The notes below the pieces were generated by a model. It did no database searches. It was not told the origin of the DNA and saw only the letters and a program-made list of their open reading frames with translations. 38,028 nt of DNA from a virus: IMG/VR virus record IMGVR_UViG_3300027810_000024, positions 1 through 38,028 of that record. One strand, given 5' to 3'. Made by a program: the position numbers and the translations under genes. Shown here piece after piece: positions 1-38,028 of the stretch (the first letter of the stretch is position 1; each line of letters begins with the position of its first letter).

Positions 1-2
1 TT

Positions 3-965
3 ATCGATTCTACTAATGATACGTATAAGACAATGCCTGAACTGATTAGAACACAGTTTTATGATGCGACTATCTTTGTAATTTCTTATACCGTAGAAAC
101 TCGTAATGGTCTATCTCTTCTCTTTCTTTTGGTAAATGATGGGAAACCACTTAACCACCCTGAGAAATTAAACTCATTTGTTACAGTAACGGCAAATATT
201 ATCCGTGAACTTGCTTCTAAACATGGAAAATACTTTGCCCATAAGTCGCAGAACTGGTTCGCTGAATCAGCACGGAATAGACGTGGCATCGATGACTTTG
301 TTGCAGGTTGTGCCTTCGTTTACGCAAAACCCGCCACTAATATTAGTCCAACGTCTCTGGAAGACTTTTATCGAGATGGTTCGGATAGTGAACAAGAGAT
401 GGAGTCTTTCAAAAAAGTGTTCAACGCTTTCATGAAAGACGTTATGACCGAGAATGCATATGCGATTTATAACCGCAATTCAATATTGGATTTGTTCTTC
501 ATCTATAAGACAATGCATAATGATAAAAGAAAAATCAATGATAACGAAGAGTTCTTGAAAGCTTACATGGTTGTATTAGCAGAACTTCTAGAGAGTAAAG
601 AACTCCATGTTGTCGATGGAGCAGTAGACCCTAAATCATTCGAGACTATGATTGGTGGTCGATCTATGAATAATAACATTGTTCGTAATCGGTTGATACT
701 GGAAAAATTCGACATGGAGTCTTTGACAACAAAGCATGATAAAAAACGCGGTTTCTCGCCAAAGGACAAAATGATAATGTCAGTTCGTAGTGGATTTCTG
801 ACTGCTGAGAAAAAAGACATTGTTTTGCCACTACTACACACAAATGCTTATCATGGTGGCCACGTTGTACCCCACAGTAAAGGTGGCGAAACATCCCTTG
901 ATAATGGTGTAATCCAAGAAGCGGTAGATAATCTGAAACTTGGTGCTAACGAATTAAATGTGTAG
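3..965 (+). CDS. DUF262 (GmrSD-like) protein with C-terminal HNH motif, 5'-partial
   Basis: The frame is open to the left window edge, with ten in-frame codons before the first ATG at 33, so the true start probably lies outside. Counting from that ATG, residues 29-50 (LLFLLVNDGKPLN then PEKLNSF) resemble the DUF262 signature 'F..LN.GG..L...E..N'. The C-terminus (residues 274-304) carries H-GGH-VVP-HSKGG, then DN and N-LKLG, the pattern of an HNH/DUF1524-type nuclease end. DUF262 plus HNH is the architecture of GmrSD type IV restriction enzymes, which cut modified phage DNA. The role here is inferred: exclusion of competing phages, or a homing-type nuclease. The usual Asp before the motif His is Gly, so activity is not assured. 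It reads rightward, opposite to the virion genes, and is followed by a tRNA. Confidence 0.6.
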   Translation: MDSTNDTYKTMPELIRTQFYDATIFVISYTVETRNGLSLLFLLVNDGKPLNHPEKLNSFVTVTANIIRELASKHGKYFAHKSQNWFAESARNRRGIDDFVAGCAFVYAKPATNISPTSLEDFYRDGSDSEQEMESFKKVFNAFMKDVMTENAYAIYNRNSILDLFFIYKTMHNDKRKINDNEEFLKAYMVVLAELLESKELHVVDGAVDPKSFETMIGGRSMNNNIVRNRLILEKFDMESLTTKHDKKRGFSPKDKMIMSVRSGFLTAEKKDIVLPLLHTNAYHGGHVVPHSKGGETSLDNGVIQEAVDNLKLGANELNV

Positions 966-990
966 TTAATTTAGGACTATATACAATCAT

Positions 991-1064
991 GCGGAATTAG
1001 TATAATGGCATTACAAGAGGTTTCCAACCTCATGACGGGAGTTCGATTCTCTCATTCCGCTCCA
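991..1064 (+). tRNA. tRNA-Gly (anticodon UCC), CCA encoded
   Basis: A 7-bp acceptor stem pairs GCGGAAT (991-997) with ATTCCGC (1054-1060), followed by T and an encoded CCA at 1062-1064. The anticodon loop TTTCCAA places UCC at 1023-1025. The T-loop reads TTCGATT. The sequence closely resembles the tRNA-Gly of T4 as I remember it. The outermost pair of the anticodon stem is an A.A mismatch. It would read GGA/GGG codons. It lies 25 nt behind the DUF262/HNH gene and just ahead of a terminator, so it is probably processed from that transcript. Confidence 0.95.
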
Positions 1065-1073
1065 AACACACAC

Positions 1074-1096
1074 CCCCCGCACTAGGCGGGGGTTTT
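1074..1096 (+). terminator. Rho-independent terminator after tRNA-Gly
   Basis: A 7-bp GC stem (CCCCCGC at 1074-1080 with GCGGGGG at 1086-1092), a 5-nt loop and a T-run at 1093-1096. It ends the rightward DUF262/tRNA transcript, only 18 nt before the next start codon, so the sulfotransferase-like gene depends on read-through or on a promoter I cannot identify. Confidence 0.85.
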
Positions 1097-1114
1097 ATTA
1101 TTAAGGGTATCATC

Positions 1115-1795
1115 ATGATTGATTGTATTGAGACTAACACATACTCGTTAGGGATATTGGGTCGTTCAGCATCACGTAGTTTTGCTAACTACATTTCCCG
1201 ATATTACTTTGACTATGTGTGGGAACAATATCGTAACGTTCAGTTAGATGTAGAGAACACTGACCTAAAGTACCCGTCACACCACCCTTACACATGGATA
1301 ACCGTTGATGACTTCAATGACTGTAATGCTTTAGTCTTAGACCCACCAACCATAATGGTAGTACGTGATCCGATAGACCGAGCAAGAAGTGGTTCTGGTG
1401 TGAACTACGAACCTGTGTTTCACGGTGCGCCAATATTAACTGAGATTGATTGGGATGGTATAGACTACATCATTCCGTTCGAAGACCTAGAGTTGTACAT
1501 AGGTCAGACTCAGTGGTCTAATACAGATAACATGACAATTAATCCACGATCCTCTAAGGAAGAACGGTACGCAAAGGAATCTGATAGGGGTTCTTTCTAT
1601 CAAGCACTTGGTATAGAACCCTACGCGAATATTATTAAGGAGTGGAAGGTTGAGGATTATGACTATGATGCAGAGATTAAGTGTTATGAAAACGTTCTAC
1701 AGAACAAGAAACAACTACCACCAGAACTGTGGAAGAGCTTAGTCAGAGATACCGTGTGGTGTAACATACCATCTAAACATCTAAAACTTATGTAA
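1115..1795 (+). CDS. Sulfotransferase-like protein (P-loop/PAPS fold)
   Basis: 226 aa, preceded by the ribosome site AAGGG at 1103-1107. Residues 13-23 (GILGRSASRSF) match the 5'-phosphosulfate loop of sulfotransferases, and residues 82-95 (VVRDPIDRARSGSG) match the 3'-phosphate motif RDPxxRxxSG, with Arg84 and Ser92 as the expected binding residues. Family members move sulfate from PAPS to a hydroxyl or amine of a sugar, lipid or small molecule. The acceptor cannot be read from the sequence. No signal peptide or membrane segment is seen, so it should be cytoplasmic. The gene is flanked by terminators on both sides and is separate from the virion operons. Assignment rests on two motifs only; a short nucleotide-binding protein of another family is possible. 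Confidence 0.62.
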   Translation: MIDCIETNTYSLGILGRSASRSFANYISRYYFDYVWEQYRNVQLDVENTDLKYPSHHPYTWITVDDFNDCNALVLDPPTIMVVRDPIDRARSGSGVNYEPVFHGAPILTEIDWDGIDYIIPFEDLELYIGQTQWSNTDNMTINPRSSKEERYAKESDRGSFYQALGIEPYANIIKEWKVEDYDYDAEIKCYENVLQNKKQLPPELWKSLVRDTVWCNIPSKHLKLM

Positions 1796-1802
1796 ACAAA
1801 TC

Positions 1803-1827
1803 GGGGGACTCCATGTCCCCCTTTTTT
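1803..1827 (+). terminator. Rho-independent terminator at the convergence point
   Basis: Stem GGGGGAC (1803-1809) pairs with GTCCCCC (1815-1821) over the loop TCCAT, followed by six T (1822-1827). It ends the sulfotransferase-like transcript exactly where leftward transcription arrives from the lipoprotein gene. On the minus strand the same hairpin is followed only by GATTTGTTT, so it may also stop leftward RNA, but weakly. Confidence 0.9.
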
Positions 1828-1831
1828 ATTC

Positions 1832-2035
1832 TTATTCCTTTGGTTCGGTCTTAGCGGTTCCGGTCTTAACTGCAACATCTTTAATTAGATTAGAAGTTAC
1901 GTCAAGAAAACCTGCGGTAATACCGAAAGTGTCTGAACCAACACCCTTGATAATTCCACCAGCGCCATCTACTGTCGCATCAACTGTACTACAAGCAGTC
2001 AAGAACAACATGGCAGATATGATTAAAAGTCTCAT
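1832..2035 (-). CDS. Small late-expressed lipoprotein
   Basis: 67 aa. The open frame extends upstream to 2137, but the ATG at 2035 is chosen because AGGAGA (2046-2041) lies just before it and because it starts a clean signal peptide: MR, a hydrophobic stretch LLIISAMLFL, then the lipobox LTAC with Cys15. Ser at +2 of the mature protein would favour outer-membrane sorting in enterobacteria. The mature part (53 aa) is Gly/Val/Thr-rich with a Lys/Glu tail and no recognisable domain. It has its own late promoter (2127-2134) and follows the capsid terminator. T4 has gene 24 here; this protein is unrelated to it. By analogy with phage lipoproteins such as T5 Llp it could block receptors late in infection; an outer-membrane lysis role (o-spanin-like) is the main alternative. 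Both are inference. Confidence 0.72.
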   Translation of the reverse strand: MRLLIISAMLFLTACSTVDATVDGAGGIIKGVGSDTFGITAGFLDVTSNLIKDVAVKTGTAKTEPKE

Positions 2036-2088
2036 ATCAATCTCCTGTTGGTGTCTTTCCGATTGTGGGTTCCTTTCCACTGGTGCGG

Positions 2089-2108
2089 TGCGTACCACAT
2101 GATACGCA
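2089..2108 (-). other. Hairpin in the lipoprotein mRNA leader
   Basis: TGCGTA and TACGCA form a 6-bp stem with an 8-nt loop, midway in the 91-nt stretch between the late promoter box and the lipoprotein start. No T-run follows, so it is not a terminator. It may stabilise the short message. Modest evidence. Confidence 0.35.
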
Positions 2109-2126
2109 GAACGTCTTCCATGCATG

Positions 2127-2134
2127 TATTTATA
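2127..2134 (-). promoter_or_regulatory. T4-type late promoter box, lipoprotein gene
   Basis: Exact TATAAATA on the minus strand (tatttata on the plus strand), 91 nt upstream of the lipoprotein ATG and only 5 nt beyond the T-run of the capsid terminator. The T4 late consensus is TATAAATA at about -10 with no -35 element. Confidence 0.75.
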
Positions 2135-2139
2135 CATAT

Positions 2140-2166
2140 AAAAAAAGGGTCTCCGAAGAGACCCTT
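2140..2166 (-). terminator. Terminator of the capsid operon, UUCG tetraloop
   Basis: On the minus strand, stem GGGTCTC / GAGACCC closes a C(UUCG)G tetraloop, flanked by an extra A-T pair run and followed by seven T (2146-2140). It begins 39 nt after the capsid stop codon. UUCG-loop terminators are typical of T4-type phages. Confidence 0.93.
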
Positions 2167-2204
2167 AAAGAACGGTGAGTTACCTCACTCTTCTTATTAC
2201 AGAC

Positions 2205-3518
2205 TTATGTCAAGATGTTAGTAACCTTGAAGATTCTGTAGTACTGGTTAGTCTTAACAGTAGCAAGACCGTCCGAAGGTGCAGCACCAACGAATGGGTT
2301 AGATGCCATACCATAACGAGTTTTGAACCCGATACGTGGTTGGAAGTCATCTTCGCCAACAGCTTTAACCATTTGTAATGGTACATATGGGCAGTAGAAT
2401 ACACCGCTGTCATATGGGTTAGTACCCTTATAACCAACAGTTACATAGTCTACGTTGGCATATGGATCAATGTACACACGAATGCGTCCATTCAACAAAC
2501 CAGCAAAAGTGTTACCAGTATCATCAACCTGAAGGTTGTTGTTGATAGCAGGAGCATAGTCCAAAGTACCGGCAGCAGCAAGTGCAGTAGCAACATCTGA
2601 AGAACAGATTACTACGTTACCTTTACCACGGCGAGTTTCTTTAGCAATGACGTTACACTCACGATCAATCTGAACACCAAGACCTTTGAACTTCTCAGCA
2701 GACCAACGACCATCAGTGTCAGCAGACATATTAAAGATACCTTTAGCGGTAACGTTAGACTGTTGAGCACCAGTTTTTGCTTGGGTGTTGATAGTACGAA
2801 TTACTTCGCGGTTGATTTCAGCAAGAATCTCAGTAGACAAGATGTTTGCCAACTCAGTTTCTGCGTCTAGACCGTGGATTGCTTTAAGGTCTTGAGCAAG
2901 TTCAAGCGTGTATTCTGCTTTAAGTGCACGTGACTTAGCAGTAACAGTTTGACGTTCGATGGTGAAACCCATCTCGTTGAACGCTGAACCACCAGTAGCA
3001 CCAAGTGCTTCTGCGTCTACAGTTGGCATTCCGCCAGCAGCAAGACCAGTTAGACGAGCACCTTGTGAGTCAATTCCGTTCCAACCAGAAGCGTTGTCAG
3101 AATCGTGAGTACCAGAACTATCACCAGAGAACTGAGTCTCAGCTTCGTTGAATAGTGCTTCACGGTTAGTAGTTGCTCCACCCTTATAACGTGACTTCAT
3201 CGCGAAGATGAGACCAGTTGGGCCGTTCATTGGTTGTACACCACATACATCGTATGCGATTAGGTTAGGCATTGCACGGCGAACCAGTGAAATTAATACT
3301 GGGTTGAAGTTGTTTACAGAACCAGTGTTGTTAGCAGCAGATGCAGCATTCTCGCTTAAGAATCCCATTGCAGATTCGCTCTGCTCCATCATTGCTTTTT
3401 CTTGGTTCTCTAGGATTGCAGCAGTAACTGAACGCTTGTGATTGTCTGTAATAGCACCACAAGACGCTTCGTTAAGGACTGGAGCCCATTTTTCCATTAA
3501 ACTATCGTAAGATTGCAT
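2205..3518 (-). CDS. gp23: Major capsid protein (gp23 homologue)
   Basis: 437 aa, against 521 in T4. The N-terminus (LMEKWAPVLNEAS, ITDNHKRSVTAAILENQE) is the conserved start of T4-type gp23 precursors. It forms the hexameric shell of the prohead. A gp21-type cleavage site, LSE then NAA at residues 54-59, would remove the N-terminal peptide during maturation. The C-terminal region (IGFKTRYGMASNPF) is also typical of gp23. It is the last gene of the head module, preceded by scaffold 22 with an 11-nt gap and the ribosome site TAAGGA, and followed by a strong terminator. No separate vertex protein (gp24) is present next to it, as in cyanophage relatives. Confidence 0.97.
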   Translation of the reverse strand: MQSYDSLMEKWAPVLNEASCGAITDNHKRSVTAAILENQEKAMMEQSESAMGFLSENAASAANNTGSVNNFNPVLISLVRRAMPNLIAYDVCGVQPMNGPTGLIFAMKSRYKGGATTNREALFNEAETQFSGDSSGTHDSDNASGWNGIDSQGARLTGLAAGGMPTVDAEALGATGGSAFNEMGFTIERQTVTAKSRALKAEYTLELAQDLKAIHGLDAETELANILSTEILAEINREVIRTINTQAKTGAQQSNVTAKGIFNMSADTDGRWSAEKFKGLGVQIDRECNVIAKETRRGKGNVVICSSDVATALAAAGTLDYAPAINNNLQVDDTGNTFAGLLNGRIRVYIDPYANVDYVTVGYKGTNPYDSGVFYCPYVPLQMVKAVGEDDFQPRIGFKTRYGMASNPFVGAAPSDGLATVKTNQYYRIFKVTNILT

Positions 3519-3529
3519 TGTATTTTTCC

Positions 3530-4561
3530 TTAATATTTAGGTGTTGTTTTGCGAATTGCAGAGAGGTAACCTTCCATTACAGATGATACTTCGACTTCTT
3601 GATCAGCATCTTCTACAATTTGTTCTACTTCTTCGCTATTAGCGATTTCTTTGGTGAAGTACGACTCTACAACAGTCTTAACTTTGGCAGCGAAAGAATC
3701 TTCGTCTTCAAAATCAATACTCTCTACGAGTGACTTCAATTTAACTACTTGAGTCTCTGCAAGGTCACGAGACGCTTCACGGATTACTGTGTCACGCTTG
3801 TATACTTCCAGTTCCTCAGTTGTATTAATAACTTTCTGAGTTGTTTCATTGAGAGTTTTCTCAAGTTGTTCAACAGATTCAGCAAGTTCGTCAACTAGGT
3901 CAACTTTGGATTGAGGTACGTCAATGTAAGACTCAGTAAATAAGTCCTTCATCTTGTCCATGAAAGTCTCGGCAATTTCAGTACGGAGACCGTTCTGGAT
4001 TGCAATTTGATTTTCTTCCATCCAAGATTCAACTACATAGTTCAGGTAGCTGTCTACTTTCTCTACAAGGTCTGCTTTAGTAGAAGATACTTCTTCTGCC
4101 AACTCTTCCTTGTACTGCGCTTCCATACGGTCTACTTCTTCAGACAGTTTAGATTTTACAGCTGATTCAAAGATTATTGCGGTTTTAGCTTTAAACTCAT
4201 CACTGAGTGTTGCTTCAGACTCGACTAGTGCGTCCAATTCAGCAGCAGTGTCAATCTGTGTTTCCACGATTGCATCCACATTATCCATATCTACTGATTC
4301 GTTTTTGTTATAACTTGCATACATGCTTTGCATGTCTAATTTAGACATCCCCAACATTTTGTTAGTCATAGCACTAATCATACCCGCTTTGGTCTTTGGA
4401 ACCGGAGCTTTCTTTGTAGCTTTCGCTGCTTTGTCTATAGACGCAATTGATTCTTCTTCGTCTGTAGCATTAGCATCGACTGCTGCTTCTTCGAGAGTTT
4501 CTTCCACGATACCGTTAATATCATCGCGGAGTTCAATCTCTGAGTTACTTAGTTCAGTCAT
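3530..4561 (-). CDS. gp22: Prohead core scaffold protein (gp22 homologue)
   Basis: 343 aa, longer than the 269 aa of T4. It is very acidic and predicted largely helical and coiled-coil, with long Glu/Val/Leu heptad-like stretches (for example around residues 120-280). A short basic segment sits at about residues 47-60 (KAAKATKKAPVPKTK). The end, YLSAIRKTTPKY, resembles the C-terminal motif of marine T4-like scaffolds. It forms the inner core around which gp23 assembles and is later degraded by gp21. Ribosome site AAGGAGT precedes the ATG. Position between protease and capsid gene supports the call. Confidence 0.92.
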   Translation of the reverse strand: MTELSNSEIELRDDINGIVEETLEEAAVDANATDEEESIASIDKAAKATKKAPVPKTKAGMISAMTNKMLGMSKLDMQSMYASYNKNESVDMDNVDAIVETQIDTAAELDALVESEATLSDEFKAKTAIIFESAVKSKLSEEVDRMEAQYKEELAEEVSSTKADLVEKVDSYLNYVVESWMEENQIAIQNGLRTEIAETFMDKMKDLFTESYIDVPQSKVDLVDELAESVEQLEKTLNETTQKVINTTEELEVYKRDTVIREASRDLAETQVVKLKSLVESIDFEDEDSFAAKVKTVVESYFTKEIANSEEVEQIVEDADQEVEVSSVMEGYLSAIRKTTPKY

Positions 4562-4571
4562 GTTTGACTCC

Positions 4572-5234
4572 TTAAATACTAGATTTAATTAACGAGAGGA
4601 AATTTTTGAACTCTCGAACACTTGTCTCATACAAGACAGTTTTCGGAGCAGTTTTAATTTCAGTCTCCATTTTTTCAATGACTTGAGGGGAAAGAATGCC
4701 GTTATTCCAAACCCAATCTACACCTTCCATGATACCATTAACAAAGGCTTCAGGTGCGGAGGGGTCTTGTACGATGTCAACTGTACTAAGAATGAAGTCG
4801 TCTTTAACGACCATTGCGCCATTTCTATTCTCAAGGCTACCCATACCACGAGTTGACACACCTAGTTGAACACCACCTTCAAGAAGACCTTTTACAATCC
4901 TACCCATTGGAGTATCCAATATTTGTGCCTTTCCAACCACATCATTTCCGTTAAACTTCAACTCGGTGATGAGGTGTGAAACTTTATCCAAGTTAACTGT
5001 CGGGCCTTCAGGGTGATTTAACTCACCTACTGCGCGTTTCTTGTTAACCTGTTCTGTAACATACTTACCTACTGCCCGTTCCATAATTGCTTTGGGGTAG
5101 ATACGTCCATTACGATTCTTTGTGTCTGCTTGTGCGAAAACGCCTTCGATCACGTATGATTTCTCACCGTTCTCTTTCTTCTCTATTAAACATTTTAGAG
5201 TGTCGTTTTCTGTAAACTCAGTAATAAGTTTCAT
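4572..5234 (-). CDS. gp21: Prohead core protease (gp21 homologue)
   Basis: 220 aa, close to the 212 aa of T4. The maturation protease has a herpesvirus-assemblin-like fold. Visible motifs are NRNGRIYPKAIM (residues 40-51), the His motif ELNHPEGP (catalytic His74 expected) and the Ser motif GVSTRGMGS (catalytic Ser127 expected). QDPSAPEAFV (156-165) is also typical. It cleaves scaffold and capsid proteins after [L/I]xE sites, then itself. The start overlaps the stop of the upstream small gene in TAATG, implying coupled translation. Confidence 0.95.
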   Translation of the reverse strand: MKLITEFTENDTLKCLIEKKENGEKSYVIEGVFAQADTKNRNGRIYPKAIMERAVGKYVTEQVNKKRAVGELNHPEGPTVNLDKVSHLITELKFNGNDVVGKAQILDTPMGRIVKGLLEGGVQLGVSTRGMGSLENRNGAMVVKDDFILSTVDIVQDPSAPEAFVNGIMEGVDWVWNNGILSPQVIEKMETEIKTAPKTVLYETSVREFKNFLSLIKSSI

Positions 5235-5452
5235 TAAGTTAATTCCTTGATTACTTTAGTTGCAGACTTTTCTGCGTCTTTTTGGGATTTGAAAGCGTCT
5301 AGTTTATCACCATCAATATACACCACAAAGGGCAAACTACCCGTGTCCTTAACTATAAGAACAGGGATACCATTTATTTTCTTTTTTAAGACCACGTCAC
5401 CTTTCGGTTGTTTGGTCTTTAATTCTAATAGAATTGTTTTATAAGATTTCAT
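5234..5452 (-). CDS. Small head-module protein (gp68 position)
   Basis: 72 aa, basic and lysine-rich with a predicted beta-hairpin core (KINGIPVLIVKDTGSLPFVVYIDGD) and a helical C-terminus (AFKSQKDAEKSATKVIKELT). It occupies the place of T4 gene 68, a minor prohead core protein, but I cannot recognise sequence similarity. No Shine-Dalgarno sequence precedes the ATG. Instead a perfect late promoter box ends 5 nt upstream. Its stop overlaps the gp21 start. Real because of conserved synteny, tight packing and the promoter. Confidence 0.7.
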   Translation of the reverse strand: MKSYKTILLELKTKQPKGDVVLKKKINGIPVLIVKDTGSLPFVVYIDGDKLDAFKSQKDAEKSATKVIKELT

Positions 5453-5457
5453 AGTAT

Positions 5458-5465
5458 TATTTATA
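5458..5465 (-). promoter_or_regulatory. T4-type late promoter box, head module
   Basis: Exact TATAAATA on the minus strand, 5 nt before the ATG at 5452. A weaker variant TATAAATT lies 16 nt further upstream (5474-5481). Together they would drive the 72-aa gene, 21, 22 and 23. Because T4 late transcription begins about 6-7 nt beyond the box, the RNA would start at or inside the start codon. Confidence 0.72.
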
Positions 5466-5488
5466 AGAATTAGAATTTATAAACTGAA

Positions 5489-5776
5489 TTAATCTTCGTC
5501 TTCATCGTCTAGTTCAGCAATAACTTCTTCTTCTTCGTCTTCCTCTTCGATATCTATCTCTTCGATATCAGAGTCATCCTCGACTTCATCGTCATTAAAC
5601 ATAGCTTGTGCAACTGCAATACGTTGTGCTTCCAGTGCGTCAGCCATCTTACTTTGGATAAGACTTTGGAACGATCCCTCAGCGCTGTTTAGTTCGCCAT
5701 CGGTGATGTTATTAATCAGTTCCTGTACCGCAGATACTTCTACTACTTCACCTTCTGAATTTTCTACTTCACTCAT
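5489..5776 (-). CDS. Acidic prohead core protein (gp67-like)
   Basis: 95 aa. The last 35 residues are almost entirely Asp/Glu (stretches such as EEIDIEEEDEEEEV). The N-terminal two thirds are helical. T4 gp67 is likewise a small, very acidic core protein encoded just after portal gene 20, so position and composition agree. It overlaps the portal stop by ATGA (5773-5776). The function, helping set up the scaffold core, is taken from T4. Sequence similarity outside composition is not visible. Confidence 0.75.
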   Translation of the reverse strand: MSEVENSEGEVVEVSAVQELINNITDGELNSAEGSFQSLIQSKMADALEAQRIAVAQAMFNDDEVEDDSDIEEIDIEEEDEEEEVIAELDDEDED

Positions 5777-7284
5777 TCTACTTCCTCATCGTCTTCGTCT
5801 ACGGTTGCGTTCTCACCTTCGACTTGTTTTTTCATTTCTTCAATGTCTTCGTCAGACATCATCATTACGTTCTTCATTGCCCACTCACGTGAGAAATACT
5901 CACCCACATACTGAGATACTTGGTCAAGGGTCTGTAGTCTGTTCTGTAACAGTTCCGCATCCTTCAACTCAGTAAAGTGGTTGTCTCTCTGGAAGTCTAC
6001 TGTGATAAAACCCTTCCACTCAGCCCAGTCCTGTTCAGTGATAACACCTTTCAGTATGAGTTGTTTCTTGAGTATAGCAGTAAACAATGTAGAGAAACGT
6101 CTACGTAGACGGTCAATAAACTTCTGGAACTTAACTTCGTCCCGTCCGATTTCAGTTGAACGACCTAACGTAAATTGTGCTTCCTGTTCCAAACGAGACA
6201 CAGGTACGTTCAATGAACGATACAGTCTCTTCTGGAAATAGATAATATCATCAATCTGTCCGAGGTTCTCACCGCCAGGCAGTGTACTAATCTCAGTACC
6301 ACGACCACCTTCTCTACGTGGTAACCAGAAGTCTTCCAACATAGACATATGTTTACGGTCATCTTTCAACTGACCAGTGTTCGAATCGTAAACAATCTTA
6401 TTACGATAACGAGACATGATGTCTTTCATATATGCTTCTGATTTATTACGAGGCATATTACCTACGTCAATATAGAAGATACGTCTTTCGGGTGCACGTG
6501 CGAGACGATAGATAACAAGACTGTCTTCCATCATACGCAGTTGATTAATTGGTTTCAGTGCTTTATGTAGGTATGAAACAACTTGTTTCTTACTAGGGTC
6601 TAATAGACCACTTGATACATAGGAAACACTATCTGGAGAAAGTCTTATGCCCTGTTGGGTTCCCGCTTTCTCTTGATAGATGTAAAACTCGTTGACTTCT
6701 TTGACTATTTTTGCACCAGTCTGTTGATCTTTGTCGTGTTTTACTTCTTTAACTTTACGAATCTTTGCAGCATCAATTGTTCTGATCTCTTGAATGCCAG
6801 CTTTAAGATTGGATTCATTGACTACGAGGTGGTGGTATACACGACCATCTACATAGAATGAACGGAATATGTCATGACCCAGTTCTCCAAAATTCAACAT
6901 ACTATAGATGTTATTGAACTCTTCGGTCATTTGTTTTTTGATGTTGTTGGGTGCTTCTACCTTATCCAGATTGAGTTCGCAAGACATATCCTGTTCTGAA
7001 CCAACGATGGATTCATTAACAATGTCTTCGATTGCGGCATCTACTTCTGGGTGTGTTGCAACTCCACGATACTTGATAATAAGCTGTTGATTGTCCTTTG
7101 CCTTATTACCTTCCATGTCAATGTATTGACCATAGTGAGAACCAGACGCAGTAACGTACCCCGCACCATCATCATCGGTGGGAGCAACAATAGACTTTAA
7201 CTTGTCTTTTTCTTTCTCTGGTTTTTCCTGACGTTTCAGTTCAAACCCAAAGAGTTTTATGCCGTTATTGTCTGACTCTGCCAT
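5773..7284 (-). CDS. gp20: Portal protein (gp20 homologue)
   Basis: 503 aa against 524 in T4. It forms the dodecameric ring at the head vertex that nucleates assembly and passes DNA. Recognised segments are KYRGVATHPEVDAAIEDIVNE (about residues 71-91), RAPERRIFYIDVGNMPR (263-279, the region used for marine g20 PCR surveys) and PGGENLGQIDDIIYFQKRLY (336-355). The C-terminus is acidic. A terminator separates it from the tail tube gene upstream, yet no late promoter box was found directly before it, so some read-through or an unrecognised promoter is needed. Only a weak GAGAGA precedes the ATG. Confidence 0.97.
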   Translation of the reverse strand: MAESDNNGIKLFGFELKRQEKPEKEKDKLKSIVAPTDDDGAGYVTASGSHYGQYIDMEGNKAKDNQQLIIKYRGVATHPEVDAAIEDIVNESIVGSEQDMSCELNLDKVEAPNNIKKQMTEEFNNIYSMLNFGELGHDIFRSFYVDGRVYHHLVVNESNLKAGIQEIRTIDAAKIRKVKEVKHDKDQQTGAKIVKEVNEFYIYQEKAGTQQGIRLSPDSVSYVSSGLLDPSKKQVVSYLHKALKPINQLRMMEDSLVIYRLARAPERRIFYIDVGNMPRNKSEAYMKDIMSRYRNKIVYDSNTGQLKDDRKHMSMLEDFWLPRREGGRGTEISTLPGGENLGQIDDIIYFQKRLYRSLNVPVSRLEQEAQFTLGRSTEIGRDEVKFQKFIDRLRRRFSTLFTAILKKQLILKGVITEQDWAEWKGFITVDFQRDNHFTELKDAELLQNRLQTLDQVSQYVGEYFSREWAMKNVMMMSDEDIEEMKKQVEGENATVDEDDEEVE

Positions 7285-7310
7285 ATGTACTTATCTCTCT
7301 CAATGCTCTT

Positions 7311-7345
7311 ATAATAAAGGGGTAGAGTTTATTCCCTACCCCTTT
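7311..7345 (-). terminator. Hairpin terminator between tail tube and portal genes
   Basis: A 10-bp stem (7316-7325 with 7336-7345) has a GGGGTAG/CTACCCC core and a 10-nt loop. On the minus strand it is followed by the U-rich TTTATTAT after the stem. It lies 25 nt after the tail tube stop. The T-run is imperfect, so termination may be partial, which would lower portal expression relative to tube protein. Confidence 0.75.
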
Positions 7346-7369
7346 ACTTATAACTAGTTTAACTATGGA

Positions 7370-7897
7370 TTAACTAGTGGTGTCACTTTCCCAATACTGA
7401 ATTTGGAAGTCTACAGTAAACTCTTCGATAGCATCGTTGGTTTCGTAACTAACGGCAATCTCACTGACGGTAGTAGGGAAACATCCACGGAAGTTATAAG
7501 TTTTTATTGTAGAACCATCACGGTCAAGTTGTTCAATGATCAGGTCTGCTTGATAATCGGTAGGATTATTCAAACCAGTATTTATCTGGTGACCATTCAT
7601 ACCATTCATCCAACGTTCCATAGCATTACGGATTGCGAAATCGGTATCATTGATAATTGTTACTGTCCAAGGTGCAAATATACGGTCACCCGCCATTTTT
7701 AATTGGCGACCTCTGAACGGAACTTCGAACACTCCCATTTCTGAAGCAGGTAACGCTGCCGTCTTACACAAGAAGGATGTAAGTTCTACATCTCCCCCCG
7801 CATAGCCAGGAAAGTTGATGGTTGCTTTGAAGAGGTTGGGACGTGCGCCCCCGCCTCTTAGTTTTGATTTAAAATCGTCTACGCCTAAAATTGCCAT
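7370..7897 (-). CDS. gp19: Tail tube protein (gp19 homologue)
   Basis: 175 aa against 163 in T4. It polymerises as hexameric rings that form the inner tail tube. Family features include DDFKSKLRGGGARPNLFKATINFPG near the start, CKTAALPASEMGVFEVPFRGRQLKMAGDR (about residues 44-72) and MERWMNGMNGH (about 92-102). The ribosome site AAGGAGT is strong, in line with high demand. It is separated from the sheath gene by 13 nt and followed by a partial terminator. Confidence 0.97.
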   Translation of the reverse strand: MAILGVDDFKSKLRGGGARPNLFKATINFPGYAGGDVELTSFLCKTAALPASEMGVFEVPFRGRQLKMAGDRIFAPWTVTIINDTDFAIRNAMERWMNGMNGHQINTGLNNPTDYQADLIIEQLDRDGSTIKTYNFRGCFPTTVSEIAVSYETNDAIEEFTVDFQIQYWESDTTS

Positions 7898-7910
7898 TTC
7901 TCAATACTCC

Positions 7911-9764
7911 TTATACTGTGCCAACTATTTCTTCAAACTCGACACCAGTTCTAACTGCAACAAAATTCAATGTTACGTAGTTAATAGAACGAGCGGGTTT
8001 GATGAAGATAGAAGCTATGAATTCATTACGTGAGGTAACTGCTGGAGTGTTGTTCGTCTCGTCACAGATTACTCGGAAGTCCGTGATACCACGTCTACCT
8101 TGAATCTCACGAAGGAACGGTTCAACGATGTTAACAAACTCAGCACGAGTAAACTCGTCATTGAATTCAAACATTACGTTGCGACCAGCAATTGCAATTG
8201 CACGTTCTATACCTAGGAACAATCTACGAACGTTAATGCGATCAAACGCACTTGGACGTGACATATTTGTCTTATCACCGAAGAGCATAACACCTTCGCC
8301 TGGGATATTTGCGATTGGGTTAATACCAACCTTGTACAATGCATCTCTTTCTGCTTTAGTCGGAGATACTACGATGTCGGTAATACCAAGGTAACGACCA
8401 CGTCTAGAACCAGCAGGACTGAACCAAGGTGCAGCGACTAAGTCGGTTGCAGCCATAAGACCAGCAGTGGAAGATGCAGCAGGAATCTTAATATACTTAT
8501 CGTTGTACTTATCAAATACTTTGATGTAGTTGTTATCTTGTATAGCGTAAGATGACTTAGTGTATAGGTTACCGTTAGTAAGGATAGCAGCGTTAGTACC
8601 AGTAGTGACTACAGCAGTACGAGAAGGTGATGCAACAGCAACACAATCCTTACGTAGTTCAGCAGTAGCGATTAGGTCATTTACGACAGTAGTAGCCGAT
8701 GCATTGGAGATTGATTCGGGTGCAATTAAGAAGTCAACTTCGATGTTGTCAACGTCTTCGAACTTGTCGTATCCACGAAGAACGTCATCAGTTCCAAGGG
8801 AAGCAGAAGTGATACCACTGTTGAACGACCATGTGCTTTGAGCACTGTCGAAACTACGACCATTAAATGCGGCACCATTCATTGCTGGGGCACTAAGGGT
8901 TGCGAAGTCTGCGGTAGATACGGCAGAGGTGCCCCAATTACCAACTCCATTACGGGCTGTTATTGCAGCGGCATTACCTGCACCAACGAAATCGTTTGAT
9001 CCGTTAGCAGAGTCTGCGTGGAATGCACCTGCATAAATCCAAGCAGAACGATCCTTTAGAACGTCTACATAGTAGTTTGATGTTCCGTCAGGAGATTTTG
9101 CGTTGGAAGCAACAGATAGGTACGGGAACGTCTCAAGGACAGTTCCAGCAGTTCCAGAGATGTCACCAGTTTCGTCAATAACCGCAATGTGGATTTCATC
9201 GTTCAGTGCGCCAATACTAGTAGCGAAAGGAGATGTACCAGTTGGGCCATCGAACGAACCTTTATAAGCCCAAGCATCGAAGATAGTCTTAGCTCTGGCA
9301 GTGTTACTACTACCTGCCGTATCTACTCCTATAAGAGAAACTTTAAGAGAGTTACCTAGTGCGCCAGGATATTTCGCAATAAAAACACCATCAGAACTAT
9401 CTATAGATAGTGCGTCAAGTGCGTCTCGGTTATTGACCGTCTGTGCGGTCAACGAGCCAAGACTAGCGTGGTTCGCAACAGCGTTAACGCCGTCACTGTC
9501 CTGTTCACGTACTACGTACATTGAATTGGAGTATCTTAAAAAATATGCAGCAGAGTGAAAATCTACCGAGTTTGCGTCAGTTGGTGCGCTGAATGTGCTT
9601 ACTAAACCAGTCTCATCCGAGATTAGTGTTGCAACACCTACAGGGCCCCATCCGAAGTTTCCTACGATTGCACCAGTAGAGGTTTGAACATTGGGGACTA
9701 CGCCCGTCAGGTCAATTTCCTTTACGGTTACCGCAGGAGAAGCAGAGGGTGTAAAAAGAGCCAT
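7911..9764 (-). CDS. gp18: Contractile tail sheath protein (gp18 homologue)
   Basis: 617 aa against 659 in T4. The N-terminus (SPAVTVKEIDLTGVVPNVQTS, GNFGWGPVG) is a conserved sheath start. The C-terminal third (ILFGDKTNMS-like block FGDKTNMSRPSAFDRINVRRLFLGIE, then FRVICDETNNTP and a final beta-rich tail) is the conserved polymerising core. The middle part is a variable, surface-exposed insertion. It has its own late promoter and an 87-nt leader with a hairpin. Ribosome site AAGGAT precedes the ATG. Confidence 0.96.
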   Translation of the reverse strand: MALFTPSASPAVTVKEIDLTGVVPNVQTSTGAIVGNFGWGPVGVATLISDETGLVSTFSAPTDANSVDFHSAAYFLRYSNSMYVVREQDSDGVNAVANHASLGSLTAQTVNNRDALDALSIDSSDGVFIAKYPGALGNSLKVSLIGVDTAGSSNTARAKTIFDAWAYKGSFDGPTGTSPFATSIGALNDEIHIAVIDETGDISGTAGTVLETFPYLSVASNAKSPDGTSNYYVDVLKDRSAWIYAGAFHADSANGSNDFVGAGNAAAITARNGVGNWGTSAVSTADFATLSAPAMNGAAFNGRSFDSAQSTWSFNSGITSASLGTDDVLRGYDKFEDVDNIEVDFLIAPESISNASATTVVNDLIATAELRKDCVAVASPSRTAVVTTGTNAAILTNGNLYTKSSYAIQDNNYIKVFDKYNDKYIKIPAASSTAGLMAATDLVAAPWFSPAGSRRGRYLGITDIVVSPTKAERDALYKVGINPIANIPGEGVMLFGDKTNMSRPSAFDRINVRRLFLGIERAIAIAGRNVMFEFNDEFTRAEFVNIVEPFLREIQGRRGITDFRVICDETNNTPAVTSRNEFIASIFIKPARSINYVTLNFVAVRTGVEFEEIVGTV

Positions 9765-9808
9765 AACTTTATCCTTTCGTTTTTTATCTAATTATAAGTT
9801 AACATAAT

Positions 9809-9824
9809 ACGGTGCGAACACCGT
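9809..9824 (-). other. Hairpin in the sheath mRNA leader
   Basis: ACGGTG / CACCGT form a 6-bp stem closed by TTCG on the minus strand. It lies between the late promoter and the gp18 start. No T-run follows, so a terminator is unlikely. A 5' stabilising hairpin for an abundant message is plausible. Confidence 0.5.
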
Positions 9825-9851
9825 CATTATTAACGGTAGTTTCAATACATT

Positions 9852-9859
9852 TATTTATA
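9852..9859 (-). promoter_or_regulatory. T4-type late promoter box, sheath gene
   Basis: Exact TATAAATA on the minus strand, 87 nt upstream of the gp18 ATG and outside any coding sequence. It drives 18 and 19. Confidence 0.85.
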
Positions 9860-9883
9860 AGAATTGTTATTTAAAGAAAGTGC

Positions 9884-9912
9884 TTGACAAATTGTGTAAA
9901 ATAGTGTATAAT
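9884..9912 (+). promoter_or_regulatory. Consensus sigma70 promoter pointing into the terminase gene
   Basis: TTGACA (9884-9889), a spacer of exactly 17 nt, and TATAAT (9907-9912), with AT-rich sequence upstream. It is the only perfect -35/-10 pair noticed. Transcription would begin near 9919 and run antisense to the terminase gene, whose stop is at 9947. No plausible rightward ORF with a start codon and ribosome site follows. Confidence 0.8.
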
Positions 9913-9946
9913 CCTAGCTGTTCAGGGGAAAGCTGAATACCCTTAG

Positions 9947-11557
9947 TTACCACTGAGTTCCACCTTCGAATGTGTGCCATCCTCTAGATGTGTCTTCGTC
10001 ATCAATAACATCATCTAATCCATTATCAATGAAACCAACTGGTGGTACGTCATCGTCAATCTCTTTCATCTTCCTTGCAAACATCATCTCTTTAAGATTA
10101 ATGTCTGTCATGTCAGCAAAGAACTGTGACGTTACGAAGTATCCGAACATAACAAGATTCATCATCAGGTCATCGTGGTTACCATCAGATGCTTCGTATG
10201 ACTGACCTCTTGAAGTAAAGGTTGATATCTCCATGATGGTATTCTCATCAACGATACTCAACTTCTTCTCTTCTAGTATATCCTTGATAGAAGAACAACC
10301 AAGTCTCTTGGTCTTCCTATTTATCTCTATGCCAATTCGGTCTGCCTTGACTGCGGACTCCATATGAAGGTTCTCATACTCTAGGTCTTGATACAGTCCA
10401 TTACACACAACCGTACCTTGGTCGTTTGATTCAACAACAACATATGCCTCATTGTAGAAATTTGCATACTTATATATAATATTAGGAAAGAGTAATGGAG
10501 AAATAGTATTATTGCGATAGACGGCAACCTGTTTGAAAGGTCTTGTGCTAATGTCGATTACGTTAAACGTAGAATAATCTTGACCTCTTCCTTTTGATAC
10601 GTCCACACACATAACATATTCGTGTTCTTGTTCTGGATTGTCATATATTAAGAAGTCACCCCCTTCACGATGAGACGAAGGGTTTGATGCACGAAACCCC
10701 AATAGTGTCTCGGCATTAATTAGGGTGTCACCTGTTCCAAAGAAAGTATTGCCAAATTCTTGGTCAAACTGTAATTGGGATGTATTACCTATCGTCTGTT
10801 TCTTCCATGCCTCGTCTCGGCCCGGCACATCATACCAGTTCACTGTAAACGGAATGAAGTCATTTACCTTCTGTACCGCACCTTCCCATATCTTATGGAA
10901 CGTATTACCGATACCATTTGCGGTAGATGTAATGATAACCTTAGTATCTTTACCCGCAGAGATAACAGGATAGGTAGAAGTGTAGAACTCATTTGCACGT
11001 TCAACAAACGCAAACTCATCTAGGAACAATAGGTTAACCGACATACCACGAATAGAACTACCAGAGGTAGATGCGGCAATGATACGTGAGTTGTTACTGA
11101 ATTCGATAGAACCCTTGTTGAGTGCCTTAGTTCCTGGCTGAAGGAAGAACGGAAGGTTCTCCAACATGAGTGTGACACGACCCAACATCTCCCTTGCAGT
11201 AGAACCTTTGTTCGCAAGTACAGCAATGACCTTCTCACTGTGGAAGACCGCAAACCAGAGTATGTAACCAACCGAACTGATTGATTTACCTGACTGTCTA
11301 CACGCAAGTACGATAGAGAATCGGTTGTTATTGAAGTGGTCAAACATCGTCTCTTGATATGGATACAAGTCAAACGGCACTAACCCGTCATCCAGAGAGA
11401 TTACTTTTAGATAATTCTTACAGAAGTATACAGGGTCACTCGAACACTTTAAGTATTCTTTGATTTCCCATTCGGTAAAACTATGTTGAACTCCATCACG
11501 CTTAACATTAATGTTACCTAGATAGGATTCATTCCTGTTCGGGGTTGACTTCAACAT
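9947..11557 (-). CDS. gp17: Terminase large subunit (gp17 homologue)
   Basis: 536 aa against 610 in T4. It is the ATP-driven packaging motor and headful nuclease. Walker A is ACRQSGKS (residues 85-92), Walker B is LLFLDE (176-181, Asp180 and Glu181), and the coupling motif is TSTANG (210-215). The RNase H-like nuclease follows, with expected metal ligands Asp319 (CVDVSKG), Glu377 (VVVESND) and the HDD at 461-463. All key residues are present and no intron or homing insertion is seen. The start overlaps gp16 by 29 nt. A sigma70 promoter just beyond the stop codon fires antisense into this gene. Confidence 0.97.
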   Translation of the reverse strand: MLKSTPNRNESYLGNINVKRDGVQHSFTEWEIKEYLKCSSDPVYFCKNYLKVISLDDGLVPFDLYPYQETMFDHFNNNRFSIVLACRQSGKSISSVGYILWFAVFHSEKVIAVLANKGSTAREMLGRVTLMLENLPFFLQPGTKALNKGSIEFSNNSRIIAASTSGSSIRGMSVNLLFLDEFAFVERANEFYTSTYPVISAGKDTKVIITSTANGIGNTFHKIWEGAVQKVNDFIPFTVNWYDVPGRDEAWKKQTIGNTSQLQFDQEFGNTFFGTGDTLINAETLLGFRASNPSSHREGGDFLIYDNPEQEHEYVMCVDVSKGRGQDYSTFNVIDISTRPFKQVAVYRNNTISPLLFPNIIYKYANFYNEAYVVVESNDQGTVVCNGLYQDLEYENLHMESAVKADRIGIEINRKTKRLGCSSIKDILEEKKLSIVDENTIMEISTFTSRGQSYEASDGNHDDLMMNLVMFGYFVTSQFFADMTDINLKEMMFARKMKEIDDDVPPVGFIDNGLDDVIDDEDTSRGWHTFEGGTQW

Positions 11558-11900
11558 CTATTATGGTATCCACTTGTTTTTCATTCTGTATAAGTCGTTG
11601 TAGGTCTGTAGTAGTTCCTACGAACAGGTTATTGGTAGTTGTACCACCAATTTGTTTGGGTTCATCGGTCTGGTTGATTTCCTTGTGTTTCTTATTCAAG
11701 TCCATCAGTTTGTCAGTGACATCTGCCATGTTCTTCATCATACCAGATAGTACTTCAAAAGCACGGGGGTGTTCACTCTCACGTGCCACCTCAATCATCA
11801 ACTCCATACTCTCCTTACCCTTCTCGATTATATCGCGATAGGTTTCACGGGAGGTAGTATAGTCATCTTTGATATTCTTATCGTTACTTGTATCACTCAT
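11529..11900 (-). CDS. gp16: Terminase small subunit (gp16 homologue)
   Basis: 123 aa, shorter than the 164 aa of T4. It is mostly helical: an N-terminal region (TSRETYRDIIEKGKESMELMIEVARESEHPRAFEVLSGMMKNMADVTDKLMDLNKKHKEI compositionally) that should form the oligomerising coiled coil, then a disordered Gly/Thr/Asn stretch and an acidic end. The 'ESEHPRAFEVL' motif is typical of T4-type small terminases. It stimulates gp17 and helps recognise DNA for packaging. It sits 3 nt after gp15 and overlaps gp17 by 29 nt. Confidence 0.92.
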   Translation of the reverse strand: MSDTSNDKNIKDDYTTSRETYRDIIEKGKESMELMIEVARESEHPRAFEVLSGMMKNMADVTDKLMDLNKKHKEINQTDEPKQIGGTTTNNLFVGTTTDLQRLIQNEKQVDTIIDVEVNPEQE

Positions 11901-11903
11901 ATA

Positions 11904-12683
11904 TTATCCACTGCTATCCAAGTCTACTGTAGTAAATCCATAGTCACTGTCCGCAGCAACACTAGATGGATTCGGAGTAATCTTCTGCGTCTTGAGATAT
12001 GTGTCACTGTCCCGTAATCCAGTTTCTTGTAAGAAGAAGTTGTTTCGGACATCACGAATAATCTCACCAGTCCCTTCGGGCCCATATAACGCAATTTTCA
12101 TTTCGAAGTCTAATGTATATATAATAGTCCTACGTTGTTCTATCGAACCCTCGTAATCATCTTGGAAGGTTATGCCCGACATAGAGATAGGAACATCTTC
12201 GGTTAGTGTAGGAATATCTGCAAAGGGTTTAATCGTTGCGGTGTACTGTGGTGCAAAATATGGTAGAATCTGTTCAACAAGTTGTAACGCATCGTCCTGC
12301 GACTTTGCATAGATGTTTAACTGAAACGAGATTGTATACGGAGTAGATGTGTAAATCTTCTGTCGTTTAGTTATCTCATTACTTGCTTTAGAGATTTTGT
12401 TTACCTTGGGTAACTGTCGTGACGGGTCATATGCCATGTTTGTAATCTCAAACGACATACGAGGTAACTTAATAGCAACCCTACGTTCTGCATCCTCACC
12501 CTTACTCATCTCATCCAAACGTGAGATGAAGTTTCTCTTTGGTGCATATGACAGAGGTACTTTAACCTGTGATACTGTCTCCCCCGCACTATTGTGACGG
12601 AGGACGTGTAGGTTGTTGAACATCGACCCAAATACAGATACCGCAGTTCTTACTCTCTTATGATAAAACCATGTTCCAAACAT
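11904..12683 (-). CDS. gp15: Tail sheath stabiliser/completion protein (gp15 homologue)
   Basis: 259 aa against 272 in T4. The N-terminus (MFGTWFYHKRVRTAVSVFGSMFNNLHV) and the following VPLSYAPKRNFISRLDE and LPRMSFEITNMAYD blocks are hallmarks of the family. The hexamer caps the tail end and joins it to the neck. It starts within TAATG at the gp14 stop, so translation is probably coupled. Confidence 0.96.
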   Translation of the reverse strand: MFGTWFYHKRVRTAVSVFGSMFNNLHVLRHNSAGETVSQVKVPLSYAPKRNFISRLDEMSKGEDAERRVAIKLPRMSFEITNMAYDPSRQLPKVNKISKASNEITKRQKIYTSTPYTISFQLNIYAKSQDDALQLVEQILPYFAPQYTATIKPFADIPTLTEDVPISMSGITFQDDYEGSIEQRRTIIYTLDFEMKIALYGPEGTGEIIRDVRNNFFLQETGLRDSDTYLKTQKITPNPSSVAADSDYGFTTVDLDSSG

Positions 12684-13585
12684 TACAAGTCTCCGAACGG
12701 ATTGGACTCAGAGAAGTCGAGGAAGTCGGCTTCGAAGTCATTAAAGGTTTTGTTCTGTGCGTCTTTCTGAATCTCTTGTAATTCTGCAACAAGAGTAGGT
12801 TTAGCGACCCTACCCGAAGATTGTCCGGTAACCGATCTGCCTGTTACGAAAACATGATACTTACCATCAGTTGCACCTGCGTGTCCGATATGTAAGGTGT
12901 TGTCAGAATCAGTCCAACGAGTAATTTCACCTACCATGTCATATCCAGTGAAAGTCTGCAATACCTGTTCACCAATCGTGAAACTAGTACCAGTTGTGCC
13001 AGCAAGGTTGTTGTATAAACCAGAGGAGTCGAGTGTCAAGGAGTATTGGAATGCACCTTCACCTTCCACCATGTCAATATCAACAACATCAGTATCAAAG
13101 TCTTCGTCACTGTATTCAAACAGTTCACACTGCATACGGAACGTGGGAAGATTTTGTAACTGGAAAAATGGACTCTCAGTCTCTACCTTACGAATCTCGA
13201 AGATAGACTTGGACAATGACAAGAAGATTAGGTCACCTTCACGTGGACGGAAGTTTGCCGTTTCCGCTAGACGTGCACCGACAAGTTGTTTCCATCTCTT
13301 TCTAGAGACGATGAAGTTTGCTTGGTCTCGGAGTTCGATTCCAAATTTGGTGAATAAGTCTCCCTCTCCATCAAACGCTTCGGTGTTCTCGATATACATT
13401 TCTATCTTGTATGCAGAACCAAAACGTGACGGGATGTCATCAAGAAAGATTGAATCCTTGTTAACGATTTCTCGTGGGAGGTAATATACATCCTGTCCAT
13501 ACATCTGGAGGGCTTCAATTATGATGTCCTCGTAGACGTTTTGTTCAGAACGAACACCTTGTTTGAAATACGGGTTCGTTGCCAT
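12683..13585 (-). CDS. gp14: Neck protein (gp14 homologue)
   Basis: 300 aa against 256 in T4. The N-terminus (NPYFKQGVRSEQNVYEDIIIEALQMYGQDVYYLPRE) is strongly diagnostic. IEMYIEN and QANFIVSRKRW follow as in the family. With gp13 it completes the head-tail connector after packaging. The extra length lies in the C-terminal half, which includes a Gly-rich linker region around residue 230. It is separated by 4 nt from gp13. Confidence 0.95.
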   Translation of the reverse strand: MATNPYFKQGVRSEQNVYEDIIIEALQMYGQDVYYLPREIVNKDSIFLDDIPSRFGSAYKIEMYIENTEAFDGEGDLFTKFGIELRDQANFIVSRKRWKQLVGARLAETANFRPREGDLIFLSLSKSIFEIRKVETESPFFQLQNLPTFRMQCELFEYSDEDFDTDVVDIDMVEGEGAFQYSLTLDSSGLYNNLAGTTGTSFTIGEQVLQTFTGYDMVGEITRWTDSDNTLHIGHAGATDGKYHVFVTGRSVTGQSSGRVAKPTLVAELQEIQKDAQNKTFNDFEADFLDFSESNPFGDL

Positions 13586-13589
13586 TATG

Positions 13590-14390
13590 TTATCCTACAA
13601 AGAAGTCTGGTGGGGTATCATACTCATTATATATGCGTTGACGAATAACTTCGATTTCCGATTTGGCATCTTCGTAAATTTGTCTACCATTAAGTTGAAC
13701 ACCGCCAGGCAGTACCATTCCTTCAAACTTAATAAGGTTTGCACCCCACTGTTCTTTTATGAGTGCGGTTGCGTATTCTTTCAGGAATATATTATTATAT
13801 AGTTTACCATTAGCGTTGGCACTTGTCGCAACATACATTTCAGCCACGATTGATTTACCAGCCTTGAGGTCTCCAGTTCCACCAAGATCACCAAATATCT
13901 GTAAGGCGTTACCCTGTCTTGTCCATTGAATCTGTGGAGTACCCGTCAGTTTCATATCAATGAGACTCAGGTACTGTTGCATTTGTTCGTAACCCGCAAT
14001 GTCAGCCAGACCATTTTGCATACCATGAATATCATTAAGACGCATTTGATATTTAGCGTCCATGAAACTAGTGCTACTAGATGAAGTGTCAAACGGAAGT
14101 ACTCGCAAAATACTCAATATGTCATCTGGGTTTATACCTGACGGTAGTACCCCTTCGTCCAAATCGAAATCAATACTACCTCTAGTTACCATTGCAGCTG
14201 TTATGGTGATTGTAACGTAAATTCGGTAACTACCCTCACCATTGTATTCACCAAACAGTTGTAACGCATCGTTAACACGGTCTTCAATTTGTTCATCGTC
14301 CACGTTGATTTCGATCACGGGGTGTCCCAATCTACGGAGACAGTAATCGACAAACTGGGATCGACTTGTTATTCTATTGTATTGTGACAT
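13590..14390 (-). CDS. gp13: Neck protein (gp13 homologue)
   Basis: 266 aa against 309 in T4. The N-terminus (SRSQFVDYCLRRLGHPVIEINVDDEQIEDRVNDALQ) is the conserved gp13 start. The C-terminal LIKEQWGANLIKFEGMVLPGGVQLNGRQIY is also typical. It is the connector protein binding portal and gp14. TAAGGA about 10 nt before the ATG provides the ribosome site. A GATAAATA near the start deviates from the late promoter box by one base and is not called. Confidence 0.95.
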   Translation of the reverse strand: MSQYNRITSRSQFVDYCLRRLGHPVIEINVDDEQIEDRVNDALQLFGEYNGEGSYRIYVTITITAAMVTRGSIDFDLDEGVLPSGINPDDILSILRVLPFDTSSSSTSFMDAKYQMRLNDIHGMQNGLADIAGYEQMQQYLSLIDMKLTGTPQIQWTRQGNALQIFGDLGGTGDLKAGKSIVAEMYVATSANANGKLYNNIFLKEYATALIKEQWGANLIKFEGMVLPGGVQLNGRQIYEDAKSEIEVIRQRIYNEYDTPPDFFVG

Positions 14391-14404
14391 TTATCTATTT
14401 ATCC

Positions 14405-17400
14405 TTAGTTTAACAACGAACCTGCGTTATTGTATACGTTGATGCGGTAGTGTGCACCGTGTTGTCCATCTAACAAGTCCGCATCCAAACCACTTGAGGC
14501 ACCATCCACTGCTTTGATTGCGGTCAATGTGTCGGCATTTGATCTGTTAGTAAATGTGTACGCACCACTACTTGAGTTGTAAGCAAGTTGACCACTTGCA
14601 CTAAACATTCCTCTAACATTCGCAGAGTCAATATCCATCACACCAGTAGAAGCATTATATGCAAGTCCGTTACGACCTGCGATAGATGCTCTTGCTCTTG
14701 CGTTGGTGTAGTAGAGATTGGTGTTCTCGGCCAAGTTCGCAGTAGTGAATGGACTTAGGTTAATATTATCAACAAAGTCATCTCCGCTTGTTGCGATAGT
14801 AAGATTACCATTACTTGAGTCGTATGTTACCCCAGTGATACCAGATACACCAATCGTTCCTGCACTGTCAACAAAACCATTTGAGTCGATAGTGAGGACA
14901 GGGATTGCAGTTGCGGAACCATATATTCCTGCGGTTACTGTAGTTTGTGCATCACGGTTGACTTCACCAGTGAATATACCACCCGCAAAGTTACCACTCG
15001 CATCACGGGCAATGATTGCAGACCCAGTGTTTGCGGCAGTAGCAGTTGTTGCAGAGTTATTTACCTTACCCGCAGTAGCGATTGTAGCAAGTTTAGTGTC
15101 TACAATTGCGGCATCGGACTTGATATCTGCGTTAATGATTGTGTCTGAAGTAATCGCTGCTGCGATACTGATAGATGAACCACCGTTGAATGAGGTTGCA
15201 GTACCAGTCACATCACCATTGATTGCAATGGTTCTTGCATTCTGTAGGAGTGTTGCGGTAGAGGCATTACCAGTTACCGCACCAGTCAAGGCACCAGTAA
15301 AGGATGCAGCTTCCACATCACCTAGTGCAAAGTTACCACCACTAGTGTTTACGTTTCCTGCGATATCAAGGTCGTATCTATCAAAGAACTTAAACTTAGT
15401 TGCGGATGCATCATAGAACATACCCGCATGAGTAAAGGGTTGTGAACCCGTATTGTAGTTACCAAAGAAACCAAAGTCTTCGTTAAGTGGTGCAGCGGCA
15501 CCTTTCCATACGTCACCACTATCGTGACCGTTGTCTGTACCAACATCTAGAGTAATATTGAAACGAAGTGGAATGTTTGTTAGACCATTAGTCTTTAAGT
15601 TCCAATCAGAGTCTCCACCCGCAGAATCGAATCCTACGTGTTTGAACGCACCAATGCCCGGCCCACCATTCGCAGAGTCAAGACCCCATCGAATGACATC
15701 ACCCGCAGCAGCACTATCCGCATCGTAGATTTGTACAAAGTATGTTTGTGTAACGTCACCCTTATAATGATCCTTAAAGAGTACGTTGTTGACACCTGAG
15801 TCACCAACACGTAGTGCAGTAGTGATTGTGTCACCTTCTTGTACAGAGATAAACTGGTCACCAACCGCAAGAGTGGCAACCGAAGTCTTAGACTCGGAAC
15901 CAAGGATGTTCAAGTTACCTGCGATAGTTACATTACCATCGAATCTTGATACACCATCAACTCGTACTGTTTCAAATACTTCTGCTTTCAGGTCAACCTG
16001 AATACAACCACCTACACCACCACCAGCACCAGCGGAGTCAGCAACAAGTACTGTACCAATCTCAAATGCGTAGTTGGGGAATACTGGGGTGGCAGTTACC
16101 AACTCACCCGCAGAATCAGGGGATACGTGTATTCTATTACCCGCAGAAAATGCCGCAGTGTTAAGACCACCGAACAGACCACGAGTTGTTACGAAACCAA
16201 AGGCACCGTTTGCAATTACGTGTGCAGTAAGACCAAGTGTGTTTTGAACAGTAGAGAACGCATTCGCCCTTCCAAGTGCAATGGTAGGGAAGTCATTGGA
16301 TGCGCCAGATACGTATACTGCCTTACCCTTTGCGATACTAGTACCACTGTTGTTATATACACGAGTAACATCATCTTGAGAAAGTTTTATAGTTATGTCA
16401 GCATTCTGATACGCTAGTGCGTCAGGGCCATTCATGTAGAACAGGTTACCTTCACGCAACGTTGGAACAACCGCACCAGTGTACTCAGAGTTTGACATCT
16501 GCACTAGATTGAATTCAGCACTATCCGCAGTTATTTTTCTATCCGCAACTATGTCCAGAGTTGACCGAACATTATCAAATGTCTCAGATGATGGACGAAC
16601 AAGTGTTTTACCACCAGCACCAGCAGAGTCACCCTTAATAACCCAACCAATCGTGAATGGGAAATCTGAACCAGTAGGTTTTGTTGTTGTAATCTTACCA
16701 GCGGAATCGGGAGATACATAGAGTGTAGCACCCGCAGTGAATCCCGCAGTATTCATATCGTTAACGAAACCAAGTTGTGTAATAAAACCGTGTGCGTTGT
16801 TTACGATGTCGTGTGTTGCAAGACCTATTGCCTTGTAGGTAGTAGCTGAGTTTGCACGAGCAAGTGCTACGGTTGGATGGTCTCCATTGCCAACTTCGGC
16901 ACCAGTAATGTATACCGCAGACCCATTATTAATTTGGGCACCAGAGACGTTCTTAACTTTAACAATGAATTCTTGACCCATGTTAACAGTAACGTCATTT
17001 GCACTAGTTGGATAGTAAGACAATGCTTCTGCAGCACTATCATAGAACATACGACCTTTGGTATAAGCAGGATTTCCGTTAGTGTTTCCGAGGTCTATAA
17101 ATCCGTCAACATCAATATTATTAAATTGTACATTTGAAGTAGTTGCGACTGCCTGTCCGATAGAGATTGCACCACCCGAATAGGTGACACCAGTTCCCGC
17201 ACTAAGATGTGCTCTTACTTCGGTTGCACTTGGGCCAGTATATGTAATGACACCATTTGAATAGGATAGAGAACCATCACCACCAGCATCGGTTACCGAG
17301 AACATTCCCTTAACGTTTGCGGAGTCAATGTTAAACTGACCACCAGACGTTACCGACAAACCTTTGTTTGCGGTTAGATGCGCTCTTACTTCTGTTGCAC

Positions 17401-19930
17401 TTGGGCCAGTGTAAGTAAATACACCAGTCGCACTATCGTATGCGAGAGAACCGTCTCCACCCGCATCGTTAACAAGTAGAGATGCCTTTGCATCACTGTC
17501 AGCACGTGCGGTAGTGTAATAAAGATTGTTTCCTTCGGATACGTTGGTTGTGGACTTAGTTGCAAGTCTAATATCAAAGTCAGAGTCCGACCGAACCGTA
17601 GTGTAATAGAGGTTTGAACCTTCGGTGACATTAGCAGTTGTTTTGGTAGCAAGTCTAATATCAAAGTCTGAATCAGAACGAGCAGTAGTGTAATAGAGGT
17701 TGGTTCCTTCGGGTAACTGTGCTGTATTCGCATCACCTAGGTCACTATCAAAGTTTGCTTTGGTGTATACAGTCTCAACATCAAAGGAGTATTGACCAGT
17801 AGAAGAGTTATATGTTAAGTCTCCACCCGCAGAGAATAGACCACGTACCGCAGAAGTTGATGTCGCATCAAACCCAGTGATACCACCAAGTGCAGTAATG
17901 TTTGCAGAATCAAAGGTTGCTTGACTTCCCACCATGTTTGTGTTGGTGAGTGTAGTAATAGTTGCGGAATCAAAGGTTGCTTGACTTCCTACCAAGGTTG
18001 TGTTATTGAGTGTGCCAATAGTCGCAGTAGTAATACCCGCACTATCAATCTGTGTCACTAGACGTGAAAGGAAGTCGGAATCAAAGTTTGCTTTGGTATA
18101 AATCTGTTCAACATCAATCGAGAAACGACCAGTTGAACTATCATAGGTCATGTCTCCGCCAGCACTGAAGTGTGCTCTTGTTTCCGAAGCACTTGGGCCA
18201 GTATAGGTTAATACACCAGTAGAAGTGTTGTACGAAAGAGAACCGTCTCCACCCGCATCGTTAACTGATTGGGAGTTTCTTGCTCTCACATCAGTGTAGT
18301 ACAAGTTACCTTGTTCTGTCAGGGTGCTTGTCGTGAAAGGACTAAGATTAATTCGTGTAGTGAATGTTGCACCATCGGCAGTACCGATTGAGATATCACC
18401 GTCCGAAGAGTCGAATGTAAATGATGTTACACCCGCAACCGCAACAGAACCCGCACTGTCTAACTGACCCTGTGCGTTTACCGTGAATACCGGAATCTGT
18501 GTTGCAGAACCATAGGTCGCAGCAGCAACACCAGTATTTGTAATAGAGATTGTATCACCACTACTATCATAACTGATACCTGTACCACCGACCAATGCGT
18601 CACCAAGGTCACTATCAAAGTTTACTTTAGTGTATACGTCTTCTACATCAAACGAAAATGCACCAGTAGAACTATTGTATGTTAAGTCACCAGTAGCAGA
18701 GAACATGCCTTTGATATTTGCAGAGTCTATATCAAACACACCCGTAGATGAATTGTATACTAGACCTTTATCTCCAGATACATATCCACGAACACTTGCG
18801 GTAGATGTTGCATCACCCAATGCAGAGTCGAATCTTGCACGAGTATAATATAAGTTAGACCCTTCGGTTAAACTTGCGGTGGTTGACGATGTTTCGTCTA
18901 ATAGTTTGTGCCATGCACCCGCATGTGAAAAGTAACCCTTACCAGTTCCATGTACGTGTGCGAACATACCATGATAGGTTGATGCACTAGGTAAGTCGCC
19001 TTCCGCACTGTACATGTTACCGAATAGAACTTTACCAGTAGTTACAAGACTCTCACTACCTAATGTCCAGTAATCGTTAGTCTCGTCCCATAAGAAACTC
19101 TTGTTAGCACTGTCACCACGTTCAACTTCAATACCACTATTCTGGGATGGTGCACCAGTTGCGTTTGAGTTGAGGATGATTGTGTTGTCAGCAAGGTTAA
19201 TCGTTTCCGTGTTTACTACGGTCTCTGTTCCGGTAATCGTCAGGTTACCCTGAAGAATTGTATTACCAGTTACCAGAAGGTTACCAATTGCAGCACTGTC
19301 TAGTGTTGCAGCTTTACCTGTTAAGACTGAGTTTGCAATGTTTGTAATGGTCGCACTATCAACAGTCGCACCGTTAACTACAGTTACACCTTGGTGGAAC
19401 GTCTCATTGATATTGGTTCGTGCAATATCTGAATCATTGAATACAAACGAACCCGCATTACTGTCAAAGGACATAATTGCTGTGTTGTTTGTACTTAGAG
19501 ATATGCCTAGGTTGAGTTTATTATTCTGTGAATCAACAATGATTAAGTCACCACCACTGTCTTTCAGTGATAGTGTTCCTAGACCAATAGTGTTACCACT
19601 CAGGTATATGTCACGGAACCTCTTGGTTGCACTACCTAAGTCATATGCTTCGTTCGAGTCTGGAATTAAAGAACCCGTAAATGCAGTATTGTCAAAACCA
19701 AATGTGTACTTATTCTGTGCACTATCAAAATCGAGATTTATGTTTGCATCGGTTCGTAAGTTGGTGATCTCCCACTTACCAGAAAGTTTGTTATATGCGA
19801 GTATGGAACCATCAGATTCCGTGGCAGTAACATCTACACCAGCGAGGTTTCCTATACTGAAAGCACCAGCGGTCACTCGTTTAATAGGAGTTCCGACAAC
19901 TACCTTTTTTACAATGATTTTATCAGCCAT
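14405..19930 (-). CDS. Giant repeat-rich tail fibre-like structural protein
   Basis: 1841 aa from the ATG at 19930. The frame stays open to 20062, but this ATG is preceded by GGAAGGAA and begins with MADKIIVKKVVVG, a usual opening of such proteins. The protein has a head region with a 'YDLGSATKRFRDIYLSGNTI' block (about residues 126-145), many copies of 'SAxGDLTYNSSTGxFSFDVE' and 'GSNLYYTTAR', two similar 'G.AVY.(T/S)GA' modules in the middle, and an end with DADLLDGQHGAHY. These are features of trimeric beta-rich fibres in marine T4-like phages. The function in host binding is inferred. It follows the BppU-like gene closely and precedes gp13, where T4 has wac (fibritin), to which I see no similarity. 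Confidence 0.8.
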   Translation of the reverse strand: MADKIIVKKVVVGTPIKRVTAGAFSIGNLAGVDVTATESDGSILAYNKLSGKWEITNLRTDANINLDFDSAQNKYTFGFDNTAFTGSLIPDSNEAYDLGSATKRFRDIYLSGNTIGLGTLSLKDSGGDLIIVDSQNNKLNLGISLSTNNTAIMSFDSNAGSFVFNDSDIARTNINETFHQGVTVVNGATVDSATITNIANSVLTGKAATLDSAAIGNLLVTGNTILQGNLTITGTETVVNTETINLADNTIILNSNATGAPSQNSGIEVERGDSANKSFLWDETNDYWTLGSESLVTTGKVLFGNMYSAEGDLPSASTYHGMFAHVHGTGKGYFSHAGAWHKLLDETSSTTASLTEGSNLYYTRARFDSALGDATSTASVRGYVSGDKGLVYNSSTGVFDIDSANIKGMFSATGDLTYNSSTGAFSFDVEDVYTKVNFDSDLGDALVGGTGISYDSSGDTISITNTGVAAATYGSATQIPVFTVNAQGQLDSAGSVAVAGVTSFTFDSSDGDISIGTADGATFTTRINLSPFTTSTLTEQGNLYYTDVRARNSQSVNDAGGDGSLSYNTSTGVLTYTGPSASETRAHFSAGGDMTYDSSTGRFSIDVEQIYTKANFDSDFLSRLVTQIDSAGITTATIGTLNNTTLVGSQATFDSATITTLTNTNMVGSQATFDSANITALGGITGFDATSTSAVRGLFSAGGDLTYNSSTGQYSFDVETVYTKANFDSDLGDANTAQLPEGTNLYYTTARSDSDFDIRLATKTTANVTEGSNLYYTTVRSDSDFDIRLATKSTTNVSEGNNLYYTTARADSDAKASLLVNDAGGDGSLAYDSATGVFTYTGPSATEVRAHLTANKGLSVTSGGQFNIDSANVKGMFSVTDAGGDGSLSYSNGVITYTGPSATEVRAHLSAGTGVTYSGGAISIGQAVATTSNVQFNNIDVDGFIDLGNTNGNPAYTKGRMFYDSAAEALSYYPTSANDVTVNMGQEFIVKVKNVSGAQINNGSAVYITGAEVGNGDHPTVALARANSATTYKAIGLATHDIVNNAHGFITQLGFVNDMNTAGFTAGATLYVSPDSAGKITTTKPTGSDFPFTIGWVIKGDSAGAGGKTLVRPSSETFDNVRSTLDIVADRKITADSAEFNLVQMSNSEYTGAVVPTLREGNLFYMNGPDALAYQNADITIKLSQDDVTRVYNNSGTSIAKGKAVYVSGASNDFPTIALGRANAFSTVQNTLGLTAHVIANGAFGFVTTRGLFGGLNTAAFSAGNRIHVSPDSAGELVTATPVFPNYAFEIGTVLVADSAGAGGGVGGCIQVDLKAEVFETVRVDGVSRFDGNVTIAGNLNILGSESKTSVATLAVGDQFISVQEGDTITTALRVGDSGVNNVLFKDHYKGDVTQTYFVQIYDADSAAAGDVIRWGLDSANGGPGIGAFKHVGFDSAGGDSDWNLKTNGLTNIPLRFNITLDVGTDNGHDSGDVWKGAAAPLNEDFGFFGNYNTGSQPFTHAGMFYDASATKFKFFDRYDLDIAGNVNTSGGNFALGDVEAASFTGALTGAVTGNASTATLLQNARTIAINGDVTGTATSFNGGSSISIAAAITSDTIINADIKSDAAIVDTKLATIATAGKVNNSATTATAANTGSAIIARDASGNFAGGIFTGEVNRDAQTTVTAGIYGSATAIPVLTIDSNGFVDSAGTIGVSGITGVTYDSSNGNLTIATSGDDFVDNINLSPFTTANLAENTNLYYTNARARASIAGRNGLAYNASTGVMDIDSANVRGMFSASGQLAYNSSSGAYTFTNRSNADTLTAIKAVDGASSGLDADLLDGQHGAHYRINVYNNAGSLLN
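17511..17771 (-). repeat. Three 87-bp tandem repeats inside the giant fibre gene
   Basis: The string gtagtgtaat recurs at 17511, 17598 and 17685, an exact spacing of 87 nt (29 codons). Each unit encodes a version of NLYYTTARSDSDFDIRLATK. The copies differ at silent positions, so the repeat is old enough to have drifted, but the frame and length are conserved. Confidence 0.85.
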
Positions 19931-19949
19931 TATTGACGTTCCTTCCTTA

Positions 19950-20318
19950 TTATTTCGTTGCCGATGGAGAAACTTCGGCTTGTCCTTCAAGGACTCGTTG
20001 AATGATTGCGTTATTATCACTATCGGTATAGGAAACTTCCACATCATAAACATATCGACCACGAGGTTTCATCGCATCTGTTTGTGTGTTAGTTAGAGAT
20101 AGGTTTATGATTCCATCAGTTGATGGAGATACAACCACGGCATTAAATTGAACTGTAAAGGGATCATTTGCGGAATCAGCATATCTGCGTTTTAGACTGG
20201 CAGCTACGCTGTGGTTGGTGAGGTTATATGTACTACCACTGTCATGCACCAGATGTATTTCTACAGAAACATCGGTGCCTTGATTAATGGTAATATCTTC
20301 GTAATTTGCTGATGACAT
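19950..20318 (-). CDS. BppU-like small virion/fibre-associated protein
   Basis: 122 aa. The pattern INQGTDVSVEIHL, YNLTNHSVAASLKRRYAD, GIINLSLTNTQTDAMKPRGRYVYDVEV and VLEGQAEVSPSAT resembles the N-terminal immunoglobulin-like domain of BppU/upper baseplate proteins. It probably serves as an attachment or collar component for the fibre encoded next to it, which is inference. It has its own late promoter 40 nt upstream. Stop to next start is 19 nt. Confidence 0.65.
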   Translation of the reverse strand: MSSANYEDITINQGTDVSVEIHLVHDSGSTYNLTNHSVAASLKRRYADSANDPFTVQFNAVVVSPSTDGIINLSLTNTQTDAMKPRGRYVYDVEVSYTDSDNNAIIQRVLEGQAEVSPSATK

Positions 20319-20358
20319 CTATGATACCCGTTATAAAAACAATTTGTTTACTTGTCTT

Positions 20359-20366
20359 TATTTATA
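20359..20366 (-). promoter_or_regulatory. T4-type late promoter box, fibre and neck operon
   Basis: Exact TATAAATA on the minus strand in the 68-nt gap after the oxygenase-like gene, 40 nt before the BppU-like gene. It probably also serves the giant fibre and genes 13-17 by read-through, since no exact box was found between them. Confidence 0.85.
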
Positions 20367-20386
20367 AGGTTTGGAACGTGTACTTT

Positions 20387-21070
20387 TTAGTAATCGGACA
20401 TTATTTCTTCTATAATTTCATCTTGTAGTCCGTTGGACATATCGGTTCTATCAAATACATAAGATACCGTAAGTCTCCAACAGTTTGTTTCGGCAGCGTG
20501 ATATACTCGATTGTACCAAGGTTCAGCATACGCACCGAAGTATCCAGCTTTACACTGCCACCCCTTCCTGTCTTTCATGACAACCATCTTACCAGTATGA
20601 CCATCAACATACCTAAAATCACCATCACCAGTTTCTGACCAACTAAAGATTAGGTTATATGCCGAAGCATTGGCATTGTTGTGCCACGAGATAAACCCCT
20701 CTGGTGGATACATAATTTGTAATGCGTTGTTTCTTGTAGACAATAGTGTACAGAGTTCTGTATTCAACTCACCATACTTCGCAAGTATCTTAACCATCTC
20801 CTTTCCGTGATCGGGTTGTCGGGACTCTTCAATCTCATACAGTCTATCATTTTTCAGACTATAACTATATGAAGCATCAGGGAAACCTTCGTGGCCGGTA
20901 TCTTGAGCAATAACCTCGTCACGATATTCGTCAGACATAAAGTGTTCACGGTCTTCCTTACGACCATTTTTCTGTAAATACTTACTAATATGTTCCCGAT
21001 TTTCGTAATACCACTCGAACTTTTTCAGGGTTGCTAGTATTTCTTTGTTGTTGATAGGGACATCAATCAT
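20387..21070 (-). CDS. 2OG-Fe(II) oxygenase-like protein
   Basis: 227 aa from the ATG at 21070. An upstream in-frame ATG at 21097 exists, but the 21070 start overlaps the glycosyltransferase stop in ATGA and has AAGGA 12 nt upstream. Residues 121-160 (YPPEGFISWHNNAN then GDGDFRYVD) and 187-206 (NRVYHAAETNCWRLTVSYVF) form the double-stranded beta-helix pattern of 2-oxoglutarate/Fe(II) hydroxylases. Expected iron ligands are His130 and His191 with Arg199 binding 2OG. The middle ligand, normally Asp in HxD, is Asn132. The reaction would be hydroxylation of a protein side chain or sugar. The substrate is not readable. Its coupling to a glycosyltransferase and its place among fibre genes suggest virion protein modification. 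The family call is moderate. Confidence 0.62.
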   Translation of the reverse strand: MIDVPINNKEILATLKKFEWYYENREHISKYLQKNGRKEDREHFMSDEYRDEVIAQDTGHEGFPDASYSYSLKNDRLYEIEESRQPDHGKEMVKILAKYGELNTELCTLLSTRNNALQIMYPPEGFISWHNNANASAYNLIFSWSETGDGDFRYVDGHTGKMVVMKDRKGWQCKAGYFGAYAEPWYNRVYHAAETNCWRLTVSYVFDRTDMSNGLQDEIIEEIMSDY

Positions 21071-21816
21071 ACTATAGGTGTGTCCTTTTGTAAACATCCT
21101 GAGTAATGTCTAAGGATAGGTGGAGCACCAGTCTTAGACTTCAAACCTTCGTATCCGTATTGTGTAAAGTAATTCCATCGGATATCATCTTCAAAGATTC
21201 CAATCTTGAGGTCTTTGTATTTATCAACCTTATTCACTAACCACCAGAGGGTTGTCTGATCGAAATGTCGGAGGTCTTTAACCCACTGTTCTTTATCGAA
21301 TCCATCGGGCATCCATCTATTATCATATTGTTTACAATACAGTTCATACCAATCGTCCATAAACTCTTTTACTAATGGACTTCCGCTGCGATATAAACAC
21401 ACTCCCCCGCACAATTTATACTTCTCATATCCACCATTGTACTTGAACTCACGAATAGCATAGAATTGTTCACGTTCCTTGGTCAACTCGTGAAAGACCA
21501 TATCATAGTCTTTCATCTCATCCCAGATTGTCATGATGTCTTCGTGTTCACACTCCATATCTGCATCGACATACATCGTAATGTCATAAGGTGTGTTTGC
21601 CATACCCCACAGTTTTTCACGGTAGTGTCCACCACAGATGATAATTTGATCAGTGTCTTCGGTTTCACGGCCGTCAAAGAACCTTTCCTCGGTCACCAAG
21701 GTGATGAGTGCTTCTGGGTAATAGTCTTTGATTGATTGTATTAGATTTATTGCATAAGTGTAAAAATTAATATTTCTTGATGCAACAATAACAAAACCTT
21801 TACTTAGTTCCGACAT
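21067..21816 (-). CDS. Glycosyltransferase, GT-A fold
   Basis: 249 aa. It opens with a beta strand and helix (GFVIVASRNINFYTYAINLIQSI), followed by TLVTEERF, the metal-binding DxD motif in YVDADME (Asp84, Asp86), CGGVCLYRSG (136-145), FDQTTLWWLV (185-194) and PPILRHYSG (232-240). This order matches GT8-like nucleotide-sugar transferases. No membrane segment or signal is visible, so it acts in the cytoplasm. Acceptors could be virion proteins or, less likely, DNA. It overlaps the upstream gene by 17 nt and the oxygenase-like gene by 4 nt, forming one translational unit. Confidence 0.8.
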   Translation of the reverse strand: MSELSKGFVIVASRNINFYTYAINLIQSIKDYYPEALITLVTEERFFDGRETEDTDQIIICGGHYREKLWGMANTPYDITMYVDADMECEHEDIMTIWDEMKDYDMVFHELTKEREQFYAIREFKYNGGYEKYKLCGGVCLYRSGSPLVKEFMDDWYELYCKQYDNRWMPDGFDKEQWVKDLRHFDQTTLWWLVNKVDKYKDLKIGIFEDDIRWNYFTQYGYEGLKSKTGAPPILRHYSGCLQKDTPIV

Positions 21817-22249
21817 CTTCTAATGATTCCTGTACCAATAAAATAGCATATAAATTCACTTCAGGGACAGATTTAGACCGTCTTAGTTTTGATTTCAACA
21901 AACGATTTTTGGATTCCTTAATCTCTGGAATTTCAAAGGTTTCTAGTTTATACTCAAAGAGTTGTTCTAGTTTCTTTGCACGTTCGTGTTCCATTTTCTT
22001 TTGTTTTTCGATGTCTGCTTCGTCTTGTTTTTTCGACAATCGTTTTTGACTAGAAGCATTAATCTTTTCTTCACCGAGAAATTCAATCGCTTCTATGAAC
22101 AATTCATTGGGGGTGCCATCAGCATTCAATTTCTCTATTTTGTGAACCTGACGTTTAGTTTTATTACCGTCAACTTCTTCGCTTATTGCGTTTAATAACT
22201 CTTTTCTGGGTGTTTCCCAAAACGCATTATCTAACCATGTTCTAGACAT
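21800..22249 (-). CDS. Lys/Glu-rich coiled-coil protein, unknown function
   Basis: 149 aa from the ATG at 22249, chosen over 22267 because AGGAGA sits just before it and would lie inside the longer reading. The N-terminus (SRTWLDNAFWETPRKELLNAISEEVDG) looks like a small folded unit. Residues about 68-125 are a charged helix (KKQDEADIEKQKKMEHERAKKLEQLFEYK). I do not recognise a family. It sits between the repeat fibres and the glycosyltransferase, with overlapping coding ends, so a role as a chaperone or adaptor for fibre assembly or modification is possible, as inference only. Confidence 0.75.
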   Translation of the reverse strand: MSRTWLDNAFWETPRKELLNAISEEVDGNKTKRQVHKIEKLNADGTPNELFIEAIEFLGEEKINASSQKRLSKKQDEADIEKQKKMEHERAKKLEQLFEYKLETFEIPEIKESKNRLLKSKLRRSKSVPEVNLYAILLVQESLEDVGTK

Positions 22250-22288
22250 TATAGTCTCCTGTTTCATTCAGTTTTATATATAAGTAAT

Positions 22289-24727
22289 TTATGCCGTTCT
22301 ATGATATAAGGTGTATGTCTCAATAGTAGACGAGTTGGTATCAATTGTGGTTCCTACATAGTTTCCTGTGTAATTACCAGCAAAGTCTTGTGTGCTAGTT
22401 GAAGTGTATGCGCTCGAACGAGTCACCGTAGATACCCCAGTGGACGCCCTAGTCGAATCGGTCGTAGATGTTCTAAGGTAATCAGCCGCATAACTCGAAG
22501 TCCGTGTTCTTTGATAGACAGCAGAATAGGTCGAACTTCTTGTTCTATTATAGGCCAGTGAGTATGCGGAACTTCTGGTTCTCTGATAATCCGCAGAGTA
22601 CGCACGAGCATAGTTTCCGGTATATTCTCCAAGGAAATTACCAGTAAATGTCTGGGTAAAGTTGGTGGTATAATCCGCAGAGAATGCACGAGCATAGTTA
22701 CCAACATAGTTACCTAAGAAGTTACCAACGTAATCAGTTATACGAGTACGTGTAGACGTTCTCTGGTAATCCGCAGAAAATGCACGAGCATAGTTACCAA
22801 CATAGTTACCTAAGTAGTAAGCAGTGTAATTCGTTGCACGTGTTCTCTGGTAGTTGGTGGCACGAGTTCTCTGGTAGTTGGTAGCACGAGTTCTGTTGTA
22901 TGCGGTAGCACGAGTTCTGTTGTATGCGGTAGCACGTGTTCTTGAGTAGTTTCCTACGAAGTTACCAGTGTAGTTACCCACAAAGTTACCCGTGTAGTTA
23001 CCCACATAGTATAAAGTTCTGGCATAGTTACCAACATAGTAAAGTGTTCTGGCATAGTTACCAACATAGTATAAACTTCTGGCATAGTTACCTTGATAGA
23101 ACACTATTCTGTTATAGTTATAAGTTTGACCACTACCACTGCCAATGGTGCGAGAATAAGAAAGCTGTGCTGAACGTGTTCTTGCGTATGAAGCACCTGC
23201 TACACGAGTTCTTGCATATGTAGCACCTGCTGTGCGTGTTCTCGCATAGTTGCCAGTGGCTGTACGAGTTCTGTTGTATGCGGTAGCACGAGTTCTGTTG
23301 TATGCAGTCGCTCTTGTTCTTGCATAGTTACCTACGAAGTTACCAGTATAGTTACCTACGAAGTTACCTGTATAGTTACCTACGAAGTTACCAGTATAGT
23401 CTCCTAAGAAGTTACCAACGTAGTCTCCTAAGAAGTTACCAGTAAATACAGCAGTACGTGTTCTTTGATAATCCGCAGAGTATGCGCGAGCATAGTTACC
23501 AACATAGTTACCTAAGTAGTTACCCGCATAATTACCCGTATAGGTTGTTGCACGAGTTCTTTGGTAATCTGCTTGGAAGTTGCGTGAGTAGTTACCAGTA
23601 AAGTTACCAGTGAAGTCCCCAACGTAATCAGTTACACGAGTTCTACTATACACCGCAGAGAAGTTTCTGCTGTAGTTACCAATATAGTTACCCGCAAAGT
23701 TTCGAGCATAGTTACCTATATAGTCACCAACAAAAGTACGAGCATAATTACCCGTATAGTCTCCCCCAAAGTTTCTTGAGTAGTTACCTGTATAGTTGCC
23801 AATGAAAGATAGTACAAAGTTACCAGTAAATGTTCCCGCAAAGGTTCTTGCGAAGTTTCTACTGTAGTTACCAACATAGTTACTAGAACGAGTTCTTGTG
23901 TATGCGGCCGCATAGTCAGTATTCACTGTGTTGTAACGAGTGTCTGATGCTGTACCTCGGTTTGACCAAGTACCCGTGTCAGATGGTGCACCCTGTGCGG
24001 AACTCCGCATCTGGTATGTACCAATACCGGCACTGCTATTTGAGATGCGTGACTGTACCCTTGAACCAAAACTATATCGTATCTCGGCATCGGTCATCTC
24101 TTGGACACCTTGGAAGGTGCCTGTCAGTCCACTTGATCTCTTGATAGCAACAGGTCTCACCGCAGTCGGGGCCGACATTGTGTTCTTTACATAGATATTG
24201 TACGTAGTTCCAGATACACCTGTCTGCAAATTATCCGAAAATACATTTGACTTGTATGTGGTATATCCACTAGGAGCAGATGTCGCAAGTTTATATACGC
24301 CAGGATATTCTGATACTGCGATACGAGATAGGAGACGGTCACTTATTGTATCAACTTCTGCGGAATCTAATTCGTGTAGTTCGGGTGTTCCGCTATTGTC
24401 GGTGAACTCTAGAGGATATCTATATGCCGCAGAGTCTCCCGCAAAATCAGTCACCCCCTCTCTTTGATATAATGAGGTTATCGTCTGTTGCACCGGAGCA
24501 TTGCCATCTGTAAACCCGTGTGTCCCAGAAGCATCATCATACCTAGTATCAGTAAATGCACCAATTATAGTGTTATTAGTACTGACCTCAGTAATCGATG
24601 CCACGTCACTTGAATCTAACGCAGAGAGATGCAGTCCTGCTTGATAAGCAAGATAGTTCTCTTCTGAGGTAGTTATCTCTTTAAGGTCACCATTGGTGCC
24701 TTCGAGTTTTAGTGTGGTAGTTCCCAT
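22289..24727 (-). CDS. (Y/F)xGN repeat fibre-like protein A
   Basis: 812 aa. Residues 1-270 form a non-repeat head with ITTSEENYLAYQ, YPGVYKLATSAPSG and RPVAIKRSSGLTGTFQGVQEMTD, shared with the neighbouring 757-aa gene. The rest is built from two interleaved units: a tetrapeptide GN(Y/F)x (for example YTGNFVGNYTGNF) and an Arg-rich unit RTRATAYN. The very end reads IETYTLYHRTA. Acidic residues are rare in the repeats and Arg frequent, so this part is basic. Probably an extended adhesion fibre, inferred from location and form. A late promoter ends 7 nt before the ATG, and AGGA lies in that gap. Confidence 0.78.
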   Translation of the reverse strand: MGTTTLKLEGTNGDLKEITTSEENYLAYQAGLHLSALDSSDVASITEVSTNNTIIGAFTDTRYDDASGTHGFTDGNAPVQQTITSLYQREGVTDFAGDSAAYRYPLEFTDNSGTPELHELDSAEVDTISDRLLSRIAVSEYPGVYKLATSAPSGYTTYKSNVFSDNLQTGVSGTTYNIYVKNTMSAPTAVRPVAIKRSSGLTGTFQGVQEMTDAEIRYSFGSRVQSRISNSSAGIGTYQMRSSAQGAPSDTGTWSNRGTASDTRYNTVNTDYAAAYTRTRSSNYVGNYSRNFARTFAGTFTGNFVLSFIGNYTGNYSRNFGGDYTGNYARTFVGDYIGNYARNFAGNYIGNYSRNFSAVYSRTRVTDYVGDFTGNFTGNYSRNFQADYQRTRATTYTGNYAGNYLGNYVGNYARAYSADYQRTRTAVFTGNFLGDYVGNFLGDYTGNFVGNYTGNFVGNYTGNFVGNYARTRATAYNRTRATAYNRTRTATGNYARTRTAGATYARTRVAGASYARTRSAQLSYSRTIGSGSGQTYNYNRIVFYQGNYARSLYYVGNYARTLYYVGNYARTLYYVGNYTGNFVGNYTGNFVGNYSRTRATAYNRTRATAYNRTRATNYQRTRATNYQRTRATNYTAYYLGNYVGNYARAFSADYQRTSTRTRITDYVGNFLGNYVGNYARAFSADYTTNFTQTFTGNFLGEYTGNYARAYSADYQRTRSSAYSLAYNRTRSSTYSAVYQRTRTSSYAADYLRTSTTDSTRASTGVSTVTRSSAYTSTSTQDFAGNYTGNYVGTTIDTNSSTIETYTLYHRTA
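22380..23905 (-). repeat. Coding repeat tract of fibre-like protein A
   Basis: The tract is visible in the DNA as repeating 'gtagttacc' and 'cacgagttct' blocks. It encodes tandem GN(Y/F)x tetrapeptides and Arg-rich RTRxTxYN units. Boundaries are approximate, set where the repeat pattern fades. Confidence 0.85.
24642..24676. repeat. 35-bp direct repeat, copy 1
   Basis: A 35-bp block identical to 26929-26963. It lies in the same position of the two paralogous fibre genes and encodes the shared TSEENYLAYQ segment. Surrounding sequence differs between the two genes. Confidence 0.92.
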
Positions 24728-24734
24728 ATCATCC

Positions 24735-24742
24735 TATTTATA
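24735..24742 (-). promoter_or_regulatory. T4-type late promoter box, fibre A and enzyme cassette
   Basis: Exact TATAAATA on the minus strand, overlapping the last codons and stop of the 757-aa gene and ending 7 nt before the ATG of the 812-aa gene. It probably also drives the coiled-coil, glycosyltransferase and oxygenase-like genes. Confidence 0.7.
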
Positions 24743-27011
24743 CAATTCTTACGTACATGGTGTAGGTCTCTATGTTTTCGTTACCTGACCCAATGGTTGT
24801 ACTAGTATAGTTACCTGTAAAGGTTCTAGCATAATCCCCGATGAAGTTTCTATTATAGTTACCAGTGTAGTTACCCGCAAAGTTTCGTGCATAATTACCT
24901 GCATAGTTTGCGCTAAATACTCTGGAATAGTTACCTAGATAGTTACCCGCAAATGCTCTTGTAAATGAAGATGCTCCCGTAAAGTTACTTGAACGAGTAC
25001 GAGCAAAGTTTCTTGAGTAGTTACCTGTAAATGTGGAAGTGAAGTTTCTCGCAAAGTTACCAGTAAAATAAACTGTCCGGTTATTGAGGCTTGTTCTAGT
25101 AGACAGTGCGGTTCCACCAGAATAGTTACCTACATAAGTACCACTCGCACTGTAGCTAGTAGTGTAGTCACCTGTGTAATAGATTGTTCCAGAACCACTT
25201 GATGTGCCACCATATCGGAAACGCATAAAATTTGCAGTACGTACTGCGCCACTGCCAGTACTTGTTCGTGTATAGTCTAAAAAATTACGAATTCTGGTAC
25301 TAGAAGTGGTGCTGGTTCTCAGGAAGTTACTAGCAGCTGTAACTTGTCTACTATAGAAAAGCGCACTACCATGTTTTTGGTGGGTACTGTAACGTGTTAC
25401 CGTATATGTTCGAAGACCTGTATAGTTACCTGTAAAGTTACCTGTAAAGTTACCAGCGAAATCACCAATATAGTCGCCAGTAAAGTTACCTGTAAAGGTG
25501 GTTGCTGATGTACCAATAAAGTCTCTAGCAAAACTTCGAGAATACCCTGCCTGAAAGTTTCTTGCGTAGTTACCAGCAAAGTTTCTTGCGAAATTGTTAG
25601 CAGTGACCCTTTGACTGGTACGTGTACTAGTTGTACCAACATTACCAACATAGTTACCTAAATAATAAACTTGACTTGAGTAGTTGCCGGTGAAAGACCC
25701 ACCAGTTGCTCTAGTGTATGTGCTCGTCCGTGTTGAGGTAACCGTAGAGTCTGTAATACGATTTCTTGAGTAGTCAGCGGCATAGAAACTTGAGTATTGA
25801 AATGTCTCTTGGTCAACACTTACATATAGTGTTCTATAAAAAGATCGAGCAAAGTTTTGACCCAGATAGTTACCAGTAAAGTTACCAATGAAATTACCAG
25901 TGAATGATAATAAACGGGCATAATTACCAGTATAACCGGCCGTACTGGTTCTTAGGAAATCAAGTGTTGATGCCCGTGTGCGAGTGTAAGTGTTCGCAGT
26001 AGTTGTAGTAAAATTACCAATGTAATCCCCAACAAATGATGGAGAGTAAGAACTTGTTCGTGTTGTTACATATGTGGCAGAAAATGTACTCGAACGAGTA
26101 GTAGTAGAATTTCTTAGGAATGTACTACTGCGGTTTCTAGTATAGTTTGCACTATAGGTAGAAGTTCTTAGTCGTGAATATGTCGAGTTACGGGTACGGG
26201 TATAGTTAACATTACTAACAGTTTGACGTGTATCTGTTGCAGTACCCTTTGCTTGCCACGTACCAGCGAATCCCGCATTAGTTGGGGTTCCTGTAGAAGA
26301 ACTCAGTATTTTGTATGTACCAACAGAGTTCGCAGTTGAGGAAGTACGATTCCTTGCTTTAATACCAAGTGAGTATTTAATCTGGCCATCAGTCATTTCC
26401 TGAAGACCTTGATACGTACCCGTTTGACCACTAGACCGTTTAATCGCAAACGGACGAACCGTTGTTGGTGCGGTCATGGTATTTCTTTGATAGATGTTGT
26501 ACTGAAGAGAATGTCCGTCAGTTCTTGTATCTGTCATTACATTAGCAAGATTTACTGAGTAATCTCCACTGGGGGCAGACGTTGCAAGTTTGTAAGTGCC
26601 TGGATAATCTGACGTATAGATTCGTGAATTGATTCTATCGAGAAGGACATTCAGTTTGGTATCGTCCATTTCCTGAACAATTCGTTGACCGTCACTATCT
26701 CTCTGTGATACTAGAACACGATAGTCGTTACCAGAGATAGTGGCAGTACCAGCCTTCTGTCGAATTACCGTGGATATACTTGTTGTCGAAAGAAGATTAG
26801 AATGAGTTCCGACAGCCGAATCGTAGGAAGTATCAGTAAAGGTTCCTACAGTACGATTGTCACCAGACAGGTTTACACCCAACTGATTTACAGATGAACT
26901 ATCGAGTGCCGCAAAACCCAGACCTACCTGATAAGCAAGATAGTTCTCTTCTGAGGTAGTTATTTCTTGGAAGTCTGCGGTGTCTTTTAATTTTAATGGA
27001 ACACTACTCAT
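24738..27011 (-). CDS. (Y/F)xGN repeat fibre-like protein B, paralogue of A
   Basis: 757 aa. The N-terminal 270 residues align with the 812-aa neighbour (ITTSEENYLAYQVGL, YPGTYKLATSAPSG, RPFAIKRSSGQTGTYQGLQEMTD). The repeat tract is more degenerate: fewer perfect GN(Y/F)x runs, more TRTSTYS-like Arg/Ser/Thr units, and a Gly/Ser-rich patch around residues 595-630. The end IETYTMYVRIV matches that of A. Function inferred as adhesion fibre. It lies 10 nt ahead of gene A and 18 nt after the 361-aa gene. Confidence 0.78.
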   Translation of the reverse strand: MSSVPLKLKDTADFQEITTSEENYLAYQVGLGFAALDSSSVNQLGVNLSGDNRTVGTFTDTSYDSAVGTHSNLLSTTSISTVIRQKAGTATISGNDYRVLVSQRDSDGQRIVQEMDDTKLNVLLDRINSRIYTSDYPGTYKLATSAPSGDYSVNLANVMTDTRTDGHSLQYNIYQRNTMTAPTTVRPFAIKRSSGQTGTYQGLQEMTDGQIKYSLGIKARNRTSSTANSVGTYKILSSSTGTPTNAGFAGTWQAKGTATDTRQTVSNVNYTRTRNSTYSRLRTSTYSANYTRNRSSTFLRNSTTTRSSTFSATYVTTRTSSYSPSFVGDYIGNFTTTTANTYTRTRASTLDFLRTSTAGYTGNYARLLSFTGNFIGNFTGNYLGQNFARSFYRTLYVSVDQETFQYSSFYAADYSRNRITDSTVTSTRTSTYTRATGGSFTGNYSSQVYYLGNYVGNVGTTSTRTSQRVTANNFARNFAGNYARNFQAGYSRSFARDFIGTSATTFTGNFTGDYIGDFAGNFTGNFTGNYTGLRTYTVTRYSTHQKHGSALFYSRQVTAASNFLRTSTTSSTRIRNFLDYTRTSTGSGAVRTANFMRFRYGGTSSGSGTIYYTGDYTTSYSASGTYVGNYSGGTALSTRTSLNNRTVYFTGNFARNFTSTFTGNYSRNFARTRSSNFTGASSFTRAFAGNYLGNYSRVFSANYAGNYARNFAGNYTGNYNRNFIGDYARTFTGNYTSTTIGSGNENIETYTMYVRIV
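24795..26215 (-). repeat. Coding repeat tract of fibre-like protein B
   Basis: Imperfect tandem GN(Y/F)x and RTRxSxY units, related to those of the neighbouring gene but more divergent. Boundaries are approximate. Confidence 0.75.
26929..26963. repeat. 35-bp direct repeat, copy 2
   Basis: Identical over 35 bp to 24642-24676, 2287 bp away in the same orientation. A deletion between copies would leave one intact in-frame hybrid fibre gene. Confidence 0.92.
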
Positions 27012-27029
27012 GGTGTCACTATACTCCGA

Positions 27030-28115
27030 TTAATTGAGTTGAGTTCCGCTAGCGTTGTAGATGAGTGGAATGTCCGCTCTCAGCGCGTTTAGGGCATTTA
27101 CAAAGTTAGTTCTTTCTGAACCAGTAAATCCAGCAGAATCTAATAGGTTTAGTGAACCCAATGCTTGGTTTGAAGCGATATTCTCTGCATCAAGTGCTTC
27201 AATATCTGCTTGCATAACATTCAATGCACCGACAATGTTACCATGTCCACTCGCAGTGATGTCTGTACTTAAATCAGCAAGGTTACCTACAGCACTATCT
27301 AGGGAGTTGAGAGATGCACCAATATTACCAGTGGTAGTGTTGTGTGTACTACCAATTGCAGAACCAACCTCGGTATGTAACTCGTTGATTGCACCACGTA
27401 GTGTGGTCGCAGAGGTATTGAGAGATGCAGAACCAATCTCTGCATCGTGTTCGTTGATCGCATCCGCAACCGTTCCCGCAGTAGTGGTCAATGACTGTGT
27501 AGGTTCAACAAAGGTATTGAGTGTATCAATCTCTATTTCTAGTTCTTTAATTGCGGTTGATACCGTAGAGGCAGTTGTACCCATCGCAACCGCAGTGATC
27601 GTACCCAACTCTGCATCATGTTCATTGACCGCAGCAGTAAGATTCTTCGAACTAGTTGTAAGAGTTGTGTGTGGTCTTGCACCAATGTCACTATCAAGTT
27701 CACCAATGGCCAATACTAGGTCATTTGCGGTAGTTGATAGGATAGATGCAACCAGTCCGTTATTAGTTCCCCTGATACCCAATTCAAGTTCATTAACACC
27801 TGATACAATATCATTCGCATTGGTTGTCAAGTCTGCCTTTGCGTTACCACCACCAGCACCGTGAAGGTCACTATCAATTTCATGTAGTGCAGATACGATG
27901 TTGTTTGCGGTAAAGTCTGCAAGGTCTACTGCGACTAGGTTATTTGATGTACCACGAATACCAAGTTCTAACTCATTGATAGCAGAAGTGTGGTCGGAAT
28001 CTTCGCTTGTGTTTAATCGACCCGCAGCACCCAAATCCAACGAGATGATGTTTAGGTTGGATACTAATGTGGTAAACGTATCCTGAATATCAGTAATTGT
28101 CGGTTTATTTGCCAT
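27030..28115 (-). CDS. Fibre-shaft-like structural protein with AINEL repeats
   Basis: 361 aa. It consists of repeating units of about 30-38 residues with the core 'A(I/V)NELxxEIG' (INELELGIRGT, VNELELGIRGT, INEHDAELG, INELHTEVG, LNSLDSAVG), each preceded by a Thr/Ala-rich stretch. Such units are expected to form alternating coiled coil and turns in a trimeric shaft. The C-terminus ends IYNASGTQLN, like the end of the 1841-aa fibre. Start and previous stop overlap in TAATG. A short linker or shaft for the adjoining fibres is likely, by inference. Confidence 0.72.
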   Translation of the reverse strand: MANKPTITDIQDTFTTLVSNLNIISLDLGAAGRLNTSEDSDHTSAINELELGIRGTSNNLVAVDLADFTANNIVSALHEIDSDLHGAGGGNAKADLTTNANDIVSGVNELELGIRGTNNGLVASILSTTANDLVLAIGELDSDIGARPHTTLTTSSKNLTAAVNEHDAELGTITAVAMGTTASTVSTAIKELEIEIDTLNTFVEPTQSLTTTAGTVADAINEHDAEIGSASLNTSATTLRGAINELHTEVGSAIGSTHNTTTGNIGASLNSLDSAVGNLADLSTDITASGHGNIVGALNVMQADIEALDAENIASNQALGSLNLLDSAGFTGSERTNFVNALNALRADIPLIYNASGTQLN

Positions 28116-28324
28116 TACAGTTTCTCTACCAGTTTATTGAGGAGTTCTTTCAGGTCATTGACATCTTGTCTCAACTCACGGAACTCTTTATCTTTGTTTT
28201 GTCTAGCACTCTTCAATGCACGTGATTTTTCTATCTCATCTTTATTTATATTAATAATAGCACCCGAACTTGGACATCTTGCCAAATTCGGGTTTCCTGC
28301 GACATTAATTAGTCTAGATGCCAT
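28115..28324 (-). CDS. Small coiled-coil protein between fibre genes
   Basis: 69 aa. The N-terminal half (ASRLINVAGNPNLARCPSSGAIININK) looks like an extended capsid- or fibre-bound segment. The C-terminal half is a charged helix (KDKEFRELRQDVNDLKELLNKLVEKL) with heptad leucines, suiting a short coiled coil. TAATG overlaps tie it to both neighbours. I do not recognise the family. A joint between the DUF4815 protein and the shaft protein is plausible. Confidence 0.72.
   Translation of the reverse strand: MASRLINVAGNPNLARCPSSGAIININKDEIEKSRALKSARQNKDKEFRELRQDVNDLKELLNKLVEKL
28243..28250 (-). promoter_or_regulatory. T4-type late promoter box inside the 69-aa gene
   Basis: Exact TATAAATA on the minus strand, within the coding sequence (Asn-Ile-Asn-Lys region), 127 nt before the ATG of the 361-aa gene. 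Being coding, it may be coincidental, but it would reinforce the fibre genes downstream. Confidence 0.5.
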
Positions 28325-31300
28325 TATGTTGCCATCGCAATAGCTCTAAAGTCTCGTATGAACGGAACCTTGGATGAGTTATTACCACGGAATACAATCT
28401 TGAATTGATACTCAGTGAATGCATCTATTGTTCCGGTATCACCACCAATCATGTAACGATACTCACGGAAGTTTCTATCATCGGGTGCAACAGTCGTTTC
28501 TTGTGAAACTAGTGTCCATGAAGTACTATAGATATCAGTACCTTCAGTACCTGTTCTGAAGTAAACATCGATGTGACTACCGGAAGGTCTTATTGCGGCA
28601 AGTAGTACTTTCATACCAACAGCATGGGAGTCTAGTGTTGCAACAGTACTCATATGTTTGGCAAGTGAAGAACCACCGAACGCATTAGTTTCCGCAGAGT
28701 AAGTCAATGGGATGTTGACACCATTCTCAGTACCACTGACAACCTGATTATCAATCTGATTCGATTCCGTTGATAGTGACGCACCCTGTGTATCGATGAT
28801 CGGAGATACCGCAGAACGTGTCGTTGCCATCGCAACCTTGACAGATACAGACCGTTCACCCGAACCCAGTTCAGCAGTTTCGTTTGCAGCGTTAGCAACC
28901 AATCGTGGAGTTGCGAAGTAGTTCTCATCTCCGATAACAACTTCACTTGAGTACGCAGTATCCCTAGCATACTTAACCTGACTACCAGATACCGCTGCAA
29001 GTGACTTACCAGAAGTTAACTTAGTTTGGTAAGTAAGTGTAGTGTCATCCGGTAATAGTGTGGTCATGTTAGGTGACGCAACATCATATTGAATCTGTTT
29101 ATCGATTGTGATCAACTCTGCACCAAATCTACCTGAAGAGGTTGCGGCCGAGTCGGCATTGAATCTGACACCAAATCCATCTGCACGAGTAATCGTTCTC
29201 GCACCATTGATAGACGAACCTTTGACACCGTTGTAGGTTGTTGCGGGGACTAGACCAGATACAGTAACCGTGTCACCTAAGTTGAAACCGTGGTTAGAAC
29301 ATAGTAGTGTTACTTGGTCACTGTCAGCACCATGTGCAGCGTTCATGTACACTGGGTTGTTTTCCAGTGCAGATGGTTCTACATCACGGTTCTCAAACAC
29401 CGCAGTACCTGAAGAAACAAACTGAGCAGTAAAGATTTTGAATGCAAGGTCTTTAGTCTGATCTGGTTCCCAAGTCGTACCGTTCTGTGACTTAAACAAT
29501 GAACCCATAGAAGGTTGACGAGAGATTCTCTTCTCGGTAGAACCTAATTCGTATGCGTATGTTTCAGCAACATATGCTTCATACTCAATAGATTCCGCAA
29601 GTAGAACAATAGCATACTCTGTGTCGGGATTCAAGAAGATTGGTTCATCAAACTCGAATGTTGTTGGTGCAGCGGTAACTGCTGTTTGTGTCTGTGCAGA
29701 CGGTATAGCAACCGCAGAGGAATTCAAGAACTTAATAGACTGAGCATGAATCTCAGTCGAACTTGGATGACCATTAACCATTGGACGAATTTGTAACTGA
29801 ATCGGAATACCAGTAGCGTCCTTACTCTTAAAGTAAGTCTGAATCTTAGTTACAAAGATACCACTAGGGTTGGTCACAAAGAATGACTGTGCTAATGGGT
29901 CAGTTACTTTAACTCGTGTTGTTGTAGTCCATCTACGAGTTCTAGTCTGTGTGATACGAGTTGAGGTAATAGTCTCTTGTCGTGTATCCAAAGTACCTTG
30001 TGCGGTATAGTTGAAAGATGCACGAGATAACGCAGCTGCGTCATCATTCTTACTAATGTCCAAGAGTTTGAACTCTCGTGTACCAGCACGGAAACGTTTG
30101 GTTTCGGATGAAGGAATAAAGAACGAACCTTCAATAACACCGTTAGCATCAGTCTCAAGGTTAGACGCACCTTGGGGGTGTGCAGTTGCTCTACGGTTTG
30201 CGTTAGAGTATGATACGTCTGTTGCAAGTGCGCCATAACGTTTAAATGTCTCTTCTCTACAGAAGTCTGCAACAGGAGTACCATCGAAGAATGGGAAGAA
30301 TCGTGTCTGAGGACGTAAACCTTCTGCCTTAAAGAACACTTTACGTGCACGAATGAAGGGAAGGAATGTCAACGATACAGTCTTCTCACCAACGACTTTA
30401 CGTATAGTCTTCTCACCAACAACAATACGGTTGGAGAAAGACCTAACAACGTTGAAGTCTCGGTTGTCTCGACCACCGTTGTTGTTACCAACATTCACAA
30501 CTCTGGTACTTTCGGCAGGTACACCTCTCCAGTTCCAAGCAGGAGTTCCTCTCCAACCCGAACGAAGTTCATTTGGAATCTGACCAAAACCGGCAACGGG
30601 TGTCCACGAGTTACCTATATCCCACTTCCATTTATTTGCATCACGGCTGTCTTGTTCGATGATATTACTTTGGATATTACCAAGATCAACATTAACATTC
30701 TCAGTTTTGGTAGCATTAATTATGTTTGCTGGGGCGTACTTTGTCTGGAACCAGTTATCAGTTGCTGGAGATAACGTAATGTTACCCTCACCAGTAATAA
30801 CTGCAAATGGGTTGACGTTCTCAGTACCAGTTACTAAGGTCTGTGTAATAGTTGCAGAGTCCGTATAGTTCAAGTAAACAGTATCACCTTTCATGATAGT
30901 GTTAGTTGACTTAGAGGAATCATATGCAAGGATTACATCATCTTCTAGAGTGGGTACTGATAAGAATCCTCTTGAGGGGTCGATGGCGGCACGATACTCA
31001 ACGTTATCAACATCAGAGAATGATCTACTTGAGAAGTTATCAACAAAGAATCCCGACTTAGTTCTTGGGTTACCGTCACTATCTAATACTAGTAGTGAAG
31101 CGGTGTCGAGTTCAAGAAGACTCAATGAAGTTGCTTCTTCGATTTTATCGATTCTATCTTCCAGTCTGGAGATGTCACCCATAGTGAATCGTTTTGCTTT
31201 AAATGGTACAACAACAACATCAGAATCATTTAGACCATATGCATTGTGTTGCAACTGGAATAGTGCTAATGTGTTCTCTGGTGTAGCAGGAACCATCGAA

Positions 31301-33525
31301 CCGAAACCGGCTTCACCCATAATGTTCTTAACTTCACCTTGATTGGTAACAACAACCTTATCCGCACGAGGTAGGTAGTATTCTACGTCTGCTTGGAAGA
31401 TGTCTCCGTTTGTAGGAATCTCTGTTGCAGTAGTATCTGTGAACACACCACTAGCATTAACACCATTGCGGAAATCAATTACATCACGTAGATTAACAGT
31501 ACCGTTACGTATACCAGTATTGAAGGTTGGGATGTCTTCGTAATTAACCTGACCAATATAGGAGTTTACGGCAAAGAAATCACCCGCACCGTGGGTGAAG
31601 TGTTTGAATCCAACATAGACATTACCAGACGGTGCACTTGCACCAGTCTCAAGTAACATACGACCATTGTCATAGTAACCGGCACGTTGACCGTTATCTA
31701 ATGTGAATAGATGCGAGATGTCCGCACCGTTAACATTTGTTTGTTTTACTGATTGAACACTTTGAATATCTGTTACATCTAAACCAACAAACAAAATACC
31801 AGCACCATCAGATTCGACTGCGGCAGTCTTTGTAGTTGTAACAAGAGTCTTCTGACGAACAGAAGGAGCTGCTTTATTTACCTTTGCATATACTGTGTGT
31901 GCTACATTGGTTAAGTTACTAACAGTAAGACTTTGTGTACCTACGGAACCGAATGTGGCATTGGTGACCACTACACCGTCAGTGTCTTTAACAACAATCC
32001 ACTGAGAAGTGTTGACGAATGTTTCTCCGGTAGTAGTAAGGTCAAGTGTAAACGCACCACCACTGGCAGTGTCAACAAATACTCGTTGAACTTCGAAATC
32101 AACGTCACTAACGATTCTAGGACGAGGGTTTGGTAAACCAAACACCAAGTTTGTTTGTCGAGACTCTTTGATGAATGCTTTACCACCCTCGAAGACTGGT
32201 ATTGCACGTTTAATTGTAGATGTGCCAATAGTCTTAATGTTACGTAAGTTTTGACCACTGTTCATTTTAATGTCGAACAGGTATACACGGAAGTTCGAAC
32301 CATCTTCTTCTACAGCACGAATTCTCGCAGTACCAATAATACTTGCGGCAGGGTTGGTTGTTGATGTAGATAAATTCAGTGTCTCATTAGTACGAATGTC
32401 TAATCTACCCTTGAGATCGTCACATATGAAATACTGTCCATAAGAGATACCAGCAACTTCGTTTGGAACAACTGCGGTTTCGCGAGGTTTAGCAATAGTT
32501 AATGGAGTAGGTTTTTCGGTTGAACCACGATAACCATTGACATATGCAACACCATCTGATATAGTAGCAATGGTATTAGTACCAGAGTCAGTAAAGTCAA
32601 CAGTGAATGGATTGACAATGTAGTTACCAGATTCTTCACTAGTTCTACGTGCAAGTGTGTCTGCAATTTTGTTATAATCGTCAGCACCAGTTACCTGATC
32701 AACGATATTTCCATCTACGACATCACAGTAGTAGACAAAGTTTTCGTCTGTTGCCACTAGGTCTTCAGTGGTTAGTGTGAGTCGGATACGATATCTATCT
32801 GCGCCAGGCGAAGACAGGTTGGGTGTGGCACCCTGATTGTCGTATAGATCAGTGGTATCAGAAACAGTGATAATGTCTTCTGTTACTTTAAAACCAACAA
32901 CCTTAGTAGGATATCTGGAGTACTTGGACAGAATGATTGATTGACCAGTCGCGAACACGAAGTGGCCACGAGTAAAGAAGTCACCCGATGCGTTTGCAAT
33001 CTTACAACCTCTACCGATAGGGAGGTCAGTACCGACAGCAGTCGCAATCTGTAGATTCGAACCAGAAGCATTAATTAGTACTTCGTTAGCAGCTAAACGA
33101 ATTGTGTTCTCACCAGCTAAACCCGAAGAAGTGTTAATGTATTGTACGTACAACGTTGCAGGGTCACTGCCAGTTGCAACAACTACTTCAATTACCTTTG
33201 CTTGCACCGAAGAAGTTGCACCCGTAAGGGTTACACCAACTAGAGTACTTATGTCACTGGGAAGTGAATAGGTTGCAGTGTTTAGTTTGACAAACTCGTA
33301 ATCGTTCGTAATAGTAGGGCCGCCAGGATTTACCGCAGCACCTTCTTTAAATATGTTTCGACCAAATCGCCCTATTTCTTCTTGGATGATGGTTTGCAAT
33401 TGGGTAAGTTCCCTTGCTTGCAAAGCACGTCCGCTATTAAATAATACTCGATGGTAGTTATCGGAAGCGGTAAAATCATCCTTATAAGAGGAAGAGAATA
33501 CGTTGGATGTAAATGTCTTTGGCAT
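28324..33525 (-). CDS. Large DUF4815-type baseplate/tail fibre protein
   Basis: 1733 aa. Residues 22-69 (DNYHRVLFNSGRALQARELTQLQTIIQEEIG then NPGG) match the DUF4815 opening found in large structural proteins of marine and rhizobial T4-like phages. A conserved central block near residue 1060 (SLTFLPFIRARKVFFKAEGLRPQTR then FFDGTP) is also characteristic. The C-terminal part is beta-rich. It follows gp8 directly, where T4 has 9-10-11-12, and so probably forms the peripheral baseplate and fibre attachment. This role is inferred from position. Ribosome site AAGG precedes the ATG. Confidence 0.82.
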   Translation of the reverse strand: MPKTFTSNVFSSSYKDDFTASDNYHRVLFNSGRALQARELTQLQTIIQEEIGRFGRNIFKEGAAVNPGGPTITNDYEFVKLNTATYSLPSDISTLVGVTLTGATSSVQAKVIEVVVATGSDPATLYVQYINTSSGLAGENTIRLAANEVLINASGSNLQIATAVGTDLPIGRGCKIANASGDFFTRGHFVFATGQSIILSKYSRYPTKVVGFKVTEDIITVSDTTDLYDNQGATPNLSSPGADRYRIRLTLTTEDLVATDENFVYYCDVVDGNIVDQVTGADDYNKIADTLARRTSEESGNYIVNPFTVDFTDSGTNTIATISDGVAYVNGYRGSTEKPTPLTIAKPRETAVVPNEVAGISYGQYFICDDLKGRLDIRTNETLNLSTSTTNPAASIIGTARIRAVEEDGSNFRVYLFDIKMNSGQNLRNIKTIGTSTIKRAIPVFEGGKAFIKESRQTNLVFGLPNPRPRIVSDVDFEVQRVFVDTASGGAFTLDLTTTGETFVNTSQWIVVKDTDGVVVTNATFGSVGTQSLTVSNLTNVAHTVYAKVNKAAPSVRQKTLVTTTKTAAVESDGAGILFVGLDVTDIQSVQSVKQTNVNGADISHLFTLDNGQRAGYYDNGRMLLETGASAPSGNVYVGFKHFTHGAGDFFAVNSYIGQVNYEDIPTFNTGIRNGTVNLRDVIDFRNGVNASGVFTDTTATEIPTNGDIFQADVEYYLPRADKVVVTNQGEVKNIMGEAGFGSMVPATPENTLALFQLQHNAYGLNDSDVVVVPFKAKRFTMGDISRLEDRIDKIEEATSLSLLELDTASLLVLDSDGNPRTKSGFFVDNFSSRSFSDVDNVEYRAAIDPSRGFLSVPTLEDDVILAYDSSKSTNTIMKGDTVYLNYTDSATITQTLVTGTENVNPFAVITGEGNITLSPATDNWFQTKYAPANIINATKTENVNVDLGNIQSNIIEQDSRDANKWKWDIGNSWTPVAGFGQIPNELRSGWRGTPAWNWRGVPAESTRVVNVGNNNGGRDNRDFNVVRSFSNRIVVGEKTIRKVVGEKTVSLTFLPFIRARKVFFKAEGLRPQTRFFPFFDGTPVADFCREETFKRYGALATDVSYSNANRRATAHPQGASNLETDANGVIEGSFFIPSSETKRFRAGTREFKLLDISKNDDAAALSRASFNYTAQGTLDTRQETITSTRITQTRTRRWTTTTRVKVTDPLAQSFFVTNPSGIFVTKIQTYFKSKDATGIPIQLQIRPMVNGHPSSTEIHAQSIKFLNSSAVAIPSAQTQTAVTAAPTTFEFDEPIFLNPDTEYAIVLLAESIEYEAYVAETYAYELGSTEKRISRQPSMGSLFKSQNGTTWEPDQTKDLAFKIFTAQFVSSGTAVFENRDVEPSALENNPVYMNAAHGADSDQVTLLCSNHGFNLGDTVTVSGLVPATTYNGVKGSSINGARTITRADGFGVRFNADSAATSSGRFGAELITIDKQIQYDVASPNMTTLLPDDTTLTYQTKLTSGKSLAAVSGSQVKYARDTAYSSEVVIGDENYFATPRLVANAANETAELGSGERSVSVKVAMATTRSAVSPIIDTQGASLSTESNQIDNQVVSGTENGVNIPLTYSAETNAFGGSSLAKHMSTVATLDSHAVGMKVLLAAIRPSGSHIDVYFRTGTEGTDIYSTSWTLVSQETTVAPDDRNFREYRYMIGGDTGTIDAFTEYQFKIVFRGNNSSKVPFIRDFRAIAMAT

Positions 33526-33536
33526 CGGTTATAACC

Positions 33537-34895
33537 TTAAATTTGGATTACGAGTTTAATATCTTCGGTCTGGTCTGAAGCACGTGTAATAGAAGCACGG
33601 TTATCAATATATAGTAGTTCTCCAGACATAGTATCTATCTCAGGTTCATAATATGGAGTTACACTTGAATTCAATACACCAACACCAGTTCCGTTAGTTT
33701 CTGTAACTGCCTCACCTTGAGCGAAGTTTCCAAATCCCGTTACTGAAGTCTGGTGATACCAAACATTAGAACTGTCAACTTTGTCAATGATTGCTTCGAT
33801 TCCAGATGTACTACCTTTGATGGTATTATCTGCGGTGAAACCAGCAGTCACTGTGGACAGGTTTATTTTCTTCAGAGCTATGCCTGTAGTTTCTGTAAAC
33901 AAAGTGCTACCACTTGAATCCATTGGATTCTTTAACAGACCAACCTGACGGAAATCATTACCAACAATAAAGTCAGTTGATTCTGTACCAGAAGGTTTTG
34001 TGTTAAACATGATTGCTGTTGATCGCAAATCGTCTCTTGGGTCTCCACCTAATCCTAATGGAGTAGATAAGATTGGACGGATTGAGGCGGGTTTGGTTGG
34101 AGAACCACCACCAGTAATAGTAACTTCTGCCCAATTATATCCAGAACCAAGTGTGTATAAACCAGAACTATCGATCAATGTAACCTTAGTTACCGCACCA
34201 CCAGAGATGAAGGAGTTTGCTTTTGCCTTTGTTCCGTTACCAGAAACGGTGATTGTCGGTGAAGAGGAATAACCAGCACCACCCGAATCAACTGCATAAC
34301 CAATAACCTGTCCCACTACCGCAGCGTTCTGAATAGTCTTTTGTTCTATGATTGCAGCCGGAGAATCCGAGTCGGTAGTACCAACCAATGTTACTGGAAG
34401 GTAGTTTGCAGAAACAAACTTAGTCGCGTCCAACGCACCAATAGAGTACAAGAACTTCCAGATGTATCCATCCGCAGTGTCAAAAGGAATACCCGTTGTG
34501 TTACCACTAGGTTGAACCGTAGATACCTGTGCTTGACCAGAAACGTTCTGTCCCTGTTGTATACACATATAAACTTGGTTGTTGTCGTTCATGACATAGT
34601 ATGTCTGTGTTGGATACCCAACTACAGCATCATCGTATCGTGAATAAATTGCACCAGAAGACCAGTTGTAACGAGGAACAACAAATGAAAGGTCAATTAC
34701 TTTCTTCGCAGACTGTGCAGACAGACGGAAATCTCTCTCTTCTTTCCTAGAATTGAGTGGGGACGGTGCAGTGTCAGTTGCGTTCCAATCTTCTGAACGA
34801 CCAATTACCGCAAAGTAATGTGTGCTCGATAACTCGACATCAGTCTTCAGAGCTTGGATCACTTGCTTTTTAATTGGATTAGTAATAATCGCCAT
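33537..34895 (-). CDS. gp8: Baseplate wedge protein (gp8 homologue)
   Basis: 452 aa against 334 in T4. GRSEDW (residues 32-37), VPRYNW (73-78), a YYVMNDNNQVYMC strand and DGYIWKFLY (142-150) align with T4 gp8 motifs (GRSEPW, IPRRDW, DGYVWEYLF). Gp8 is a dimeric wedge component. The extra length lies after residue 190 (SGGAGYSSSPTITVSGNGTKA and following), apparently an added beta domain. It lies between a fibre-like gene and the DUF4815 gene with 11-12 nt gaps. Confidence 0.88.
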   Translation of the reverse strand: MAIITNPIKKQVIQALKTDVELSSTHYFAVIGRSEDWNATDTAPSPLNSRKEERDFRLSAQSAKKVIDLSFVVPRYNWSSGAIYSRYDDAVVGYPTQTYYVMNDNNQVYMCIQQGQNVSGQAQVSTVQPSGNTTGIPFDTADGYIWKFLYSIGALDATKFVSANYLPVTLVGTTDSDSPAAIIEQKTIQNAAVVGQVIGYAVDSGGAGYSSSPTITVSGNGTKAKANSFISGGAVTKVTLIDSSGLYTLGSGYNWAEVTITGGGSPTKPASIRPILSTPLGLGGDPRDDLRSTAIMFNTKPSGTESTDFIVGNDFRQVGLLKNPMDSSGSTLFTETTGIALKKINLSTVTAGFTADNTIKGSTSGIEAIIDKVDSSNVWYHQTSVTGFGNFAQGEAVTETNGTGVGVLNSSVTPYYEPEIDTMSGELLYIDNRASITRASDQTEDIKLVIQI

Positions 34896-34907
34896 TTCTT
34901 TTATCCT

Positions 34908-35939
34908 TTAGGGGTTCACTATTGTTGTGCCGTTATTAGACACAAAAAACCATTTGCTTTTTGTTGTGTTCCATACTAGTATACATCCGTCACCTTCACC
35001 GAAGGAAACGTAACCATTGTTATTACAACCAAATATTTTAGTTGTACTTCCTGCTTGTAATCTTACTTCACCAGCACCTACATTACTGAAGTGTTTTACT
35101 TCAGCTTGAATAGTGCCGTCTCCGATAGTCGGAAGAATCAGACTACCAGAGTTAAATACTGTTAATGGTTCGGACAAATCTACAGCAGTTGTAGTTGCAA
35201 CATCTGTTCCCTTTTCAAGAACAAGTTTGTTTACAATCTGTACTGCACCAGTACCCTTTGCACCAATCTTCAGACTGATATTAGTATCACCACCGTCAAC
35301 ATCGATTGCAGCTGCATTACCTGTCGCAGAGTTTGTGACGGTAACAAAGTTAACCGCACTTGCAGTCTTAACAAACTTTAAGTACTCATTACTAGAACTG
35401 TCTAGTAGTAACGAACCACCGGATAAACCACCCAACTTGATGTTTACCAAACTTGGTGAGGTTAGTGTTTTGTTGGTTAAAGTTTGTGTGTGATTCTCAA
35501 ATACAAAGGTATCACTCGCACCCAATACAGGAAGAGCGATGTTACGATTCGCACTGATGTCGCCTACAGTAACATTGTAGGTATGACTTGCGTTCGCATC
35601 ACGAATCTTAGGGGTTGTCATTATCGGAACAAGAATAGTCTTGTTAGTCAAGGTCTGCGTATCAGAATCTAACACGATAGTGCCACTAGCATTCGGGATA
35701 TAAACATCCCTATCCCCAGTCGGATTGACCGCGATTAAGTTTGTCTCGTGACCATCGGCAATCGAACCTTCGAACACAGCACCAATAGCGGTAAGTGTTA
35801 CGCTAGTTGTTGCCGAATCACCACCAATACTGGTATAGAGTTCCGAAAAGTTCTCATTGATCTTCTGAGCTGCAATGCGAAGGGTGTCACCCGTTCCGTC
35901 ATTTGCCGCTGATCCTCTGTTTAGTGTCTGTCGTGCCAT
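34908..35939 (-). CDS. Fibre-like virion protein with GTGDTLR / TLTNKTL motifs
   Basis: 343 aa. The N-terminus (RGSAANDGTGDTLRIAAQKINENFSELY, residues about 8-35) is a motif common in phage fibre proteins, thought to attach or trimerise. Two 'TQTLTNKT' motifs follow at about residues 94 and 152, then a beta-rich C-terminus. It probably forms a short fibre or spike on the baseplate, given its place between gp7 and gp8. This position is unlike T4, where 7 and 8 are adjacent. AGGA precedes the ATG and a late promoter lies 22 nt upstream. Confidence 0.7.
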   Translation of the reverse strand: MARQTLNRGSAANDGTGDTLRIAAQKINENFSELYTSIGGDSATTSVTLTAIGAVFEGSIADGHETNLIAVNPTGDRDVYIPNASGTIVLDSDTQTLTNKTILVPIMTTPKIRDANASHTYNVTVGDISANRNIALPVLGASDTFVFENHTQTLTNKTLTSPSLVNIKLGGLSGGSLLLDSSSNEYLKFVKTASAVNFVTVTNSATGNAAAIDVDGGDTNISLKIGAKGTGAVQIVNKLVLEKGTDVATTTAVDLSEPLTVFNSGSLILPTIGDGTIQAEVKHFSNVGAGEVRLQAGSTTKIFGCNNNGYVSFGEGDGCILVWNTTKSKWFFVSNNGTTIVNP

Positions 35940-35961
35940 TTTATAGTCCTGTTGTTCATAC

Positions 35962-35969
35962 TATTTATA
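35962..35969 (-). promoter_or_regulatory. T4-type late promoter box, gp8/fibre genes
   Basis: Exact TATAAATA on the minus strand in the 39-nt gap after gp7, 22 nt upstream of the 343-aa gene. It probably drives that gene, gp8 and the DUF4815 gene. Confidence 0.83.
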
Positions 35970-35978
35970 AGAGTTTAA

Positions 35979-36989
35979 TTAGTAATTAATCGGTATACCA
36001 AAACTTTTTACGTATTGAGCTGAGTCTGAACTCCACCATTGATGTCTATCTTGGTCTAACGTCTCGAAGGAGAAGTTGTTACTCAAGTCCATACCGTTAG
36101 TTTCAGATGCGTCTGAATCATCAAACGTAGGTGATGTTGCAGTCTGTGCTTCACGTAATGAAGAGTACTGATTGTTAATTGTCTGTATCTGTTCGAGAGA
36201 GAAATCTTCTATCGAAGTGAGTTCTGCATTAATTCTACTTAGAACACCTGCTGAATCTGTATATAGGTCATCAACAAGAGCAGTGATATCCATTATCGCG
36301 AAGTCTCCAAAAGATGCGGTTGAATGAACAGCAAGAGGTGGTGGTGGTTCCACTACAACTAGAGGTGCGGTCAACGTGTCAGTTACTACCGATACAATCT
36401 GAACCTCTGACCCCACATACATTCCAGCGGGGTGAGTGAATAGTTTATATGGTTCTTTCCAGTCATTAAAGGCGATGTCGGTCTTGACAAGTAGTGCAAA
36501 TGTCTGGTATAATTTGTTATCAGTAAGGTATCTTTGATTCTCGATACCGATAGTAGACTGATCGTCACCAACTTTAAACACGTTTTCTTTGGTGTAGATT
36601 ATTTCAGGGTCAACTCCAAAGAAGGTTCTAAAGAACTGTTCTATAGAATATTTGGTTCCCTTGGAACGATATAGACTACTGGAATATTTTGCAGCAGCTC
36701 TTTTGTCAGCGAACCCTTCGAAGTATGATTGTCCTAGTAGAAGTTCGTCTTCAATGAAACTGAGTAACTTTAAGTCTGTCTGTGTAATATCGCGACTAAA
36801 GAATAACTCATGAACCAGCTTTCCGGCAGACTCATCACGGTCTTCGAATTCATAATAGTAATTTAGAAGTGTGATAAGTTTCGGGTAATCGTCAGCAAAG
36901 AAAGCTGGTAAAATGCTTTGTACTGCATGGCCATCGAACGCAAGTTCTCTGCGTCCAATGTCAACTAGTGTGTCATTCCGTTTTGACAT
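35979..36989 (-). CDS. gp7: Minimal baseplate wedge protein (gp7 C-terminal core)
   Basis: 336 aa against 1032 in T4. It matches only the C-terminal core of T4 gp7: a 'FADDYPKLITLLNYYYEF' helix near the start, DKRAAAKYSSSLYRSKGT then QFFRTFFGVDPEI (residues 95-130; T4 has DKRDAVARFF...STKGI...FKVLYNEEVEI), and WKEPYKLFTHPAGMYVG (T4 WKSDVIRFVHPVGF). The long N-terminal domains of T4 gp7 are absent. With gp6 it forms the wedge core that holds the baseplate and triggers contraction. The start overlaps the gp6 stop in TAATG. T4 residues are from memory. Confidence 0.82.
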   Translation of the reverse strand: MSKRNDTLVDIGRRELAFDGHAVQSILPAFFADDYPKLITLLNYYYEFEDRDESAGKLVHELFFSRDITQTDLKLLSFIEDELLLGQSYFEGFADKRAAAKYSSSLYRSKGTKYSIEQFFRTFFGVDPEIIYTKENVFKVGDDQSTIGIENQRYLTDNKLYQTFALLVKTDIAFNDWKEPYKLFTHPAGMYVGSEVQIVSVVTDTLTAPLVVVEPPPPLAVHSTASFGDFAIMDITALVDDLYTDSAGVLSRINAELTSIEDFSLEQIQTINNQYSSLREAQTATSPTFDDSDASETNGMDLSNNFSFETLDQDRHQWWSSDSAQYVKSFGIPINY

Positions 36990-38028
36990 TAGTTAGTGAC
37001 CCCAGTATCAACATCAACAATACGAGAGAATGTGTTCGCTGGGTCTAACTCAATTATATCCTGTCTAAATGGTGTTATCGCACTTTCATTAGCAGGTTTT
37101 GCTGAGATTTTAATGTATGTGTTTGTACCAATAAGGTTGTCGATTTGTAGACCAACAATAGAAACGGTATCACCCGCAAACGAACCTACGTTATCAACAA
37201 GAACTTCATTGTCTTCACCATTAAACACTTCTAGTTTGTTTGTGTTTAATTTGTTTCTTATGATACACGTCTTGTTCTGAAATCCAAACTGTGAGGATGT
37301 CACGGTATATAACAAATCGTCAGCAGATTTCAGAGTAGTAACGAATCGAAGAGTGTGATCTTGAATTTTAGTCAACGTTGGGGTGAATCTTCTCTGCATC
37401 AAAGTTTCTGTACGAGAGGACAATATCGCAGGACTGACATCATCAACAAGTGTCAATAGATTAGAACGTCTATAGGACTGATTGAACTTGCCAGTGTTTG
37501 CACTAAAGTACGCAGTGATAACATTGTTCACAGAATCTTGAATAGTGTTTCTTGATAGTGTTGTCAAACTGGGGTTGAACTGGAAGAAAGTTTTAGTCTC
37601 AATAAAAGTTTTTATTGGGTCGGTAAACTTAACCTTGAATGATGCAACAGCTAACTGTTTAGAAAGGTCTGTAATAGCATCCTTGGTTTCTTGTTCGGTA
37701 ACAGCATCAACGTCTGCGTTGAATAGGATTGATAGGAACACTGTACCAAATTCTGGGTCGAGTGCATCCTCACCACCAAATGATTGAATATCTTTAATCA
37801 GTGTGGAGAAGTTTCTTAATACCAGTGCAGAGTAATCTACCGCAGTTACCATTCTATTTTGTGTTGCATATTGGAATGGTGCAGTCTGTCTAATAGACTC
37901 TATAGTTTCTTTCGAAGAACCACCAACCGCATCAGCAACCGTTGTTACTGTCATATCGTAGGTCTGACCCACAACACTTACACCAGACTGTGGCTCGAAA
38001 GTCTTAGCAGCGTTTGATGGTGAACCAC
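36989..38028 (-). CDS. gp6: Baseplate wedge protein (gp6 homologue), 5'-partial
   Basis: The frame stays open to the right edge (residues before the first GTG at 37972 read on as coding), so the start is outside. At least 346 C-terminal residues are present. The segment ETIESIRQTAPFQYATQNRMVTAVDYSALV is the conserved J-like/gp6 core, and GKFNQSYRRSNLLTLVDDV also belongs to the family. Gp6 dimers form the inner ring and wedge core of the baseplate with gp7. The following gene is gp7, as in T4. Confidence 0.93.
   Translation of the reverse strand, partial: GSPSNAAKTFEPQSGVSVVGQTYDMTVTTVADAVGGSSKETIESIRQTAPFQYATQNRMVTAVDYSALVLRNFSTLIKDIQSFGGEDALDPEFGTVFLSILFNADVDAVTEQETKDAITDLSKQLAVASFKVKFTDPIKTFIETKTFFQFNPSLTTLSRNTIQDSVNNVITAYFSANTGKFNQSYRRSNLLTLVDDVSPAILSSRTETLMQRRFTPTLTKIQDHTLRFVTTLKSADDLLYTVTSSQFGFQNKTCIIRNKLNTNKLEVFNGEDNEVLVDNVGSFAGDTVSIVGLQIDNLIGTNTYIKISAKPANESAITPFRQDIIELDPANTFSRIVDVDTGVTN

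Follow-up and report, generated by a model that had tools for sequence, protein, structure and literature searches.

The window, by which we mean the whole stretch of DNA analyzed, is a 38-kb virus record that was covered over its full 38,028 nt. Its source is a marine T4-like phage infecting bacteria, and its terminase shows 72% identity to that of phage C48C1 (Kyanoviridae) and ~46% to those of cyanophages. Two adjacent minus-strand genes, A (24738..27011, 757 aa) and B (22289..24727, 812 aa), code for fibre-like proteins and are flanked by baseplate-wedge genes on one side and gp13/gp14-like neck genes on the other. The T4-like layout, together with a nearby fibre assembly gene, viz., that for a 122-aa protein (19950..20318, minus strand) matching the PHROG 'L-shaped tail fiber protein assembly' (E = 9e-19), marks this as a tail-fibre region. 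A 1885-aa structural protein (14405..20062, minus strand), which matches both tail-fibre and structural PHROGs, is encoded in the same region, outside the cassette of small genes that follows B. The site is an already known type of host-recognition region: the pelagimyophage host-recognition cluster, a variable stretch flanked by the baseplate gene VrlC and the neck gene gp14, contains tail fibres and glycosyltransferases (PMC7029224). The window likewise runs from baseplate-wedge genes to gp13/gp14 homologs, with VrlC itself not among the genes identified.

Some further features of the window were observed in passing. Upstream of A, positions 27030-28115 code for a 361-aa protein with repeated, helical-looking 'INELE...IG' units, whose homologs are mostly ~350 to 618 aa in length, which suggests a change in copy number. 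A 226-aa ORF on the plus strand (1115-1795), without a match in a Pfam search, begins in a P-loop-like manner and contains 'VRDPIDRARSG', a stretch that looks sulfotransferase-like by eye, and a tRNA-Gly (TCC) gene lies at 991-1064 on the same strand.

Domain organization and repeats of the two fibre-like proteins

A and B are tandem paralogs, as a first-pass annotation of this DNA had proposed, and each is organized as an N-terminal head (A, aa 1-262, 26226..27011; B, aa 1-264, 23936..24727), a long repeat tract (A, aa 263-738, 24798..26225; B, aa 265-793, 22349..23935), and a C-terminal strand (A, 24738..24806, ending NENIETYTMYVRIV; B, 22289..22360, ending STIETYTLYHRTA), all on the minus strand. 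The heads share 47% identity over 269 columns (E = 5e-76), and both proteins finish in IETYT[LM]Y. The aromatic residues of the tracts recur with a 4-residue period that is highly significant against shuffles, the autocorrelation at lags 4, 8, 12, and 16 reaching z ~13-14 in B and z of 10, 8, 7, and 5 in A, with 88/104 consecutive aromatics spaced by multiples of four in B and 59/85 in A. The period noted in the first-pass annotation is therefore real but less strict than described there, since units of 8 and 10 residues are present too. Its distinction between a regular and a degenerate tract agrees with both measures: B, with its (Y/F)xGN and RTRxTxYN units, is the regular one and A the degenerate one, and RTR is found 19 times in B as against three times in A.

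Both tracts are basic (R+K minus D+E of +41 in B and +35 in A), as had been claimed, and almost devoid of Lys and Pro. They differ from collagen-like repeats in having a period of 4 rather than 3 and in their Pro content of 0-0.2%. Profile searches of Pfam and PHROGs with A and B recovered 0 families for either, in keeping with the earlier view that the aromatic/Gly-Asn repeat lies outside the known repeat families. Searches with 32 heads gave Pfam matches at chance level only and no PHROG match, and PDB sequence searches with heads and repeats gave no meaningful match. The two proteins, which had been suspected of being differently specialized, are kept apart as two types, with 17 A and 17 B heads forming separate groups in the window's lineage. 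The repeat tract would form the stalk of the fibre.

The C-terminal strand and the third head module

The head consists of three tandem modules, the third being incomplete, and is modeled in B by AlphaFold2 with a pLDDT of mostly 73-96 for aa 20-272. Profile comparisons relate module 1 to module 2 (P 53, E 1e-4) and module 2 to module 3 (P 93, E 3e-7), with reversed controls giving P below 0.4. When the incomplete third module was joined to the C-terminal 20-odd residues, this query aligned end to end with module 2 (hhalign P 95.6, E 4e-9), placing the ETYTLY of the C-terminal end opposite the TTYNIY of module 2. The AlphaFold2 model of full-length B, run as a monomer, left the tract unmodeled (aa 273-788, pLDDT ~22, which reads neither as order nor as disorder and so speaks neither for nor against the stacked beta structure suggested in the first-pass annotation). 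Despite this, it shows a strand at aa 790-810 with confidence (pLDDT 83-95); the best structural alignment of the model, a weak one, spans aa 41-812. A comparison of the full-length model with viral structures yielded nothing usable.

On the basis of the profile comparison and this one model, the 'IETYTLY' strand is the predicted missing last strand of head module 3. The matching ends are thus common to both proteins, as first noted, but do not constitute a separate distal tip. With the C-terminal strand completing module 3, the tract would lie within a hairpin of the head, and its chain probably runs out and back.

Variation is concentrated in the middle of the tract

Locus L004 is 98.8% identical to the window over the adjoining 8.8 kb. 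Against it, A diverges strongly at aa ~480-640, with a length difference of 58 aa, and B diverges at aa ~440-600, with indels, while the tract flanks retain ~88-100% identity where both sequences are complete; for the C-terminal part of B, which is incomplete in L004, comparison with L031 gives 93-100%. Whether copy number varies between close relatives had been raised in the first-pass annotation; these length changes indicate that it does, and they fall in mid-tract. We delimit the hypervariable part of A, a proposed tip, at aa ~480-645 (25077..25574, minus strand; longest non-periodic stretch aa 530-612) and that of B at aa ~440-600 (22928..23410, minus strand; longest non-periodic stretch aa 468-544).

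Across 13 independent, non-overlapping pairs of close relatives, change amounts to 0-12% in the head and 0-5% at the C-terminus, whereas the mid-tract averages of peak-decile change are 0.57 for A, 0.22 for B, and 0.49 for single-gene forms, some of which may be misplaced given the uncertain alignment of repeats. A conserved anchor with a localized mid-tract peak of variability is thus seen in most of the pairs, with two to three exceptions: no clear peak is apparent in L195/L196 (B) and L179/L024 (A), and that of L181/L010 (B) is weak. The longest non-periodic element of the tracts, which often resembles a foreign domain insertion, is on average nearer to mid-tract than expected by chance, at a mean distance of 0.118 vs ~0.25 expected (p ~5e-5, 46 groups); when relatedness is treated more strictly by grouping the heads into 22, 6, and 4 clusters, p rises to 0.0006, 0.057, and 0.13, respectively. 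We hold with fair confidence that the chain carries a tip at its middle, which would bind the receptor, and with moderate confidence that the path of the chain is looped.

The arms on either side need not match. The non-periodic element of the A group lies near 0.65 of the tract, leaving the arms unequal, and one arm of L050 has an additional 10-residue unit relative to L115; strictly equal arms are ruled out by these cases. An antiparallel pairing of the arms was likewise set aside on account of a mismatch in composition (mean r of -0.09 for Arg and -0.20 for Gly+Asn), and we make no claim of strand-by-strand pairing.

A Pfam search on eight mid-tract inserts gave no significant match. A similar small mid-tract insert was observed in different fibres (L212, L214, L129, L190, L199, L211, L217, and L226), sharing the pattern W-x-G-x-x-V followed by G-x-x-Y-x-R-G, and these might represent one tip-domain family.

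Relatives in other viruses

A search of IMG/VR recovered 64 loci with relatives, which outside the window's lineage show duplications of their own or one gene only. Although the proteins range from 401 aa (L137:7558-8763) to 3347 aa in length, the head and the C-terminal strand persist throughout. Aromatic spacings equal 4 in 58% and 8 in 14% of cases and are even in a mean of 83%. The chemistry of the repeat differs among them, with Y or F, GN or GD, and RTR or none, and L115 and L050 are built of 6- and 10-residue units. Some relatives have less than 1% Tyr or no Arg at all, while Gly, Thr, Phe, and Asn each stay at 2% or more in every case. In three further cases (L061:7983-9968, L062:7983-9899, and L163:6861-8996), Pro-rich tracts of PTxF, DPCTF, and PRSF units replace the GN-rich ones, with the same type of head and C-terminal strand retained.

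Phage C48C1 (OQ984149.1, CDS0201-CDS0204) resembles the window in combining head, repeat tract, and C-terminal strand, followed in identical order by a gene of the 155-aa type, a glycosyltransferase, and an oxygenase (see below), but has one 3347-aa gene in place of the A/B pair; the longest insert of this gene product, 257 aa, falls at 0.54 of the tract. The annotation calls CDS0201 to CDS0204 hypothetical and labels the gene immediately before CDS0201 a tail assembly chaperone. The C48C1 fibre corresponds to L001:11980-22023, and its insert appears domain-like, with a related insert in L030 and L146.

A conserved cassette downstream of the fibre genes

Three minus-strand genes follow B, with reading frames overlapping by 17 and 31 bases. 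The first is a 155-aa gene conserved after the fibre genes (21800..22267), whose C48C1 homolog is annotated as 'tail assembly chaperone'. The second, overlapping both neighbors, codes for a GT-A-like glycosyltransferase (21067..21816) with a D84-x-D86 motif, both aspartates being invariant in 15 diverse sequences, and with weak matches to Glycos_transf_2 in 3/15 members (best E 0.0019). The third codes for a predicted 2OG-Fe(II)-like oxygenase of the prolyl-hydroxylase fold (20387..21097; H139-N-N141 ... H200 ... R208). PDB sequence searches with both enzymes gave no meaningful match.

The AlphaFold2 model of the oxygenase (pLDDT 91) displays a double-stranded beta-helix and matches PHD2/P4H, i.e., the HIF prolyl hydroxylase and a bacterial P4H (Foldseek prob 1.00; Z 11.4 and 10.8), as well as 2OG-Fe(II) oxygenases among viral structures. 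The metal motif H-N-N ... H ... R is present in 36/36 sequences with both His invariant, and R208, the candidate 2-oxoglutarate-binding Arg, is also invariant and opens the last core strand of the model. The acid position of the usual HxD/E...H triad is occupied by Asn in all 36 sequences; as this substitution is unusual, oxygenase activity cannot be assumed. The family is common in viral contigs, with at least 590 relatives.

In the best 80 oxygenase loci, the glycosyltransferase is present in 80/80 and a head or repeat ORF lies upstream in 73/80, the contigs of the remaining 7 ending upstream; conversely, 80 glycosyltransferase loci contain the oxygenase in 80/80 and a repeat ORF in 76/80. 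A few distant loci have a second head gene between the glycosyltransferase and the oxygenase. The two sets share contigs and all belong to one phage lineage, and these figures therefore describe a conserved linkage and not independent co-occurrence; within one lineage, genes could remain together without acting together. Among the named phages of the collection searched, only C48C1 carries any of these genes, for which reason co-occurrence in named phages was dropped as a proof of linkage. A literature phrase search for glycosylated tail fibres found none, which is weak evidence.

Proposed function and alternative explanations

We take the system to be an adhesion fibre of a phage, unusual both in its design and in the enzymes that accompany it. 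We consider moderately probable a joint reading in which the host-recognition region of this T4-like marine phage encodes two adhesion fibres, A and B, each with a looped tract and a mid-chain tip and served by the three downstream genes. Under this proposal, the compact three-module head would anchor each fibre protein, and the tract, ~500 residues in length, would be inserted into the final hairpin of module 3: the chain would exit the head, extend as a stalk, bear the hypervariable receptor-binding tip at its middle and return, upon which the C-terminal strand would close module 3. The tip would contact the host and diversify. The small chaperone-like protein encoded by the 155-aa gene would serve the fibre, and, before assembly, the P4H-fold oxygenase would hydroxylate residues of the tract or head and the glycosyltransferase would add sugar to the fibre. 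As the tract in the window is almost without Lys and Pro, a modification of the tract would have to target residues other than those classic for collagen; the head, in which Pro and Lys residues are conserved, offers an alternative. That the whole amounts to an undescribed fibre design, with an out-and-back chain, a mid-chain tip, and a split head module, coupled to hydroxylation by an HxN enzyme on residues other than Pro or Lys and subsequent glycosylation, is a tentative and rather doubtful extension.

Octad glycine repeats in T4 gp5 form one-way trimeric beta-helices, and with this precedent A and B might form a linear fibre, i.e., a one-way trimeric shaft (e.g., a triple-stranded beta-helix like T4 gp5C), with the C-terminal strand pairing with another subunit or completing the head of the neighboring A or B by donor-strand exchange. 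Being adjacent, the two paralogs could join head to tail; the unequal arms of A and the weak low-complexity matches of a GNVT-type repeat are compatible with such a shaft, and AlphaFold2, having been run on a monomer, can fold a swapped strand onto its own head. We nevertheless judge it quite unlikely: it predicts neither near-invariant ends with a changing middle nor mid-tract inserts, and single-gene relatives, for which no partner paralog was found adjacent, have the same ends. Also unlikely is an intrinsically disordered low-complexity linker, with a period stemming from slippage rather than structure, to which the low pLDDT over aa 273-788, the copy-number changes among close relatives, and the Gly/Thr/Asn/Ser-rich composition would conform. 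Order is, however, poorly tested by a long repeat monomer with a shallow alignment, and the 4-residue/even register is kept across 46 groups under 60% identity, even though the units themselves vary (Y to F, GN to GD, NYAGPT). Slippage alone would not hold aromatics in register, which argues against such a linker.

That the glycosyltransferase and the oxygenase act on the host surface (O-chain) or on host metabolites, and merely share the operon, is a substantial possibility, if one short of probable. The pelagimyophage authors interpret the glycosyltransferases of the cluster as modifying the host O-chain (PMC7029224), and 2OG-Fe(II) oxygenases of cyanophages have been linked to DNA repair or nitrogen signaling (PMC3037559). 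Further, C48C1 has two more oxygenase paralogs distant from its fibre genes, and the GNVT-type repeat of S-RIM2 has no such cassette beside it. Against this stand the strict adjacency and order with the head and repeat genes, the overlapping frames, the 80/80 co-occurrence, the persistence of the pair by the head genes even where the next gene, that for the 122-aa protein, lies several kb off, and the fact that the closest solved folds of the oxygenase are protein hydroxylases. We propose fibres A and B as the substrates of these predicted enzymes. The C48C1 paralogs were observed at L256:10268-10921 and L256:32131-32805, with motifs HNN and HTN, one beside capsid/tail genes and the other beside a NifU-like gene.

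Comparison with known systems

Receptor-binding tips in well-studied phage fibres are mostly C-terminal, and searches for host-range determinants target the C-terminus. With the variable part in mid-chain, searches so focused would miss it. The pairing of an oxygenase and a glycosyltransferase beside a fibre also provides a testable answer to why marine T4-like phages carry such genes and, if true, would be a phage counterpart to collagen-type hydroxylation and glycosylation. The available text of the pelagimyophage study does not describe the repeat, the mid-chain tip, or the oxygenase (PMC7029224).

A virus-encoded hydroxylase is found in both Mimivirus, whose L230 combines hydroxylase and glucosyltransferase activity on a virus-encoded repetitive protein (PMC9546862), and PBCV-1, whose vCPH shares its fold with the modeled window oxygenase (Z 9.5). 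Those systems involve a collagen repeat with Lys or Pro as target, whereas the window presents a non-collagen repeat with almost no Lys or Pro and the metal motif HxN. The C-terminal beta-helix of T4 gp5 and the GN[VL]T repeats of S-RIM2 resemble A and B as short, even-numbered glycine repeats of a phage structural protein, but are aliphatic rather than aromatic and without Arg units, and have neither a head homolog nor a split module around the repeat. S-RIM2 was rejected as a relative: the repeats of its protein are of the GN[VL]T type, and a search for a head homolog there found none.

The best structural alignment of the head is with the MABP beta-prism of MVB12B and perforin-2/MPEG1 (Z 6.2, rmsd 3.6 over 113 residues), a likeness that we treat as a lead only, as Z is below the level of a relationship and there is no sequence match. 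The MABP domain of MPEG1 has a very long beta-hairpin, the tip of which binds membranes (PMC6753088).
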